NCBI RefSeq assembly: GCF_002128425.1
Contig: NZ_NESS01000003.1
Coordinates: 248,001-312,000 of the forward strand
Direction: 5' to 3'
Source of the DNA: Gottfriedia acidiceleris
GTDB lineage: Bacteria > Bacillota > Bacilli > Bacillales > Bacillaceae_G
DNA length: 64,000 nucleotides
The position numbers were made by a program, and so were the translations under genes. Of the stretch, positions 1 to 64,000 are shown piece by piece; position 1 is the first letter of the stretch, and each line of letters starts with the position of its first letter. The notes under the pieces are model-generated. The model made no database searches. It was not told the DNA's origin and saw only the letters and a list, made by a program, of their open reading frames with translations.

Positions 1-4
1 GCCC

Positions 5-61
5 GCCAAACGCTCGCTTTCAATCAGTCCGATAATAAATTTTTTGAATTTTGTCTACACA
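5..61. repeat. dispersed short element, copy 1
   Basis: This stretch shares both ends with a segment at 32835-32900. One end reads GCCAAACGCTCGCTTTC here and GCCAAACGCACGCTTTC there. The other end is a T-run followed by a near-identical TTTGTCTACACA. The middle differs in sequence and length. Both copies lie just downstream of minus-strand genes and beside a hairpin. The family is not recognised. Confidence 0.5.
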
Positions 62-67
62 ATGAAA

Positions 68-99
68 CGGTAGGATAATTAGAGTCCTACCGCTTTTTT
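68..99 (+). terminator. intrinsic terminator, plus-strand polarity
   Basis: An 8-bp stem (CGGTAGGA with TCCTACCG, 9-nt loop) is followed on the plus strand by CTTTTTT. The T-run polarity suits a plus-strand gene left of the window. The same hairpin could also slow transcripts leaving the thiolase gene on the minus strand. Confidence 0.6.
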
Positions 100-107
100 C
101 TAATTAA

Positions 108-1298
108 TTATTCAAAACAATTTTCAATAATTGTCGCAACACCTTCTCCGCCACCAATACATAGTGTTGCAAGACCGTATTGTGTCTCTCTTCTCTTCAT
201 TTCATGAATCAATGTAACTAGTATTCTAGTACCACTCGCACCAATTGGATGTCCGAGCGCAATTGAACCTCCATTCACATTGACAATATTTTCATCAAAG
301 CCGCATTCCTTCATTACAGAAAGCGATTGCACAGCAAATGCTTCGTTTGCTTCAATCAAGCCAATTTCACTTAATTCAATCGATGATTTTTCAATTGCTT
401 TTTTAGCTGCAAAGGCTGCTCCAATTCCCATTATACTTGGATCAACGCCTGCACTACTATTTGCATTAATTTTTACTAATGGTGTAATACCCAGTTCTCT
501 TGCTTTACTTTCACTCATTACAACAACTGCTGCTGCGCCATCATTTATACCAGAAGCATTTGCTGCCGTAACCGTTCCATTTTTTTCGAATGCTGGTCTT
601 AATGATGATATCTTCTCTACTGTAGCACCAAATTTTGGATACTCATCCTCTTTAAAGATGATTGGATCCTTCTTTCGCAGTGGAATTTCAATCGCAACAA
701 TTTCATCTTCAAATTTACCGGCCTTCATTGCATTCTCAGCTTTTTGTTGGCTATTTACTGAAAATTCATCTTGTTTTTCTCTAGAAATTTCATAACGAAC
801 CGCTAAGTTTTCAGCTGTGTTTCCCATGTGATAGTCATTAAACGCACACCATAGTCCGTCTGCAATCATACTATCAACAATCTTTTGATTGCCCATTCTA
901 TATCCATCTCTTGCACCTTTAAGTAAATACGGAGCTTGACTCATATTTTCCATACCGCCAGCAACTATAATTTCAGCATCTCCTGCTATAATTGCTTGAG
1001 TCGCCAAATGGACTGATTTTAATCCAGAACCACATACCTTATTTATTGTCATGGCAGAGACAGAATTTGGAAGTCCTGCCTTTAATGCTGATTGTCTAGC
1101 TGGATTTTGACCTAAACCAGCTTGTAGTACATTTCCCATTATTACTTCATCAACCTGACTTACTTGAATACCTGCTCTATTAATCGCTTCTTTAATAACT
1201 GTAGCACCTAATTCTACTGCACTTACATCTTTCAATGTACCACTAAAATTTCCGATCGCAGTTCTGACAGCACTTACAATTACAACGTTCTCACTCAT
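108..1298 (-). CDS. acetyl-CoA C-acetyltransferase (thiolase)
   Basis: Cytosolic thiolase of 396 residues, the usual family length. It reversibly cleaves acetoacetyl-CoA with CoA into two acetyl-CoA. Family marks are the nucleophile region [11 protein letters not shown] around residue 90, [17 protein letters not shown] (catalytic His near 350) and the C-terminal CIGGGEG loop carrying the second catalytic Cys. The start follows a GGGGG-type ribosome binding site. It lies about 50 bp downstream of a sigma-54 activator gene on the same strand and two genes from the CoA-transferase operon. From that context I infer it does the last step of 3-hydroxybutyrate/acetoacetate breakdown rather than PHB synthesis. 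An anabolic role cannot be excluded from sequence. Confidence 0.93.
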
Positions 1299-1349
1299 TT
1301 TATTTCCCCCTTTTTATTTCTTCCTTATTACCGAACCACATGAAATCTG

Positions 1350-2768
1350 TTAACTTTTTATGTTATAAGCTTTACATTTTTCATAAAATGTTGACTTGCT
1401 TATTTCTAATATTTTTGCAGCTTCAATCTTATTACCTTGAGATTCAATTAGAGCTCTCCTAATTGCTTCTTTTTCAGTCTCCTCAATCATTTCTTTTAAT
1501 GATTTTAAAGAATCTTGATTATTTAATTGAGAAGCATTTTTTTCGAATTCAAATGAATTTTTTTGATTGGTTGGATTTTCATATAAATAAAGAGGTAATT
1601 GCTTAGTTGTAATCACTTTACCATTTAGGACATTTATGCATCTCTCAAGTACATTTTCTAGTTCTCGAATATTTCCTGGCCAATGATGAGACTTAAGAAT
1701 TTGAAAAACTTCATTTGAAATTTGAATTCCGTTTCTATGAAATTTCCTTTCGAGTTTTTTTATTAATGAATTTGCTATGAGAGGTAAATCATTTATCCTT
1801 GTTCTAAGTGGAGGAATTTCTATTTTAATTACATTTAAGCGGTAATACAAATCCTGGCGGAATTCTTTTAATACTACCATCTTTTCAAGGTTTCGATGCG
1901 TAGCGGCTATGACTCTTACATCAATGGAAATAGGAGAACTTCCACCGATTCTTTCAATCTCTCTTTCTTGAAGTACTCGCAGTAATTTACTTTGCATATG
2001 CAAAGACATATCACCAATCTCGTCTAAGAAAATTGTTCCCCGGTTCGCAATCTCAAATTTCCCTTTTTTCCCGCCTCTTTTTGCACCTGTAAAAGCACCT
2101 TCTTCATAACCAAAAAGCTCTGATTCTAGTAAATGCTCTGGAATCGAAGCACAATTTACTCGTACAAACGGAAAGTTTCTTCTTGGACTAGCATCGTGAA
2201 TTGCATGTGCAAACAATTCCTTACCTGTACCGGATTCCCCAAAAAGTAAGATTGCAGAAGAACTTGCAGATACTTGCTCTGCCAAATTTTTTGAAGCGTT
2301 AAAAACTGGAGTATCACCAATTATTTGATTAAAGCTATATTTACTACTTAATTCTTTCTCAAATTTTCTTTTATAATAGTTTAATTCTTCTACTAAAGGC
2401 TCTACTTTTTTAGAATATTCAATCCATTCTTGAGCATTTCGAAACATTACAGTTCCGACAGCACCTACTAATTCATCACCTACATACAACGGATACCGAT
2501 TTGCTACCATTTCCGTATTTTTTATAGGGTGGATCTCTGCTACCTCTGCCTGACCAGTTTTAGCGACTATATGCATTCTTGAATTTTCAATAACATCTTC
2601 TACAGCCATGCCAATTACTTCATCAGCAGAACGCCCAACAAATTCACAATATGATTCATTCATATACAAAATTTTACCATCACGATTTACTACAACAATC
2701 CACTCAGTTGCAAGATTAATAATCTCCTGAATCCATTCAAAAGGAAGTCTTTCTATCATACTGTTCAT
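1350..2768 (-). CDS. sigma-54-dependent activator, PAS-AAA+-Fis
   Basis: Enhancer-binding protein of about 472 residues. An N-terminal PAS domain (residues ~10-115) probably senses a ligand. The central AAA+ domain has Walker A GESGTGKE, the sigma-54 contact loop GAFTGA and Walker B IFLDEIGDM. The C-terminal Fis-type helix-turn-helix (IEAAKILEISKSTFYEKCKAY) binds DNA. I chose the ATG at 2768, six bases after GTGAGG, over a GTG twelve bases upstream that overlaps that site. It lies between the 3-hydroxybutyrate dehydrogenase and thiolase genes. The only obvious sigma-54 promoter nearby is the one at 6641-6658 before the GntP permease, so I infer that it activates that operon. The inducer is unknown; a ketone body or its CoA ester is plausible. 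Confidence 0.9.
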   Translation of the reverse strand: MNSMIERLPFEWIQEIINLATEWIVVVNRDGKILYMNESYCEFVGRSADEVIGMAVEDVIENSRMHIVAKTGQAEVAEIHPIKNTEMVANRYPLYVGDELVGAVGTVMFRNAQEWIEYSKKVEPLVEELNYYKRKFEKELSSKYSFNQIIGDTPVFNASKNLAEQVSASSSAILLFGESGTGKELFAHAIHDASPRRNFPFVRVNCASIPEHLLESELFGYEEGAFTGAKRGGKKGKFEIANRGTIFLDEIGDMSLHMQSKLLRVLQEREIERIGGSSPISIDVRVIAATHRNLEKMVVLKEFRQDLYYRLNVIKIEIPPLRTRINDLPLIANSLIKKLERKFHRNGIQISNEVFQILKSHHWPGNIRELENVLERCINVLNGKVITTKQLPLYLYENPTNQKNSFEFEKNASQLNNQDSLKSLKEMIEETEKEAIRRALIESQGNKIEAAKILEISKSTFYEKCKAYNIKS

Positions 2769-2809
2769 ACCATACCTCACTCAAAGTAGTAGGGAGCTAG
2801 AAAGGAAAA

Positions 2810-2831
2810 GAGCAGGAACTTCCCCCTGCTC
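2810..2831 (-). terminator. weak terminator after the ketone-body operon
   Basis: A 7-bp GC-rich stem (GAGCAGG with CCTGCTC) is followed by TTTTCC on the minus strand. It sits between the dehydrogenase gene and the activator gene. It may give only partial termination, letting some transcripts continue into the activator and thiolase genes. Confidence 0.5.
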
Positions 2832-2858
2832 AAGGCACCCTTTCACTCTTATCCTGCC

Positions 2859-3644
2859 CTACTGTACTGTATATCCTGCATCTATTACATTCGCTTGACC
2901 TGTAACCCCGCCAGTATATTCACTAGCAAGAAAGACTGTATAATTTGCAATTTCTTTTACTGTTAGTAATCTTTTTTGAGGTACTAATGGATAAATTACT
3001 TCTTCAATTACATTTTCAATTGGTACATTTCTTGATTTTGCTAAGTCAGCTAACTGGTTTTGAACTAAAGGTGTATCAACATAGCCAGGACAGATTGCAT
3101 TGACTGTAATCCCATCGCATGCACCTTCTAATGCAGCAACTTTTGTTAAACCAATTACGCCATGCTTCGCAGAATTATAAGCTGCTTTGCCAGCGAAGCC
3201 TATTAACCCATTAATCGAAGCCATATTAATAATCCGGCCATACTTTTGCTTTTTCATAATAGGAAAAACATGTTTAATACTGATAAAAGGTGCAGTTAAC
3301 ATGACCTTAACAAGTAATTCAAATTTTTCAGTAGGAAAATCTTCAATTGATGAAACGTATTGTAATCCAGCATTGTTTATTAAAATATGTAATTCCCCAA
3401 AATGATCGGTTACTTTACGAAGCGTTTCAACTACTTGTTCTTCATTTGTTACATCACATGCATAACCTATAGCATTAAACCCTAGCTCTTGTAATGAAGA
3501 AGCTGACTTTTGAACATTTTCCTCATTTAAGTCGGTTAAGACAACTGTTGCTCCTTGCTCTGCAAAGGTTTTAGCAATTTCAAAACCAATTCCACTACCT
3601 GCACCAGTTATCAGTGCCACCTTCTCAGAAAGCATTTGCTGCAT
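2859..3644 (-). CDS. 3-hydroxybutyrate dehydrogenase (SDR)
   Basis: Classical short-chain dehydrogenase of 261 residues. It has the NAD-binding TGAGSGIG near residue 14, NNAG near 90, the catalytic Ser/YNSAKHG pair near 142-160 and a CPGYVDTPLV substrate loop. The VDTPLVQNQ loop and the length match bacterial D-3-hydroxybutyrate dehydrogenases (B. subtilis YxjF type), which oxidise 3-hydroxybutyrate to acetoacetate with NAD. The ATG follows AAAGGAGG. It is the fourth gene of a permease-scoA-scoB-dehydrogenase cluster, the same order as yxjC-scoA-scoB-yxjF in B. subtilis. The substrate assignment rests on family plus neighbours. Confidence 0.88.
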   Translation of the reverse strand: MQQMLSEKVALITGAGSGIGFEIAKTFAEQGATVVLTDLNEENVQKSASSLQELGFNAIGYACDVTNEEQVVETLRKVTDHFGELHILINNAGLQYVSSIEDFPTEKFELLVKVMLTAPFISIKHVFPIMKKQKYGRIINMASINGLIGFAGKAAYNSAKHGVIGLTKVAALEGACDGITVNAICPGYVDTPLVQNQLADLAKSRNVPIENVIEEVIYPLVPQKRLLTVKEIANYTVFLASEYTGGVTGQANVIDAGYTVQ

Positions 3645-3665
3645 TTGTTTGCCTCCTTTTAAAGA

Positions 3666-4322
3666 TTAGTTCACGTTATTTAATAACTTCGGACTAATTG
3701 TAAATGTAGCCTCTGTTTTTTCAGTAATTTCTTGAATCGTTGCTCCACCAACGCATTCTACTAAAACCATTCCATTTTCTGTAAAATCAAAAACTGCTAA
3801 TTCAGTAATTAGTCTATGAACTACGCTTTTTCCAGTTAAAGGTAAAGTACATGCTTTTTTAACTTTACTTTCACCGTATTTATTTGCATGTTCCATCACT
3901 ACGACGATTTTCTTAGCACCATTTACTAAGTCCATCGCACCGCCCATACCTTTTACCATTTTCCCTGGAATCATCCAGTTAGCAAGATCACCAGTTTCAG
4001 AGACTTCCATGCCACCTAAAATAGCTAAATCGATATGGCCTCCTCTAATCATTGCAAAAGATTCAGCACTATCAAAATAAGAAGCTCCTTTAGCCGCAGT
4101 TACTGTTTCTTTACCTGCGTTGATTAAGTCAGCATCTAGTTCAGTTTCTGTCGGGTATGGTCCAATCCCTAGTAAACCATTTTCAGATTGCAGCATTACT
4201 TCAATGCCTTCTGGAAGATAGTTTGCTAATAAAGTAGGTAGACCAATTCCAAGGTTTACATACATACCATCTTGAATTTCTTTAACCGCAGTTTGAATAA
4301 TTAATTGACGAATATCTTTCAT
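3666..4322 (-). CDS. scoB: succinyl-CoA:3-ketoacid CoA-transferase, subunit B
   Basis: Beta subunit of 218 residues. It carries the family signature [14 protein letters not shown] near residues 43-57, whose Glu forms the covalent CoA thioester, and [14 protein letters not shown]. With ScoA it transfers CoA from succinyl-CoA to acetoacetate in the cytosol. A strong AGGAGG precedes the ATG, and the gene starts 12 bp after scoA ends, so the subunits are co-translated. Acetate CoA-transferase (AtoA) is the alternative name; the dehydrogenase next door favours ketone-body use. Confidence 0.93.
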
Positions 4323-4334
4323 GTTATTAGCCTC

Positions 4335-5036
4335 CTATACTCCTGTAGTCATTCTACGTTCAATTCGTTTTTCGTATGTTTCACCGTGGAATACGTGTTG
4401 TACATAAATGCTTGGCGTATGAATTGCATCAGCATCAAGTTCTCCGACTTCTACTACTTCTTCAACTTCTGCAATAGTGATTTTTCCAGCCATAGCTGCA
4501 AGTGGGTTAAAGTTACGAGCAGTTTTTCTAAAAATTAGATTCCCTTGCTTATCAGCTTTCCACGCTTTAACAAATGCAAAGTCTCCTACGATACCTTCTT
4601 CTAATAAATAAGTTCTTCCATTAAATACTTTATGTTCTTTTCCTTCTGCGATTGGTGTACCTACACCTGTTGCTGTATAGAATCCTGGGATTCCAGCACC
4701 GCCTGCACGAATACGTTCAGCTAAAGTCCCTTGAGGAACTAACTCTACTTCAAGTTCTCCACTTAAGAACTGCTTTTCAAAAATTTTATTTTCTCCAACA
4801 TATGAAGAAACCATTTTTTTAATTTGTTTGTTTGCTAATAAAAGACCAAGACCCCAATCGTCTACTCCACAGTTATTACTTACGATTGTTAAATCCTTTG
4901 TCCCTTTATCTCGTAATGCTAAAATCATTTTTTCAGGAATACCGCAAAGACCAAAGCCACCGACAATAATCGTAGCTCCATCATGAATTTGTGAAACAAC
5001 CTCTTCAACTGAAGTAATTACCTTATTCTTGCCCAT
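4335..5036 (-). CDS. scoA: succinyl-CoA:3-ketoacid CoA-transferase, subunit A
   Basis: Alpha subunit of 233 residues. It shows the [10 protein letters not shown] glycine-rich CoA-binding motif near residue 26 and [12 protein letters not shown] near 53. The ATG follows GAAGGGAG. It lies between the GntP permease gene (42 bp upstream) and scoB (12 bp downstream), in one apparent transcript from the sigma-54 promoter near 6650. Together the two subunits activate acetoacetate to acetoacetyl-CoA for the thiolase. Confidence 0.93.
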
Positions 5037-5078
5037 TATTTTGCTCCCTTCAAAAGTAAGATTAGTAGTTTAACATTC

Positions 5079-6509
5079 TTAAACAAGTCCTGTAAGTTTA
5101 AATACTGCAATGATTAAGAATACTGCAACTGTTTTAATGATTGTTATTGCAAAAATATCTTTATATGACTGGCGATGTGTTAAACCAGTTACAGCTAATA
5201 ATGTGATAACTGCACCATTATGAGGCAAAGTATCCATACCACCCGATGCCATCGAAATTACACGATGCATTACTTCCGGCGGAATATTATATTTATTAAT
5301 CGCCTCGATATATTTATCAGACATTGCGCTGAGCGCAATACCCATACCACCTGATGCAGAACCTGTAATACCTGCTAGAGTTGTAGTCGTCACAGCTCCA
5401 TTTACTAATGGATCCGTAAATGTATGGGAGATTCCTTTACTTACCATTCCAAATCCAGGTAAAGCAGAGATAACGCCACCAAAACCATACTCAGCACCAG
5501 TATTCATAGACGCAAGTAGTGCTCCACCAATGCTTGCATTAATACCTGTCTTTAGATTAGTACGCATATTCTTATAGCCATAAATCATTGCTGAAAGAAT
5601 CCCAATAACTAATGCACATTCAACCGACCAAATACCAACAACTGCAGGAATTTGAACAACCCCAAAAGCTTCTAATCCGATTGATTTAAAGTCAAATCCA
5701 TTTGGATACCATTTTGGGAATGAAACTACAAAAAATTTATTTGAAAATCCAACTAATAATAGTGGAACAAATGCTAAAATCTGTTTTAAAACCGGTGTAG
5801 GAGTATTGGTAGTTAGTGAAGGAACTTCTGTTTGAGTTTCATTAGCAGCAGCTAATTCCCCATTAAATCCTAAATAACCTTCTCCCGCTTTTTCTGCTTT
5901 TTTACGTCTTGATTCTAAATACCAAAGACCAACTGCAAGTACAAAAACAGCAGCTAAAATACCTAAAAATGGTGCTGCATAAATATCTGTTTTAAAAAAT
6001 GTAGTTGGAATAACATTTTGAATTTGCGGTGTACCTGGCAATGCATCCATCGTAAATGTAAACGCACCAAGTGCGATTGTTCCTGGAATTAATCGTTTTG
6101 GAATATTACCTTCACGGAATAGGTTCGCAGCAAATGGATAAATAGCAAATACAACAACGAACAAGCTCACTCCACTGTATGTTAAAATGGCTCCCATTAA
6201 TACAATCGCTAAAATAGCTCTTTTTGCTCCAACTAATTGAATAATCGTTTTTGCGATCGATTCAGCAATTCCAGACATTTCAACGACTTTACCAAAAATT
6301 GCCCCAAGTAAAAATACAGGAAAATATAGCTTAATGAAACCAACCATTTTTTCCATAAAAATATTACTAAAGAATGGAAGAATATAACTTGGTTCAGTTA
6401 AAAGTACTGCAAATAAAGCACAAATTGGTGCAAATAAAATAACAGAAAACCCACGATAAGCAACAAACATTAAAAGTCCTAATGCTAATAAAATAATTAA
6501 GATTTCCAT
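5079..6509 (-). CDS. GntP-family permease, probable 3-hydroxybutyrate importer
   Basis: Polytopic membrane protein of about 476 residues with some twelve hydrophobic segments. It has the GntP/citrate-type motifs ITGSASGGMGIALSAM and ASGGMDTLPHNGAVITLL in the second half. I set the start at the ATG at 6509, five bases after AAGGAGG; an upstream in-frame ATG lacks a site. It is the first gene of the operon. The family carries gluconate, hydroxybutyrate and similar hydroxy acids. The downstream dehydrogenase and CoA-transferase make D-3-hydroxybutyrate or acetoacetate the best guess, which is inference. B. subtilis YxjC occupies the same place. Confidence 0.88.
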   Translation of the reverse strand: MEILIILLALGLLMFVAYRGFSVILFAPICALFAVLLTEPSYILPFFSNIFMEKMVGFIKLYFPVFLLGAIFGKVVEMSGIAESIAKTIIQLVGAKRAILAIVLMGAILTYSGVSLFVVVFAIYPFAANLFREGNIPKRLIPGTIALGAFTFTMDALPGTPQIQNVIPTTFFKTDIYAAPFLGILAAVFVLAVGLWYLESRRKKAEKAGEGYLGFNGELAAANETQTEVPSLTTNTPTPVLKQILAFVPLLLVGFSNKFFVVSFPKWYPNGFDFKSIGLEAFGVVQIPAVVGIWSVECALVIGILSAMIYGYKNMRTNLKTGINASIGGALLASMNTGAEYGFGGVISALPGFGMVSKGISHTFTDPLVNGAVTTTTLAGITGSASGGMGIALSAMSDKYIEAINKYNIPPEVMHRVISMASGGMDTLPHNGAVITLLAVTGLTHRQSYKDIFAITIIKTVAVFLIIAVFKLTGLV

Positions 6510-6640
6510 AATAACCTCCTTGTTATCTTTACGTATTGGCACTTTTTGACAACGCTTTCATTCAAATTAAGTACTAGTCTAAATTCCACTATTTACTGTA
6601 TTTCGCTCCTTTCAACAGAATGTTCTTCTGCTTTTATACA

Positions 6641-6658
6641 AGCAAATAGTGTGCCAAG
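6641..6658 (-). promoter_or_regulatory. sigma-54 promoter (-24/-12)
   Basis: On the minus strand this reads TTGGCACACTATTTGCT. It matches the sigma-54 consensus TGGCAC-N5-TTGCW exactly, with GG and GC ten bases apart. It lies about 130 bp upstream of the permease start. The sigma-54 activator encoded four genes downstream is the natural partner. Confidence 0.87.
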
Positions 6659-6785
6659 TTATTAACGGAATAGATCCTGATTGAATTGACTTTTTTAGGA
6701 CCGTGTGTTTACACAGAATATTTATTTTATAATTCTAATAATATTAAGTTAATTTATAATTTTCAATTATTTATTATCAAAATTT

Positions 6786-6854
6786 TTCCGAAATTTCGGA
6801 ATTTCACTTCAATAAAATTCCGAAAACCTGGAAATTCCAGAAATTCGGAATTTT
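6786..6854. promoter_or_regulatory. probable enhancer sites for the sigma-54 activator
   Basis: Two dyads lie about 130-200 bp upstream of the -24 element. The first is a perfect 16-bp palindrome, TTCCGAAATTTCGGAA, at 6786-6801. The second is an 11-bp inverted repeat, AAAATTCCGAA with TTCGGAATTTT (6814-6824 and 6844-6854), enclosing CTGGAAATTCCAG at 6828-6840. All share a TTCCG/CGGAA or TTCCAG core. Spacing and symmetry fit upstream activating sites for a Fis-HTH dimer. Termination of the 6891 gene is less likely because no T-run follows on the minus strand. Confidence 0.6.
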
Positions 6855-6890
6855 ATTTTTTGAACATTTTATGAACTTTTTATGAACTTT

Positions 6891-7766
6891 TTATAATGAA
6901 CAATAATGATGAATTAATTTTTTCATCCAATCATGTACTTCTAAAAATTGAAACCCTTCTTTTTTAGCTTTCTCATTACTCAGTGATTGATCGCTAAATG
7001 TATCAAATGGCGATTGATTTTCGACTGCACCATGTGAGTTAATAATAGCCTTTTTACCAGTTTCCTTTTCACAAATATCTATGATTTCTTTAAACGTAAT
7101 TACTCCATTAGAGCAAGCATTAAAAGGACCACTTTTAATCGATTCATTTTCGCCTAGCCACAGTAAAAACTCAGCGGTTTCATCAGAATCGATAAATGTC
7201 ATCTCTTTGTTTACATCAGAAATAATCATTTCTTCATTATTATCAATTTTATTAACATGGAAGAGCAATCGCTTAGTATAATCATCTGGCCCTAATACAA
7301 TTGGGAATCTAGCTGCAAACACTGGAAAGTCTGCATCTTGAAATAAAACAGCTTCACTAAGGCGTTTCCCTTCAGCATATGAATATTTATCATCTTTGTT
7401 ATACTCAATAGGATAATTGAAAGGATCAAAGTCACTTTCTACATGGTTTAATCCAGTATCATACACCGCTAAAGATGAAGTGAAAATATATTTTCTAACG
7501 TGATTAGTTAATAGTTTAATAATTTCTTTCGCTTCATTCGGCGTGTAACAAATATTATCATAGACTATGTCCCAATTATGATTACTTAACTTGGTCATGG
7601 TTTCTGGATTCCAACGGTCAATTATCAAACGACTAACTCGATCTCCGAAGTTATCTTCTGTAAGTCCCCTTGTCGCGATCGTAACATCATAACCTTTTTC
7701 TACTAATTTATGAACGAGTCGTTTTCCGAAAAATCTTGTCCCACCTAATACTAAAACCTTTTTCAT
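6891..7766 (-). CDS. NAD-dependent epimerase/dehydratase family protein
   Basis: Extended SDR of 291 residues with the N-terminal Rossmann motif LGGTRFFGKRL and a TSSLAVYD segment near residue 95. The catalytic YxxxK appears as YAEGK near 130. It resembles Bacillus NAD-dependent epimerases of unknown substrate (isoflavone reductase/UDP-sugar epimerase fold). Its neighbours give no pathway. The minus-strand gene stands alone, with hairpins upstream and the sigma-54 control region downstream. Confidence 0.75.
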   Translation of the reverse strand: MKKVLVLGGTRFFGKRLVHKLVEKGYDVTIATRGLTEDNFGDRVSRLIIDRWNPETMTKLSNHNWDIVYDNICYTPNEAKEIIKLLTNHVRKYIFTSSLAVYDTGLNHVESDFDPFNYPIEYNKDDKYSYAEGKRLSEAVLFQDADFPVFAARFPIVLGPDDYTKRLLFHVNKIDNNEEMIISDVNKEMTFIDSDETAEFLLWLGENESIKSGPFNACSNGVITFKEIIDICEKETGKKAIINSHGAVENQSPFDTFSDQSLSNEKAKKEGFQFLEVHDWMKKLIHHYCSL

Positions 7767-7903
7767 TTTGAACCCTCCATAGAAAAATACCCATAATAAT
7801 AATTCGCTATAAAACTACAAAATACCTTTTTATATAGGAAACTTCTTTTACCCAATTGTTTTTCGAGATGGCTTTTCGCGATTTTGACATTATTAGTCAA
7901 AAA

Positions 7904-7928
7904 GAGAGCCCCTTTATCAGTGGCTCTC
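7904..7928. terminator. bidirectional terminator hairpin
   Basis: The stem GAGAGCC/GGCTCTC has an 11-nt loop, with A-rich left and T-rich right flanks, so it can act on either strand. The last of three hairpins met by transcripts from the large protease gene. Confidence 0.6.
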
Positions 7929-8030
7929 CTTTTTATTATCTAAACTGAAATACCCATTTTTATTTACTTGTACTACACTTATTTCATTATTGATTCCAAG
8001 TCACCTACATTTAATATACTTTTAACTTTT

Positions 8031-8081
8031 AAAAATAGTGAAGGCGATTTCAATTTTACCGAGGAAGCCCTCACTATTTTT
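8031..8081. terminator. long hairpin, probable terminator
   Basis: Two 15-nt arms (AAAAATAGTGAAGGC and GCCCTCACTATTTTT) pair with one mismatch around a 21-nt loop. The stem ends in A/T runs on both sides. It lies downstream of the large protease gene. Confidence 0.55.
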
Positions 8082-8131
8082 TATGCTGTTGTTTTGATTC
8101 TACCCTAAAATAAAGTAAACATAGCCTTGGA

Positions 8132-8177
8132 TCAAAAAGGGAGATTATTCATTTCAAAATTTAAACACCCTTTTTGA
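8132..8177 (-). terminator. hairpin just after the large protease gene
   Basis: A perfect 10-bp inverted repeat (TCAAAAAGGG/CCCTTTTTGA) has a 26-nt loop and starts 7 bp past the stop codon. T-rich sequence is inside rather than after the stem, so termination strength is doubtful. Confidence 0.4.
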
Positions 8178-8183
8178 ATGGTC

Positions 8184-11100
8184 TTACTTTACAGTAATCT
8201 GACGTGATACTGTACCGCTCTTATTTCCAGCTTTATCGACTGCGTAAATAGTAATCGTTAGTTTACCTGCTTTTTGTTTAGGTAATTTCGCAGCAAATGT
8301 ACCATTACTTGATGCATTTACATTCGCTACTACTTTAGTGCCGATAGAGATTACGATTTTAGCATTCGCTTCTGCTTTACCATTAACTTGAATCCCTGTT
8401 TTAGAACTTACAGATACACTTGTAATCACTGGTTTGTTCGGAGCTGTACGGTCTAATACTGTTGTTCTAGCTGAACCACTTTCATTTCCTGCTTGATCTT
8501 TCGCAGTTACTGAAAGAATTGTTCCTGCTTTTAGCTTACCTATTTGAATTTTGTAAGAACCGTTTGAATCTGCTTTTCCTGTACCAATCACATTCGTACC
8601 AATTTTCACAGTGATCGTTGCATTAACTTCTGTTTTACCAGTTAATGCCACATCTTTATCACTAATTGAATTTATCACAGGTACTGCAGGTGCAGTTTTG
8701 TCCAAGACAACTACATGGAAAACATTACTTTCATTTCCTGCTTGATCTTTTACAGTTACAGATAGAATTGTTCCTGCTTTTTGTTTACCTACTTGAACTA
8801 GATAATACCCGTTTGAATATGCTTTACCTGTTCCAATTACTTTATTATCATTTTTTACTATAACTGTTACCCCAGCTTCTGTACTACCTGTTATTTCTGT
8901 TTCATTATCACTAATTGAATGAATGACAATAGTAGGAGCTGTTTTGTCTAATACTGTTGTATTTGAAGCTGCACTCACATTTCCAGCTAAATCTTTTGCA
9001 GTTACAGTTAGAATTGTTCCTGCTTTTTGTTTGCCTACTTGAATTTCAAATAATCCGTTTGAATCTGCTTTTCCAGATCCGATTTCGTTATTACCATTTT
9101 TTACTGTAATTGTTGCATTTGTCTCTGTTTTACCCGTTAGTACTGTTACATTATCACCAATAGGATTAATTACAATAATAGTTGGTGCTGTTTTGTCTAA
9201 TACTGTTGTATTAGAAGTTGCACTTTCATTTCCTGCTAAATCTTTAGCCGTTACAGTAAGAATTGTTCCTGCTTTTTGCTTACCTATTTGAATTTTATAC
9301 ATACCTTTTGAATCTGCTTTTCCAGTTCCAATTTCCGTATTACCATTTTTTACTGTAACTGTTGCGTTTGTTTCTGTTTTACCTGTTAATACTGCCTCGT
9401 TATCACCAATTGGTATAATAGTTGGTGCATTTGGAGCTGTTTTGTCTAAAACTTTAACAGTTGTTGGCGCACTCACGTTTCCTGACGCGTCAGACACCGT
9501 TACCGTTAATTCAGTGCCTCCAACAAGTGGCTTAGTTTCAATATAGAACTTGCCTGCTTTGTTCGCATCCTCTGTACCGATTACCTTTCCATCTGCTTTC
9601 ACAGTAACCGTACCGTAGCCCTCTACAGTTCCAGAAATAAGCGTATCATGGTCTGTAACAGCATTCACAATCGGTACAAGAGGCGCTGTCATGTCAGTAA
9701 CTAAAACCGTTATTTCCTTGCTCACATTTCCTGATGTGTCTGTTGAACTTACATAAAGAGTTGTACCTGCTTTTTGCGGAGTAATCGTAACTGAATAGTT
9801 TCCTTTTCCATCCGCTTTTGCACTTCCAAGTATACCTTCATTATTTCGAACAACTACATTTGAACCTGCTTCTGTCTTACCTGTAACAGTCTTACTGTTA
9901 TCGCCCACTTTGTCAGCTACTGGTGCATCTGGTGACACGTTGTCACTCACTGTAATTGTTGTAACTGGGCTGACTTTGTTGTCATCATTCTTTGCTGTAA
10001 TACTTAATACTGTTCCAACTGCTTGCTTATCAATGTTCAAGCTGAAATCGCCAGCCTCATTTGTTTTACCAGTTGCAACGACGTTTTCACCGTTCTTCAC
10101 TGTGATTGTGACGTTTGGATCTGCTTTTCCTGTGATTACATTTTCGCCGTTACCTAATCCTTTTAAAACTGGTGCATTAGGTGTCGGCACAACACTAGTT
10201 GTAAGAGTTACTGCATTTGACACTCCTTCGTTTAAGCCGCCTGTAATCGATACACGGAACTGATAATTCGTGTTTTCAGCTAAGCCAGTTACCGTTATTT
10301 TGCCGTCCGTTACAGACAATGTGCCGTCTGTTGTTGCGGTTTGCCAGCTTGATCCATTATTCGTTGACTGTTGGATTTTGATCGCTGTTGCATCAACGGC
10401 TGGGTTCCAAGTAAACGTTGCTTTGTGTGCACTGCTATCTACAGTTTTGAATGTGTTTACGCTTGTTGCAATACCAAGTACGTTAAAGTAATCAGTTGCG
10501 TATTTTCCATCTACCATTTCTTTTGGTGTGATTAAGGAATCTGGGTTTGATTTATACAAGTTACTTACTAAGAAATTCATATCTTGCTTATCGACAATAC
10601 CATCTTGGTTTAGATCTTCGATATTGAATTTTGTTGTATTTTGCACTCCAAATATTTTCGCAACTTGTTTCACGTCTAAGACGTCTATCACGCCGTCGCC
10701 GTTCACATCACCAGCTGCTCCGTAAGGTTGGAGGTTTCCGATGTATTTATACTCTGCAATATCGTCACCCCATGGAGATTTTTTACCAAGTGTGATAGAT
10801 TGTATGCTCTTTAAGTGACCTGGTCCTTCCACAATGAACTTGATTGGATCTTTTGAAAGTGGAATGCCTTTGATATCGATGTAGCCATAACTATCAATTG
10901 TACCTTGTATTTTCGTTCCGTCCGTTAGTTGTGCATACCCTTTAGCGCCAATGCTATCCAACTTCACTGTGAAGTTATTTTTAAGCCCTTGAAGTTTCAC
11001 GTACGATTGTATTTGTGAATGCTTCGGAATGATTTGGAATTGATTTAAACGGCTAAATGCTGGAATCTCTTTTGTTTCATCTGTGCCGTATTGTGTCATA

Positions 11101-14100
11101 CTAAATGTTGTTGTGTCATCATCTGGTGTCAATTTCGATGCCATAATATCCCATGCGTCATTTGTCACTTTGAATGTCACATCTAAAAATGGACTATCGC
11201 CGTTGAATCCTTTAAAGTCTGTTCCACCTGTTAAATGTGCTCCAACATTGACGTCAGTTGCGTTATCTGTGTATAACTTATCTGGTGTTTTCACTGGTGT
11301 ATCCACATTAACCTTCACGCCGTTTTGGTCTGCCCACTTTTGGAATTCTGGGTTGACTGTTACGCCTTGTAACTCAAGATATTTATGGTAGTACATTGAA
11401 TTAAAAGTGCCTGACATCATATCTTTCACGTTGTTTAAGTTTAACGTCATCGTGATTGTATCGTTTAAGGAAACTTTTTGTTTGTCATAAGTTGGCACCA
11501 TATACGGTGATCCTTTTTTGATAAACGCGTACTCATGGAAATCATTGATAAGCTCCACGTTATGTGCTGCATCACTTGGCATTAACGTAATTGTTGCTGG
11601 ACCATTTTCGATATCGGATTTTTCAATACCGAATTTTGCATCGCCATTTGCATCAACTGGGAAATCACCATCTGGGTACCCAATACTATTGTGATAGTAC
11701 CATAAAATATTCGCTGACTGCGTTATTCCAAGTGGAGCAAGTTTCGCTGTCCCTTCATCCCATAGATTTGTGTGTACCCAGAATGCATTGTATGTGTTAC
11801 CATTTTGTATTTCATCAGTAAAATCTTTATCTTCTAACTCGTACACGCCAGGTTTATGGTCCTTATAGGTTAACGTCGGCAGCGTGTTATCAACTACAAA
11901 CAGTTGTGATTTTTCATACGTTTTTGCAAACATGTTAGTCGTATCAGTTGCACGTATTTTTAACGTATATTGCCCTTCTGGTAATGCTGCTTTTGTGAAC
12001 ATATTTGCTCTTTCCAGTTTTGGATCTCCAATAAACGGATAGTATGTGCTTGGGTCAATGCTTGCAATAAGATCAGTATCGGTTGGAGCACTACTCACAT
12101 TTAATGGGGAATCCGTTGCTGCACCGATTGGATTGCCGTCTTTGTCATAAATAACGATCCAGAAATACTTCATTGGACTGTTAAAACGGAACTTTAGTTG
12201 GCGACCTGAAAAGCCGTTGAAGTCCGAATAGATTACCGGTTGTCGGGTTGGGGCTGCCGGATTATCCATTTGTATATTGCTAATACCTTTTTCTACCTTG
12301 CGAATAGCCAATGGCATGCGATACGTCTCACTTGGAACATCATGGTTCACGATGTTCACATACCCTTCGTAACGACCAAATGCTGCCGTGTCTGGTACGT
12401 TGACCGTTGCTGTGAAATTCGTTGTTTCGCCAGCTTTTACCGTCACAGTTGATGAACTTGCGGAGAACGTCACGCCGTTTTCACCTGCATCATTCACCGC
12501 TGCACTTGGTTTCATGAACTCTGCTGAGATATCAAACGTTTTGTCTTTGTTGCCACGATTTGTAACTTTGACTGTACGATTGCCCGTGTTGACCTCACCG
12601 TCTTTTTTGTACACCGCACCAAATGTCAACGAACCTTTTTCATAATCTATCGTCTCACTACCACCTGAAGCATTAATCTGTACAGTTTTATCTTGTGCTT
12701 TAAACGATACATCGTTTTTCACAGCTTTTGCCACGTCAACAAGACCTGCTCCTTGCTCGTACACAGAGTAGTTGCCATTTAATTTGCCTGCACTATTTGT
12801 AATCGCTGCTTTTACATCAGCTGGTGTATAATTTGGGTGCGCTTGTAAAATCAGTGCTGCAACCCCAGCGATGTGTGGTGATGCCATCGACGTACCCGAA
12901 ATACGTGCATACGCGTTACTGTAATCGACTTTTCCTGGTGAATGCACAAAGTATGGGTATGTTGAGTAAACTGACACCCCTGGTGCCACGATATCTGGTT
13001 TGATATCGTACGTAGCCGCAACTGGACCTCTTGAGCTAAAGCTTGCTAAGCGGTTTCCGTCTACAACTACTGAACCCGTACTCGTAAATGTAATCGAGTG
13101 ACTTCCTGTCGCACGTAGGCGTTCACCGTCTGCTTTTGTAAAGCGGAAAGTTGGGATAAAGCCCACGTCACTTGCTAAGTAATTGTCGATGTCCCCGTCA
13201 ATGTTGTTTGTGATGATTGCTGCGACTGCGCCAGCTTTTGCGGCATTTACGATTTTTTCGTTTAAGCCGATCGTCCCACGTGTAATGAGCGCTACTTTTC
13301 CGCTTAAATCAATCGGATTCCCGTTTGCATCTTTGAAATTGTCCGCTTGTCCTAAGCCAACATCAACAAATTCATACGTTTTGTTTGCTAAGTCTTCAAT
13401 ATGATCATTGTAACCTTTTCCAAGTAACTTGAAGTTCGTAAATGTTTCATTATCTACTTTTGCAGATGCCGTTGGAATGCTCATCGCGAAATCACTTGCC
13501 CCAACCGTAATCGCAAATGCGGATGCACCTGGCGTGCCTAAAGTTCCTTCTTTTGGACCAGAGTTACCAGCTGAAATAACGCATGTTACACCTGCAAGAG
13601 TTGCGTTGTTGATTGCTATAGCTTCTGCCGATAATGGATCGTTACTTGGTGCCCCTAGCGATAAGTTAATGACTTTCATGCCATCAGCCACCGCTTTGTC
13701 AATCCCACCTATAATTGCATCCGTGTACCCTGAACCATATGGACCAAGTACGCGATAATCGTATAAGTTCACGCCTGGCGCTACCCCTTGAGCTGGGAAT
13801 TCTACGTTCGCTTTACTTTGTGCGGCAATCGTTCCGGAAACGTGTGTACCGTGGTACGTGATGTAGTGTTCGTAGGTACCGTCTGGTTCGCCTGCTTTTT
13901 TCCAATCGTCAATTGTTGTTTCCATTGGATCGGCATCGTTATCTACAAAGTCCCATCCTTTGACACTCGTTGGGTCTACTTTACTTGCATCTTCTCCTTG
14001 TTTTGCACGGTAGCCTTTATAAACCGTTGTTAAATCAGGGTGGTCGTAATCAACCCCTGTATCAATAACTCCAACGTTAATACCTTGACCCGTTGTGCCA

Positions 14101-14819
14101 TTTTTGTGTAAGTCTTCAATTCCTGGAAGTGGAATGTAGTTTTCTTTTAAGTCACTTCCACTCACTTCGTTCGCCGAAAGTTTAGCTTCAGCTGGGTCGA
14201 TTTTGACGATATCATCGTGTAACACACGATTCACGACACCTGAATCAAGTAGTCGTTCGACTAAATTTCCTGGTAATGTCATCGCCACCCCGTTTAACGC
14301 GTGAGTATATTCGCGCGTAATTTTAATAGATACATCCGATGAAGCATTTTCCTCTGAAGGCGTCATGCTTAACGCTGATACACCATTTGGTTTTGCACTC
14401 GTTTTTAACCCTTTTACAAATGTTTTAAACTCTTCATGCGATTCCTTCACAGCGCTCGTTTCAGTGCTTAGTGTTGTTTTTTCACCTTCCACTGATTTTT
14501 GCAGCACACTGATTTTTGCGGGTGCTTGTTTAAATTCAACGATGACACGCACTGGTTGAGTTGTTTTGATGTCAATTTTCGGTGAAATCTTTACGTCACT
14601 ATTCGGTGACACTTTGTTTAACGCTTCGATTTGCTCAGCTGTTAAGTCTGGTGTGCTTGTGTTTTGTGCAATTGAACCCATAACTGTTTTGTCTGAGCTC
14701 GATTTTGATGTAGCTGCTAGTACGTTAAATGGAATCAACGAGCTAACTACCAGCGCACTGATCGTTGTTTTAGCTAAATTTACCTTGAAGCTTTTTTTAC
14801 TCACACTTTTCTCCCCCAT
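8184..14819 (-). CDS. giant secreted S8 serine protease with cohesin-like, dockerin and Ig-like domains
   Basis: A 2,211-residue exported subtilase. A signal peptide (~1-36) is followed by an I9-type propeptide (~85-210). The S8 catalytic domain has Asp253 (DTGVDYDHPDL), His323 (HGTHVSGT) and Ser644 (GTSMASPH), with a PA domain inserted at ~470-600 as in Vpr. Then come Fn3-like sandwich domains (~700-830), a cohesin-like segment (~1105-1255), a dockerin (~1365-1420) with two F-hand loops (DVNGDGVIDVLD, DLNQDGIVDKQD), and an FN3 domain (~1450-1540). Eight bacterial Ig-like repeats of 82-88 residues (1544-2211) end the protein. There is no LPXTG or SLH anchor. B. subtilis Vpr has about 800 residues, so the tail is a large addition. 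Repeats 4-7 are nearly identical and more AT-rich than the catalytic part. It is a paralogue of the 36841-40932 gene. Likely role: degradation of extracellular protein, possibly held on a surface or matrix by the repeats. Confidence 0.92.
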   Translation of the reverse strand: MGEKSVSKKSFKVNLAKTTISALVVSSLIPFNVLAATSKSSSDKTVMGSIAQNTSTPDLTAEQIEALNKVSPNSDVKISPKIDIKTTQPVRVIVEFKQAPAKISVLQKSVEGEKTTLSTETSAVKESHEEFKTFVKGLKTSAKPNGVSALSMTPSEENASSDVSIKITREYTHALNGVAMTLPGNLVERLLDSGVVNRVLHDDIVKIDPAEAKLSANEVSGSDLKENYIPLPGIEDLHKNGTTGQGINVGVIDTGVDYDHPDLTTVYKGYRAKQGEDASKVDPTSVKGWDFVDNDADPMETTIDDWKKAGEPDGTYEHYITYHGTHVSGTIAAQSKANVEFPAQGVAPGVNLYDYRVLGPYGSGYTDAIIGGIDKAVADGMKVINLSLGAPSNDPLSAEAIAINNATLAGVTCVISAGNSGPKEGTLGTPGASAFAITVGASDFAMSIPTASAKVDNETFTNFKLLGKGYNDHIEDLANKTYEFVDVGLGQADNFKDANGNPIDLSGKVALITRGTIGLNEKIVNAAKAGAVAAIITNNIDGDIDNYLASDVGFIPTFRFTKADGERLRATGSHSITFTSTGSVVVDGNRLASFSSRGPVAATYDIKPDIVAPGVSVYSTYPYFVHSPGKVDYSNAYARISGTSMASPHIAGVAALILQAHPNYTPADVKAAITNSAGKLNGNYSVYEQGAGLVDVAKAVKNDVSFKAQDKTVQINASGGSETIDYEKGSLTFGAVYKKDGEVNTGNRTVKVTNRGNKDKTFDISAEFMKPSAAVNDAGENGVTFSASSSTVTVKAGETTNFTATVNVPDTAAFGRYEGYVNIVNHDVPSETYRMPLAIRKVEKGISNIQMDNPAAPTRQPVIYSDFNGFSGRQLKFRFNSPMKYFWIVIYDKDGNPIGAATDSPLNVSSAPTDTDLIASIDPSTYYPFIGDPKLERANMFTKAALPEGQYTLKIRATDTTNMFAKTYEKSQLFVVDNTLPTLTYKDHKPGVYELEDKDFTDEIQNGNTYNAFWVHTNLWDEGTAKLAPLGITQSANILWYYHNSIGYPDGDFPVDANGDAKFGIEKSDIENGPATITLMPSDAAHNVELINDFHEYAFIKKGSPYMVPTYDKQKVSLNDTITMTLNLNNVKDMMSGTFNSMYYHKYLELQGVTVNPEFQKWADQNGVKVNVDTPVKTPDKLYTDNATDVNVGAHLTGGTDFKGFNGDSPFLDVTFKVTNDAWDIMASKLTPDDDTTTFSMTQYGTDETKEIPAFSRLNQFQIIPKHSQIQSYVKLQGLKNNFTVKLDSIGAKGYAQLTDGTKIQGTIDSYGYIDIKGIPLSKDPIKFIVEGPGHLKSIQSITLGKKSPWGDDIAEYKYIGNLQPYGAAGDVNGDGVIDVLDVKQVAKIFGVQNTTKFNIEDLNQDGIVDKQDMNFLVSNLYKSNPDSLITPKEMVDGKYATDYFNVLGIATSVNTFKTVDSSAHKATFTWNPAVDATAIKIQQSTNNGSSWQTATTDGTLSVTDGKITVTGLAENTNYQFRVSITGGLNEGVSNAVTLTTSVVPTPNAPVLKGLGNGENVITGKADPNVTITVKNGENVVATGKTNEAGDFSLNIDKQAVGTVLSITAKNDDNKVSPVTTITVSDNVSPDAPVADKVGDNSKTVTGKTEAGSNVVVRNNEGILGSAKADGKGNYSVTITPQKAGTTLYVSSTDTSGNVSKEITVLVTDMTAPLVPIVNAVTDHDTLISGTVEGYGTVTVKADGKVIGTEDANKAGKFYIETKPLVGGTELTVTVSDASGNVSAPTTVKVLDKTAPNAPTIIPIGDNEAVLTGKTETNATVTVKNGNTEIGTGKADSKGMYKIQIGKQKAGTILTVTAKDLAGNESATSNTTVLDKTAPTIIVINPIGDNVTVLTGKTETNATITVKNGNNEIGSGKADSNGLFEIQVGKQKAGTILTVTAKDLAGNVSAASNTTVLDKTAPTIVIHSISDNETEITGSTEAGVTVIVKNDNKVIGTGKAYSNGYYLVQVGKQKAGTILSVTVKDQAGNESNVFHVVVLDKTAPAVPVINSISDKDVALTGKTEVNATITVKIGTNVIGTGKADSNGSYKIQIGKLKAGTILSVTAKDQAGNESGSARTTVLDRTAPNKPVITSVSVSSKTGIQVNGKAEANAKIVISIGTKVVANVNASSNGTFAAKLPKQKAGKLTITIYAVDKAGNKSGTVSRQITVK
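8451..9443 (-). repeat. four near-identical ~249-bp Ig-domain repeats
   Basis: Coding repeats 4-7 of the protease (residues 1793-2123). Each is 82-83 residues, opens with KTAP and shares GKTE, KQKAGTIL and KDxAGNES blocks. Similarity within this block is much higher than with repeats 1-3 and 8, which points to recent duplication or gene conversion. Confidence 0.8.
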
Positions 14820-15129
14820 TTTTATAATTTTTTGACAATTTTCTTTCTTTTTTTTATTTTAACGTTAACAATCGGCGTCGTAAATTGGGGGAATTTCACC
14901 AAATTAACTATTAAAAAATCAGATAATAAATCCTATTTATAGCACTATTTACTTTAAAGCTTTTTAAAACTTTATTTTCTGTTATTTTTTATTTGGGGGA
15001 ATTTTCACTTTTTTATAACAGAATTCTAGTTATCTATTAATAATTATTACAATTTTTCAACAATATTTTTACATACATTTTTTGTTTAAGTTTTAATCAA
15101 AAAAAAAAAAACAAATATAAAAGTCTTTA
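14820..15129. promoter_or_regulatory. upstream region of the giant protease with a repeated G-box
   Basis: This AT-rich, non-coding leader holds two copies of the same motif in the same orientation, about 108 bp apart: TTGGGGGAATTTCAC at 14885-14899 and TTGGGGGAATTTTCAC at 14993-15008. On the protease strand this reads GTGAAATTCCCCCAA. The five-base G-run is rare in this AT-rich background. It may bind a regulator; none is recognised. Confidence 0.4.
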
Positions 15130-15158
15130 AAATAAAAAAAGAGATACGAATGTATCTC
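15130..15158 (-). terminator. intrinsic terminator of the metallophosphoesterase gene
   Basis: A 7-bp stem (GAGATAC/GTATCTC, 4-nt loop) is followed on the minus strand by seven T. It lies 15 bp past the stop codon. Confidence 0.85.
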
Positions 15159-15172
15159 CTTTTCTAATGACT

Positions 15173-15931
15173 TTATATACTCTTAATCTCAATATAATGA
15201 CTTTCAGGTCTCGCATTTAATCTAAGTGGTAAAGTCGTCGTTCCATATCCATTACTTATTATTTGAGTTATCCCCTCATACACATGCGTTTTACCTTCCT
15301 CATAAGGACCATAACCAAAAATCCTTATTTGCCCTCCATGAGTATGACCACTTAAAACAAGTGATACTCCTTGTTCCTTCTTAAGTAACTTCAAAATTCT
15401 TGGATTATGACTAACTAACAGCTTAAATGTATTTTGATTAACTCCTTGAAAGGCAAGATCGATATCCACTTTCCCAGTTTTCAAATCATCTACTCCAATT
15501 AATGTCCATTCTCTTTCGAAATGATTAATCGTAACAGATGAATTTTTCAATACAACTACATTCCATTTTTTAAATATATCCTCTAAATCCTTCTTTTCAA
15601 TTTCGATATCATTATTTCCCCAAACAAAATAGACTTTCCCAAGACTACTTAGTTTTTGAATATTTTGTTCAATTCTTTTTAGTGGCACTCCTTTTTCTAA
15701 AAGATCACCACCAATTATGACAAGATCAACTTGATTAGACATTCGCTTTATAATAGAAGAATGTATTTTTCTTCTATGAATATCTGAAATAAAAAATAGT
15801 CTAATTGGCTTTTCAAGAGGAGAATTTGAAAAAGAAAATTCATGTTTTCTTACTATATTTAAATGAGCCTCTCTAAACATATAAACTAACAACAGAAACC
15901 CTAGTAATATACAAATGAAAAAATAAATCAT
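15173..15931 (-). CDS. membrane-anchored metallophosphoesterase
   Basis: Protein of 252 residues with one N-terminal membrane segment (~1-20) and a calcineurin-like phosphoesterase domain. Metal-ligand motifs in order are SDIHR (~50), GGDLLEKG (~75), WGNND (~104) and SGHTHGGQIRIFG (~195-207). Domain order and size match Bacillus YkuE/YpbG-type enzymes, which act at the membrane. The substrate is unknown; phosphodiesters or lipid intermediates are options. The gene is monocistronic with its own terminator. Confidence 0.88.
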   Translation of the reverse strand: MIYFFICILLGFLLLVYMFREAHLNIVRKHEFSFSNSPLEKPIRLFFISDIHRRKIHSSIIKRMSNQVDLVIIGGDLLEKGVPLKRIEQNIQKLSSLGKVYFVWGNNDIEIEKKDLEDIFKKWNVVVLKNSSVTINHFEREWTLIGVDDLKTGKVDIDLAFQGVNQNTFKLLVSHNPRILKLLKKEQGVSLVLSGHTHGGQIRIFGYGPYEEGKTHVYEGITQIISNGYGTTTLPLRLNARPESHYIEIKSI

Positions 15932-16003
15932 ACAGCCTCCATTTCCGGTATTAAAAGAGATACCTACTCGCTTAAGCTTTTCTAAAAAGGACTTTTGCTT
16001 CTA

Positions 16004-16116
16004 TTATTTAATGTCCTTGATAATTCTTGCTGGATTACCTCCGTCAAACGTCGAGCATTTACTCTCTCCTCAACCAATTGATCATCCCACGCTAAATACA
16101 TCTCACCATTTATCAT
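16004..16116 (-). pseudogene. relic of a maltose/galactoside O-acetyltransferase gene
   Basis: Reading the minus strand from an ATG at 16116, after an AGAAGGA site, gives MINGEMYLAWDDQLVEERVN and then ARRLT, the N-terminal Mac domain of maltose acetyltransferases. Directly after it, in another frame, comes GGNPARIIKDIK and a stop, the usual C-terminus of the same family. About 150 central residues with the left-handed beta helix are gone. I read it as one internal deletion with a frame change that spared both ends and the ribosome binding site. Confidence 0.78.
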
Positions 16117-16236
16117 TTTTTCCTTCTCACTAATATTAACCTCTCATTTAAAATCTATCTTTTCCTGATTTTCCCTGTCTTTTTTATGTTAAAGTATATT
16201 ATAAAAATCAAGCAAAAATTGATAGGAGGTATTTCA

Positions 16237-16860
16237 TTGGATTTAACGATTTACTTGTCATTTATAGGTGTGTCCTTATTATTAATTATAGCACCTGGAC
16301 CGGATAATATTTTTGTTATGGCACAAAGCATTTCATACGGAAAAAAAGAAGGAATTGCAACGGCATTTGGCCTTTGTTATGGGGTTACAATCCATACACT
16401 TGCTGCTTCAATTGGATTATCCGCGATTTTGTATAAATCAGATGTTGCTTTTTCCATTTTAAAATACTTAGGTGCTTTTTATTTACTGTACTTAGCTTAC
16501 CATGCATTCCGTTCAAGTAATGAAGTAGGCTCATTCACGAAACCCAAAAGACAAACTTTACCAGCTTTATATCGTCGAGGATTTTTAATGAATGTACTAA
16601 ATCCAAAGGTTTCTCTATTCTTCCTTGCGTTTTTACCTCAATTTATAGACAAAAACGGTATGGCAGTTCCTCTACAAATGATCGTTTTAGGTTTAACTTT
16701 TATGGTACTAACTCTCATTGTATTTTCTATTATAGCTATATTTGCAGGAAGCTTAGGAGAAAAACTATTACGAAATCAGAAATCATCTAAAATTATCAAT
16801 CTAGCACAAGGTACTATTTTTACAGGAATCGGATTGAAGTTATTTTTTATGGATCGATAA
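16237..16860 (+). CDS. LysE/RhtB-family amino-acid exporter
   Basis: Six-helix transporter of 207 residues. The family signature PGPDNIFVMAQSISYGKKEGI lies near residues 20-40, and ALYRRGFLMNVLNPKVSLFF follows mid-protein. I start it at TTG 16237, six bases after ATAGGAGGT, rather than at an ATG 51 bp upstream that lacks a site and adds a charged tail unusual for the family. It exports amino acids or analogues; the substrate cannot be told from sequence. It stands alone, convergent with the PTS-like gene, with a shared terminator. Confidence 0.87.
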   Translation: MDLTIYLSFIGVSLLLIIAPGPDNIFVMAQSISYGKKEGIATAFGLCYGVTIHTLAASIGLSAILYKSDVAFSILKYLGAFYLLYLAYHAFRSSNEVGSFTKPKRQTLPALYRRGFLMNVLNPKVSLFFLAFLPQFIDKNGMAVPLQMIVLGLTFMVLTLIVFSIIAIFAGSLGEKLLRNQKSSKIINLAQGTIFTGIGLKLFFMDR

Positions 16861-16886
16861 AAGTATAATTTAATAAATAAAAACAG

Positions 16887-16916
16887 AAAAATGAGTACTG
16901 ACAATAGTACTCATTT
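16887..16916. terminator. bidirectional intrinsic terminator
   Basis: A 12-bp perfect stem (AAAATGAGTACT/AGTACTCATTTT, 6-nt loop), with A-run and T-run flanks, separates two convergent genes. Confidence 0.88.
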
Positions 16917-16924
16917 TTCTATTT

Positions 16925-17932
16925 TTATAATATTTTCAACTCTCCTGGTTTAATCATATTTGCTTGTTTTAAGAATATGTACACAATATACGAAACGATT
17001 CCCGGTACTAATACGTATGTAACAATCATAGGAATCATGACCGTACTTCCATATGTAGCTAATAAATTCATTGGTGCAACAAGTGCACATAATCCTAAAC
17101 CTGCGATTTCTTTTGGTGCTTCAATATGAAATAAAAATGCAGAAACCGGTCCAGCGACAGCACTTGCTACAGTTGTCGGTATAAGTATTTTAATATTTCT
17201 AGTTACATTTGGTAGCTGTAATTTCGGCGTTATGATTAATAAACCAAGAATACTTCCTGGATTGTTTTCTTTTGCAGAGATAACAGCTAAACCAACAAAT
17301 TGTGCTGCACAACCTGCTAATGCAGCTCCGCCAGCAATTCCATCTAAATTTAATGCTATTGCTAAAGCTGCAGAGGAAGCAGGCGAAACAATTAATATTC
17401 CCCAAACTACAGCTAATACTATCGAAGCAATAATTGGCGAACCTTCAGTTGAACCTTTAATAAAATTCCCAACTGCTATTAAGATCGGAGAAATCCATTT
17501 TGATAAATATAATCCAACTAAACCTGAAATTAAGATGGCAAATAAAGGTACAACCATTAAATCTAATTTCGTTTTACCTTGAACAGCTTTTCCAATCAGA
17601 ATGGCAACTAAAGCTGATAATAATGCTCCGACTGGTTCACCCATTTTTATGGTCATTGCCGTATCTACCATTACTAATGCTCCAGAACCAATAATTGCAG
17701 CAGCCATAGCGGAAAAAATGATTAACGTACTTGAACCTAATAAAACGGCTATACCTGCACCAATAGCTGGTGCCATTAATAACTTAGTTGAAAATCCAAT
17801 CGTCATTAAAGCTTCAAAATGAAAAATTTTTCCAATACTCTCAAGTAAAGAGCCGATACCGATCATTACAAAAACAGCATGTGCTATACCTTCTGATGCT
17901 CTAAATACCTTACTTTTTTCTTGCTTACTCAT
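16925..17932 (-). CDS. PTS_EIIC_2-type membrane protein
   Basis: Very hydrophobic protein of 335 residues with roughly ten membrane segments, rich in Gly/Ala. Its organisation matches the PTS_EIIC_2 family (IIC-like proteins found without IIA/IIB partners). Motifs include MAPAIGAGIAVLLGSS (~52-67), AKENNPGSILGLLIITPKLQ (~220) and a C-terminal APMNLLATYGS. No EIIA or EIIB gene is near, so phosphotransferase activity is doubtful; it may be a stand-alone permease. The start is the ATG at 17932 and the gene is monocistronic. Confidence 0.75.
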   Translation of the reverse strand: MSKQEKSKVFRASEGIAHAVFVMIGIGSLLESIGKIFHFEALMTIGFSTKLLMAPAIGAGIAVLLGSSTLIIFSAMAAAIIGSGALVMVDTAMTIKMGEPVGALLSALVAILIGKAVQGKTKLDLMVVPLFAILISGLVGLYLSKWISPILIAVGNFIKGSTEGSPIIASIVLAVVWGILIVSPASSAALAIALNLDGIAGGAALAGCAAQFVGLAVISAKENNPGSILGLLIITPKLQLPNVTRNIKILIPTTVASAVAGPVSAFLFHIEAPKEIAGLGLCALVAPMNLLATYGSTVMIPMIVTYVLVPGIVSYIVYIFLKQANMIKPGELKIL

Positions 17933-18010
17933 ATAATACCTACCTTTTTTTAGTAACTACTTCTAGTATTTGCATAATGAATAGAAAATTATTATAAATA
18001 GAAGCACAAA

Positions 18011-18037
18011 AAAGCGTCCAAAGAAATTGGACGCTTT
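18011..18037 (-). terminator. terminator of argFGH
   Basis: A 10-bp stem (AAAGCGTCCA/TGGACGCTTT) with a 7-nt loop is followed on the minus strand by TTTTTTG. It starts 12 bp past the argH stop. Confidence 0.88.
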
Positions 18038-18048
18038 CAATTTGAAAA

Positions 18049-19440
18049 TTATACCATATTTGTTGTAAAGCTTAAACACTCTTCTGCTTTCATTATTTGT
18101 TTCCAAACTTCATTTGTAGAAGTTCCACCTTCACTAATTCTTGCCTCCATAACCGTTTTTGGATTTAATGTATGGTAAATATCTTCTTCAAACACATTAT
18201 TAATCATCTTAAATTCCTCAAGTTTTAATTCCCCAAGAAATTTATGATTCTCGATTGCATAGAGAACAGTTTTTCCAACGATTTCATGAGCTTGACGGAA
18301 TGGAATATTTTTTCGAACTAAGTAATCAGCAAGGTCAGTAGCGTTTGAATAATCATTTTTAACTGCTTCATACATACGTTTTTCGTTTACTTTCATTGTT
18401 TCGATAATTCCCGAAAGTAATTGTAGTGCTCCTACAACTGTATAAACAGTATCAAACATACCTTCTTTATCTTCTTGCATGTCCTTGTTATAAGCTAAAG
18501 GTAGTCCTTTTAAAACTGTCAATAATCCGATTAAGCTACCATAAACTCTCCCTGTTTTACCTCGAAGTAATTCTGGTACATCTGGGTTTTTTTTCTGCGG
18601 CATAATACTAGAGCCGGTACAAAAAGCATCGTCTAATTCAATAAACTGAAATTCTTGACTAGACCAAATGACAAACTCCTCTGATAGTCTAGAAATATGT
18701 GTCATAAGTAATGACGAATTAGCAAGAAACTCGACGATAAAATCACGATCACTTACTGCATCTAAACTATTATGATAGATATCACTAAAACCAAGTAATT
18801 CAGCGGTACGATGACGGTTAATTGGAAATGTAGTTCCAGCTAATGCACCTGCACCTAATGGTGAAATATCTACTCGTTTTAAACTATCTTTGAATCGGCT
18901 TTTATCACGCTCAAGCATCCAAAAATACGCCAGTAAATGATGTGCAAATGAAACAGGCTGTGCTCTTTGTAAGTGCGTATACCCAGGCATAATTGTATTT
19001 ACATGCTTTTTTGCTTGCGTAACGATTTTATTTTGTACTTCTTCAATTAAAGTAATAACGGAGGACGTATTATTTTTTAAAAAAAGGTGCATATCCGTTG
19101 CTACTTGATCATTTCGACTACGACCTGTATGTAGTTTTCCACCTACAGGACCGATCTCTTCAATTAGCAAGCTTTCGATATTCATATGAATATCTTCATT
19201 TTCAGTACTAAATTCAACCTCATTTTTCTCAACTTTTTTTAATATATTATTTAGACCTTCTATTATTAATTCAGCTTCATTGATTTCAATTATGCCACAT
19301 TCCCCAAGCATCGTTGCATGTGCAATACTGCCAGCTATATCTTCTTTAGCCATTATTTGATCAAATTCAATTGATGCCGTAAATTCTTCTACTAATTGGT
19401 TTGTCTCCTTCGTAAAACGTCCGCCCCAAAGTTTTGACAT
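18049..19440 (-). CDS. argH: argininosuccinate lyase
   Basis: Enzyme of 463 residues, the standard length, of the fumarase/aspartase superfamily. It splits argininosuccinate into arginine and fumarate. Visible marks are GRFTKE at the N-terminus, [12 protein letters not shown] (~110-121), [13 protein letters not shown] (~160) and the signature loop [16 protein letters not shown] (~280). It starts 27 bp after argG and ends the argF-argG-argH transcript at a strong terminator. Confidence 0.97.
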
Positions 19441-19467
19441 AACTGCCTCCTTAATCCACCCTATATT

Positions 19468-20682
19468 TTATTTACTTAAAACTGTATTTTTCTGTGTAAC
19501 TTCACTATATACCTTAGTTGGTAATCCCCATAGTTTAATAAAGCCTACCGCTGCATTATGATCAAATAAATCACCCTTTGAATAGGTTGCAAGTTCTTCA
19601 TTATATAGACTAGTGTCCGATTTTCTACCCACTACTGTATGAGTGCCTTTGAATAATTTCACACGAACAATACCACTTACTGTTTCTTGTGTTGTATTTA
19701 CAAATGCATCTAAAGCACCCATTAAAGGTGAATACCACAATCCATCGTAAAGCATTTTTGAAAATTGTTGTTCAATATTTACTTTAAAATTTGTCACTTC
19801 ACGAGGTAATGTAAGGAACTCTAATTCTTTATGAGCATTGATTAAAATTAGTGCTGCCGGATTTTCATAAACTTCACGTGATTTTATACCTACTAATCTA
19901 TTTTCAATATGGTCGATTCTTCCAACACCGTGCTTTCCACCAATAACATTTAATTGTTCAATTAGTTGAACTAGGTCAATAGGCTGACCGTTCAAGCTAA
20001 CAGGTACACCTTTTGAAAATTCAATTTCAATATATTCAGGAACATCTGGAGTATTTTCAATTGCATTTGTCCAATCAAAAGCTTCTTCCGGTGCTTCATT
20101 CCATGGATTCTCTAATACACCTGCTTCACAAGCTCTTCCCCAAATATTTGCATCAATTGAGAATGGATTATCTAGATCGACCGGAATGGGTACACCATTT
20201 TCATGTGCATATTGTATTTCCTCATCACGAGTCATACCCCATTCACGAACTGGCGCAACTACTTTTAAATTCGGATTCAAAGCCATAACTGAAACTTCGA
20301 AACGAACTTGATCATTTCCTTTTCCTGTACAACCATGTGCTACCGCAACTGCCCCTTCTTGCTGAGCTACATCGACTAATAATTTTGCAATTAAAGGTCT
20401 TGATAGAGCAGATGATAGTGGATATTTTCCTTCATATAACGCATTCGCTTTTAGAGCGGGGACAATATATTCATTTGCAAATAAGTCCTTAACATTGATC
20501 ATATATGATTTAATTGCCCCTAAATTTAACGCCTTTTGACGAACAGCTTCAACATCTTTGCCTTCACCTAGATCAAGACAAAGTGCGATCACATCGTAGT
20601 TATATTTCTCCTGTAACCATTTAATACAAACTGATGTATCTAAACCACCTGAATATGCTAAAACTATTTTTTCATTTCCCAT
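19468..20682 (-). CDS. argG: argininosuccinate synthase
   Basis: Enzyme of 404 residues joining citrulline and aspartate with ATP. The N-terminal PP-loop AYSGGLDTS (residues 9-17) and [14 protein letters not shown] (~115-128) are intact. It is the middle gene of argF-argG-argH, 50 bp after argF. In many Bacillus genomes argGH stands apart from argF; here the three last steps of arginine synthesis are together. Confidence 0.97.
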
Positions 20683-20732
20683 GTTATTACCCCCGATTAG
20701 ATTTTTTAAATTTAATAGACTATAAGAATGAA

Positions 20733-21770
20733 TTATAAATTACCCATTAATGCAACTAAGATTGCTTTTTGAGCGTGAAGTCGATTTTCAGCTTCATCAA
20801 ATACTACCGAATGCTTACCATCAATTACCGAAGCCGTTACTTCTTCTCCTCTATGTGCAGGTAAGCAGTGCATGAATAAATAATCATCTTTTGCGTTTTC
20901 TAATAAGTGATCATTTACTTGATACGGGCTAAAATCTTTTAAGCGAATTTCAGTTTCTTCCTCTTGCCCCATACTGGTCCAAACATCCGTTATTACAACA
21001 TCAGCTCTACTTACACCATCTACAGGATTATTCACTACTTCAATAACACTGCCAGTCGTTTTTGAAACATGCTTCATCGATTGAAGTACAACTTTATTTG
21101 GTTCATATCCTTTTGGACAAGCAATCGTTAAATAAACACCAAGCTTAGCCGCTCCCTCAATTAACGAATGACAGATGTTATTATTTCCATCTCCTACATA
21201 AGCAATCTTCAAACCTTTTAATCTACCTTTATGTTCAAGAATCGTTAAGAAATCAGCCATGATTTGAGCGGGGTGATGAAGATTTGTTAATCCATTAATA
21301 ACTGGAATTGATGAGTGCTCAGTAAACTCGGTCAACATTTCATGTGAATTTGCTCGAATCATTACGCCATCTACATAACGAGAAAATACTTTAGACGTAT
21401 CATGAACAGTTTCTCCTCTACCAAGCTGTAAATCTTTACTGCTCATAAAGATTGCATGACCACCTAATTGCATCATGGCGATTTCAAATGATAGTCTCGT
21501 TCTCGTAGAATTTTTTTCAAAAATCATCCCTAGCACTTTATTTTTTAAATAAGGATGTGCCTCTTTCGCCTTTTGCATATTTTTCATCTCTAATGATTTT
21601 TCAAGTAAGAATAATAATTCACTTGATGAAAACTCACTTATTGAAAGAAAATTTTTCCCTTTAAAATCCGACCATTTTACAGAGCTAAAATTTCCTTTTG
21701 TAACATTCCCTTTTGTCTTTTGAATATAACCATTTTTCTTTACATGGTTTTCTTTTAATACTTTACTCAT
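20733..21770 (-). CDS. argF: ornithine carbamoyltransferase
   Basis: Enzyme of 345 residues that makes citrulline from ornithine and carbamoyl phosphate. The carbamoyl-phosphate loop STRTRLSFE (~91-99) and the ornithine/catalytic motif [10 protein letters not shown] (~300) are intact. The N-terminus carries about 35 extra basic, Lys/Asn-rich residues before the usual start region ([13 protein letters not shown]). The ATG at 21770 has a plausible AAGGGGATGG site and no better downstream start is apparent, so the extension may be real. It is first in the operon behind two ARG boxes. Confidence 0.95.
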
Positions 21771-21810
21771 AAATCCATCCCCTTTTTTTAAAAGCTCAGA
21801 TTCTTATATA

Positions 21811-21846
21811 ATGAATGATTATACACAAATATAAATAATTATACAA
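21811..21846 (-). promoter_or_regulatory. argF promoter overlapped by two ARG boxes
   Basis: Two ARG-box-like sites on the plus strand, ATGAATGATTATACAC (21811-21826) and ATAAATAATTATACAA (21831-21846), have centres 20 bp apart (two helical turns), as expected for an ArgR/AhrC hexamer. On the minus strand the same stretch gives -35 TTGTAT (21841-21846), a 17-bp spacer and -10 TATAAT (21818-21823). Repressor binding would cover both promoter elements. Arginine repression is inferred. Confidence 0.75.
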
Positions 21847-21969
21847 TTGGTTTTTTAGATTTTTTTAGTAAATTTTTATTAATAATTTTAAAACGTCATC
21901 AAAACCATTTAAAACTCTTATTTAACACTATAAAACAAGCTGACGAAATCGGTTGAAATAAAAAAAGAT

Positions 21970-22004
21970 GAATTAACCAATCATATTTCATAATTGGTTA
22001 ATTC
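21970..22004 (-). terminator. terminator of the Dps-like gene
   Basis: A 12-bp perfect stem (GAATTAACCAAT/ATTGGTTAATTC, 11-nt loop) is followed on the minus strand by ATCTTTTTTT. It lies 19 bp past the stop codon. Confidence 0.87.
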
Positions 22005-22022
22005 ACCCATTTAAATATTTAT

Positions 22023-22466
22023 TCATTTACCAAGAAAAGATTTTAACATCCAAAGCATCTTTTCTATTTCAGCAATCTTACCTAGGAATAAATCAGCTGT
22101 TTCTTGATCATTACTTTCTTCTGCAATAGAGATCACATCACGCGATTCTTGTACAACTTTTTCATAGTCTTTAATCAGGTCTGCTACCATTTCTTCTGCA
22201 GAAAACGTATGATTACCTTCTTTAATTGTAGCCGTTTCTAAGTATTCACGAAGTGTTGCAATTGGTTTTGCACCAATTGTTAAAATCCGCTCTCCTAAAT
22301 CATCTACCATTACTTTTGCATCATCATAATACAATTCAAATTTTTCATGTAGAGTAAAGAAATTCTGTCCTTTTACATACCAATGATAGTTATGTAATTT
22401 TACATATAACACATTCCAGTTTGCAAGTTGTTGATTTAATAAACTTTCTAAATTTGCCAACTTCAT
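22023..22466 (-). CDS. Dps-family ferritin-like protein
   Basis: Four-helix ferritin-like protein of 147 residues, typical for Dps/MrgA. The ferroxidase ligands appear as NYHWYVKG (His near 29), an intersubunit DD (~57) and GERI (Glu near 60). It would oxidise ferrous iron with peroxide and store it; whether it binds DNA is not evident, as there is no long Lys tail. A perfect 10-bp inverted repeat lies directly before its ribosome binding site. No PerR box was clearly seen. Confidence 0.9.
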   Translation of the reverse strand: MKLANLESLLNQQLANWNVLYVKLHNYHWYVKGQNFFTLHEKFELYYDDAKVMVDDLGERILTIGAKPIATLREYLETATIKEGNHTFSAEEMVADLIKDYEKVVQESRDVISIAEESNDQETADLFLGKIAEIEKMLWMLKSFLGK

Positions 22467-22475
22467 TCACACTCC

Positions 22476-22503
22476 AATTTCTTTGATAAAATACAAAGAA
22501 ATT
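22476..22503 (-). promoter_or_regulatory. inverted repeat in the leader of the Dps-like gene
   Basis: On the minus strand, AATTTCTTTG and CAAAGAAATT form a perfect 10-bp stem with an 8-nt loop. It ends just before the GGAGTG ribosome binding site. No T-run follows, so it is not an ordinary terminator. It may be an operator or an RNA hairpin affecting translation or mRNA stability. Confidence 0.45.
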
Positions 22504-22528
22504 TTTCCCAAAAAGTGTGTAATCTATT

Positions 22529-23302
22529 CTATTTTTCCCATGAATGTTCAATTGTAGATCGAAATAGTTCGTTTAAATCCTGCATATTAACCTTGTTTGA
22601 TTCAGTAATTCCCTTAGCATACTCTTCAAAAAACTGAATTTTATTTTCAATAAAATCGTTTAGTGATTTTTTTCTAGGCTCTAAATCTAATTCTTCACCT
22701 TGTTTTTTTCGAATTAATAACTTATCTACCTCTTCTAAAAATTCCTGTTCTAACCCTTCCATCTCTAGAAGATCATCAAACAAAATTGGAGGAATTTCAT
22801 TGTATTTTTGGATCCACATACAAGCTAAAATGGGTCTTAATACATAAAAATACTTTTTAATCTTAACCTCTTCTCCTTGCAAATAATCACGGTAATTCCC
22901 TTTGGCCATATGGAGATAATGGTAAATACACGCCTTTTTAGAAAGAATTTCATTACCAATTTCCCTTAATATTACTGAAATCGTTAAATCATCATGATAG
23001 ACAATTGGAGACCTTAACCATTCTAATAAGGCCGGGTTGGACTTCGCAAAAAGATTGAGGGCCTTTTTTAAGTCCCAGCCACTAAAGTCAAGTAGATCAT
23101 TAATAGGATATTCAATTACGTCACGTTTTTGGTCAATGCTTAAGTACCAATCTTGACGATGAACATAGACAAAACGTACATCATAATCGCTGTCTTTAGA
23201 TGGAAATCCCCACGCTCTACTACCGGACTCAACTGCAAATAGTATTTTCACATCATGTTCGGATTCTATTTGTTTTAGTTTTTCTGATATTATTTCCCTC
23301 AT
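22529..23302 (-). CDS. predicted nucleotidyltransferase (YcgL-like)
   Basis: Protein of 257 residues of the Pol beta-type nucleotidyltransferase superfamily (B. subtilis YcgL, COG3541 type). The fold signature is GSRAWGFPSKDSDYDVRFVYV near residues 25-45, where GS and DxD supply the metal-binding acidic pair. The start at 23302 has GAGGAG six bases upstream; an ATG 24 bp further up lacks one. The substrate is unknown. A long helical C-terminus follows the catalytic domain. Confidence 0.85.
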   Translation of the reverse strand: MREIISEKLKQIESEHDVKILFAVESGSRAWGFPSKDSDYDVRFVYVHRQDWYLSIDQKRDVIEYPINDLLDFSGWDLKKALNLFAKSNPALLEWLRSPIVYHDDLTISVILREIGNEILSKKACIYHYLHMAKGNYRDYLQGEEVKIKKYFYVLRPILACMWIQKYNEIPPILFDDLLEMEGLEQEFLEEVDKLLIRKKQGEELDLEPRKKSLNDFIENKIQFFEEYAKGITESNKVNMQDLNELFRSTIEHSWEK

Positions 23303-23371
23303 ATTGATCTCCTCACACCCTGTCATTAAATGCTATAGTATAATTAGTATATACGATAGGATGTGTGTTAA

Positions 23372-23656
23372 GTGGAAAACTTTATTTATGTTTTAAAACC
23401 AGTTCGATCAACTTTTTTACATGATTCAACGGAAGAAGAACGAAACATTGTATCAGATCATTTTCATTATCTAGAAATCTTAAATAAAGAAAAGACAGTA
23501 TCATTAGCAGGAAGAACCGAACAAGCTGAATTTGGTATTGTCATCTTAACAACAGAAAGCTTACAGCATGCTGAGGAAATCATGCAAAATGATCCAGCTG
23601 TTAAAAAGAATGTAATGACTGCTAAGTTATATCCATTTTTAATTGCATTAAATTAA
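23372..23656 (+). CDS. YciI-family protein
   Basis: Small ferredoxin-like alpha/beta protein of 94 residues, starting at GTG after AGGAT. The pattern matches YciI-like proteins: N-terminal FIYVLKPVR, a central HFHYLEILNKEKTVSLAGR with the conserved His and Asp/Glu pocket, and a C-terminal AEEIMQNDPAVKKNV. The function is unknown in this family. Convergent with the kinase-like gene. Confidence 0.8.
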   Translation: MENFIYVLKPVRSTFLHDSTEEERNIVSDHFHYLEILNKEKTVSLAGRTEQAEFGIVILTTESLQHAEEIMQNDPAVKKNVMTAKLYPFLIALN

Positions 23657-23662
23657 ATACAA

Positions 23663-23708
23663 AAAGTGCATCGAAATTGACTAATTCAAGCCATTCTCGA
23701 TGCACTTT
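23663..23708. terminator. bidirectional intrinsic terminator
   Basis: A 12-bp stem (AAAGTGCATCGA/TCGATGCACTTT) with a 22-nt loop lies between two convergent genes. The flanks are only moderately A/T rich. Confidence 0.7.
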
Positions 23709-23718
23709 ATATTGTTAT

Positions 23719-24666
23719 TTACTTAAAATTAAAGAATATATTTTCTAATTCTTTTAACGTAATAGTTTTCTTAGCTACTTCTGACTTTTCTTGATAGAAA
23801 CTAATATTACTAAAACGATGTAGTAATAAATAAGTCATTAATTCTTTTTGTAAGCCTTCGTTTAATTCGTTATTCGAATAACCATAGCTCTCTAGAAAAA
23901 TTTTATTTAATCCTTCAAATGGGTAAAACATAAACGCAATTGGTCCAAGTAAATCATATTTTGAGTTTCCTACAAAGCAATCAGCAAAATCAATTAATCC
24001 AGTAAATCTCCACATACCATCTACATTATTCATAATTAAATTAAATGGCGTGTATTCTCCGGTTAATAGCACAATCTGCTCATTTCCTTGAAATGTTTTA
24101 TCATCTACATAGCTTGTTAATTGGTTAACAAATTCCTCATTCATTCCGTTATTTTTATGATGATTTTCTACTTGCTCTAATTGATTCGTCATAAATTGAT
24201 TCCAATGATGATAATCTTCTTGTTTTGTTGAAATCGTAGCGTCATGGATTTCTCTTATTATTTTTCCTAAATCAAACGCAATTTGCTTTTTCTCATCAAG
24301 CGACAGTTCATCAAAAATATCAATTAAAAGTGTCCCTTTTAGTTCACTCATTATTAAATAATTCCAACCTTCAAATTGCCCAGTTGAGATTAATTTTGGA
24401 ATATCTAAAGATAATGATTGGCTATTTAAAAATTTAAGAACTTGCTTCTCCTTTATGAACTCGTCATTCACATAAGAAGGATATAATTTAATCACAATTT
24501 GACCATCTACACTAAAAACAATATTTCCACCGTACGAAAATCGAGTAAGCTTCTCATAATCGATCTTTTCTAACTCACAAATTTTACGAACCTTACCTTC
24601 CCAAAAACAATTTTTCTCGCGCATTATTTTATATTTATCTTTTGTTATTTTATAAAGATAGGTCAT
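23719..24666 (-). CDS. aminoglycoside phosphotransferase-fold protein
   Basis: Kinase-like protein of 315 residues. It has a nucleotide-binding beta sheet (VFSVDGQIVIKLYP ~50-63), a hinge, and a C-lobe with LLTGEYTPFNLIM (~200) and the metal-binding LIDFADC (~225). In canonical APH enzymes the catalytic loop reads HGDxxxxN; here the catalytic Asp is Glu (GEYTPFN) while the Asn is kept. It may be a small-molecule kinase of unknown substrate. Resistance activity cannot be assumed. It lies 42 bp downstream of an MFS gene on the same strand. Confidence 0.75.
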   Translation of the reverse strand: MTYLYKITKDKYKIMREKNCFWEGKVRKICELEKIDYEKLTRFSYGGNIVFSVDGQIVIKLYPSYVNDEFIKEKQVLKFLNSQSLSLDIPKLISTGQFEGWNYLIMSELKGTLLIDIFDELSLDEKKQIAFDLGKIIREIHDATISTKQEDYHHWNQFMTNQLEQVENHHKNNGMNEEFVNQLTSYVDDKTFQGNEQIVLLTGEYTPFNLIMNNVDGMWRFTGLIDFADCFVGNSKYDLLGPIAFMFYPFEGLNKIFLESYGYSNNELNEGLQKELMTYLLLHRFSNISFYQEKSEVAKKTITLKELENIFFNFK

Positions 24667-24708
24667 ACATTCTACCTCAATTATTAAAATATTTTTATTA
24701 ACTTTCCT

Positions 24709-25971
24709 CTACGCAGAAAGATCTTGATTTAACACCGCTCTTTTTTTAATATTAAGTACAAATAAAGTTGCGACTAAACAAAAGATTCCTGCTGCAATAA
24801 AGATTGATTGATAAGCATTTAACCAGGAATAAACTAAACCTCCACCATATGCTGCCGCTCCAGCACCTAATTGATGGGCAGTATAAATCCATCCATAGAT
24901 TACCCCTACCTTCTCTTTACCAAAATGATCCGTCGCTAGTTTAATAGTTGGAGGAACCGTAGCAATCCAATCCATTCCATAGAAAATGGCAAAAGCACTT
25001 AAATAAATGATTGAATTGGTAGATAAAGCGAAAGGAAGAATTAGTAATGATAATCCTCTTAAACCATAATACCAAAATAATAACCAACGATTATCAAAGC
25101 GATCGGAAATGTATCCGGATAAAGTCGTTCCAATAATATTAAATATTCCCATGAACGCTAAAATACTAGCAGCTGTAACCTCTTTATATCCATAATCGAT
25201 ACAAAGAGAAATAAAGTGCGTACCGATCAACCCACTAGTTGAAAAGCCACAAACAAAAAAACTTCCCGCTAATAACCAAAAAACTTTCGATTTTGCGCCT
25301 AATTTTAACCCATCAAAAGCTGCCTTCACTGGATTAACATTGTTCGCTTGTTTCTTATTACTTTTCTCAGCCCCTAAAGGTAAAATCCCAACATCTGATG
25401 GATCGTTTTTCATAAAAATCCAAAGTAAAACATAAATGAATACACCAAAAGAGAATATAGTTAAAACGGCATTTCTCCAAGAATAATTTTCAACGATATA
25501 TGCCAAAAGCGGTAAGAAAACAAGCTGACCGGCTGCTGAACTAGAAGTTAAAAGACCTAGCGCTAAACCACGCTTTTTTTCAAACCATGTTGTTGCAACA
25601 TACGCATTTAATACAGTCAAAAATGTTCCTGCACTTAATCCTATAATAATTCCCCAAATGATAAATAAATGCCATATTTGCGACATAATTGTTGTTAGCA
25701 AAATAGCAGTTAATAATGTTCCCATACCTACTAGCAATACTTTTCTAACACTAAACTTTTGATATAACCCCGCTATGAATGGACCAGAGAATCCAACAAG
25801 AGTAATACAAATCGCAAACGCACCTGAAATCGATGCTCTACTCCAACCGAATTCCTTTTCGAAAGGAATCATCATTACTCCAGACATCGTATTTGTTACA
25901 GCAGCAATAATGACGGATAAGAAAGTAACAATTAAAATAATCCAAGCATAATGTATTTTTCCATTCTTCAA
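24709..25971 (-). CDS. MFS transporter (monocarboxylate/OxlT-like)
   Basis: Twelve-helix major facilitator of 420 residues. The N-terminal half has AWIILIVTFLSVIIA, FGWSRASISGAF and the A-motif-like region after helix 2. The central loop is around residue 200, and a GYISDRFDNRW loop follows in the second half. The FGWSRAxIS signature is common in the oxalate/formate and monocarboxylate MFS branch. The substrate is unknown. It is 16 bp after the HAD phosphatase gene, so the two are probably co-transcribed. Confidence 0.85.
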   Translation of the reverse strand: MKNGKIHYAWIILIVTFLSVIIAAVTNTMSGVMMIPFEKEFGWSRASISGAFAICITLVGFSGPFIAGLYQKFSVRKVLLVGMGTLLTAILLTTIMSQIWHLFIIWGIIIGLSAGTFLTVLNAYVATTWFEKKRGLALGLLTSSSAAGQLVFLPLLAYIVENYSWRNAVLTIFSFGVFIYVLLWIFMKNDPSDVGILPLGAEKSNKKQANNVNPVKAAFDGLKLGAKSKVFWLLAGSFFVCGFSTSGLIGTHFISLCIDYGYKEVTAASILAFMGIFNIIGTTLSGYISDRFDNRWLLFWYYGLRGLSLLILPFALSTNSIIYLSAFAIFYGMDWIATVPPTIKLATDHFGKEKVGVIYGWIYTAHQLGAGAAAYGGGLVYSWLNAYQSIFIAAGIFCLVATLFVLNIKKRAVLNQDLSA

Positions 25972-25987
25972 TCAAACTCCTCCTTCT

Positions 25988-26662
25988 TTATTTGGCCATC
26001 ATTATCTTACTATCATTTAATAACATTCTTTTCAGCTGATCTACATTATTAACAATTGCATTTGCTCCTGCATTAGTTAATTCCAATTCACTTCCATAAC
26101 CGTAAGTTACTCCAATTGCATCAATATTAGCGATTTTGGCACCAATTATATCGTGAAGTCGATCCCCAACCATTACCGAATCTTTCTTTGAAAGATCATT
26201 ATTCATTTCAAAAATATACTCAATTATCTCGCCTTTATCGATTCTTGTGCCATCTAGTTCACTTCCAACAATTTCAATAAAGAAATGTTCGAGTTGGAAG
26301 TGGCTCAATATTTTCTTTGCGAAAATCGTTGGTTTTGAAGTCGCTACATATAATCTTTTTTTCTCTTTTTGCAAATCGCTTAAAAGTTCACGAATCCCGC
26401 CATATACATTATTTTCAATCATACCACTCTGCGAAAAATATTCGCGATAAAAACGAACTGCATTTAACATTTCCTTTTCATTAAATTGAAAAATTTCAGA
26501 AAAAGATCGCTGAATAGGTGGTCCTATAAATTTTAAAAGCTCTGATTCTAATGGAATAGGTTGATTCATTTTCTGCAATGCATGTTTTACCGAGTTCAAA
26601 ATCCCTACCTTTGGATCTGTCAATGTACCATCTAAATCGAACAAGATTGTATTATAAGTCAT
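25988..26662 (-). CDS. HAD-family phosphatase, phosphoglycolate phosphatase-like
   Basis: HAD hydrolase of 224 residues. Motif I is LFDLDGTLTDP (nucleophile Asp9), motif II ATSKPTIF (~108), and motif III/IV MVGDRLHDIIGAK (~165). The helical cap between motifs I and II (class C1) is like PpaX/Gph. It hydrolyses a small phosphoester; glycolate phosphate is the common family substrate but is not proven here. It shares a transcript with the MFS gene. Confidence 0.85.
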   Translation of the reverse strand: MTYNTILFDLDGTLTDPKVGILNSVKHALQKMNQPIPLESELLKFIGPPIQRSFSEIFQFNEKEMLNAVRFYREYFSQSGMIENNVYGGIRELLSDLQKEKKRLYVATSKPTIFAKKILSHFQLEHFFIEIVGSELDGTRIDKGEIIEYIFEMNNDLSKKDSVMVGDRLHDIIGAKIANIDAIGVTYGYGSELELTNAGANAIVNNVDQLKRMLLNDSKIMMAK

Positions 26663-26698
26663 TTTTTTCTTCCTCCAATTCTATTACACCACAAAAAA

Positions 26699-26721
26699 GC
26701 GTTAGCACTTTTTGCTAACGC
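26699..26721 (-). terminator. terminator of the GNAT gene
   Basis: A 9-bp stem (GCGTTAGCA/TGCTAACGC) is followed on the minus strand by TTTTTTG. It ends the transcript of the gene at 26734-27285 before the HAD gene. Confidence 0.85.
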
Positions 26722-26733
26722 AAATTTATTAAT

Positions 26734-27285
26734 TTACTTTTTCCATTCATTTTTCAACATACTATAGACAGCTATATCATAATACTTATCTCTAATTTGT
26801 TGAGCTTCTCTTTGAATACCTTCTTGTTTAAAATTTAAACGTTCAGGAATTGCTCTGCTCTTCTCATTTTCAACGGCTGCTCTAATAACAACTCGATTAA
26901 GATTAAGCTCATCGTAACAATATGAAACTAATCCTTCAACAGCACGAGTCATTATTCCTTTACCTTGTACTTGTTCACATAACCAATAGCCTATTTCAGT
27001 TGTTTGATTCGACCAATCTATATAATGTAATCCCAACATACCTACTAGTTCATTTTTATAAAAAATTCCTGTTTCAAAACCATTATTATCTGCAAATTTT
27101 TGTAGCCACATAGGTATAATTGATTTTTGATAATCCTCTATCAATGGAATATTTTCAGCCCAAACCAACCATTCTTTTAATGTGTTTTGATTTTCCTTTA
27201 GCGCCTCTACTAATGTCGCTGCATATTTTGGTGTTAATAAATTGATTGATAAATCCTCACTTAATTGAACCTTAAACATGTCCAT
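26734..27285 (-). CDS. GNAT acetyltransferase, RimJ/RimL-type
   Basis: Acetyltransferase of 183 residues related to ribosomal-protein-serine N-acetyltransferases (B. subtilis YdaF type). The acetyl-CoA motif region is IGYWLCEQVQGKGIMTRAVEGL (~95-117), and NLNRVVIRAAVENEKSRAIPERLNF follows. The family modifies N-terminal amines of proteins or small amines; the target is not evident. It has its own ribosome binding site and terminator. Confidence 0.85.
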   Translation of the reverse strand: MDMFKVQLSEDLSINLLTPKYAATLVEALKENQNTLKEWLVWAENIPLIEDYQKSIIPMWLQKFADNNGFETGIFYKNELVGMLGLHYIDWSNQTTEIGYWLCEQVQGKGIMTRAVEGLVSYCYDELNLNRVVIRAAVENEKSRAIPERLNFKQEGIQREAQQIRDKYYDIAVYSMLKNEWKK

Positions 27286-27634
27286 CCTCCTTTTTTACAA
27301 AGCCATTATTCCTAGATAGCTAATTACTTTTCTTCAGATTTAGGAGAAGTATTGTAACCAAATCTAATTTCTGCTTTTATATTAATCTACTTTATTTCTC
27401 TATTAACTGATCTAAATCCTCTGACTTTTAAAAATAAATTCAGTTTCATTAAATTTGTCTGTTAATTTTGCCTTCTATAATGCTATTTCAAAATGAACAA
27501 CAGGTGCAAAGTCTACATAAGTAGTTTTACAATTACTTGCTTAAATCACTAGTTACATAGTATATTTTTTCACAAGGAATATTAAAAATTTCTAATTAAG
27601 TCTTAAAAATACTAATCAAACTTGAGGTAAGTTT
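27286..27634. other. 349-bp intergenic region with a possible decayed gene
   Basis: No intact gene was found. On the minus strand, between about 27320 and 27530, protein-like segments such as TYVDFAPVVHFEIAL, KAKLTDKFNETEFIFKSQ and AEIRFGYNTSPKSEEK are split by stops and frame changes, the last ending in a stop. They look like a degraded reading frame of unknown family. The dedA promoter must lie at the right end. Confidence 0.35.
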
Positions 27635-28270
27635 ATGCAAAACTGGATTATTGAAACAATGGATACATTTGGCTATTTAGGTATTTTTTTATTAATTGCA
27701 TTAGAAAACATATTTCCTCCAATTCCTTCCGAAGTAATATTAACGTTTGGTGGGTTCATGACTACACAATCTTCACTATCTAAAATAGGTGTGATTTTCT
27801 TTTCAACTTTAGGGTCAGTAATTGGAGCAGTCATACTTTTTTGGATTGGTACTTTACTTGACGTAAAAAAGTTAGAAAAAATCGTAGATCGCTGGGGGCA
27901 TTTTTTACGTTTAACTAAAAAGGATGTCCATAAAGCGGACGAATGGTTTTCAAAATACGGGGTTTGGACAGTCTTTTTCTGTAGACTAATTCCATTAATA
28001 CGTAGTTTAATTTCAATACCAGCTGGAATGGCTCGAATGAATTTTTGGATCTTTTTGTTATTTACAACTTTAGGCTCATTAATATGGAATACAATTTTAG
28101 TTTTAGTTGGGGCATCAGTAGGTGCTTCTTGGGAGAATATTGTTGAGTATATGGATGTGTATTCAAGTATTATTTATGGAATTTTAGCGATTGGATTGGT
28201 AATATTTATCTTCCTTTTTATCAAAAAAAGAAAACACTCTGCTCAAGTAAGAAGAAAAAACTCAGACTAA
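27635..28270 (+). CDS. DedA-family membrane protein
   Basis: Integral membrane protein of 211 residues. It has the re-entrant motif ENIFPPIPSEVILTFGG (~24-40) and the conserved FCRLIPLIRSLISIPAGMARM (~115-135), followed by helices and a basic tail. DedA proteins are implicated in undecaprenyl phosphate or phospholipid translocation and proton-motive-force homeostasis. The start is ATG 27635 after TTGAGGTAAG. The stop codon is inside the terminator stem. Confidence 0.9.
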   Translation: MQNWIIETMDTFGYLGIFLLIALENIFPPIPSEVILTFGGFMTTQSSLSKIGVIFFSTLGSVIGAVILFWIGTLLDVKKLEKIVDRWGHFLRLTKKDVHKADEWFSKYGVWTVFFCRLIPLIRSLISIPAGMARMNFWIFLLFTTLGSLIWNTILVLVGASVGASWENIVEYMDVYSSIIYGILAIGLVIFIFLFIKKRKHSAQVRRKNSD

Positions 28271-28290
28271 TTTCGTTAGTCTGAGTTTTT
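28256..28290. terminator. bidirectional terminator overlapping the dedA stop
   Basis: A 15-bp stem (AAAAACTCAGACTAA/TTAGTCTGAGTTTTT) with a 5-nt loop lies between convergent dedA and cadA. The dedA stop codon forms the top of the left arm. Confidence 0.92.
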
Positions 28291-28295
28291 TAGCT

Positions 28296-30422
28296 TTATT
28301 TAAGTCTTAATACTCTCATCGAATTTAATACCGCTAATACAGTAACACCAACGTCTGAAATGACCGCTTCCCACATTGTAGCTATTCCGATTACACCTAG
28401 TAATAAGAAAAAACCTTTCACTGCTAAAGCAAAAAAGATGTTCTGCCACACAATTTGTCTTGTACGCTTAGCGATTTTAATTGCATCTACTATTTTTGAA
28501 GGTTCATCCGACATTAATACAACATCAGCAGCTTCTATTGCTGCATCTGAACCAATACCACCCATTGCAATACCGATGTCTGCTCGAGCTAGAACTGGTG
28601 CATCATTAATACCGTCCCCAACAAATGCAATTTTTTCTTTCGTCGTTTTCATTTTTTCTATTTGTTCAAGCTTTTCTACTTTTTGATGTGGAAGAAGTTC
28701 AGAATAGATACCATCTATTGCTAATTCTTTACCAATACTTTTCGCAACTGATTTAGAATCACCTGTTAACATTACAGTCTTTTTAATTCCAACTTTTTTA
28801 AGCTCAAGTATAGCTCTTTTCGCATCATCTTTAAGTTGATCTGCAATGACAATTGCTCCTATATATTGATTATTTTTAGCTAAATAAACTGTTGTTCCTA
28901 CTTCTCTCGTTGGTTCATATAAAATTGAATGACTTTCCATTAGTCTTGAATTTCCTACTAAAAGTTCATCCCCATTAATGATTACACTAATTCCATGTCC
29001 TGCAATTTCAGTATAGTTAGATAGCTTTGCATCAACAATTTCTTTACCATATTTTTGACGAATTGATAAAGCAATTGGGTGATTGGAATAAAACTCACCA
29101 TAAGCAGCTAATTCTAGTAGATCCTCTTTTGAATGACCACGTGTAGGGATAATCGAGCTTACTTGGAATTGCCCTTTAGTCAACGTTCCAGTTTTATCAA
29201 ACACAATATATTTTAAATCATTTAATGCTTCTAAATAATTACTTCCCTTTACTAATACTCCGGATTTTGAAGCTGCTCCGATTCCCCCAAAAAATCCTAA
29301 AGGAATTGAAACAACTAAAGCACATGGACATGAAATAACTAGGAAAATTAATGCTCGATATACCCAATCATATAATGTTTCGCCAGGTATAATAATTGGT
29401 GGGATGATGGCAATAATAGCTGCTGTAATAACAACTATAGGTGTATAAACCTTCGCAAATTTAGTGATAAAATTTTCAGTAGGTGCCTTTTTATTTGTTG
29501 CATTTTGAACAAGTTCTAATATTTTCGATACTGTCGATTCATTAAATTCCTTCGTCACTTCAATTTCGAGTAAACCTTGAACATTTATAAATCCACTTAA
29601 TACTTCATCGCCTTCAAATATTTCTCTTGGTAATGACTCTCCTGTTAATGCGGATGTATCGACACTTGAAATTCCACTTTTTACAATACCATCTAGTGGA
29701 ACTCTTTCCCCAGGTTTAACGATTATAGTATCACCTATTTGAATCGTTTCAGGAGATACTTGTTCAGTTTTATCACCGTTTTTTAAATTAGCATAATCAG
29801 GACGTATATCCATTAATTTCGAAATCGAATTCCGTGATCGATTCACTGCAATGCTCTGGAATAATTCACCTAGCTGATAAAATAGCATTACAGCAACAGC
29901 TTCAGGATACTCGCCAATTATAAATGCACCAATAGTAGCTACTCCCATTAAAAAATTCTCATCAAATACTTGACCTCTAAAAATATTTCGAATAGCTTTT
30001 AAAACAACGTCAGCACCCGCTATTAAATAGGCAGCTATAAAAATAATCATTTGATAAAGTATTGGTACATTAAGTAATTGAGCCAAAATTAATAAAGCAG
30101 TACCAATCCCTAATTTAACAATTAGTTTTTTTGTTTCAGCATTCATTCTCTGTTGCTTCTCTTGCCCAAGTTTTGAATCCATTTTTGAAACAGGGTTAAT
30201 ATGCGGTTCTAATACACGAATCTTATTTTTGGCACTCTTTATAACTGATTCTTTTTGTTCCTCACCCGTTGTAATTGTCATTGTTAATGTTGCAAAATTA
30301 ACTGAACATGCATCAACGCCTTCAAGTGTAGAAACTCCTTTTTCGATCTTCATTGCACAATTAGCGCAATCAAGTCCTTCTAATTTTAATTCACTATTTA
30401 CTTGCCTTTGCCCCCTACTCAT
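28296..30422 (-). CDS. cadA: heavy-metal P1B-type ATPase (Cd/Zn/Co efflux)
   Basis: Metal pump of about 708 residues in the membrane. The N-terminal HMA domain has GLDCANC. The membrane CPC motif (SCPCALVVSIPLG) is followed by the phosphorylation site DKTGTLTKG, the TGES loop and the hinge GDGINDAPVLARADIGIAMGG. The CPC plus HMA and an ArsR-type partner gene argue for Cd2+/Zn2+/Pb2+ or Co2+ export. I start it at ATG 30422, nine bases after GAGGAG; a TTG upstream is possible. It lies 34 bp downstream of the ArsR regulator and is presumably derepressed by metal. Confidence 0.93.
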   Translation of the reverse strand: MSRGQRQVNSELKLEGLDCANCAMKIEKGVSTLEGVDACSVNFATLTMTITTGEEQKESVIKSAKNKIRVLEPHINPVSKMDSKLGQEKQQRMNAETKKLIVKLGIGTALLILAQLLNVPILYQMIIFIAAYLIAGADVVLKAIRNIFRGQVFDENFLMGVATIGAFIIGEYPEAVAVMLFYQLGELFQSIAVNRSRNSISKLMDIRPDYANLKNGDKTEQVSPETIQIGDTIIVKPGERVPLDGIVKSGISSVDTSALTGESLPREIFEGDEVLSGFINVQGLLEIEVTKEFNESTVSKILELVQNATNKKAPTENFITKFAKVYTPIVVITAAIIAIIPPIIIPGETLYDWVYRALIFLVISCPCALVVSIPLGFFGGIGAASKSGVLVKGSNYLEALNDLKYIVFDKTGTLTKGQFQVSSIIPTRGHSKEDLLELAAYGEFYSNHPIALSIRQKYGKEIVDAKLSNYTEIAGHGISVIINGDELLVGNSRLMESHSILYEPTREVGTTVYLAKNNQYIGAIVIADQLKDDAKRAILELKKVGIKKTVMLTGDSKSVAKSIGKELAIDGIYSELLPHQKVEKLEQIEKMKTTKEKIAFVGDGINDAPVLARADIGIAMGGIGSDAAIEAADVVLMSDEPSKIVDAIKIAKRTRQIVWQNIFFALAVKGFFLLLGVIGIATMWEAVISDVGVTVLAVLNSMRVLRLK

Positions 30423-30456
30423 CAAACTCAACTCCTCTCTGGTAGAAACACCTAAA

Positions 30457-30840
30457 TTAATCCTCTAAAATATGTTCTAGTGCTTGATTGAAAATTTGCG
30501 TAACATGATCATCTGCTAACGAATAATAAACTACTTTACCTTCTTTACGATTTTTTACTAAATGCGCTTGTTTTAATACTCTTAACTGATGTGATATAGA
30601 TGATTGAGTCATTTCTAATAAATGAGCTAGGTCACAAACACACATCTCAGATTGACTCAGTGCATGTAATATTCTCGTTCTCGTTTTATCTCCAAGAACT
30701 TTAAAAAGTTCTGCAACTCCTGTCAGTGTTTCAATATTTAACATGCTTTCTTTTACTGAAAGAATTATATCCTCGTGCATAATCGTTTGTTGACAAGCTT
30801 CTTCACAAACTTCGTTAACTTTCTTCTTTTCTTCTATCAT
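30457..30840 (-). CDS. ArsR/SmtB-family metal-sensing repressor (CadC/CzrA-like)
   Basis: Winged-helix repressor of 127 residues. CEEACQQ lies near the N-terminus, and ELFKVLGDKTRTRILHALS and the alpha3 motif SEMCVCDLAHLLEMTQSSISHQLRVLK follow. The CVCDL cysteines and the N-terminal Cys pair are those used by CadC-type sensors for Cd/Pb/Bi. The ATG at 30840 has AGGAGGACAG upstream; an ATG 33 bp further up is less likely. It would repress the operon by binding the operator pair just upstream. Confidence 0.92.
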   Translation of the reverse strand: MIEEKKKVNEVCEEACQQTIMHEDIILSVKESMLNIETLTGVAELFKVLGDKTRTRILHALSQSEMCVCDLAHLLEMTQSSISHQLRVLKQAHLVKNRKEGKVVYYSLADDHVTQIFNQALEHILED

Positions 30841-30860
30841 AAACTGTCCTCCTATGAATA

Positions 30861-30926
30861 CATGAACAATCATTCATATGTTTACTATATATAAATATTA
30901 TATGAGTGATTGTTCATATGTGTCAA
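30861..30926 (-). promoter_or_regulatory. cad promoter with operator dyads
   Basis: Minus strand: -35 TTGACA (30921-30926), an 18-bp spacer and -10 TATAAT (30897-30902), both consensus. The spacer itself (30903-30920) is part of a dyad, CATATGAACAATCACTCATAT. A second related dyad, CATATGAATGATTGTTCATG, lies at 30861-30880, 40 bp away and past the start site. Both match the ATATGAACA-type operators of ArsR/SmtB sensors. Binding would occlude RNA polymerase. Confidence 0.82.
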
Positions 30927-31005
30927 AGAATTATTTGTAAAATTTAAAGGAATATTACATAAGATAAAGAAATGATTAGTAATGAATACAAAAGGAGAAA
31001 ATTTA

Positions 31006-31167
31006 ATGACTCTAATCGAATATCTTTTTTGGGGAATTTGCTTAGTAGCCGTAATATTTACCTTTTTAATCGAAAAAAAATTAGGTACAACTCCTCCTTA
31101 TAAAACAGAGCATCAGGCATTATTTGAAGATATTACGAAGATTGATCGAGCTTTAGTACAGGAATAA
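31006..31167 (+). CDS. small membrane protein, unknown
   Basis: Peptide of 53 residues with one hydrophobic helix (EYLFWGICLVAVIFTFLIEKK, ~4-24) and a soluble acidic C-terminus (EHQALFEDITKIDRALVQE). It starts at ATG 31006 seven bases after AAAGGAG; an upstream in-frame ATG lacks a site. The good ribosome binding site and a strong terminator right after it indicate a real gene. It is divergent from the cad operon. No family is recognised. Confidence 0.65.
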   Translation: MTLIEYLFWGICLVAVIFTFLIEKKLGTTPPYKTEHQALFEDITKIDRALVQE

Positions 31168-31177
31168 GCGCATAGAT

Positions 31178-31225
31178 AAAAAGTCAGACAGTTACTGGAA
31201 TTTCTCAGTAACTGTCTGACTTTTT
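31178..31225. terminator. 20-bp-stem bidirectional terminator
   Basis: A perfect 20-bp stem (31178-31197 with 31206-31225) with an 8-nt loop has A-run and T-run ends. It separates the small membrane protein gene from the convergent lipoprotein gene. Confidence 0.93.
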
Positions 31226-31257
31226 ACTTCTTTATTTTAGACTTTTCATGCTAATAA

Positions 31258-31773
31258 CTAACCCTGCTCTTGAGGCATTGGAGTATTTGTTGGTTTGGCA
31301 TATCCTTCTTTATATTTATTATCAATGTAATTTCGAATTTCTAACGGCGTTTTTCCTTCTTGCTGTAATTTTGCTGATTCCACTGCAATCTCCATACAGT
31401 TGATGCATGAAGTTGCATGGCTATCCCACACAATTGATCCATCTTCTTTTACTTCATGAATAAAACAATCTAAGTTGCTCTTATGACCTACACTTTCACC
31501 ACAACCACAATAACATGGAATATTTTTAAGTAAATTTGTATGTTGTGCTGCCACCATATAGATTTGTTGAATCTGTTGTTCTTTTTCGCCTAAAAAGTTC
31601 GGTAAAGTTTCTTTATTAATTGTTTGTTCTCTAATATCACTTGTTTGATTATGATCGACATGATTTTCATGGTTCTTCGTATTATTCGTTTCAGCTTGTT
31701 GGTTACTGCATCCTGTTAATAAAATAGAAATCGTTAAAGCTGAAAGTACATTATGAATTGTTTTTCGTTTCAT
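31258..31773 (-). CDS. PCYCGC-motif lipoprotein
   Basis: Exported lipoprotein of 171 residues. The signal peptide ends in the lipobox LLTGC, followed by a Asn/His-rich linker. The PCYCGC domain has NIPCYCGCGESVGHKSNLDC and a second Cys pair in SHATSCINCMEIA. The six or more conserved Cys and nearby His suggest metal or redox chemistry outside the membrane. I start it at ATG 31773 after GGAGGAAAAGG, which gives a proper signal peptide. The next gene upstream on the same strand (31852) may share its transcript. The molecular role is unknown. Confidence 0.85.
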   Translation of the reverse strand: MKRKTIHNVLSALTISILLTGCSNQQAETNNTKNHENHVDHNQTSDIREQTINKETLPNFLGEKEQQIQQIYMVAAQHTNLLKNIPCYCGCGESVGHKSNLDCFIHEVKEDGSIVWDSHATSCINCMEIAVESAKLQQEGKTPLEIRNYIDNKYKEGYAKPTNTPMPQEQG

Positions 31774-31851
31774 CCTTTTCCTCCAGTTAATGCACATTAA
31801 TCTTATTTTAATAATTATTGGAGTGAAAAACAATTGCTTGAACATCAACTA

Positions 31852-32229
31852 CTAATAAATAACTGAATCAATCAACATTTGCAAAAAACTTGTAAATAAA
31901 AAGAAAAATCTAATCAAAAAACCAGCCCATGCAAAACGTCTATATTTTTCCCATCGTTCCTGATGTTCATTACGTTTACAGATCCACATTAAAATCCAAT
32001 ATCCAAGCGGTAAAATTGGTATTTCAATACGGTATTGTTCAATATTTAAATTAATACAAAAGACAAATAAACCTATAATTAATGAAATAATAGCCTTCCA
32101 TACTTCTGGCTTCAATTCATTTGTTCGATAGATCCAAATAAATAAAATTCCAAGAGTTATATAATTTACTATCATAATAATGATCGTAGAAGCAAAGTGA
32201 TATTCATCAAAATGGATAGTAAAGTCCAT
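31852..32229 (-). CDS. small multi-pass membrane protein, unknown
   Basis: Protein of 125 residues with four likely membrane segments (~12-35, 45-62, 68-84, 98-120) separated by short charged loops (YRTNELKPE, KRNEHQERWEKYRR). I do not recognise the family. A good site (AAAAGGAGAATCTA) precedes the ATG. It sits between an acetyltransferase and the PCYCGC lipoprotein on the same strand, so it may be translated from a common mRNA. Confidence 0.65.
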   Translation of the reverse strand: MDFTIHFDEYHFASTIIIMIVNYITLGILFIWIYRTNELKPEVWKAIISLIIGLFVFCINLNIEQYRIEIPILPLGYWILMWICKRNEHQERWEKYRRFAWAGFLIRFFFLFTSFLQMLIDSVIY

Positions 32230-32260
32230 TAGATTCTCCTTTTAACTAATTTGATGATTT

Positions 32261-32773
32261 CTAATAATTATGACGGTCTTTACGATAATATTTAGTTAAT
32301 TCACCATTTTCATCATCAATTGATTCTAAAATTAAATTAAATCCTATTTTCTCAAGGATTTTTACTGAATATATATTTTTTGCTTCAACGGTAGCTACTA
32401 TAAAATTTAACTTTCTGATTCCAAAACAATAATCTTCTATTAAACTAGCAATCTCAGAGCCATAACCATTTCCCCACTCTTCTTCGGCTAATCGGTATCC
32501 TATTTCAAACTCATCCGCTTCATTTTTAATGACCGCACTCGTTCCAATCAATTCATTAGTCTCATTTTTACAAACTGCCATCACTTCAAAATTAGTGTTT
32601 TTCTCCTTATACATTTGAAGAATCTTATTTAATTCCTTTTCAGTCTCTTCCATTGATTTTGGACGATTCGTTATGTATTTCATTACGTTTGCATTAGACT
32701 GAAGTTTGTGTAAATGATCTAGGTCATCATTTTTAAGCGCTCTTAAATATAGTCTATTTGATTTAATAATCAT
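32261..32773 (-). CDS. GNAT acetyltransferase, RimJ/RimL-type
   Basis: Acetyltransferase of 170 residues (Acetyltransf_3 type). It begins SNRLYLRALKNDDLDHLHKL and has the acetyl-CoA motif IGYRLAEEEWGNGYGSEIASLI (~84-105) and KNIYSVKILEKIGF near the C-terminus. The ATG at 32773 follows GGGAGATAACC. The target is unknown. It is preceded by a terminator and the dispersed element. Confidence 0.82.
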   Translation of the reverse strand: MIIKSNRLYLRALKNDDLDHLHKLQSNANVMKYITNRPKSMEETEKELNKILQMYKEKNTNFEVMAVCKNETNELIGTSAVIKNEADEFEIGYRLAEEEWGNGYGSEIASLIEDYCFGIRKLNFIVATVEAKNIYSVKILEKIGFNLILESIDDENGELTKYYRKDRHNY

Positions 32774-32800
32774 GGTTATCTCCCATTTCTTTCTAAAAAA

Positions 32801-32824
32801 AGTCACCTATCAAATTAGGTGACT
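32801..32824 (-). terminator. terminator hairpin beside the dispersed element
   Basis: A 9-bp stem (AGTCACCTA/TAGGTGACT, 6-nt loop) is followed on the minus strand by TTTTTTT. It would end the transcript of the DNA alkylation repair gene. Its left half is repeated at 32904-32920 across the element. Confidence 0.8.
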
Positions 32825-32834
32825 CAAACTACCT

Positions 32835-32900
32835 GCCAAACGCACGCTTTCTGTTGCTTCGCTTGCCTGAAACTCAAGTTTTTTGTAATTTGTCTACACA
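32835..32900. repeat. dispersed short element, copy 2
   Basis: The partner of positions 5-61: same GCCAAACGC-CGCTTTC end and same T-run/TTTGTCTACACA end, with a different middle. It is bracketed by a 17-bp direct repeat, AGTCACCTATCAAATTA (32801-32817) and AGTCACTTATCAAATTA (32904-32920). The right copy includes the stop codon of the 32918 gene. This could be an inserted element with duplicated target; no inverted termini or coding content are seen. Confidence 0.5.
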
Positions 32901-32917
32901 TAGAGTCACTTATCAAA

Positions 32918-33625
32918 TTAACAAATACATGTTTTTTTCTTAACTCCAAGCTTTCCTTTCGCTTCGACCTTTTCAATATAGTCGGTTGCTAAAGGTACTT
33001 TACAAGCCGTATCTCCTACGTCCACGTGGACTTTCCCAATCTTTTGAGCAACCATCATTGCTTCAACTGTAAGACTTGGTACAAAACTTCCTACTGCAAT
33101 TACAAACCCATTCATCGTATAACGAACTCTGTTTTTTGAAGTATGTATATTATTTTCAATATAATTAAGTAATTTACGAACTTCTTCTTTATCAATCTCT
33201 TCATCTAGTGCAATTGATAGATAATGACTATAAGTACTCCATCCACAATTTTCAATTAATTCATCATCTGACTTCAACCATTCTCTAGCTAATTCAATTG
33301 CATACTGACTTTCTGCTGCAACAGCACCTACAATACTTTCGGTAATCATATACCAGTGAGCTTCTTTAGCCCAATTTTGAAGCTGTTCTTTTGTCATTAT
33401 TTTTGGATTAATTGATAAACCAGCTAAATACATCGCATCAGAATTTCCTGTATGAAAAAGTGATAATGCTAATTCCTGATCCTTTTTAACATATTTTACA
33501 AGCTTTTTCATATCACCAATTTTAACTCCGAAAAAAGGTTCCTTGGCACCATGACGCAAAAAAGTTTTTTTCGTTTGCTCAGTTCCCATTTCCTCTAATG
33601 ATCTCATAACTTCTTCTAATGTCAT
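32918..33625 (-). CDS. DNA alkylation repair protein (AlkD/AlkC-like HEAT repeats)
   Basis: All-helical protein of 235 residues with tandem HEAT-like repeats. Typical segments are KEPFFGVKIGDMKKLVKYVKKDQ (~28-50), YLAGLSINPKIM, ENCGWSTYSHYLS and RVRYTMNGFVIAVGSFVP. These match the DNA-alkylation-repair family, which includes the AlkD DNA glycosylase that removes alkylated purines. This variant ends in an unusual KKKTCIC tail. Whether it has glycosylase activity cannot be told without aligning the Trp/Asp/Arg site. Confidence 0.85.
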   Translation of the reverse strand: MTLEEVMRSLEEMGTEQTKKTFLRHGAKEPFFGVKIGDMKKLVKYVKKDQELALSLFHTGNSDAMYLAGLSINPKIMTKEQLQNWAKEAHWYMITESIVGAVAAESQYAIELAREWLKSDDELIENCGWSTYSHYLSIALDEEIDKEEVRKLLNYIENNIHTSKNRVRYTMNGFVIAVGSFVPSLTVEAMMVAQKIGKVHVDVGDTACKVPLATDYIEKVEAKGKLGVKKKTCIC

Positions 33626-33715
33626 CTTATCTTCTCTCCCTTATTAAAGGTTTGTCCCGTAACATCGTTGTCTAAAATGTATCCTATCATACATCCCAAG
33701 GAAGGAAAGGTTATT

Positions 33716-34501
33716 ATGAACTATTTTTTTCTATTCGTCATACTATTCAGTCTTACACTCTCAGCCTGTTCAAATAGTAAGATCGTACAAGAAGTTCATC
33801 TAAATAAATCATCAGTTTCAGCTGCAGGGAACAAAGAATGGTCTTACACAGGAAAAACCGGACCTAATTATTGGAGTTCAATCAATAAAGAATATGCACT
33901 ATGTTCCAATGGTAAACAACAATCTCCAGTTAATATTGATCAAACTATAAAAAAATCATTACCTTTAGGAATAAACTATCATTATGATCTTTTTAAAATA
34001 GAAAGGTCGCATTACACGGTAAAATTCATTCCGGTTAATCACTCCAACTCAATTAATTTAAATGGAACAATCTATATATTACAACAATTTCATTTCCATA
34101 CTCCAAGTGAACATACAATAAACGGAAAACAAAGTGATTTAGAAATTCATTTTATAAATCAAAATAAAAAAAAATCTATTATAACAATAGGAGTTCTTGT
34201 TAATAGCGGTAGATTGAATAAAGAATTCCAAAAAATCCTTAATGTAAAGCCTATTGATGAGGAGCTTGGGGGAAAAGTTGTAAAACTAAATTTGCAATCG
34301 TTTATTCCGTATACTAGTAAAAAAGTATCCTACACTGGCTCTTTTACAACTCCTCCTTGTACTGAAGGGATTAAATGGATTGTCTTTTACAAACCTATAC
34401 AATTTTCAGAAGAACAAATCCATTCTTACCAAAATTACTTCGATCCAAATAGCCGTCCCGTCCAGCCATTAAATGGTAGAGATTTATTTGAATCTTGGTA
34501 A
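33716..34501 (+). CDS. cah: alpha-class carbonic anhydrase, lipoprotein
   Basis: Exported enzyme of 261 residues hydrating CO2. A signal peptide ends in the lipobox LSAC. The alpha-CA fold starts at WSYTGKTGPNYW (GKxGPxxW signature), with zinc ligands in FHFHTPSEH and the third His in LEIHFIN. The substrate pocket is GSFTTPPCTEGIKW. I start it at ATG 33716 after AAGGAAAGG; an ATG 48 bp upstream lacks a signal peptide. Alpha-class enzymes are uncommon in Bacillaceae. A beta-class enzyme is encoded convergently 590 bp away, with a repeat array in between. Confidence 0.93.
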   Translation: MNYFFLFVILFSLTLSACSNSKIVQEVHLNKSSVSAAGNKEWSYTGKTGPNYWSSINKEYALCSNGKQQSPVNIDQTIKKSLPLGINYHYDLFKIERSHYTVKFIPVNHSNSINLNGTIYILQQFHFHTPSEHTINGKQSDLEIHFINQNKKKSIITIGVLVNSGRLNKEFQKILNVKPIDEELGGKVVKLNLQSFIPYTSKKVSYTGSFTTPPCTEGIKWIVFYKPIQFSEEQIHSYQNYFDPNSRPVQPLNGRDLFESW

Positions 34502-34555
34502 TTAAACTCATCAAAAGATTCGTGGGTATGTAGGGAAGCAAGAAGTTGAAAATAC

Positions 34556-34999
34556 CTTACTCATAACGAGTTCATGCGTAAGTATAAACACATGATGATG
34601 AAAACAACTTACTCATAACGGGTTCTCATGAGTAAGTAAAACGCATGATGTTGAAAACAACTTACTCATAACGAGTTCATGCGTAAGTATAAACACATGA
34701 TGATGAAACTAACTTACTCATAACGGGTTCATGAGTAAGTATAAACACATGATGTTTGAAAACAACTTACTCATAACGGGTTCATGCGTAACTAAAAATG
34801 CTTGATGACAAAAATAACTTACTCATAACGAGTTCATGAGTTACTTAAAATGCTTGATGACAAAAATAACTTACTCATAACGAGTTCATGAGTTACTTAA
34901 AATGCTTGATGACAAAAATAACTTACTCATAACGAGTTCATGAGTTACTTAAAATGCAAGAAAATAAAAATAACAAACTCAAAACACGTAGTGGAAATC
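34556..34999. repeat. tandem array of 52-53 bp hairpin units
   Basis: Eight units begin with CTTACTCATAACG at 34556, 34608, 34661, 34713, 34766, 34818, 34870 and 34922, plus a decayed ninth near 34974. Steps are 52 or 53 bp. In the best units ACTTACTCAT pairs with ATGAGTAAGT across AACGGGTTC. Units 1-5 end in a TATAAACACATGATG-type tail, units 6-8 in a TTAAAATGCTTGATG-type tail, and unit 5 is a hybrid. Units 6 and 7 are identical. The period is not a multiple of three, so it is not coding. No plus-strand terminator precedes it, so it probably lies in the 3' untranslated part of the alpha-CA mRNA. Confidence 0.92.
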
Positions 35000-35044
35000 A
35001 ACATGAAATTTCTTATTTACTTGAAAACTTTTTTTCAACAGCCT

Positions 35045-35079
35045 AAAAAAAGTTATCCTACTTAAAGGATAACTTTTTT
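35045..35079. terminator. bidirectional terminator between the carbonic anhydrase genes
   Basis: A stem of about 13 bp (AAAAAAGTTATCC/GGATAACTTTTTT, 8-nt loop) can stop both the alpha-CA transcript coming through the repeat array and the beta-CA transcript. Confidence 0.9.
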
Positions 35080-35089
35080 GTATAAATCG

Positions 35090-35653
35090 TTATTCAACAG
35101 TTTTTTCGTCTCGATTAACTACTTCTAACTTCCCTGTATGTGGATCAATTACTAAACCATGAATTTCAACTTCTTTTGGTACAAGTGGATGGTTTTTAAT
35201 AATAGAAACACTGTGGTTAACACTGTCGTATACATTCGTAAAACCAGTTAACCATTTGTCTAAATCTAGACCTGAGAAGCCTAAAATTTCTAGGTTTTCT
35301 TCTTTAATTCCTTGTTCAACCATTTTTTCTTTCATTCTTTTAGGGTTTGTATTCCCCATTCCACATTCATGGTGACCGATTACTAATACTTCTTTTGCAC
35401 CAAGTTCATAAATAGAAACTAGAATACTTCTCATAACTGAACCAAACGGATGCGCAATAACTGCACCAGCCGTTTTAATCATTTTTACGTCACCGTTTCT
35501 AATATCAAGAGCCTTTGGTAAAAGCTCAACTAGACGTGTATCCATACAAGTAACAACTACAACTTCTTTGTTAGGAAATTTTGAAGCTATGTATTGCTCA
35601 TATTCCTTATTCTCAACAAACTTTTTATTAAATTCTAAAATCTGATCTAACAT
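35090..35653 (-). CDS. beta-class carbonic anhydrase
   Basis: Cytosolic enzyme of 187 residues. Zinc ligands are in VVTCMDTRL (Cys and Asp) and GHHECGMG (His and Cys), with RNAG-like KTAGAVI between. It resembles Bacillus YtiB/YvdA. The start is ATG 35653 with GGAGGG about ten bases upstream. It supplies bicarbonate inside the cell, while the neighbouring alpha enzyme works outside the membrane, so the pair could move CO2/bicarbonate across the envelope. That coupling is inference. Confidence 0.92.
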   Translation of the reverse strand: MLDQILEFNKKFVENKEYEQYIASKFPNKEVVVVTCMDTRLVELLPKALDIRNGDVKMIKTAGAVIAHPFGSVMRSILVSIYELGAKEVLVIGHHECGMGNTNPKRMKEKMVEQGIKEENLEILGFSGLDLDKWLTGFTNVYDSVNHSVSIIKNHPLVPKEVEIHGLVIDPHTGKLEVVNRDEKTVE

Positions 35654-35938
35654 AAAAAAATTCCCTCCAAACAAATATTAAGAGCTTTTTTCTATACCTA
35701 TAATGAAGGAAAAGCTCATAATATACAACCATTTTGCACTCATTTATAGTATTATTCTAAAATTATGTTTTCATTTATACCGTTTAATTTTTATTTTTTA
35801 GTATGGTAAATATACCGTCAGACGATTAATTAATCGAAATGCTTATTTTTAAATTCCCATTAATTTCTATCAAATTTTTTTTATTTTTAAAGTTTATATT
35901 GTACACTAGATTTAGTCTTTGATGAGGAGTGAATTAAA

Positions 35939-36763
35939 ATGAAGTTTGAACATTCTATTGCATTACATAATGGAGTTAAAATGCCTCAATTAGGTTTAGG
36001 TGTGTGGCGTGTGTCACCAGAAGATGGTGTTGATGCAGTCCGAACTGCTATCGAAGTAGGTTATCGTCATATTGATACTGCAGCTGTCTATCAAAACGAA
36101 GAACAAGTAGGTGAAGCAATCCGTCAATCTGGTGTTGCTCGAGATGAACTTTTTATTACAACAAAAGTTTGGAATGCGGATCAAGGTTATGATTCAACTT
36201 TAAAAGCTCATGAAGAAAGTCTTAAAAAATTAGGCTTGGACTATGTTGATCTTTATTTAATTCACTGGCCAGTAAAAGAAAAATATTTAGATACATATAA
36301 GGCATTAGAAAGACTTTACGATGAAAAGCTTGTGCCAGCAATTGGTGTTTCAAATTTTCATGTCCATCACTTAGAAGATATTGCAGCTCATCGCAATATT
36401 AAACCAATGGTCGATCAAGTCGAATTGCATCCAATGTTTCAACAAAACGAATTACATGAATATTGTCATAAAAACGGAATTGCATTAGAAGCATGGAGCC
36501 CATTAATGCAAGGTGGCGAAGCTTTGACAAATCCTGTAATAAAAGAGATTGCAGATCAATACGGTAAATCAACTGCCCAAGTTATCATCCGTTGGCACTT
36601 ACAACGTAATGTAATCGTAATTCCTAAATCAATAACACCTTCACGAATTCAAGAAAACTTTGAAGTATTCAACTTTGAGCTTTCTGCAAATGATATGCAA
36701 CAAATTGCTACACTTGATGCAAATAAGCGTGTTGGTCCAGACCCTGATAATTTTGATTTCTAA
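35939..36763 (+). CDS. aldo/keto reductase
   Basis: TIM-barrel NADPH-dependent reductase of 274 residues, like B. subtilis YvgN/YtbE. The catalytic tetrad is visible: Asp and Tyr in HIDTAAVYQNE (~46-56), Lys in TTKVWN (~80) and His in LIHWP (~112). The NADP-binding IPKSITPSRIQENFEVF lies near 235. It likely reduces methylglyoxal and other aldehydes. The ATG follows GATGAGGAGTG. Monocistronic, with a hairpin terminator. Confidence 0.92.
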   Translation: MKFEHSIALHNGVKMPQLGLGVWRVSPEDGVDAVRTAIEVGYRHIDTAAVYQNEEQVGEAIRQSGVARDELFITTKVWNADQGYDSTLKAHEESLKKLGLDYVDLYLIHWPVKEKYLDTYKALERLYDEKLVPAIGVSNFHVHHLEDIAAHRNIKPMVDQVELHPMFQQNELHEYCHKNGIALEAWSPLMQGGEALTNPVIKEIADQYGKSTAQVIIRWHLQRNVIVIPKSITPSRIQENFEVFNFELSANDMQQIATLDANKRVGPDPDNFDF

Positions 36764-36801
36764 GAGGCAAGATTAACAATATAGGAATCCTTACGATTAA
36801 A

Positions 36802-36832
36802 AAATGGCTACCTCATTGAAAGGTAGCCATTT
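36802..36832. terminator. bidirectional terminator
   Basis: A 12-bp stem (AAATGGCTACCT/AGGTAGCCATTT) with a 7-nt loop lies between the aldo/keto reductase gene and the convergent second protease gene. Confidence 0.88.
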
Positions 36833-36840
36833 CCTTTTAT

Positions 36841-39800
36841 TTAAATTCCAAGTTGTGCTTTTATTGAATCTAGTGTTTGCGTTTTGTATTTCTTTTTGGG
36901 AATAGGTGCATTTTGGTTTGATGGATTTTGTTTTAAGTAATTTTTTTCTATGAATTGGAAATCTGTCACGTTTACAGCTCCATCATTATTAATATCCGCA
37001 CTTCGTTTATTTGTTCCCCAATATGTTTGTATATATAGTGCGTCATAAACATCGATTACGTCATCTCCATTAACGTCTCCTGCTGTTGCTTTGTCGCTAA
37101 AATATTGTAATGTCTGTCCCCAAATCGTACCATTCTTATCTAATCCGATTGGGATTTCACGCTTCACGGTAAAATGGCCTGGTACTTTTAATTCCCAAAT
37201 AAACGGTTTAGTCGTCAATGGTAGATTAGAAATTTTGTAATCTCCATAACTTAAAAGAGAAGACGCGCCATCATATACTTTACCATTTACATCAATCACT
37301 CGAACTGTCGCACCAGAAGTCGTCCAGTTCCAATTTCGATTGTAAATGGAAGCCTCTGCACCTAATGTACCAAATACTTCAGAGAATGTTGGTTGGATCA
37401 ACCATTCCATCCCAGCAGAAGTAAGGGTAATTCGATTACCTTGATCATTTGTATAAGCAATTATTGGATTTACAGGTGCACTCACTGCAAATGTTGTATT
37501 CTTCACCTTTAATTTCAGGTTAATCGCAGGAATTTTTCCACTAACAGTTTTCTCTCCATCTAAAGCAAGTTTTACTTTTGAATTATTCCCATTCGTTTCA
37601 ACCGTTACTGTTGCACCAAAATCCTTCAATGCTTCATTTGCCTTTGCCTCTATAATATCGTAGTTTTGGCCAATATTATTAAGCGTCCATTCCGCTGATT
37701 TCAAATTTTGAACATTGTTTAAAACAAATGTAGCGTTAACCGTTTCTCCCATTTTCACATTTACATTATCTGTCTTTACATATCCGTAAGGTGTCCCTGC
37801 TTTGACAAAGTAGTAATTTTTCTTTTGTGTCGTGTTATTTGCTCCATCTAATCCATTTAAAGTATAAGTTAAGAGCGTACTTGATTCGTTCATTGGTACA
37901 CTTAAATCGATTTTCCCATCTACTCCTACAGGAAGAACAGGATTGAAGTTACCATTAACTGAATAATTAACTTTATTAACGGATTGATCTACATTCATTC
38001 CATATTCATTCATTTTTGCAACTTCATCATCAGTCACTTTGACTTGGACAGGGATTATTTTCTGCCCAGGCTGATATTCTATTACAGGTGATTCATTACC
38101 ATCAAAAGATGTTGACATTGTCGGAAGATTATTGTCTATATATAAATCATTGTAGTTAATAAATACTTTATCTCTTGCACTAGTTCCAATAATTTTAATT
38201 TTGTACGGTCCAGGTTTTATATAACTCAATGTAGGTGAAATTGGCTGAGAAGTATTACCTGTATAAGCGTGATAAGTCCCATTAAAGAAAGCACTTAGTA
38301 AATAATTTGTCCCATCGTATGATGAGCTTAAATCAATTGTTCCAATAACGCCTAAATCATTACCTGTTTTTCCATCCTGTAAAACGATATCCATTCGTTT
38401 CATCGGTGATTTAAAATTAAAAATCAAATCAATAAATTGATTCGCACTATAGCTACGCTTCACATGTAAAAACGAAGGTGACATAGATTTGTAAGACAAT
38501 GTAGTTGAATTAAATCCTTCTCCAGTAGTTCGTACACTAAATGGAATTCGATATTGTTCATTCTTGTCATCATTATTTGTCACAATAATATACCCTTCAT
38601 AAATACCTGCTTTAGCACTTGCTGGAACTGAAATAGAAACTGGTATTTTCTTAGCATCTAACGATTGAACTTTAATTTCTGAAGGAATACTTACACTAAC
38701 ACCGTTTTCGCTAGCATTTAGCGAGCCATTCACATTCGTTTGGAAGTTAACATCTACATTAAACTTCTTCAGTTTAGTTTCTAAATTTGTAAAGTTTACT
38801 TTCTTTTCTACTAAAACATCTTCATTTGCATAATGACTACCAAAGCTGAGTCCACCTGTTAGTTCCTTTACTTTAACGTTCTCACCATTTAATGGGAAAG
38901 ATGTTTCATCTTGAACTTGTATTTTCATACCCGTATGGACGGCTCGATAAGGATCTACACGACCTGCACCTACATCAAACACACTATAGCTATCTGTTAA
39001 AGGCTTTGCTGTATTCATTAATATCGTTTTTATGTCGCCAGGTTCAAGTGCTGGATTTGCTTGAAGTAATAAAGCAGAAATACCAGTGACATGTGGTGCC
39101 GCCATAGACGTACCTGACATACGAGAATATGCGTATTTATAATTAGTTTGGTCGTTCTTATAAATTGAGTAAGCAGGTACGCTTGATAGAACACTGACGC
39201 CAGGAGCCGTAATTTCCGGTTTCATTTCGTAATTACTTCTAGAAGGTCCACGCGAACTAAAGCTAGCAAGTTTGTCCGCATCAGTATTAACTTCTTTCAA
39301 ATCTTTAAAAGTTAGTTTAGTCTGGCCTGCTGCTAATTGTGCTTTAAAATCTAATCCTTGTTCATAGCTCATTGAAAATGCAGGAATAAAGTTTTGCTCC
39401 TCTTTTACGAATTGCGAAGGTCCTGCATTTGGAATATTACTGTAGGCAATGATTGCACGTGCTCCATGATTTTTTGCATATACGGTTTTGGACTGTGTGC
39501 CAATTACTCCTGTACTTACAAATACAACTTTTCCAGCTACGTCTTTATTTAAATAATCAGAGTCATTTCCAACCCCTAAGTCTACTACATCTAATGTTTG
39601 ATTATTAAATACTTTTAAATCTGAAACAAAATCATTATAGAGAGTACTTAATTGAAAAAATGTATCTATTCCATCCAAAACACCTGAATATTTAGTAACT
39701 GGAATAGGTGCACTACTTGCTCCTACTGTTAGCGCAAGTGAAGCTGCCCCTGGTGAACCTAACGTATAAGAGTTCGGCCCACTATTTCCCGCTGAAACTG

Positions 39801-40932
39801 ATGCCGTTACACCGTTAAGTACAGCATAATTTACTGCTGTGCTAGTTGGATACATTGGATCGTTTATGTTTGCTCCTAGAGAAAGGTTAATTACATCCAT
39901 TTTATCTTCAACAGCTTTTTCAATACCAGCTAGAATATCGTCCAATTCTCCAGTTCCATAAGGTCCTAAAACACGATAAACATAAAGTTCAGCATCGGGT
40001 GCAATTCCTTTAACGGCTACACCACCAGTATTTTTGGCTCTACCTGCAATCGTTCCTGAGACATGCGTGCCATGATTTGTATAGTAAGTTGATAGATTTT
40101 GATCAGTCTCAGGACGACCAGATTTTTTCCAATCATCATATGTAGTTTCCATCGGGTCTGGGTCATTATCTACTAAGTCATATCCGCCTTTAAATGCATC
40201 CTTCAAATCAGGGTGATTATAATCAACTCCTGTATCAATTACACCGACTTTTACACCTTTGCCTGTAATACCTTCTTCATGAAGCTTATCTACACCTAAA
40301 AATGGTATACTCTCTATTCTTTTAATTGAATCTTGTTCTTCTTGCGAATCCGTTGCAGCTGGTGGATCTATTGAAAATTCAACACTTTTATAAACAGCTT
40401 GAACTGAATCTGATTTTAATAGAGATTCAACTTCATTTGCTGGTAGTTTCATTGAAACTCCATTATAAGCAGTATCAAATGAACGAGTGATCTTATATTT
40501 TGCACCGCTGCTTTTCTCTTTAGAAGCAGATAAAATTTTCGTTAGATCTTCTTCAAAACTAGTGTGATCATGTTTAACTCTACTCTTTGCTTCAGTAGAA
40601 GTTAAAGATTTTCCTTCTAATGCAGATTCGAGAATAGCAACCTTTTCAGGCTTGGATTTGAATTCGACAATAACAGATATGTCAGAACTACTCTTTAAGT
40701 CATTTTTATCAAAACCTTGTAATCCATGACTCTCCATCGTCTTTAGCCTCGTTAAAGCATCCCTTTGTTCTTGAGTCAACGAAGCTAATATTTGCTCGGA
40801 TGATTTGCCATGTACAGCTGTTGCCGATGCATAGTCTTGTTGGATTGTTGGAAATAACATTCCCAATAATATTGCCGCCGCCGCGGAGCCCTTTAATACT
40901 CTACTAAACTTTTCATTTTTTGTTTTCCTCAC
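36841..40932 (-). CDS. secreted S8 serine protease with cohesin-like and dockerin domains
   Basis: Exported subtilase of 1,363 residues. I choose GTG 40932, five bases after AAGAGGG; it opens a normal signal peptide (RKTKNEKFSRVLKGSAAAAI), while an upstream ATG would add 34 residues. An I9-like propeptide (~75-190) precedes a catalytic domain with Asp223, His277 and Ser609, and a PA domain at ~430-550. Fn3-like sandwiches, a cohesin-like segment (~1050-1180) and a C-terminal dockerin (~1284-1335; DVNGDDVIDVYD and DINNDGAVNVTD) follow. It is a paralogue of the giant protease, sharing the MET-YDDWKK-G insert before the active-site His, but lacks the FN3 and Ig repeats. Probably a nutrient-scavenging protease. 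Confidence 0.92.
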   Translation of the reverse strand: MRKTKNEKFSRVLKGSAAAAILLGMLFPTIQQDYASATAVHGKSSEQILASLTQEQRDALTRLKTMESHGLQGFDKNDLKSSSDISVIVEFKSKPEKVAILESALEGKSLTSTEAKSRVKHDHTSFEEDLTKILSASKEKSSGAKYKITRSFDTAYNGVSMKLPANEVESLLKSDSVQAVYKSVEFSIDPPAATDSQEEQDSIKRIESIPFLGVDKLHEEGITGKGVKVGVIDTGVDYNHPDLKDAFKGGYDLVDNDPDPMETTYDDWKKSGRPETDQNLSTYYTNHGTHVSGTIAGRAKNTGGVAVKGIAPDAELYVYRVLGPYGTGELDDILAGIEKAVEDKMDVINLSLGANINDPMYPTSTAVNYAVLNGVTASVSAGNSGPNSYTLGSPGAASLALTVGASSAPIPVTKYSGVLDGIDTFFQLSTLYNDFVSDLKVFNNQTLDVVDLGVGNDSDYLNKDVAGKVVFVSTGVIGTQSKTVYAKNHGARAIIAYSNIPNAGPSQFVKEEQNFIPAFSMSYEQGLDFKAQLAAGQTKLTFKDLKEVNTDADKLASFSSRGPSRSNYEMKPEITAPGVSVLSSVPAYSIYKNDQTNYKYAYSRMSGTSMAAPHVTGISALLLQANPALEPGDIKTILMNTAKPLTDSYSVFDVGAGRVDPYRAVHTGMKIQVQDETSFPLNGENVKVKELTGGLSFGSHYANEDVLVEKKVNFTNLETKLKKFNVDVNFQTNVNGSLNASENGVSVSIPSEIKVQSLDAKKIPVSISVPASAKAGIYEGYIIVTNNDDKNEQYRIPFSVRTTGEGFNSTTLSYKSMSPSFLHVKRSYSANQFIDLIFNFKSPMKRMDIVLQDGKTGNDLGVIGTIDLSSSYDGTNYLLSAFFNGTYHAYTGNTSQPISPTLSYIKPGPYKIKIIGTSARDKVFINYNDLYIDNNLPTMSTSFDGNESPVIEYQPGQKIIPVQVKVTDDEVAKMNEYGMNVDQSVNKVNYSVNGNFNPVLPVGVDGKIDLSVPMNESSTLLTYTLNGLDGANNTTQKKNYYFVKAGTPYGYVKTDNVNVKMGETVNATFVLNNVQNLKSAEWTLNNIGQNYDIIEAKANEALKDFGATVTVETNGNNSKVKLALDGEKTVSGKIPAINLKLKVKNTTFAVSAPVNPIIAYTNDQGNRITLTSAGMEWLIQPTFSEVFGTLGAEASIYNRNWNWTTSGATVRVIDVNGKVYDGASSLLSYGDYKISNLPLTTKPFIWELKVPGHFTVKREIPIGLDKNGTIWGQTLQYFSDKATAGDVNGDDVIDVYDALYIQTYWGTNKRSADINNDGAVNVTDFQFIEKNYLKQNPSNQNAPIPKKKYKTQTLDSIKAQLGI

Positions 40933-41164
40933 ATAATCCCTCTTTTCTAATGAATACCGATTAATCTCGTTCCCTCCTAAAACTATCAAAATACATTCAA
41001 CTGACTCATTAAATTTAATTATAAAATCTTCCAATTTTCAGTCAATTGGGACATTTTTGTCTATATTTATCAAGGGCTCAGACGTTTTTAGCTTATTTTC
41101 GACATATTACTACTTAAAAATTGTGCTAATTTGTTAAGATTCTAGATTTTATAAAAAACTACAC
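40933..41164. other. upstream region of the second protease gene
   Basis: About 230 AT-rich bases hold an extra GGAGGG at about 40974-40979 that leads to no usable ATG. No G-box like that of the first protease gene, and no clear promoter pair, was found. Confidence 0.4.
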
Positions 41165-41216
41165 AAAAAAGACGATTCTAAAAGTCATTTCACTAACCTT
41201 TAGGACCGTCTTTTTT
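41165..41216 (-). terminator. terminator of the AlaX-like gene
   Basis: A long imperfect stem (AAAAAAGACGATTCTAAA with a TTTAGGACCGTCTTTTTT arm, including G-U pairs) lies 25 bp past the stop codon and ends in T on both strands. Confidence 0.75.
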
Positions 41217-41240
41217 ATTCCAAATACTATATTTAGATAA

Positions 41241-41882
41241 TCATATTAAATATATTTCAATCCGCTCTTTCCCTCCCCCTATATTGTTTCGTTTTAACTT
41301 TATTCCTTTAATTTCTCCTGTTCGCTTAATATGTGTCCCACCGCATGAAACTTTACCAAATCCTTTGATTTCCCAATATCTTCTTTGATTTTTGAGGTCA
41401 TCAAACTCACTACTTATTTCCAAATCTGCATCAATGAGTTCCTTTGCTTTTGTCTCTAAAAGTGGGAATGTGTCCGAGATTTTTCCATCCCAATAAAAAT
41501 CAATTCTAGCTTTATCACTAGTAATATTTGCACCAATTTTTTCAGGATTATTATAATTTTGATACATTAGCTCCAAGATGATTTCTGCAGCAAAATGTAA
41601 CTTCATAATTCGATATCGTTTCTCCCAATCAATCTCAATCACTACTTCCTGTCCTTCTTGAAGATCATGATTTTCTGGTAAATTGTATATAATATCTAAC
41701 CCATCCTTCTTAGCTTCAATCACTTCATAATTCCCAATTTTCCCAGAGTCTGATTGTTGCCCTCCCGAAAAAGCATAAATAATTGTTTCGTTTAACGTGA
41801 CCTCCCTGCCATCTACTTTCGTAACGATTGCAGAAGCTTTTGTAAGATAAGGATCTTCCCAAAAAAGTTTTTTTACCCCCAT
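41241..41882 (-). CDS. alanyl-tRNA editing protein, AlaX-like
   Basis: Stand-alone protein of 213 residues related to the AlaRS editing domain, which hydrolyses Ser/Gly mischarged on tRNA-Ala. The N-terminal beta-barrel half has TIIYAFSGGQQSDSG (~32-46). The C-terminal zinc motif SCGGTHIKRTGEI is intact. The first zinc motif, HxxxH in most members, reads LHFAAEIIL here, so the second His is Glu. The protein may bind metal differently or have another substrate. Monocistronic, divergent from the DUF4269 gene. Confidence 0.85.
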   Translation of the reverse strand: MGVKKLFWEDPYLTKASAIVTKVDGREVTLNETIIYAFSGGQQSDSGKIGNYEVIEAKKDGLDIIYNLPENHDLQEGQEVVIEIDWEKRYRIMKLHFAAEIILELMYQNYNNPEKIGANITSDKARIDFYWDGKISDTFPLLETKAKELIDADLEISSEFDDLKNQRRYWEIKGFGKVSCGGTHIKRTGEIKGIKLKRNNIGGGKERIEIYLI

Positions 41883-42027
41883 CGTTTTACTCCTTTTTAA
41901 TTTTTGATTTTGAATTCAATTTACTATTGTTTTCCTTTCATAAAACGATTTCCCTTTTTATTTTTATAAACTACGTATTATACTAAATAAGCTCTTACTT
42001 AATTTATTTAATATGAAAGGAGTCTAA

Positions 42028-42564
42028 ATGTTTCTTTCAATTGATTATTTAAAAAACGGTAGTCTTAAACAACAACTTGCATATGGAACATTATTTCGAT
42101 TAAATATTCTGAATGAACTAAAGGATTTTAATCCTATACTGTGTGGAACGATTCCAATTGAAATTGACATAGAAGGATCTGATTTAGATATTATTACAGA
42201 GGTACATGACTTAAACTCATTTGAAAAACTATTGAAAAATAGTTATGAAAAGCAAAAACAATTTCAAATTTCACAATCACTTGTAAGAGGCATCCCAACT
42301 ATTACTGCAAATTTTACTTATGAGGGATTTGAAATAGAAATTTTTGGACAACCGGTCCCACCTATTAAACAAAATGCTTATCTTCATCTAATAATTGAGC
42401 AGTTTATTTTGATACAAAATCCAACTATCAAAGATAAGATTATTAAACTAAAAAAAGAAGGCTATAAAACAGAACCAGCATTTTGTAAAATTTTAGGTTT
42501 AGATGGTGAACCATATGATGAACTAATTAAATATGGGATTAGACAAGGAGCACTATTAGTGTAA
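42028..42564 (+). CDS. DUF4269 family protein
   Basis: Protein of 178 residues of the DUF4269 family. Its conserved core NPILCGTIPIEIDIEGSDLDIITEV (~35-59) has a GT-x-SDLDI arrangement like the active site of Pol beta-type nucleotidyltransferases. A helical C-terminus follows. The ATG comes six bases after AAAGGAG. Function unknown; a nucleotidyltransferase or toxin/antitoxin-like role is only a guess. Confidence 0.82.
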   Translation: MFLSIDYLKNGSLKQQLAYGTLFRLNILNELKDFNPILCGTIPIEIDIEGSDLDIITEVHDLNSFEKLLKNSYEKQKQFQISQSLVRGIPTITANFTYEGFEIEIFGQPVPPIKQNAYLHLIIEQFILIQNPTIKDKIIKLKKEGYKTEPAFCKILGLDGEPYDELIKYGIRQGALLV

Positions 42565-42638
42565 GTATAGGATGTAATAATTGAGTAAAGAAAAAGGAAC
42601 AATTTCTAAATTGCCCCTCTACTGATAATTCCTTTATC

Positions 42639-43100
42639 TTACTTTGTTACAACTTCACTACTTTTAACTAATTCAATACGCACTTTTTTAAGCCCGTCAT
42701 TTTCATCTACATATGTACTTAATTTCCAATTTGCTGCAAGAGTATGTTTAATTAGATTAATTGCTTCTTCAGATAAATGAATTCCTTGAATTGCAGTTCC
42801 CATATCTTCATAATCTTTTTCAACTACAATTCCAAATTTATATCTTAATAAAGTCATTAATGATCCTTTTGTTAGAAATTTGATTTGATAGCCTTCATTA
42901 ACGATTTTATTAAAATTCTCTTCATTGTTTTTGTACAAATTTATTAATGTTTCCCAGTCAGGAAAACCATTACCATATTGATTTAAAAACTCGAAATTCT
43001 CTTCCTTCACAGCGTTTATTAACTGAATGTTCTCTACACCAGCACTACGTAGACTTTCAATCATAATTGCATTATTTATCGCGATACTAACATAGCTCAT
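42639..43100 (-). CDS. hypothetical protein, unknown
   Basis: Soluble, mixed helix/strand protein of 153 residues with no motif I recognise. A long helical N-terminal half (MIESLRSAGVENIQLINAVK; YGNGFPDWETLINLYKNN) precedes a short beta region near the end (LSTYVDENDGLKKVRIELV). A good GGAGGGAGAACAAAG site precedes the ATG, supporting a real gene. Neighbours give no hint. Confidence 0.6.
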   Translation of the reverse strand: MSYVSIAINNAIMIESLRSAGVENIQLINAVKEENFEFLNQYGNGFPDWETLINLYKNNEENFNKIVNEGYQIKFLTKGSLMTLLRYKFGIVVEKDYEDMGTAIQGIHLSEEAINLIKHTLAANWKLSTYVDENDGLKKVRIELVKSSEVVTK

Positions 43101-43246
43101 CTTTGTTCTCCCTCCAAATTACAAGAATTTTCTTTTTATTCAACTTTATCATAAATTATGGTTCTAAACTATTAAATTGATGAGGTTTAAACTAAGATGA
43201 ATAGGAGAGCGAACGCTTATAATCGCAATAAATCACTAAATACGTA

Positions 43247-43282
43247 AAAACCACAAGATACGATTAAATATCTTGTGGTTTT
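43247..43282 (-). terminator. terminator of the two-component operon
   Basis: A 14-bp stem (AAAACCACAAGATA/TATCTTGTGGTTTT) lies 37 bp past the histidine-kinase stop codon, followed by T on the minus strand. Confidence 0.85.
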
Positions 43283-43318
43283 ACCTTCTTTTTGGGGATT
43301 ATTAGATGCCCCTCTTAT

Positions 43319-44719
43319 CTAAATTGTGTTTAATGTGATTAAGGCAGTTGTACCTTCTCCATTTTCACTCGTAATTTGTAGAGTTCCACCATAATTTTCA
43401 ATTAGGTCTTTTGCAATGGATAATCCTAAACCATTACCGCCGTTAGCACGACTTCTTGCTTTATCAGCTCGATAAAATCGGTCAAATATATGATTGATAT
43501 CTTCTTCTTTAATACCAATTCCGTTGTCTTTTACTTTGATTTCGATTTTGTTTACAACTTGATCAGTATTTATGTCGATAATCGTGTGTTCCTTACTGTA
43601 TTTAACTGCATTATCAAACAAAATAATTAATATTTGCATTAAATGTTCCCTTGCAATATTTGCTTTATCAACAATTTGATCAGGAGTATGGAAGTGAATT
43701 TCCAAATCTTCATGTAACAGTTGATAATTATTAATGATCTCATTTAAAACTTCATTAATATTTGTTGGAGCATACTGTTCGATCTTTTCACTATTTTTCT
43801 CTAGCTTCGTCAACTGTAGAAGCTCATTCGTTAAAATAATCATTCTGTTCGTTTCATTAATACATGTATTTAATGAGTTTTCTAAAACAGTTTCGTCTTT
43901 TTTCCCCCAGCGATTAACTAATGATAAGTGACCATGAATAATTGCTAAAGGTGTTCTTAATTCATGAGAAGCATCTTCAACAAATCGCTTTTGTCTTGTA
44001 ATTGATGCCTCTAACTCATCCATCATTTTGTTAAAAAGTAGACCGAGTTCGGATAACTCATCTTTTGTTTCTCCTACAAAAACTCGCTCTTTTAATTGAT
44101 TATTTTTTATTTTGATCATTGTTTGGTTTAAATTTTTAATAGGATTTAATATTTTTTTAGATAAGAAATAACCGCTTAAAATACTTAAAATTAAGGAAAT
44201 GGTTGTTCCTAAAATGAGAATCATGAAAGATTCTTTAATTAATTTCGAAAAGATTTCTACATTCATCGCAACTTCTAACACGCCGTCGAAATTCTTATAA
44301 TGTAATGACTTACTCGTAATTAAAATTTCTTGATTGTGTAATCTATATTTTTGAATTTCCCCGAAGGCATTTTTATTAATATGAATTTTAGGCATTTTTC
44401 TAGAAACTGTAAAAATTACTTTTCCATTTTTATCTAATAGTCGGATCATTTCATTATTTTGTATAATTTTTTCAAAATACACTTTATTTTCAACTAAAGA
44501 GCTAGCATTTGGTCTCTTCGTTTTATACTCTTCATCTAAATAAGCTGACGTTTCACTTAATCTTTTTTCAATTCGATGTTGTTGCTGATTCATTACAGAC
44601 ATTTGAATCAAAGCAGATTGAATAAGATTACATAATGTAAATATGAAAAACATAAGTACAGCGATTGTAATTGTTATTTTCCATCTAATCGAAAGCTTAT
44701 TTAACAAGGTAAGATTCAC
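43319..44719 (-). CDS. sensor histidine kinase
   Basis: Membrane kinase of 466 residues. Transmembrane helix 1 is at ~12-34 and an extracellular sensor at ~35-160. Helix 2 at ~163-187 is followed by HAMP (~188-240) and the dimerisation/phosphoacceptor box SHELRTPLAIIHGHL (His ~252). The ATPase domain has DNAVKYS, DNGIGIKEEDINHIFDRFYR and GGNGLGLSIA. It starts 2 bp after the response regulator and should phosphorylate it. The signal is not evident. It resembles ArlS/YkoH-type kinases. Confidence 0.93.
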   Translation of the reverse strand: MNLTLLNKLSIRWKITITIAVLMFFIFTLCNLIQSALIQMSVMNQQQHRIEKRLSETSAYLDEEYKTKRPNASSLVENKVYFEKIIQNNEMIRLLDKNGKVIFTVSRKMPKIHINKNAFGEIQKYRLHNQEILITSKSLHYKNFDGVLEVAMNVEIFSKLIKESFMILILGTTISLILSILSGYFLSKKILNPIKNLNQTMIKIKNNQLKERVFVGETKDELSELGLLFNKMMDELEASITRQKRFVEDASHELRTPLAIIHGHLSLVNRWGKKDETVLENSLNTCINETNRMIILTNELLQLTKLEKNSEKIEQYAPTNINEVLNEIINNYQLLHEDLEIHFHTPDQIVDKANIAREHLMQILIILFDNAVKYSKEHTIIDINTDQVVNKIEIKVKDNGIGIKEEDINHIFDRFYRADKARSRANGGNGLGLSIAKDLIENYGGTLQITSENGEGTTALITLNTI

Positions 44720-44721
44720 CT

Positions 44722-45390
44722 CTACATCCTCATTACATACCCAGTACCCCTTACAGTGTGAATATAGGTATTGTTTTTATCATCTAGTTTTGTTCTTAAG
44801 TAGCTAATATAAACATCCACTACGTTTGTTTCAATTGTAGAGCCATAGCCCCATACAGTTTCTAATAAAATTTCTCTAGTTAATACACGATTTACATTGC
44901 TCATTAATAAGTACAATAAATCGAATTCTTTTTTAGTTAAATCAATGATCGCTTCGTCTTTTTTAACAACACGAGCTGCAGAATCTAGTGACAAATCTTT
45001 AAACTTTAAGCAGTGTAAATTTGTTGAACGATCGATTCGTCTAAAGATTGCTCGCATATGAGCTAATAGTTCTTCAATAACAAATGGTTTTGAAATATAA
45101 TCATCTGCACCACTATCTAAACCTGAAATTCGATCAAAAACACTATCTCTTGCTGTAATCATAATAATTGGAGTGTCTTTATGCGCTCTAATTCTTCTAC
45201 AAACTTCAATTCCACTTAAATTAGGTAGCATTAAATCAAGTAAAATTAAGTCAAATTCTTGGTCGATCGCTAAATTTAAACCATCTCTACCATCATTTGA
45301 AATATGAACTTCATTTCCTTCATACTCTAATTCTAATCGTATAAAATTTGCTAATTCTTTCTCATCTTCTATAATTAATATTTTTTTCAT
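44722..45390 (-). CDS. OmpR-family response regulator
   Basis: Protein of 222 residues. The receiver domain has the acidic pair (EDE), phosphoacceptor Asp in LILLDLMLP (~52) and the KPF Lys (~101). The winged-helix DNA-binding domain has LTKKEFDLLYLLMSNVNRVLTREILLETVWGY and a final IHTVRGTGYVMRM. It is the first gene of the pair with the kinase. Regulon unknown; close to ArlR/YkoG-type regulators. Confidence 0.94.
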   Translation of the reverse strand: MKKILIIEDEKELANFIRLELEYEGNEVHISNDGRDGLNLAIDQEFDLILLDLMLPNLSGIEVCRRIRAHKDTPIIMITARDSVFDRISGLDSGADDYISKPFVIEELLAHMRAIFRRIDRSTNLHCLKFKDLSLDSAARVVKKDEAIIDLTKKEFDLLYLLMSNVNRVLTREILLETVWGYGSTIETNVVDVYISYLRTKLDDKNNTYIHTVRGTGYVMRM

Positions 45391-45698
45391 TTATTTTATC
45401 CCTCATTTTTTTTATAATAACATCTATAAAATTATTATTTGTATTGTATAAGGATATCTGTTTAAGATGAAAATGGCTTTATGAATATTTTAAAATTCAA
45501 TTAGAGTTTTATTAGAAATTTTTAATATTTCAACTTAATTATCTTGATATTACTACCTATTGTGTACATTTTCTAATAATTCCACTTAAAAACGATTAAA
45601 ATTTATTTAAGAATATATTCAAAGCTCTCCAAAAAATAAGGTAATACCTTTTTTATTTCCACTTATTTTATGTAAATTTGAGTTGTTCAATAATAAAA
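45391..45698. other. AT-rich intergenic region upstream of the two-component genes
   Basis: About 300 bases, non-coding on both strands as far as I can see, which should contain the response-regulator promoter. I found no clear dyad or riboswitch. Confidence 0.4.
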
Positions 45699-45730
45699 AA
45701 AATGACTTTAGCATTTGCTAAGGTCATTTT
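45699..45730 (-). terminator. terminator of the Gmad2 lipoprotein gene
   Basis: A 12-bp stem (AAAATGACTTTA/TAAGGTCATTTT, with G-U pairing) is followed on the minus strand by TTTTTTTT. It lies about 120 bp past the stop codon, leaving a fairly long 3' untranslated stretch. Confidence 0.75.
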
Positions 45731-45852
45731 CATGCTGTTGAAAAATAATCTTGTCAATTAACTAGTAAATTTTCGTCAATGAAGTAAGCCTTATCAAGTT
45801 AATTTCCACTTATAGATCATCATTGTATATCCGTTTTATAAAACTTCCTGCC

Positions 45853-46416
45853 TTATTTATAATTAGGAAACTGAATCGGAATATTTAATATATTTTCAGG
45901 CTGGCCGTCTTTTGCACTTGCAACATATAGTGTCAGTACTCCATTTGGACTTGTTGGCTGAGTATAATTAATCACTAATTTAAAGTTCCCCCATTCTGGA
46001 GCGCCCATATCAGCCATTGTGTTTCCTTCTGCTAATACATTATGTCCATCTTCTATTCGATATAGGAATGTTGCTTCAAAAACTCTAGCTTTTCCTTCAA
46101 CAATTAACACATTTTTACCTGTTGAGTCATTTACGACTGTAGTAACTTTAAATGCATCGTTTTCAACTGGTGTAAATACTTTTTCTGGTGGCTTAGTTTC
46201 ATCCTTTTTTGGCGGGTTATTATTTTCTTTATCTGGTGTATTTCCATTATCCGTATTTTTGTCTTTATCTGGTGTATTTCCATTATCAGGGGTTTTCCCT
46301 TTATCAACTTGTGTTGACTGATCGTCTTTTTTGCCATAACCGTAGTCATTTGACTGACAGCTTGTTAAACAGAATATGCTTAAAATTATAAGTCCAATAA
46401 ATAATAATCTTTTCAT
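45853..46416 (-). CDS. Gmad2-domain lipoprotein
   Basis: Exported lipoprotein of 187 residues. The signal peptide ends in the lipobox LTSC. A low-complexity linker (~25-78) is built from repeated GNTPDK and Lys/Asp/Pro runs. A C-terminal Gmad2 immunoglobulin-like domain follows (VEGKARVFEATFLYRIEDG, MGAPEWGNFKLVINY, LYVASAKDGQPEN). Gmad2 domains occur in spore-germination (GerM-type) and envelope proteins. The linker repeat varies in length by slippage and would span the cell wall. Its exact role is unknown. Confidence 0.85.
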   Translation of the reverse strand: MKRLLFIGLIILSIFCLTSCQSNDYGYGKKDDQSTQVDKGKTPDNGNTPDKDKNTDNGNTPDKENNNPPKKDETKPPEKVFTPVENDAFKVTTVVNDSTGKNVLIVEGKARVFEATFLYRIEDGHNVLAEGNTMADMGAPEWGNFKLVINYTQPTSPNGVLTLYVASAKDGQPENILNIPIQFPNYK

Positions 46417-46551
46417 TCTATTAATCCCCCCTAAATTAATTTATAGCTTCAAATTAAATATTGTTCTGAATCAAAATATTTATTTTTAATAAAAGATGTA
46501 ATGCTTTTTTCCGAGGTGGACTTTTAGGAAATAGGAATGAATTTTATCACA

Positions 46552-47463
46552 TTAAAAAAATGTACTAGCAAGTTGAATTACAATCGGTAATGTTAGACTG
46601 CTTAATATTGTAGAGGTTATAACAGTTTGTGCTGCAAAACTTGCGTGTGGACCCTTAAATGATAGTAATGCACTGTTTCTTGAACTTGGAAATGCACTAC
46701 CTATAAAAAGGGCTTTTGCAACCACGCCTTCAAAACCGAATATTTTTATAAGGGCAAATGCAATAATCGGACCACCAATTAATCTTAAAAAATTACTAAT
46801 CGCTAAATTGTTCCAGCTAATTTCTTTCCCTGATTCAGCTAATTGAGCTCCAAGAGTAATTAGTGCAAATGGGGCGAATGACTCAGTAATAGGATTTAAA
46901 ATGGTAACCAATTCATGATTTAATTTCACATGAGATATTTGAAGGATAAAGCCAAGTGCTACACTATATATGATTGGTAGCTTAAGCATTTTCCAAATTG
47001 CTTCTTTCATCTGGACTGATGCCTCAGCATTATATACCCCGACAGTAAATGTCATTATATTTTGAAACAAAACGATTAAAACTCCGATACTCAATGCAAA
47101 AGGATCATTTTTAAAAACTAACGCATTTACTGGTAATCCAAGATTTCCTGAATTATTTAATGCGATACTATTAGCAAATGTCCCACGCATAGATTTATCA
47201 ATGCTTCTCCATCTGCAGATTAATGTTGAAAGTAGTGACATGAAGACAAATTGAATAACCAAATAAAATAAAACACCGCCTGCAACTTTACCTGATAGCG
47301 GACTATCATAAATTTTCATAAATACTGCTACTGGAAGAAATAAATAAACTAAGAGGGTTGTTAAAGTACGTAAGTGAAGTTTAAAAAGACGATTAAACAA
47401 ATAACCTAATATAACATAAAAAAATAGCGGTAGCATAACTTCTAGTAGTAATTTTATTACCAT
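46552..47463 (-). CDS. AEC-family transporter (auxin efflux carrier type)
   Basis: Membrane transporter of 303 residues with ten predicted helices in two halves. Typical segments are FFYVILGYLFNRLF, NSGNLGLPVNALVF (~95-108), ALITLGAQLAE and the C-terminal NSALLSFKGPHASFAAQTVITSTILSS. Bacterial relatives export malate, malonate or other carboxylates. I start at ATG 47463 after GAAGGAAATGCA. It is 41 bp downstream of the SHOCT gene, so possibly co-transcribed. Confidence 0.88.
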   Translation of the reverse strand: MVIKLLLEVMLPLFFYVILGYLFNRLFKLHLRTLTTLLVYLFLPVAVFMKIYDSPLSGKVAGGVLFYLVIQFVFMSLLSTLICRWRSIDKSMRGTFANSIALNNSGNLGLPVNALVFKNDPFALSIGVLIVLFQNIMTFTVGVYNAEASVQMKEAIWKMLKLPIIYSVALGFILQISHVKLNHELVTILNPITESFAPFALITLGAQLAESGKEISWNNLAISNFLRLIGGPIIAFALIKIFGFEGVVAKALFIGSAFPSSRNSALLSFKGPHASFAAQTVITSTILSSLTLPIVIQLASTFF

Positions 47464-47504
47464 TGCATTTCCTTCTTTCAGATGATTAAGCACTTTTTAT
47501 TTTT

Positions 47505-47867
47505 CTACATATCTCGGTTGAAAATTTTTTCCTTATGTTTCTGAAATTCAATTTCTGTGATCACCCCGTCATTTTTTAATTTATTTAATTTACGAAGTTT
47601 CACTTCAAAGTCCTCTTTCTCTCTTGTAAAATACTCTTCAACATTTACTTCATAATTTGAAATACCATGATCACTAAAAACGTTATATCCATTGATAATC
47701 GTAATCATTAGAGCAATCCCAATCCATAATAATCCGAACAAACCAGCTTTTGGTATGACAATTGTAAATCCGAGGACGATAAAAATAATGCCAATCATTA
47801 AACCAAACAACGCCTGCCCTTTACTTGGCTTAACTCGAATCTTTCTCAAATTACCACCTCTTTTCAT
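47505..47867 (-). CDS. SHOCT-domain membrane protein
   Basis: Protein of 120 residues with two adjacent membrane helices (~20-38, 43-60), a short linker and a C-terminal SHOCT motif (KLRKLNKLKNDGVITEIEFQ, ~88-107). SHOCT motifs bind partners or oligomerise and occur on many small Bacillus membrane proteins. The start may be the second in-frame codon region, but ATG 47867 follows a usable AGGTGG-like site. Role unknown. Confidence 0.72.
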   Translation of the reverse strand: MKRGGNLRKIRVKPSKGQALFGLMIGIIFIVLGFTIVIPKAGLFGLLWIGIALMITIINGYNVFSDHGISNYEVNVEEYFTREKEDFEVKLRKLNKLKNDGVITEIEFQKHKEKIFNRDM

Positions 47868-47980
47868 TTTAAAATTAATTTCTGAATGAAATAGAAGCTT
47901 TGACGGTTAAATTTGATAAAATATTATTTGCTTTCGAAATACTATATTCGACAAATTATGTTTAAATACCTATTGCAAAA

Positions 47981-48003
47981 ATAAAAAACCACCTATTTAG
48001 GTG
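47981..48003 (-). terminator. short terminator after the VOC gene
   Basis: A compact hairpin (CACCT-ATTT-AGGTG) is followed on the minus strand by GTTTTTTATTTTT. It ends the transcript of the 48108 gene. Confidence 0.6.
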
Positions 48004-48107
48004 AATTTTTCAATTTTTTTTATAAACAATTTACACTTTTTTATATTCAAAATGACAATTTTATAAAAACGATTTCTCACCGTTTTTTCAAACTAATATC
48101 AAAATAG

Positions 48108-48560
48108 TTATTTTGAATATTTGTCTTTCCATTCACTTAAATAAAGAACTTCATTTGTTTTTATAGATTCGCCATCAAGTAATGAAATAAATTCTAAACT
48201 ATTTCCATCAGGATCTCGGAAATAAACACTTGCTGCTGGCATCCAAGTATGTACAACAGGCTCAATCGGATTTAATCCAAAAAAGTTTTCAGTCACTTGA
48301 ATCCCTCTCTCTTTAAGCCATTCAATACTATTCTCTAGTTCATGTAGACTTACCCCAAAAGCGAAGTGACCTTTGTGAAATTCCTTACCTTTCTCTACTT
48401 CCCACAGTCCGAGCATTTGTTTGTCATCACCAATAAAAAAGAAAGCTACTCTTCTTTCTTCAATTTTATAAGCAAGCCTAATACCTAGTTTTTCGTAAAA
48501 CATAATGGATTCTTCTAAGTTTCTTACATCCAAGTGAGTTTCATATATACTTTTAATCAT
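48108..48560 (-). CDS. VOC-family (glyoxalase/dioxygenase fold) protein
   Basis: Protein of 150 residues with one paired beta-alpha-beta-beta-beta module. It begins ETHLDVRNLEESIMFYEKLGI with a metal His near residue 7. HFAFGVSLHELENSIEWLKERGI and the closing SVYFRDPDGNSLEFISLL with a Glu ligand follow. The His/His/Glu set and size resemble fosfomycin-resistance-like and glyoxalase proteins. The substrate is unknown. Confidence 0.82.
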   Translation of the reverse strand: MIKSIYETHLDVRNLEESIMFYEKLGIRLAYKIEERRVAFFFIGDDKQMLGLWEVEKGKEFHKGHFAFGVSLHELENSIEWLKERGIQVTENFFGLNPIEPVVHTWMPAASVYFRDPDGNSLEFISLLDGESIKTNEVLYLSEWKDKYSK

Positions 48561-48590
48561 CGTTTTTTCCCCCTTTCATCAAATTTTGAA

Positions 48591-49265
48591 TTACTTTATC
48601 CTATTAATCTTAATTTCTCCTCGATCACTGACGTTAATTATCATTTCATTATCAACTGTAATAATTACTGGAAAAATTTCAGCATACTTACTTGAAAATA
48701 GCCATTTTCTATTCGGTGGTCCTAAAAGGATAAAACAACCTTTTGCCCCCATAAAATTTAAACTATTTACTAATTCATTATTATTTCTTACTAAAATGCC
48801 ATTAGTGATTAATTGCTTACCTACTTGAAATACATCGGGTGTAGTTAGGTTTATTTCACTTATATTTATGATTGATTGAATAGAGAATGGCTTAGCACTT
48901 TTTGGTGAAATAGAATGCCTAGAAATAAACTCAACAATATTACCAGAAGGATCTTCAAAATAAAATGAATGGGCATCTAAAAATTTAAAGTAAATCTCAT
49001 CAAGTCCATCTTCTATTGTTAATTTTACAAATGATTGTGCCCATTTCTTTGCTTCTTGAAAGTGATTTGATGAAATATTGAAAGCGAAGTGATAGAAGGG
49101 ATTTGTGTCTTCTATTGTTTCTACAAACTCTAATAAACTTTCTCCTACTTCAATTGTGAAACTATTACTTTTCACGCTTACGCAGTTGAATTTTAATTGA
49201 TTAATATAAAATTCTTTAGTTTTATTTAGTTGGCTAGTTTGCAAAACTACTTTATTGATTAACAT
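48591..49265 (-). CDS. VOC-family protein, diverged second half
   Basis: Protein of 224 residues. The N-terminal half is a VOC module (KVVLQTSQLNKTKEFYINQL; FYHFAFNISSNHFQEAKKWA; HSFYFEDPSGNIVEFISRH). The second half (~125-224) has beta-rich segments and INLTTPDVFQVGKQLITNGI, like a second module that has lost metal ligands. It lies 30 bp upstream of another VOC gene on the same strand, so they may be a duplicated, co-transcribed pair. Function unknown. Confidence 0.75.
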   Translation of the reverse strand: MLINKVVLQTSQLNKTKEFYINQLKFNCVSVKSNSFTIEVGESLLEFVETIEDTNPFYHFAFNISSNHFQEAKKWAQSFVKLTIEDGLDEIYFKFLDAHSFYFEDPSGNIVEFISRHSISPKSAKPFSIQSIINISEINLTTPDVFQVGKQLITNGILVRNNNELVNSLNFMGAKGCFILLGPPNRKWLFSSKYAEIFPVIITVDNEMIINVSDRGEIKINRIK

Positions 49266-49413
49266 ACCTTTCTCACCTACTTATTCATTTAAGTATTCTT
49301 ATTTTAGCACTAAGTTCTTTAATTTTTAAAAATTATGAAATTAAAACTCCTTGAGAATATCTCCAAGATGATATGATTTAATTAACTTTAATTAAATTTA
49401 AGGAGGTTTATCC

Positions 49414-49953
49414 GTGATTTTCAAAAAAAATAAGCTTATTATTCGTCCATTAAAGGAAAGTGATGTTCCGCTCCTTTCAAAATGGCTTTCGAATCCTAAA
49501 GTTCTTCAATATTATGAAGGTCGAGATAATCCGTTCAATGATGAAAAAGTTAAAAATATTTTTTTTAACAAGGAACCCTCTATTCAAATGTGTATTGTTG
49601 TTTATGAAAATATAGAAATAGGTTATATACAATTTTATAAATTAGACGATAAATCGAAAATTGAATATGGATATGAAAATACAAATGAAGTTATTTACGG
49701 AATGGATCAATTTATCGGCGAAATTGATTTTTGGAATCGTGGCATTGGAAGTTTACTCGTCTCATCAATGGTGAATTTCTTAGTTAATAATCAAAACGCA
49801 AAAAAAGTAGTAGTAGATCCACAAACATGGAATGTACGCGCGATTAATTGTTATGAAAAATGTGGATTTAAAAAAATTCGATTACTTCCGAAACATGAAC
49901 TACATGAAGGCAAATATAGAGATTGTTATATAATGGAATATGAAGATAGGTAA
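49414..49953 (+). CDS. AAC(6')-like GNAT acetyltransferase
   Basis: Acetyltransferase of 179 residues starting at GTG after AAGGAGGT. Its layout follows the AAC(6')-Ib type: KLIIRPLKESDVPLLSKWLSN, YGMDQFIGEIDFWNRGIGSLL with the acetyl-CoA loop, and VVVDPQTWNVRAINCYEKCGF near the C-terminus. The GMDQFIG segment is a hallmark of that group. Relatives acetylate aminoglycosides, but chromosomal Bacillus members often have other amines as substrates. Resistance is not shown by sequence. Confidence 0.78.
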   Translation: MIFKKNKLIIRPLKESDVPLLSKWLSNPKVLQYYEGRDNPFNDEKVKNIFFNKEPSIQMCIVVYENIEIGYIQFYKLDDKSKIEYGYENTNEVIYGMDQFIGEIDFWNRGIGSLLVSSMVNFLVNNQNAKKVVVDPQTWNVRAINCYEKCGFKKIRLLPKHELHEGKYRDCYIMEYEDR

Positions 49954-49955
49954 AA

Positions 49956-49983
49956 AGGCTGCCTAATTATTATTAGACAGCCT
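49956..49983. terminator. bidirectional terminator
   Basis: A 12-bp stem with one mismatch (AGGCTGCCTAAT/ATTAGACAGCCT) and a 4-nt loop separates the acetyltransferase gene from the convergent SDR gene. Confidence 0.82.
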
Positions 49984-49992
49984 CTATTTTAT

Positions 49993-50745
49993 TTATTTAA
50001 AAGATGCATACCCTTCGTCTGCCATTACAACACTACCGTTAATGGCACTTGCTTCTTCTAAAGAAAGTAAGTAAACCGTGTCAGCAATTTGTTCTGGTTT
50101 AGTTAATTTATTCCCCATTACTTTTGCTTTCATCATATCAATAATTCCTTTGTCTTTATATCCTTGGATAATTGGTGTATCAACTGCGCCAGGTGCAACC
50201 GCAACAACTCGTATACCATATTCAGCTAATTCAAGAGCTGCTGATTTTGTCATCATAATGACAGCCCCTTTCGTTGCATGGTATGCAAAAGTACCATGTG
50301 AAGCTAAAAATCCAAATACAGATGCTGTGTTTATAATAACACCTTTAATCCCCAACTCTTTCATTTTTCGTGAAGCAGCCATAATACCATATGTAACACC
50401 GTGTTGATTAACGGCAATTGTTTTGTTATAAACATCTAAGTTCATGTCAATTAATGGTGAATTCGCACCAATCCCTGCATTATTAAACATCACATCGATA
50501 CGGCCAAATATTTCAACAGTTTTTTCAATTAAGCTCTCAACTTCCTCAAATTTAGAAACATCCGTTTTTACGAATATTGCTTCTCCACCTTCAGATTTAA
50601 TGTAGTCAATAACTTCATTTCCTAGTTTTTCATTGAAGTCAGCAACGACAACGCGATCACCTTTTCTTGCAAACTTTAGAGCGGTTTCTTTTCCAATACC
50701 ACTAGCCCCACCTGTGATTACTGCTACTCTTTTTGTTATCATCAT
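49993..50745 (-). CDS. short-chain dehydrogenase/reductase
   Basis: SDR of 250 residues: TGGASGIGKE (~12-21), NNAG (~90), catalytic Ser near 143 (NTASVFG), YHATKG (~157) and PGAVDTP. It resembles glucose 1-dehydrogenase/3-oxoacyl reductase-like SDRs; the substrate is unknown. It is transcribed divergently from a LysR regulator gene 138 bp away, the usual arrangement for a LysR-controlled target. Confidence 0.85.
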   Translation of the reverse strand: MMITKRVAVITGGASGIGKETALKFARKGDRVVVADFNEKLGNEVIDYIKSEGGEAIFVKTDVSKFEEVESLIEKTVEIFGRIDVMFNNAGIGANSPLIDMNLDVYNKTIAVNQHGVTYGIMAASRKMKELGIKGVIINTASVFGFLASHGTFAYHATKGAVIMMTKSAALELAEYGIRVVAVAPGAVDTPIIQGYKDKGIIDMMKAKVMGNKLTKPEQIADTVYLLSLEEASAINGSVVMADEGYASFK

Positions 50746-50834
50746 TTTTTCCCCCTTAAGATAAAACTAATAATTTTTTATGTGTTGAACTTTATTACAA
50801 CTTAATTGTATCAACGTTTTATATTAAATAAAAT

Positions 50835-50854
50835 TTAGTTATACTTACTACTAA
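50835..50854. promoter_or_regulatory. candidate LysR operator between SDR and lysR genes
   Basis: The dyad TTAGT-N10-ACTAA contains the T-N11-A core of LysR-type binding sites and lies about 30 bp before the regulator start, in the divergent promoter region. Confidence 0.45.
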
Positions 50855-50883
50855 TTAACTTAAACTAAATATAGGAGAAAAAC

Positions 50884-51762
50884 ATGAATCTTGAACAACT
50901 ACAATATATAATTGAGGTTTCAAAATCGGGATCACTAACTTTAGCAGCCCAAAAATCACATATCACTTTATCGGCAATTAGCCAATCAATCTCATTGTTG
51001 GAAAATGAACTAGGAGTATCTCTTTTCTCGCGCTCTAGAGGTCAAAGTGCTATACCTACTCGAGAAGGAAAAGTAATTATAGAGAAAGCAACTGAAATCT
51101 TAATGAAAGTAAATGAGTTAAAAGAAGAAGCAAATGATTTAAAAAATACTTTATCAGGTGAACTTAGAATTGCAACGATTCCTGGTCCAACTCACCTACT
51201 AGTTAATACTGTTTCTCGTTTTAAAGAAGATTTTCCGAATGTAAAAATTGAAATTTTTGAAAGAGGACCAAATGAAATAATTGAAAATTTACAGTCCCAC
51301 AAAATCGACATTGGGTTAATTGTATCCGAGGATTTAATTCCTAAAAACAGTGGATTAATATATGAAAGATTGCTCGAAGGAAAAATGGTCGTAGGTATTA
51401 GTTCTAGTTCTCCTTTATCTTCTTTAAAATCGCTCTCTCCTGAAAAACTACAACAAGAAACTCTCATTCTTTATGATGATCCAATTATCAAAAATTTTGT
51501 AGAAGAATACATTTCTACATTTGGGAAGACAAACATTTTATTTACGACGAATAATACTGTCGCTATTGAAAATGCGGTAATGAGCGGTTTAGGCGTAACT
51601 ATCGGTTTAGACTTTTCATTTTTGAAAAATAAAGGCCTTGTACCAATTGAAATTAAATTACCTAATCATTTACCTGTTCATTATGGTTGGGTTCGACACG
51701 ATGGAAAATTTTCTTCACAAATTGCTAAAACATTTTTGAACAGATTATCTTTGGAGATTTAA
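50884..51762 (+). CDS. LysR-family transcriptional regulator
   Basis: Regulator of 292 residues. The N-terminal winged HTH (LEQLQYIIEVSKSGSLTLAAQ... ISQSISLLENELGVSLFSRS, ~3-57) is followed by a linker helix and a LysR substrate-binding domain (ELRIATIPGPTHLLVNTVSRF onward). The ATG follows TAGGAGAAAA. It probably controls the divergent SDR gene and itself; the effector is unknown. Confidence 0.9.
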   Translation: MNLEQLQYIIEVSKSGSLTLAAQKSHITLSAISQSISLLENELGVSLFSRSRGQSAIPTREGKVIIEKATEILMKVNELKEEANDLKNTLSGELRIATIPGPTHLLVNTVSRFKEDFPNVKIEIFERGPNEIIENLQSHKIDIGLIVSEDLIPKNSGLIYERLLEGKMVVGISSSSPLSSLKSLSPEKLQQETLILYDDPIIKNFVEEYISTFGKTNILFTTNNTVAIENAVMSGLGVTIGLDFSFLKNKGLVPIEIKLPNHLPVHYGWVRHDGKFSSQIAKTFLNRLSLEI

Positions 51763-51892
51763 AAAATATGGTTGCTGCACGCTCCAATATAACAGTTACC
51801 ATGGACTCTTCTGTATTTTTAATAAGTTTCTGTTAAATATAAAATGTTCATTTTTGAACAAAAAAAGCTTATTTAAATCTTATTCAACTAAA

Positions 51893-51921
51893 ATAGAGGA
51901 TAATCAAATGATTACCCTCTA
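51893..51921. other. hairpin after the lysR gene
   Basis: AGAGGATAATCA pairs with TGATTACCCTCT around a short loop, with one mismatch. No T-run follows. It may be a 3'-end stabilising structure or a weak terminator of the LysR gene. Confidence 0.4.
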
Positions 51922-51988
51922 AAAGATGTCCAACGAATGCATGTGATTGTTGTACAAGAAAACTGTTAATTTGGTTGATTGCATAATC

Positions 51989-52141
51989 TTAATATCTAGT
52001 TGGTTTTACCCAAGGTATATTCTTTAAGACCTTTTTTGCTAAAACCTCTTTTAACTGTTCATATTCAAATACATCGTATGGAATATTACGTAGAAAATTT
52101 CGAAATGCCAGACAATCTCCAAAAGCAAAGATAAACGTGTT
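51989..52141 (-). pseudogene. C-terminal fragment of a GrpB-like protein
   Basis: An open stretch of 50 codons ends in a stop and has no start. It contains LAFRNFLRNIPYDVFEYEQL, followed by KEVLAKK. This resembles the C-terminal LxFRDYLRxxPExxxEYExLK region of GrpB/UPF0157 nucleotidyltransferases, whose catalytic N-terminus is missing here. It overlaps the end region of the FbpA-like gene in another frame. Confidence 0.5.
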
Positions 52142-52142
52142 A

Positions 52143-52316
52143 TTATACACACTTGTTTCTATTTATAATTATTTCTCGATTAAATTCTTCCTCCAACTCA
52201 CTTAAGGTTAAAAGATATAAATGTGTTGACCCTTTTTTGTATACACCTGCCTTTAATAGCTTTTTAATCAAATAATTTTTTCTTGTTTCAACCGCTTTTC
52301 TTAATAAATTTTCCAA
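52143..52316 (-). CDS. fbpA: small FbpA-like protein (Fur-regulated basic protein)
   Basis: Protein of 57 residues, starting at TTG after GAGAGGAA. Its sequence pattern LENLLRKAVETRKNYLIKKL followed by LKAGVYKKGSTHLYLLTLSELEEEF matches the FbpA family. In B. subtilis that small basic protein helps the iron-sparing response with the Fur-controlled sRNA FsrA. Length and charge pattern fit. No clear Fur box was found upstream; it lies 98 bp after a peptide-binding-protein relic. It appears intact. Confidence 0.72.
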   Translation of the reverse strand: MENLLRKAVETRKNYLIKKLLKAGVYKKGSTHLYLLTLSELEEEFNREIIINRNKCV

Positions 52317-52414
52317 TTAAATTCCTCTCTTTTAGTTACTAGGTTACAATTTATTCTTTTGTTTACGATTCCTCCTCTATTTATTTCAGTTAAAGTAGGA
52401 GGATCTTCATTTAA

Positions 52415-52650
52415 TTACTCAGATACTTTTTTTGCAAATCGGAAGTTCGGATTATTTAGTGGATCAAATCGAATTCCTTTAATATTTTTCTTCACTAATG
52501 AATTTTGAGCTAAGAAGTAAACAGGTATAATTGGTACTTCCTTGCATTACTACATCTTCTGCCTGATGTAGTAATTCATAACGTTTTGCTTCATTTTGTT
52601 CTGTTAAGGATTTCCTAGCCTTTTAAAAATAAACTTCATCTTGACCATTC
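52415..52650 (-). pseudogene. relic of an oligopeptide-binding protein gene (OppA/DppE type)
   Basis: Minus-strand remains of the C-terminus of an SBP_bac_5 protein. One frame reads KARKSLTEQNEAKRYELLHQ and then AEDVVMQGS after an in-frame stop. A frameshift near 52535 leads to PIIPVYFLAQNSLVKKNIKG and IRFDPLNNPNFRFAKKVSE ending at 52415. These are the usual ERxxLLHxAExxLM...IPVYF...GIxFDPLNxPNFR features. The other ~450 residues are gone. It is the first thing downstream of the tandem SAM riboswitches, so it was probably their target. Confidence 0.8.
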
Positions 52651-52784
52651 TCCTCCTTTTAAATTTTTTGTATTTTAGTAAATGATGGCTAGCCCATTTA
52701 ATCACAATTATTAATACAAACTTTTCTCATCAGAAAACTAAGAATTAACTATAAAACTTTCTCCTATAACTAAAAATAAAAACT

Positions 52785-52819
52785 AAAAACCTCTCAACAA
52801 GATAAGTTGAGAGGTTTTG
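52785..52819 (-). terminator. expression-platform terminator of SAM riboswitch 2
   Basis: A 13-bp stem (AAAACCTCTCAAC/GTTGAGAGGTTTT) is followed by T-rich sequence on the minus strand. Its loop contains CTTATC, able to interact with riboswitch P1, as expected for SAM-dependent termination. Confidence 0.9.
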
Positions 52820-52827
52820 GCTCTGTA

Positions 52828-52923
52828 CTTATCTTTCGGGTTCCCCCGTGGAATTGGCACGGTATTCAAAGAACCCGTTGCCGAGGTTTCATAGGGCCAG
52901 TCCCTCCACCTCTCTGGATAAGA
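52828..52923 (-). promoter_or_regulatory. SAM-I riboswitch (S-box), second of a tandem pair
   Basis: The minus strand carries the S-box core: CTTATCCAGAGAGGTGGAGG at the 5' side, GGCCCTATGAAACCTCGGCA in the middle, GGGTTC...GTGCCAATTCC, and P1 closing with GAAAGATAAG. The downstream terminator completes the switch. High SAM should stop transcription. No intact gene follows within 450 bp on this strand. Confidence 0.95.
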
Positions 52924-52968
52924 AATAATATTATTTGGTTTCTATAAGTTTAGTTAATAATGAAGAAA

Positions 52969-52989
52969 CCTCTTCAAAGAAAGAAGAGG
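52969..52989 (-). terminator. expression-platform terminator of SAM riboswitch 1
   Basis: A 7-bp stem (CCTCTTC/GAAGAGG, 7-nt loop) is followed by TTTCTTC. It is weaker than the one after riboswitch 2. Confidence 0.6.
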
Positions 52990-53009
52990 ATTAGCTTTAA
53001 AATCAACTC

Positions 53010-53115
53010 TTCTTATCTCTCAAGGCTTTACCTCGATGGAATTAGCACAGTGTTCAACTAGAACCCGCTGCTGAGGCTTCAAAGGGCCAAATCCCTCCAC
53101 CTCTCTAAATAAGAT
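53010..53115 (-). promoter_or_regulatory. SAM-I riboswitch (S-box), first of a tandem pair
   Basis: The same core as the second copy: CTTATTTAGAGAGGTGGAGG, then GGCCCTTTGAAGCCTCAGCA, GGGTTC, GTGCTAATTCC and a closing GAGATAAG. It differs from copy 2 at many positions but keeps all conserved blocks, so both were likely under selection. The two copies start about 190 bp apart in one leader. Confidence 0.95.
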
Positions 53116-53150
53116 TTATCGTTTATGTAATATCGAAATTGAATTACCAA

Positions 53151-53179
53151 AGATTAACCTATATAAGAATAAACGTCAA
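53151..53179 (-). promoter_or_regulatory. promoter of the tandem SAM leader
   Basis: Minus strand: -35 TTGACG (53174-53179), 17-bp spacer and -10 TAATCT (53151-53156). Transcription would begin near 53145, about 30 bases before riboswitch 1. Confidence 0.6.
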
Positions 53180-53655
53180 CCTATTTGGTAAATGTTAAAT
53201 TTTTCTGTTTTTTACAAAAATTAACTATAAATTTTTTCAAAATAATTTAAATCACTATTAAATTATATTTATAAATACCAAACTAATGAACTCCATATTT
53301 TATCAAACTATACATAATTAATTATCAAAATACTAAACACGGATGTAATCGCTTAATACACCCATAAAAATATTGGTTTAAATTGAACCCTAAAAAACCA
53401 TTCTTTTAATTATATTAAGAAAATTAATTTACAGATGAATTTGCACAATTTCTAATTAAAATCATCATTAAATTATTACCAAGGTTGTAGATACGATTAT
53501 TAAGTAGTAATAGAAAATTGCGGATATTAAGAAGTAGTGACAAAGAAAAATGTTCAACTGAAAATTTAAAAATGTGTTTACACCAATTGGGATAACTTAG
53601 GTTGAATATGTAAAGTGTCTGCATTAGAAATAATTGATAAAAATGAAAAAAAGTA
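53180..53655. other. AT-rich intergenic region
   Basis: About 480 bases between the S-box leader and the brnQ leader, read on both strands. There are no gene-like frames with ribosome binding sites and no recognisable relic. Confidence 0.5.
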
Positions 53656-53684
53656 TTGACTGATAATATTCCCCCTGCTAATCT
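53656..53684 (+). promoter_or_regulatory. candidate promoter of the T-box leader
   Basis: -35 TTGACT (53656-53661), 17-bp spacer, -10 TAATCT (53679-53684). The -10 is the same as in the divergent S-box promoter and moderately good. Confidence 0.55.
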
Positions 53685-53699
53685 TATTTTTAATACTTA

Positions 53700-53969
53700 A
53701 GTGAAGAAAATCTATGACGAGAAGAGTAGCCCAAGAACCTAGTTCTACAGAGAATCAACGTTTGGTGAGAGTTGATGTGCGAGACTTGTGTGAAAATCAT
53801 CTCTGAGATGCAAAGCTGAATGACTAGTAAGCTTTGCCGGATTGTCCGCCGTTACCATGGAACACGTATGTTTGTACGTTGATCGAGAGCCGCAGTACGC
53901 TTTTTCCTGCGGAAGTAGGGTGGTATCGCGAGTAAGCTCGTCCCTAACCATAGGGACGGGCTTTTTTTA
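53700..53969 (+). promoter_or_regulatory. T-box leader of brnQ, probable isoleucine specifier
   Basis: Contains the T-box core AGGGTGGTATCGCG (53917-53930) that pairs with the uncharged tRNA end, then a terminator (CTCGTCCCT/AGGGACGGG, T-run to 53969). Stem I includes the GACGAGAAGAGTAGC start and AGAGAATC segments. The likely specifier codon is ATC at 53796-53798 within GAAAATCATCTCTGAG, i.e. isoleucine. This fits the downstream branched-chain amino-acid carrier: uncharged tRNA-Ile would allow read-through. The specifier is inferred from position, not folded. Confidence 0.9.
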
Positions 53970-53997
53970 TTTTTCAAATTTGGAAGGAGAGGTTTTT

Positions 53998-55320
53998 ATG
54001 AAAAAGAAAGAGACTGTATTTATCGGACTAATGTTATTTTCAATGTATTTTGGAGCCGGCAATTTAATTTTCCCGCCGTTTCTCGGCATGGAAGCTGGAA
54101 CCTCATTTTGGCTTGCAATTAGTGGTTTTATCGTGACAGGTGTAGGTTTACCGTTTGTGGTTTTAGCAGCGATGTCTCTTGTAAAGGGTGGAGCGCAAGC
54201 GTTAGGAGGACGTGTACATCCGCTTTTCGGTTCTGTGTTTACTGTAATTGTCTATTTATCAATCGGACCGTTCCTCGCGATCCCTCGTAATGCGAACGTT
54301 GCGTATGAAATGGGAGTGAAGTCTTTTGTGGGAGGCAGTTCCTTAAATAATTCTATACTACTATTGTTGTTTAGTTTTGTGTTTTTCGCTCTTGTTTATG
54401 CGGTGAGCCTAAACTCGTCTAAGCTGGTTGATTACATGGGCCGCTGGATTACACCGGCTTTACTTTTGGCAATTGTTGTTTTATGCGTAACAGCTTTTAT
54501 TCATTTGGACGCCCCTTTGCATGCACCAGATGAAAACTATCAATCCAGTGCATTTTTCAAAGGATTTATTGAAGGATATTCCACAATGGATGCTCTTGCC
54601 TCCCTCGCTTTCGGCATTGTCATTCTAAATACTTTCCGTCAAAAAGGTGTAAAGGATGATCGGCAATTAATGAAGTCCACATTGAAAGCTGGATTTGTAG
54701 CTGGATTGGCATTGGCCTTCGTATATGTGGCAATTGGTTTAGTTGGTGCAAAAATGGCTTCGCAAGGTACATTTGAAAATGGTACAGCAATTTTGTCAGC
54801 AACTGCGAGTTCTTTTTTAGGTTACGGGGGAAAACTTTTGTTGGGTCTTATTTTTACACTTGCTTGCTTTACGACTTGCGTAGGTTTAACAACAGCATGC
54901 GGACAGTTCTTTGCACAGTTTTCTTCCAAATTCAGCTATAAATTTTTCGTAACTGCGGTTACTATTGTAAGTTTCGCTCTCGCAAACCTAGGATTGAATG
55001 AAATTATCACTGTATCCGTGCCATTCCTTGTAATGGCCTATCCATTAACCATTGTCTTAATAACACTTTCCTTCTTCACAAAGGCACAAAAGGTATACGG
55101 AAGCGCCATGCTGTTAACAGGATTGGTTGCTTTGTGTGATGGTCTGAAAGCATTCGGTCTCCAATTGAAGCAAATGCAGAGCTTGATGGATATGCTTCCG
55201 TTTTCATCGTTTGGACTTGGATGGGTTATGCCTGCTATAGTTGGGATCTTGATGGGATTTATTTGGGATAAATTTAGCCCCAAAGCGATTTCAGCAGCTT
55301 ACGAGAAAAAAGCTTCCTAA
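53998..55320 (+). CDS. brnQ: branched-chain amino-acid carrier (LIVCS family)
   Basis: Membrane carrier of 440 residues with about twelve helices; Na+ or H+ symport of Leu, Ile and Val. The family start KKKETVFIGLMLFSMYFGAG is followed by NLIFPP, with IGPFLAIPRNANVAYEMG (~97-114) and ACFTTCVGLTTACGQFF in the second half. The true start is ATG 53998, after GGAAGGAGAGG and downstream of the T-box terminator; the frame stays open further upstream only by chance. Codons look richer in G/C than in neighbouring genes, so transfer is possible. Confidence 0.95.
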   Translation: MKKKETVFIGLMLFSMYFGAGNLIFPPFLGMEAGTSFWLAISGFIVTGVGLPFVVLAAMSLVKGGAQALGGRVHPLFGSVFTVIVYLSIGPFLAIPRNANVAYEMGVKSFVGGSSLNNSILLLLFSFVFFALVYAVSLNSSKLVDYMGRWITPALLLAIVVLCVTAFIHLDAPLHAPDENYQSSAFFKGFIEGYSTMDALASLAFGIVILNTFRQKGVKDDRQLMKSTLKAGFVAGLALAFVYVAIGLVGAKMASQGTFENGTAILSATASSFLGYGGKLLLGLIFTLACFTTCVGLTTACGQFFAQFSSKFSYKFFVTAVTIVSFALANLGLNEIITVSVPFLVMAYPLTIVLITLSFFTKAQKVYGSAMLLTGLVALCDGLKAFGLQLKQMQSLMDMLPFSSFGLGWVMPAIVGILMGFIWDKFSPKAISAAYEKKAS

Positions 55321-55431
55321 TAACTTATTTCGACTTTTGGAATTTGCACAACGTTCCAAAAAAGTTTAATAAGCTGTATCACTTTAACTACTTAAGTTAT
55401 GGATTGAAACATACTTCTACATTGAAAACGT

Positions 55432-55650
55432 ATGACAGAATTGACAAAAAATGAATTAGTCTTATCGTATTGGAAAGTATCTGTTAATGAAATTCAAATG
55501 GTAGGTCATGATGATAAATTATTGAAAATATTACGAACTGTTCTCTCTGAAATCGATCAATCTGATAGTGTGTAAGGAATTCCTAAATTCGAAAGGTATT
55601 TAAAAGCATTAATTGAACTAGGTATTATTAATTTAAATAATATTAGGTAA
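55432..55650 (+). pseudogene. small reading frame interrupted by one stop
   Basis: From ATG 55432, 47 codons (MTELTKNELVLSYWKVSVNE...) end at TAA 55573. The same frame continues for 24 sensible codons (GIPKFERYLKALIELGIINL NNIR) to a stop at 55648. It looks like a ~72-residue helical protein with an in-frame nonsense mutation. No good ribosome binding site is seen and the family is unknown. The rest of 55321-55789 holds only the terminator below. Confidence 0.35.
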
Positions 55651-55698
55651 AAATGTCGTAGCTTAAAAAAGTTCTTTACGGCTTGTAATATTTAACAC

Positions 55699-55732
55699 AA
55701 AAAAGATCCTTTTTGCGAAGGGATCTTTTTTT
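55699..55732. terminator. bidirectional terminator
   Basis: A stem of about 14 bp (AAAAAAGATCCTTT with GAAGGGATCTTTTTT, one mismatch) and a 4-nt loop. It separates the brnQ side from the convergent oxidoreductase gene. Confidence 0.87.
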
Positions 55733-55789
55733 ATGTTTTTATTTAATGAAACAGCAAAAAGTGTTTTCGGAAAATTACGCCTTTTTAAG

Positions 55790-57328
55790 TTATTGAACAA
55801 AAACTTGTTTTAACGGTTGATCAGCTGGACCTTCTAATACCTCACCATAAATTGAAAATCTTGAGCCATGGCATGGGCAATCCCATGATTTTTCACCATT
55901 ATTCCACTCGACCTCACAGCCTAAATGAGTACAAGTTGTGTCTACGCAATGAACTTTACCATTTACGTCTTTATATGCTCCAACCCTTTTTCCATCAAGT
56001 GTTACGACCGAGCCTTCATCATTGTATAACTCTTCTATTTTTCTAGAAACAGGTTCTAATTTTCCTTCAATTAAATGTTTAGCTACATCTAAGTTTTGCA
56101 TTAAGAAATGCTTGATACTAGGATCTGCTTGAAATCTCGAAGGAGTGAACACATCAGCATCAACCGCTTCTTTATCTAAAATTAAATTACTAATTAACTG
56201 GGCAGAGACTGTTCCACTTGTCATACCCCATTTACGGAAACCTGTTGCAACGTAAATGTTATGATGTTTTGATGATAATCTACCAATATAAGGCATTTTA
56301 TCTAAAGTAATTAAATCTTGGGTAGACCATCTGTATTTTACATCTTCAATTCCAAAGGTTTCTTCGCCAAAAAGCTTTAAATTTTCATAAAAACTCATAG
56401 TACGAGTTTCTACACCTGTTTTATGACTTTCCCCACCTATTAGTACTAATTCTTCATTATTGTATTTAAATGATCTTAGAGATCTTTTCGGATTTTCCGC
56501 ACTTATGTACATGCCTCCTGGATATGCTGTTTTTACTTTTGCAGCTAGGGCATATGAACGGTCAGCATGTAATTTCGTAAAAAACATTTGATTACCATCG
56601 TAAAAAGGAAAATGGGATGCACTAACAACATGCTTACATTTAATTTTTCTTCCACTTTGAGTGACTACGACTGGATTGTTACCTGTTTCAACATTAATGA
56701 CTACAGTTTCTTCATAAACCTTTAATCCGTTTTCAATTGAGGCTTTTAATAAATGAATCAAGTATTTTAATGGATGAAACTGCGCCTGATCTCTCATTGT
56801 AATCGAATATTTTGTATCAAAAGGTAATAAAGTTTTTACTGCTCCAAAAGAGTCAATACCTAACTTTTCATAAGCTTTCAATTCATTTTCTAGATTTGTT
56901 ACATAATCATCTGAAGTCGTATAGATTGTTGCATCTTGGCTCTCATAATTACATTCTATTTGGTTATCATTCGTATATTTTCTAATAAAATCCATTGCAT
57001 TTTTAGTAGAATGATAAAAGATTTTTGTCTTTTCTAATCCAAAATGTTGAATTAGCTCATCATATATTAAATCATGCTGAGCCGTTACTTTTGCAGTCGT
57101 ATGGCCAGTTGTTCCATTAATAATTTTATTCGCTTCAAGTAAAGCAACCTTCATTCCCGCTTGCGTTAAAAAATATGCCGTTGATATTCCTGTAATTCCA
57201 GCACCGACGATGACGGCATCAAACTCTTCATCATCGTTATATGGTTCAAAAGTAGGGATATTTAATCCACTTCTCCATATTGGCTTTGAATGCTTCGGCA
57301 AGCCATTGTAATCAATCTTTTCATTCAT
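55790..57328 (-). CDS. FAD-dependent oxidoreductase with C-terminal Rieske domain
   Basis: Protein of 512 residues like B. subtilis YhfW. The N-terminal FAD-binding DAO domain has VGAGITGISTAYFL (~42-55), and a GFRKWGMTSGTVSA FAD motif near 370. A C-terminal Rieske [2Fe-2S] domain has ligands CTHLGC and CPCHGSRF (~468-490). The DAO-Rieske fusion oxidises an amine or similar substrate and passes electrons to the cluster; the physiological substrate is not known. Monocistronic, divergent from the phosphoribosyltransferase gene. Confidence 0.9.
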   Translation of the reverse strand: MNEKIDYNGLPKHSKPIWRSGLNIPTFEPYNDDEEFDAVIVGAGITGISTAYFLTQAGMKVALLEANKIINGTTGHTTAKVTAQHDLIYDELIQHFGLEKTKIFYHSTKNAMDFIRKYTNDNQIECNYESQDATIYTTSDDYVTNLENELKAYEKLGIDSFGAVKTLLPFDTKYSITMRDQAQFHPLKYLIHLLKASIENGLKVYEETVVINVETGNNPVVVTQSGRKIKCKHVVSASHFPFYDGNQMFFTKLHADRSYALAAKVKTAYPGGMYISAENPKRSLRSFKYNNEELVLIGGESHKTGVETRTMSFYENLKLFGEETFGIEDVKYRWSTQDLITLDKMPYIGRLSSKHHNIYVATGFRKWGMTSGTVSAQLISNLILDKEAVDADVFTPSRFQADPSIKHFLMQNLDVAKHLIEGKLEPVSRKIEELYNDEGSVVTLDGKRVGAYKDVNGKVHCVDTTCTHLGCEVEWNNGEKSWDCPCHGSRFSIYGEVLEGPADQPLKQVFVQ

Positions 57329-57501
57329 CTATGAATACCTCCAATTTTGTTATGTGGTTATTATTACCAAATTGAAGGATGTTCATTAAATTAACTTTTC
57401 AATTCTACAAATTAGTAAATATTGTTAAAATGGAGATAATGATGAATGCTCATCTAACAAAGTAAAAAAGTAGTTAATAATTAGTAAAGAGGGTAATTTA
57501 C

Positions 57502-58029
57502 ATGGCTTATAGAATTAAAGACACTTTAATTTCTGAAACTGATTTAAAAAATAGAGTAAAAGCACTTGCTGAACAAATTGAACATGACTTTAATAACGAA
57601 CCTCTAATCCTTGTAGTTGTTTTAAAAGGATCATTTGTATTTGCAGCTGATTTAGTTCGTGAAATGAAGAGTAATATTAATGTAGACTTTATTTCTGTTT
57701 CCAGCTATAGTAACCAAACTGAGTCTACTGGAAAAGTCAGACTATTAAAAGATTTAGATGAAAATATCACAGATAAAAACGTGGTGGTAATTGAAGATAT
57801 CATTGATAGTGGTCTAACATTGCACTTTTTACGTGACCATCTTCAAATGCATAAGCCTAAATCGATTAAGATTTGTACTTTATTAGATAAACCTGAAAGA
57901 AGAAAAATCGACCTACCAGTTGATTATGTAGGCTTTGTCATTCCAGATGAGTTTATCGTTGGTTACGGAATTGATTATGCACAGCAGTATCGAAATCTAC
58001 CTTATATCGCAACTGTAGAAGAATATTAA
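57502..58029 (+). CDS. hpt: hypoxanthine phosphoribosyltransferase
   Basis: Purine salvage enzyme of 175 residues converting hypoxanthine/guanine and PRPP to IMP/GMP. It has the N-terminal LKGSFVFAADLVREM loop (~39-53), the PRPP motif VVVIEDIIDSGLTL (~93-106) and DYVGFVIPDEFIVGYGIDY near the C-terminus. The usual Bacillus hpt copy sits by tilS/ftsH; this isolated gene may be a second paralogue. The ATG follows AAAGAGGG. Confidence 0.93.
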   Translation: MAYRIKDTLISETDLKNRVKALAEQIEHDFNNEPLILVVVLKGSFVFAADLVREMKSNINVDFISVSSYSNQTESTGKVRLLKDLDENITDKNVVVIEDIIDSGLTLHFLRDHLQMHKPKSIKICTLLDKPERRKIDLPVDYVGFVIPDEFIVGYGIDYAQQYRNLPYIATVEEY

Positions 58030-58043
58030 TTTTACATAAACAT

Positions 58044-58070
58044 GCCGTTTGATTCTTTATCAGACGGCTT
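58044..58070. terminator. terminator after hpt
   Basis: A 9-bp stem (GCCGTTTGA/TCAGACGGC with one G-U) is followed by TTTTTGG on the plus strand, at the convergent junction with the Nudix gene. Confidence 0.75.
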
Positions 58071-58076
58071 TTTGGT

Positions 58077-58493
58077 TTATTCCTTGTTAATTTTTTTATT
58101 GATCAAGTCGATTATTAATTTTCGATCCTCTGGAAAACTAAGCTCTAATTCAAGAATTTCCTCTGCTGATTTCCAAGCAATTTCATGTATTAATTGATCA
58201 GGGTCTTGGATTCTAGCATATCCACCAATAATTCTAACCTCATAAAAATGTACTTTTACTTGAAAACCATACGAGATACCTTCTTTAATAAACAATTCCT
58301 TAATTACTTCAACTTCATAACCTGTTTCTTCGAGTACCTCTCTTTTACAACACTCATCGATTGATTCATTATCTTCTAAACCACCTGCTGGAACTGCCCA
58401 TAGTTTTTTTTCATCTGGCTTGCCTTGAAGAACCATTAAAATCTGCCTTTCACGATTAATACAAATTCCAGCTGCCCCGATCCATTTTTCCAT
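58077..58493 (-). CDS. Nudix hydrolase
   Basis: Protein of 138 residues with a complete Nudix box, GGLEDNESIDECCKREVLEE followed by TGYEV (~38-62), preceded by WAVPAGG. It hydrolyses a nucleoside diphosphate-linked compound; the substrate is undefined. I start at ATG 58493, six bases after GAGGTG; a GTG 9 bp upstream overlaps that site. It is close to NAD-salvage genes, but nothing in it resembles the HTH-containing NrtR regulator. Confidence 0.87.
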   Translation of the reverse strand: MEKWIGAAGICINRERQILMVLQGKPDEKKLWAVPAGGLEDNESIDECCKREVLEETGYEVEVIKELFIKEGISYGFQVKVHFYEVRIIGGYARIQDPDQLIHEIAWKSAEEILELELSFPEDRKLIIDLINKKINKE

Positions 58494-58627
58494 GAAAGCC
58501 ACCTCTTTTAGTTACTTTATATACTTAGCTATTCGATTATTTAATGTTTTATCCTGTTTATTGCCCTTTTGATATTTATATAATTTCTTGGGAAAAATAA
58601 AGCAAAATTTGTAAACGGGGTGAATTT

Positions 58628-59887
58628 ATGAACCGCAAATTACTACTCATGTTCTTAACAGTTGTTTGTTTAATTTTTCCGAGCTTTAGTTACGCCGAAA
58701 CTACTGATAACTCATTAAAAATTGCGTTTATTCGAGATGGATTCGTTTGGATAAAAATAAATAATAAAGAAGAAAAAATAACAAAATCAAAAGGGGTTTA
58801 TTCGAATCAGCCTCAGTGGTCATTTGATGGAAATTATTTAATGTACCAAAAAGAAATACCTACTGGCCCTACAGCATCTTATCCAACTCGCTCAGAAATA
58901 TGGATTTATAATATGAAAACAAAAAAAGAACAAAGGATAATTTTCGATGGTGAAAATCCAAAATGGTCCCCTACTAAAAATATTATTGCTTTTCTAGATA
59001 GCGGTGTGTTAAATGTTTCTGATTTTAATAATTTTTACAATATTGCATTAGGTGTAGATGATTATAATTGGATTCCAAACGGTAAGGGTTTTATAGCTTC
59101 ATCAGCCGCTGCTCTAAATCCAGATGGCTGGACAAATCCAATTTTATATAAAATCACCTTACCAAATGATTTAAAAAATATTACTAGCGTAACAAACAAT
59201 GTAAAACAATTTTTTGTTGTCCCTAAAACCTTAACAAAAGGCAATACTTCCATTCCTTCCATAAACGCGACAACATTTCAATTTTCGCCTGATCATAAAT
59301 GGATTTCTTTTATTGTTAGTCCAACAGCATCTTGGTCTATGGATAGTGACATGCTTTGTATCATTTCTTCAGATGGAATGGTTTTTGAAGTACAAGATGA
59401 AATTATTTTACATTTAGATACTCCTAGATGGGCTCAAACTAAAAATATATTAGGATACATTGCAGGTGGAGGCAGATTAGTTTTCGGATACAAAAATAAA
59501 AAGATGAATATTTCTGAAATGCCAGCATTTACATCTACAAATTTAACACCACCACATTATGCTGAATTAGGCTTTACATGGTGTGATGATACATCGATTG
59601 TTGTTTCAAGAGTAAAAGAAAGCGAGTGGTCTAATGATGAAAAGAAACGGCCAAAACCATCATTAAATGTGATCAATCTTTCTACTCATAAACAATTAAA
59701 AATAACGAACCCACCTACTGGAAAGGGAGATTACAACCCAGTCTACTCTAAGTCTTCCAATAAAATAACATGGACCAGAAAAGGAGAATTAGATGTAGTC
59801 GGAAATGTATGGATCTCCAATTTGGATGGTAGTAAACCTAAAATATTATTAAAAAATGTTAGTTCATACTCTATTTTTGAGCGTTAA
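58628..59887 (+). CDS. secreted beta-propeller (TolB-like) protein
   Basis: Exported protein of 419 residues. A signal peptide (~1-23, ending SYAE) is followed by WD40-like/TolB-type blades: GVYSNQPQWSFDGNYLMYQK, GENPKWSPTKNIIAFLDSG, TTFQFSPDHKWISFIVSP, TPRWAQTKNILGYIAGG and GDYNPVYSKSSNKITWTRKG. Each has the xPxWSxDGxxLxY pattern. No catalytic Ser-Asp-His of prolyl oligopeptidases is present, so it is probably a binding or sensory propeller outside the membrane. Start ATG 58628 after GGGGTGAA. Confidence 0.8.
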   Translation: MNRKLLLMFLTVVCLIFPSFSYAETTDNSLKIAFIRDGFVWIKINNKEEKITKSKGVYSNQPQWSFDGNYLMYQKEIPTGPTASYPTRSEIWIYNMKTKKEQRIIFDGENPKWSPTKNIIAFLDSGVLNVSDFNNFYNIALGVDDYNWIPNGKGFIASSAAALNPDGWTNPILYKITLPNDLKNITSVTNNVKQFFVVPKTLTKGNTSIPSINATTFQFSPDHKWISFIVSPTASWSMDSDMLCIISSDGMVFEVQDEIILHLDTPRWAQTKNILGYIAGGGRLVFGYKNKKMNISEMPAFTSTNLTPPHYAELGFTWCDDTSIVVSRVKESEWSNDEKKRPKPSLNVINLSTHKQLKITNPPTGKGDYNPVYSKSSNKITWTRKGELDVVGNVWISNLDGSKPKILLKNVSSYSIFER

Positions 59888-59916
59888 AAAAGGATGAATT
59901 TTATTTCATCCTTTTT
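59887..59916. terminator. bidirectional terminator
   Basis: A 12-bp stem (AAAAAGGATGAA/TTCATCCTTTTT), with the propeller gene's stop codon at its left edge, shared with the convergent comB-like gene. Confidence 0.88.
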
Positions 59917-60670
59917 CTAATTCTAGTCCATTAACAAAACAATTATTTTTTAAAACTGGGACTACTTTAAAACAGTTCAATTGGCTACAATGCTTAACAT
60001 CATCTTCAAAACCCTTCATTCTTAGCTCTCTTCCACTTCCACATTCCCAAATCAAATCTTTAATTTTATGTTTCGAGTGAAGAAACGCACCAATACAAAC
60101 TTCCGCCTCAGGTGATTTTGTTCCTTCTAACTCGGCTAAAATTGCTCCTGCTCCTAAATAATCTTCAATGGAAGGTCTTAGTGCATCCTCATTTTCATGT
60201 AAATCATTCCAAACCTCACCGCACGGAATGACTGTTATATTAACATTTTTTTTGTTTTTTAAGCGATTAGCCAACCTTGCAACCGAAGAAGCATTAAGTA
60301 AAGAACCAATCAATAACGCGGGCACCTTTGAAGCAATCCATGAACAAAATGCCCCATTTAGAGAACATAAAACAAATTTATTATTGGTATGACGTTCATT
60401 AAATGAGACAGGCGAAAGTGTTGCCTTCCCTAAAACTGCCGCTTCATTTCTTCCTAAAATATACTCCGCTCCAATCTTTTTAGCATAAGTTTTCCCATCT
60501 AAATTTGGTGGATACGGATAAATGATTGCGTTTTGAAATATTGCTGAAACAACAGTCGATGAAAAACTAAGAACATCAACAATGATTGTAATATCCCCAC
60601 GTTCCGCTGCTTCCCTAGCTCCCCTTTTCCCCCATTCTACTCGGCATTCATAATCAGATTGATCGAACAT
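59906..60670 (-). CDS. comB: 2-phosphosulfolactate phosphatase family protein
   Basis: Protein of 254 residues of the ComB family (magnesium-dependent acid phosphatase in coenzyme M synthesis in archaea). Conserved parts are VDVLSFSSTVVSAIFQNA (~31-48), CSLNGAFCSWIASKVPALL (~102-120), IPCGEVW and LRPSIEDYLGAGAILAEL. The Mg-binding Asp and catalytic Cys-containing loops appear present. Bacilli do not make coenzyme M, so the substrate here is uncertain. Standalone gene. Confidence 0.85.
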   Translation of the reverse strand: MFDQSDYECRVEWGKRGAREAAERGDITIIVDVLSFSSTVVSAIFQNAIIYPYPPNLDGKTYAKKIGAEYILGRNEAAVLGKATLSPVSFNERHTNNKFVLCSLNGAFCSWIASKVPALLIGSLLNASSVARLANRLKNKKNVNITVIPCGEVWNDLHENEDALRPSIEDYLGAGAILAELEGTKSPEAEVCIGAFLHSKHKIKDLIWECGSGRELRMKGFEDDVKHCSQLNCFKVVPVLKNNCFVNGLELEKG

Positions 60671-60823
60671 TTTTTCGTCCCCCTAAACTTAAATTAATTT
60701 AAGAAAAACCTAAAATAAAGAAACAATATGCCTGATACTCATGCAGGGAAGGGAATGCATTTTCTAAATGATCAACACTTTATTAATCTATTTCAAAGTA
60801 TTTAATAATAGTTCTTTGACGAT

Positions 60824-61303
60824 TTACTCTAAAATATTTTCATCAATTGATGAACTTATCTCTTCTAAATTTAATGAATACGAAAGAAATTCTTTGTCCA
60901 CTTGATAGCCATTTTTTTCATACAACGCTTGTGCCGATTTATTATCAATCGCAGTTTGTAAATCTAATGCCTTTGCTTTCGATTCAATCGCAAATTTCTT
61001 TGCTGCATTTAAGAGCAATTGGGCTACTCCTTTTTGTCTAGCAGTTTTGGTTACATATAAGTCATTTAAAATCCATAACTTTTTCATCGATACAGATGAA
61101 AATGAAGGATATAACTGAGTAAATCCTAAAGACCTATCTTCTTCTTTTACAAGAAAAATAACAGAATCATTGTTATTGATTCTTTCTGTTATAAAATCAA
61201 TTGCTCCGTTTAAATTACTATCTTGTTTATAAAACATTCTGTACTGATCAAATAAATTCGCTACTTCTGAAATATCCTCTGATTTTGCACGAATTACTTC
61301 CAT
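60824..61303 (-). CDS. GNAT acetyltransferase
   Basis: Protein of 159 residues. EVIRAKSEDISEVANLFDQYR at the N-terminus is followed by a GNAT core: ILNDLYVTKTARQKGVAQLLL (~72-92) with the acetyl-CoA pyrophosphate loop, and NKSAQALYEKNGYQVDKEF at the end. GAGGTG lies 5 bases before ATG 61303; ATG 61306 directly before it is equally possible. Substrate unknown. Confidence 0.83.
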   Translation of the reverse strand: MEVIRAKSEDISEVANLFDQYRMFYKQDSNLNGAIDFITERINNNDSVIFLVKEEDRSLGFTQLYPSFSSVSMKKLWILNDLYVTKTARQKGVAQLLLNAAKKFAIESKAKALDLQTAIDNKSAQALYEKNGYQVDKEFLSYSLNLEEISSSIDENILE

Positions 61304-61306
61304 CAT

Positions 61307-61563
61307 GTCACCTCTTCTAACTTGTAAATTAATCTATTAGTAAGTTCGGTACATTTCATTAAATTCCTCTAATAGCTACATAGGTTACAAAACCTACGGC
61401 AAATAGTAATTTTTAATTGTAAAGTTAATACTATAAAAATGATCTTTCCAAAATTTAGGTTTTCATATGAATTAACTTGTAATAATATTGAAGATGAACA
61501 CTAATTAAATTTTTTCTAACATGTGAAAAATTTAACATTCTTATTACTTGGGGTGACTATTAT
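61307..61563. other. intergenic region upstream of pncA
   Basis: About 257 AT-rich bases between the divergent acetyltransferase and pncA genes. No NrtR-like or other clear operator was seen. Confidence 0.4.
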
Positions 61564-62115
61564 ATGGATAAAAAAGCGCTCATTATTATTGATTATACGA
61601 ATGACTTTGTAGCAGATGCAGGTTCTTTAACTTGTGGAAAACCAGCGCAGGAAATTGAGCAAAGTATTCTACAAATAACTAAAAATTTCATTGAAAGTCA
61701 AGATTATGTTGTATTTGCAGTTGACGTCCATGATGAAAATGATCCGTTTCATCCCGAAACAAAATTATTTCCACCTCATAATATTAGACATACTAAAGGA
61801 AGAGATTTATATGGTGGATTAATGGACTTATACAATTCATCAAAAGGAAATTCAACTATTAAATGGATGGATAAAACTCGTTACTCAGCTTTTTCAGGAA
61901 CAGACCTTGAGATAAAACTAAATGAAAGACAAATTAACGAACTTCATTTAATAGGAGTTTGTACTGATATTTGTGTATTACATACAGCGGTCGATGCTTA
62001 TAATAAGGGTTATAAAATAGTCGTTCACCAGCAGGCTGTTGCAAGCTTTAATGCAGCTGGGCATGAATGGGCATTAAGTCATTTTAAAAATACTTTAGGG
62101 GCGGAAATAAGATGA
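61564..62115 (+). CDS. pncA: nicotinamidase
   Basis: Isochorismatase-fold hydrolase of 183 residues that deamidates nicotinamide to nicotinate. Asp in LIIIDYTNDF (~10), Lys in the KWMDKTRYSAF region (~99-109) and the nucleophile Cys in IGVCTDICVLHTAVDAYN (~139) form the triad; metal ligands are in VDVHDENDPFHPE (~56). The ATG follows TTGGGGTG. It overlaps pncB by 4 bp (ATGA), so the two are translationally coupled. pncB next door supports nicotinamide over isochorismate as substrate. Confidence 0.92.
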   Translation: MDKKALIIIDYTNDFVADAGSLTCGKPAQEIEQSILQITKNFIESQDYVVFAVDVHDENDPFHPETKLFPPHNIRHTKGRDLYGGLMDLYNSSKGNSTIKWMDKTRYSAFSGTDLEIKLNERQINELHLIGVCTDICVLHTAVDAYNKGYKIVVHQQAVASFNAAGHEWALSHFKNTLGAEIR

Positions 62116-63581
62116 ATTACAACTTTCAAGATGATAGCCTTGCACTTCATACAGACCTTTATCAAATTAATATGGCGGAAACTTACTGGGGAGACAATAT
62201 CCACAATAAAAATGCTGTTTTTGAACTTTATTTTCGTAAACTCCCATTTGGAAATGGATATGCAATCTTTGCAGGTTTAGAAAAAATAATTAGTTATCTG
62301 CAGAACTTTAAATTTAGCAGTTCAGATCTTGACTATTTAAAAGAAGAACTAGGATATAAAGATGAATTTATTCAATTTTTATCAGGTGTAAAATTCACAG
62401 GATCAATTAGAGCAATTCAAGAAGGCGAATTAGTATTTGGGAATGAGCCAATTTTAAGGATTGAGGCCCCACTATTAGAGGCGCAATTAATTGAAACAGC
62501 CCTTTTAAACATCGTAAATTATCAAACATTAATTGCTACTAAAGCTTCACGAATTAAACATATCGTTGGTAATGATACGCTAATGGAATTTGGAACAAGA
62601 CGCGCTCAAGAATTTGATGCTGCAATTTGGGGAGCAAGAGCTGCTTATATTGGTGGATTTCATGCGACTAGTAATGTTCGTGCTGGTAAATTATTTAACA
62701 TTCCTGTTTCAGGTACACATGCTCATGCGCTAGTGCAAGCATATCGAGATGAATACATAGCTTTCAAAAAATATGCAGATCGTCATTACAACTGTACATT
62801 CCTGGTTGATACATACGATACACTAAAAAGTGGAGTACCTAATGCGATTAAAGTCGCAAAAGAACTAGGTGATAAAATTAACTTTGCAGCAATCCGACTA
62901 GATAGTGGTGACTTAGCCTATTTATCGAAAGAAGCTAGAAAAATGCTCGATGAAGCTGGTTTCGTAAATACAAAAATAGTTGCTTCGAATGATTTAGATG
63001 AATACACAATTTTAAATTTAAAATCACAAGGAGCCAAAATTGATTCTTGGGGAATCGGAACAAAGCTGATTACAGCATATGATCAACCGGCTCTTGGAGC
63101 TGTTTATAAATTAGTAAGTATTGAAGATGAAAATGGGAAAATGATTGATACAATCAAAATTTCTCAAAACCCTGAAAAAGTAACAACTCCTGGACTAAAG
63201 AAATTGTATCGAATTATTAATACAGTTAACCATCATGCTGAGGCTGATTATATTGCTCTTGAAGATGAAGAGCCGGGGTCTGAGGAAAAAATAAAGTTAT
63301 TCCATCCGATTCATCCATATATCAGTAAGTTTGTAACTAATTTTGAAGCTAGAGAACTTCATCACCAAATCTTTACTAAAGGTGAATTAGTCTACAAAGT
63401 GCCTGCGATAAAAGACATTCAGGATTTTGCTGAAAAGAATTTGAGTGTGCTTTGGGAAGAATACAAACGTGCATTAAACCCTGAAGAATATCCTGTAGAC
63501 TTAAGTCAAAAATGTTGGGATAACAAAATGGAAAAAATAGCAGAAGCTAGAAAGAAAACAGAGGAAATGAAAAATGGCTAA
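62112..63581 (+). CDS. pncB: nicotinate phosphoribosyltransferase
   Basis: Enzyme of 489 residues that makes nicotinate mononucleotide from nicotinate and PRPP with ATP. Family marks are DLYQINMAETYW (~15-26), FGTRRAQEFDAAIWGARAAY (~160-180) around the phosphorylated His/substrate pocket, PVSGTHAHALVQ (~198) and RLDSGDLAYLS (~257). It overlaps both pncA and nadD. With them it forms a complete Preiss-Handler NAD-salvage operon. Confidence 0.95.
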   Translation: MNYNFQDDSLALHTDLYQINMAETYWGDNIHNKNAVFELYFRKLPFGNGYAIFAGLEKIISYLQNFKFSSSDLDYLKEELGYKDEFIQFLSGVKFTGSIRAIQEGELVFGNEPILRIEAPLLEAQLIETALLNIVNYQTLIATKASRIKHIVGNDTLMEFGTRRAQEFDAAIWGARAAYIGGFHATSNVRAGKLFNIPVSGTHAHALVQAYRDEYIAFKKYADRHYNCTFLVDTYDTLKSGVPNAIKVAKELGDKINFAAIRLDSGDLAYLSKEARKMLDEAGFVNTKIVASNDLDEYTILNLKSQGAKIDSWGIGTKLITAYDQPALGAVYKLVSIEDENGKMIDTIKISQNPEKVTTPGLKKLYRIINTVNHHAEADYIALEDEEPGSEEKIKLFHPIHPYISKFVTNFEARELHHQIFTKGELVYKVPAIKDIQDFAEKNLSVLWEEYKRALNPEEYPVDLSQKCWDNKMEKIAEARKKTEEMKNG

Positions 63582-64000
63582 AATTGGGATTTATGGCAGT
63601 TCGTTTGATCCAATTACAAATGTTCATTTATGGACTGCGAGTACGATTGCTCATCGTTGTCAATTAGACAAAGTTATCTTTTTACCATGCTCTTCAAAAA
63701 GAAGAGATAAACAATTACATAATACTGATGAACATCGTTGGAATATGTTAAAATTGGCAATTCAAAACAACTCAAAGTTTATTGCAGACGATTATGAAAT
63801 GAGTAAAGAGGCATGGGAAGTATTCACTTACTATACAATGAACCATTTTAAAGCGAAGTATAGTGAAGATGAAGTTTATTTCATAATGGGTGCTGATCTC
63901 CTAGAAGATATTGCAGAAGGAAAATGGAAATACGGGGATCAATTAGTTTCCGAAAATAAATTCATTGTAATGGCCCGTGATGGAATTGATATGCTAAAGA
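63574..64000 (+). CDS. nadD: nicotinate-nucleotide adenylyltransferase, partial at window edge
   Basis: First ~142 codons; the gene continues beyond the window. It adenylates nicotinate mononucleotide. IGIYGSSFDPITNVHLWTAS holds the nucleotidyl-transferase T-x-x-H signature (here ITNVH), and YFIMGADLLEDIAEGKWKYG (~105-125) matches the NadD GxDxxxxxxxW segment. The ATG lies inside the pncB end (8-bp overlap), with GAGGAAATG before it. The essential Bacillus nadD normally sits in the yqeK cluster, so this may be a second, salvage-dedicated copy. Confidence 0.88.
   Translation, partial: MAKIGIYGSSFDPITNVHLWTASTIAHRCQLDKVIFLPCSSKRRDKQLHNTDEHRWNMLKLAIQNNSKFIADDYEMSKEAWEVFTYYTMNHFKAKYSEDEVYFIMGADLLEDIAEGKWKYGDQLVSENKFIVMARDGIDMLK

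Follow-up and report, generated by a model that had tools for sequence, protein, structure and literature searches.

In the window analysed here, a stretch of 64,000 nucleotides from Gottfriedia acidiceleris, a tandem array of short palindromic units lies between an alpha carbonic anhydrase (alpha-CA) gene (33716..34501, + strand; Pfam PF00194, E 1.9e-33) and a beta carbonic anhydrase (beta-CA) gene (35090..35674, − strand; Pfam PF00484, E 6.6e-17); both flanks had been assigned in this way by a sequence-only reading. In register, the array runs from 34504 to 35000 on the + strand and comprises ten positions, at steps of 52, 52, 53, 52, 53, 52, 52, 52 and 52 bp. Eight of these are good units, located at 34556..34607, 34608..34660 (with an 11-nt loop), 34661..34712, 34713..34765 (with perfect 10-bp arms), 34766..34817, 34818..34869, 34870..34921 and 34922..34973 (all +), and the steps among them are 52, 53, 52, 53, 52, 52 and 52 bp. 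A decayed unit bounds them on either side. The last (34974..35000, +) is recognized by its register; the first (34504..34555, +), recognized by its register and a residual CTCAT, starts two bases after the alpha-CA stop codon (34499–34501) and was absent from the sequence-only reading, which had described eight units and a decayed one at 52/53-bp steps. That description is confirmed by TRF (period 52, 8.4 copies, 34547–34985), by a search with the core motif, which at no more than three mismatches gave eight matches in the window and none in 100 dinucleotide shuffles, and by the measured steps. Between the array and the beta-CA gene there is a perfect 14-bp inverted repeat with A and T runs (35046..35079, not assigned to a strand), probably a bidirectional intrinsic terminator. 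A terminator like it is kept in relatives without the array, as seen by eye in the sequences of G001, G002, G008 and G010.

The 10-bp arm pair ACTTACTCAT/ATGAGTAAGT, previously read as the hairpin of the best copies, is indeed perfect in two of the eight units, those at 34608 (loop of 11 nt) and 34713, and the remaining six have at least one arm base altered relative to it. The division into two sub-types and a hybrid unit holds as well. Units 34818, 34870 and 34922, which form the second sub-type, have the right arm ATGAGTTAC in common, units 34556, 34608, 34661 and 34713 share a GTAAG ending, and unit 34766 is a mixed one, the hybrid.

The window array is one of about 25 similar arrays dispersed in the source genome. 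A pattern search of that genome gave 50 forward and 24 reverse matches, with none for the reversed control. Among the matches listed in a search for isolated sites, about 100 of 252, those without a mismatch fell at array places. With a covariance model built from 37 units we obtained at least 136 matches at no fewer than 27 places, lower bounds because 150 of 7715 candidates were scored; 25 of the 27 places held two or more matches. Units within arrays are oriented head to tail, the flanking genes are of many unrelated kinds, and several draft contigs end in arrays. For the measurements below, an array was required to have one step of 49–55 bp and one exact core per cluster, with at most two mismatches per unit. 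When this rule was applied to the 27 source-genome loci and the window, no array was returned for L027, L038 and L181; L027 (C11:22445) had matched the pattern but yielded no unit, and L038 contains two units, 53 bp apart.

It had been suggested that the array ties the two carbonic anhydrase genes together. This is not borne out, and we reject the link: the same unit occurs at no fewer than 26 other places beside unrelated genes, although the spacing there is not random but 52 bp again, and relatives keep the gene pair without the unit or with a different number of units. In 11 of 12 relatives the two genes are again found as a convergent pair. Its gap measures 51, 61 and 78 bp in G001, G002 and G008, respectively, and contains the terminator only. 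By eye, units are present in the gap of the source genome, G003, G012, G011 and G005 and are decayed in G009; G010 and perhaps G006 show unit traces, and G007 has other sequence. The conservation of the convergent pair, and the presence of units between the genes in several species, would fit an array that coordinates the two genes, but the dispersal of the family and the persistence of the pair without any unit lead us to consider such coordination extremely improbable.

A second repeat-like stretch of ~110–150 bp, GGAACGGAAGG...GCTCGACTCCTATGGGA...GGAAAGCGAGCA...TGTAGTGGAAATCAAC, was seen by eye in the CA gap of G009 and G006 (L164, L170), and a diverged form of it in that of G007 (L171). 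In several species its tail directly adjoins the array (by eye), and it gave no Rfam match.

Within the genus, the unit model (E 0.001) matched in 10 of 13 genomes, the source genome included, and genus-wide counts with it are lower bounds, 98 candidates having been scored per genome under stricter filters. The other three genomes gave no match to the model, from which we conclude that the element is dispensable. None of 47 other genomes matched. Named records with the unit include G. luciferensis CH01 and several Bacillus sp. inside the genus, and Bacillus marasmi, Pseudalkalibacillus salsuginis, Alkalihalobacillus sp. YIM B00296 and Bacillus sp. Marseille-Q3570 outside Gottfriedia. Arrays in three further genera and in Bacillus marasmi have different arms and linkers and still a 51–52 bp step. 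We also used a looser pattern (CTCAT-N9-ATGAG, a gap of 18–48, CTCAT-N7..13-ATGAG), which allows a step of about 37–67 bp and, as with all the pattern searches, detects only units with a CTCAT/ATGAG core. Across the order, 19 of 397 genomes, belonging to four of 135 genera, contained such pairs; across the phylum one of 398 genomes did, the source genome. Among the matches listed for the order, the pairs were 69–71 letters long, with one exception seen. Ten matches to this pattern in IMG/VR had lengths of 64–85, none of 69–71, and judged by these lengths were taken as chance. No plasmid or phage copy was found by blastn at E 1e-5, and the open-access literature searched yielded no published description of this repeat family.

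The step between units was measured in 88 arrays. Of 506 successive distances, 414 are exactly 52 bp, 46 are 51, 10 are 53 and 6 are 50, giving 476 at 50–53 bp and 30 others; the spacing is thus constant and near a multiple of the helical repeat. The mode is 52 in 76 of the 80 arrays outside genus g14, and within g14 five arrays have a mode of 51 and three of 52. The search that allowed about 37–67 bp placed 162 of 183 steps at 52 as well. Rows from 11 of 35 named stretches were used (eight of G. luciferensis, L065, L075 and L078), and 11 of 20 loci from G010 and 19 of 20 from G003 passed the array rule. The failing loci of these two genomes comprise an array of eight units whose core has changed (L183), three loci with two units (L190, L196, L197), three with one unit at a contig end (L189, L192, L202) and three with an isolated single unit in mid-contig (L191, L198, L211; 3 of the 40 G010 and G003 places).

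We compared how length and sequence become fixed within 37 Gottfriedia arrays that had four or more scored units. Of the linker sites, 77 have a non-consensus base throughout an array and 409 are variable within one, as against no array fixed at another step and 24 deviating steps (Fisher p 0.036), which on its own is modest evidence. Indels are present in single units of Gottfriedia arrays. A 24-unit array of Bacillus marasmi (L065, 3510–4750) contains nine units with 11-nt loops and fifteen with 9-nt loops; all its steps are 52 bp except for a single 53 where the unit types join.

The Gottfriedia unit consists of a dyad core, CTCATRA-N5-TYATGAG, and an A-rich linker, together 52 bp. Across 259 interior units, departures per site from the consensus were 0.025 in CTCAT and 0.028 in ATGAG as against 0.281 in the linker, a difference that is biased towards intact cores because the array rule required an exact core and at most two mismatches, and so missed L183. 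Low departure was also found at columns outside this filter (0.02–0.07, for example, at columns 2, 17 and 18). L183 (G010, about 1241–1656 on the reverse-complement ruler) has eight units at 52-bp steps, most of them with the right core ATGGG. The loop is 9 nt in 563 of 594 units. The arms vary by genus (TTACTCAT, GTCCTCAT/ATGAGGAC, TGCACTCAT and GTACTCAT), and at one shared locus both arms have changed, to CTTC/GAAG in the two units of G003 and CTTA/TAAG in the six units of G. luciferensis; the loop is AAAGGGTTC in all but one of the eight. CTTC/GAAG is found in 23 of 25 scored G010 units. Outer-arm likeness across loci is 0.93 in G010 versus 0.62–0.71 in the source genome, G003 and G. luciferensis; a genome-wide arm change is therefore seen in one species only.

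Linker identity between genera is 0.24–0.40, compared with 0.30–0.35 for shuffled sequence, in nine of ten genus pairs, and 0.48 compared with 0.35 in the tenth, Gottfriedia and Pseudalkalibacillus; these comparisons were ungapped, so that the 51-bp units of g14 are in part misaligned. In nearly all genus pairs, loops and outer arms remain above the shuffled level. Curved DNA phased at 10.4 bp is not supported: in 63 arrays, AA/TT power over shuffled sequence is raised at 10.4 bp (z 6.4), but the linker A-tract periods of 7.4 bp (z 19.4) and 8.7 bp (z 10.5) are stronger.

Arrays lie preferentially behind the 3' ends of genes. For the 67 of 88 arrays that had a gene on both sides, as called by a crude longest-ORF script, the gaps are tandem in 43 cases, convergent in 19 and divergent in 5, compared with 245, 69 and 72 among background gene pairs at the same loci, which include the array gaps themselves (convergent versus divergent, p 0.007). 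Of the 43 arrays between tandem genes, 35 are closer to the 3' end (p 4e-5). At 58 of 91 gene ends, a terminator is predicted to separate the stop codon from the array, a proportion that stands without a matched control, and terminator-like sites occur inside the array at 24 of 91. In the window, no terminator is predicted from the alpha-CA stop to the array.

Relative to transcription, 26 arrays are co-directional and 17 opposite (p 0.22), with some orientations uncertain. These numbers come from a rule based on similarity to the consensus. An earlier rule, based on the A-richness of the linker, had given 28 versus 15 and placed 11 flank pairs in opposite sense; the second changed the orientation of 8 of 88 arrays, and under it arrays that share flanks have the same sense in 32 pairs and the opposite sense in 3. 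The second rule seems worse for G010, where linker identity falls from 0.62 to 0.53, and some orientations must therefore be regarded as uncertain; L063, a near-tie, by eye points opposite to its computed orientation. The arms by genus, A-tract period, tag, genus-pair linker comparison and one linker-identity analysis rest on the first rule. The placement of the arrays, the predicted terminators and the lack of a significant strand bias argue for an element that acts as DNA, or for an insertion that is tolerated, and against an RNA specific to one strand.

Groups of arrays with the same flanks in different genomes number at least 16 by the second rule and 13 by the first. Linker identity by the second rule is 0.744 within the same array, 0.603 at the same locus in other species, 0.566 at other loci in the same species and 0.538 elsewhere (0.741, 0.663, 0.566 and 0.529, respectively, by the first). 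Given the shared flanks and this gradient, we believe that the arrays are of old origin and have mostly been passed down at fixed loci, subject to some local turnover. The same gradient would also result from passive local turnover.

Several known systems resemble the family in part. CIRCE, the HrcA operator, consists of two inverted arms of ~9 bp separated by 9 bp, forms a dyad site bound by a dimeric repressor and acts as a single operator at heat-shock promoters. Our unit shares the dyad form but has other arms and occurs in tandem arrays, rarely between divergent genes (5 of 67). The arrays also differ from CRISPR, in which spacers are unrelated; here the linkers within an array are alike, with a mean identity of 0.74. 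REP/BIME elements are short intergenic palindromes in many copies and clusters, tandemly reiterated in some species, for which functions in supercoiling and in the stability of mRNA have been proposed (PMC3733652, PMC8266576). The present family likewise consists of short intergenic palindromes in many clustered copies. Membership among REP/BIME elements mobilised by RAYT is nevertheless rejected on the tag, the tracking of the transposase and the arrangement. GTAG lies within 18 nt of 27 of 284 Gottfriedia units and 5 of 47 g14 units, about one unit in ten, and a CGTC tag was found in 3 of 381 units from all groups. Head-to-head dimers and singletons do not predominate; our arrays are head to tail, with a constant 51–52 bp step, and their hosts are Bacillales. 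The Y1 transposase family, matched in 31 of 37 genomes searched, does not track the arrays and is rejected as their mobiliser: there were no matches in G002, G005 and G006, which have arrays, and five in G004, which has none. Four Y1 transposase-family matches lie close together in G004, on contig C29 (292233–303620).

Among stem-loop repeats of Bacillaceae, Bhal-1, Bant-1 and Bcr1 are likewise dispersed and mostly intergenic, but they are listed at 72–167 bp (PMC2267715), and 52-bp tandem units are absent from the descriptions consulted. The TAACTGA direct repeats of Beggiatoaceae also occur in groups in numerous intergenic regions and are patchily distributed in phylogeny (PMC4679880), a likeness to our family; their units are of seven bases and without a dyad, unlike the 52-bp palindromic unit, lie mostly upstream of start codons and have been proposed to act in translational control.

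A repeat length that is kept while sequences diverge across related bacteria suggests a DNA structure read by a putative protein rather than a carbonic anhydrase switch. We tentatively favour the reading that the window array belongs to a dispersed family of cis-acting DNA elements, each a phased array of dyad sites for a putative dimeric protein, five helical turns apart, with a chromosomal role. We give this reading a probability of about 0.40, lowered from 0.42 because the figure for dyad conservation is biased. The putative dimer would bind each dyad. With units 51–52 bp apart, or five turns at 10.2–10.4 bp per turn, successive dimers would occupy the same side of the helix and could cooperate. 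Their likely role would be chromosomal, in fixing, bridging or buffering supercoils behind gene ends, and not in the control of neighbouring genes. Such an operation may be likened to that of the BIME arrays of E. coli, of which BIME-2 is bound by gyrase. Tandem protein-binding sites at helical phase had already been proposed for this array and remain the reading we prefer, as the step of 51–52 bp is kept though linkers are near the shuffled level. The data show that the family is dispersed, that its step is constant, that every unit has a palindrome, that arrays lie behind 3' ends without significant strand preference and that array loci are shared between species; the protein and its binding, helical phasing as the cause of the step and the chromosomal role are what we infer. 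A further proposal, which we think unlikely, is that the arrays form a chromosomal ruler: a putative Bacillales architectural protein would co-evolve with the dyad and assemble along the five-turn arrays, with the unit sequence free to drift almost completely and the step fixed. If true, BIME/gyrase sites would have a Gram-positive counterpart, located in quiet positions past the ends of genes.

Intergenic palindromes of bacteria are usually attributed to mobile-element copying or to mRNA stability, and both have to be weighed here. Serial hairpins in mRNA 3' ends, stabilising or terminating transcripts, would suit the proximity of arrays to gene 3' ends, the folding of the consensus unit (−6.3 and −9.6 kcal/mol on the two strands), the window itself, where the array follows the alpha-CA gene with no predicted terminator ahead of it, and the terminator-like sites inside some arrays. 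Such an RNA had been put forward for this array as well, and our data do not support it: arrays occur in both orientations, a predicted terminator precedes the array at most gene ends (the uncontrolled count above), and no covariation was found in the 37-unit alignment, in which shuffles pair equally well or better. The outer pairs 1–27 and 3–25 are mispaired in 26 and 18 of the 37 units, and only 22 of 473 non-Watson–Crick outer pairs are G–T. Rfam gave no gathering-level match on the window array or on 12 array/CA-gap loci; hits to the array region itself, with E values up to 5, scored far below gathering. Moreover, an RNA would not need a fixed 52-nt step. We therefore reject a structured RNA and judge the hairpin reading very unlikely.

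Copying is a stronger contender, although still somewhat unlikely in our judgement. The family would be a selfish or non-autonomous repeat whose units or arrays are copied between genes by a putative enzyme and expand in tandem, the step being the footprint of that enzyme; arrays would accumulate downstream of terminators, where an insertion costs little. This would account for the spread of the unit to at least 27 places next to unrelated genes, the free copy number at the CA site, the many arrays beyond predicted terminators and the few isolated units (L191, L198 and L211), but Y1 transposases, the one transposase family examined, do not track the arrays, the array groups with shared flanks in different genomes indicate slow turnover, and blastn at E 1e-5 detected no copy in plasmids or phages. 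An old, functionless satellite, maintained by slippage and unequal exchange with its unit length simply inherited, would explain the homogeneity within arrays, the locus-specific variants, and a CA site that varies in copy number and in some relatives holds no array at all. We regard it as quite unlikely, since the unit length is constant though linkers approach the shuffled level between genera, the step remains 52 in Bacillus marasmi despite a 2-nt change in the loop, and the arms and several flanking columns are far more conserved than the linker, albeit by the biased figure. The phased-dyad reading takes the same contrast, a length kept across genera when most of the sequence is not, as pointing to DNA geometry as the selected trait. 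A reader protein, if it exists, would be a new nucleoid factor; without one, the family would offer a clean case of how a bacterial satellite keeps its period.

Elsewhere in the window, Rfam matches indicate two tandem SAM riboswitches (52826–53115, −) and a nearby T-box leader on the other strand (53705–53948, +), and TRF detects a tandem repeat with a period of 249 bp and 3.8 copies at 8477–9412.
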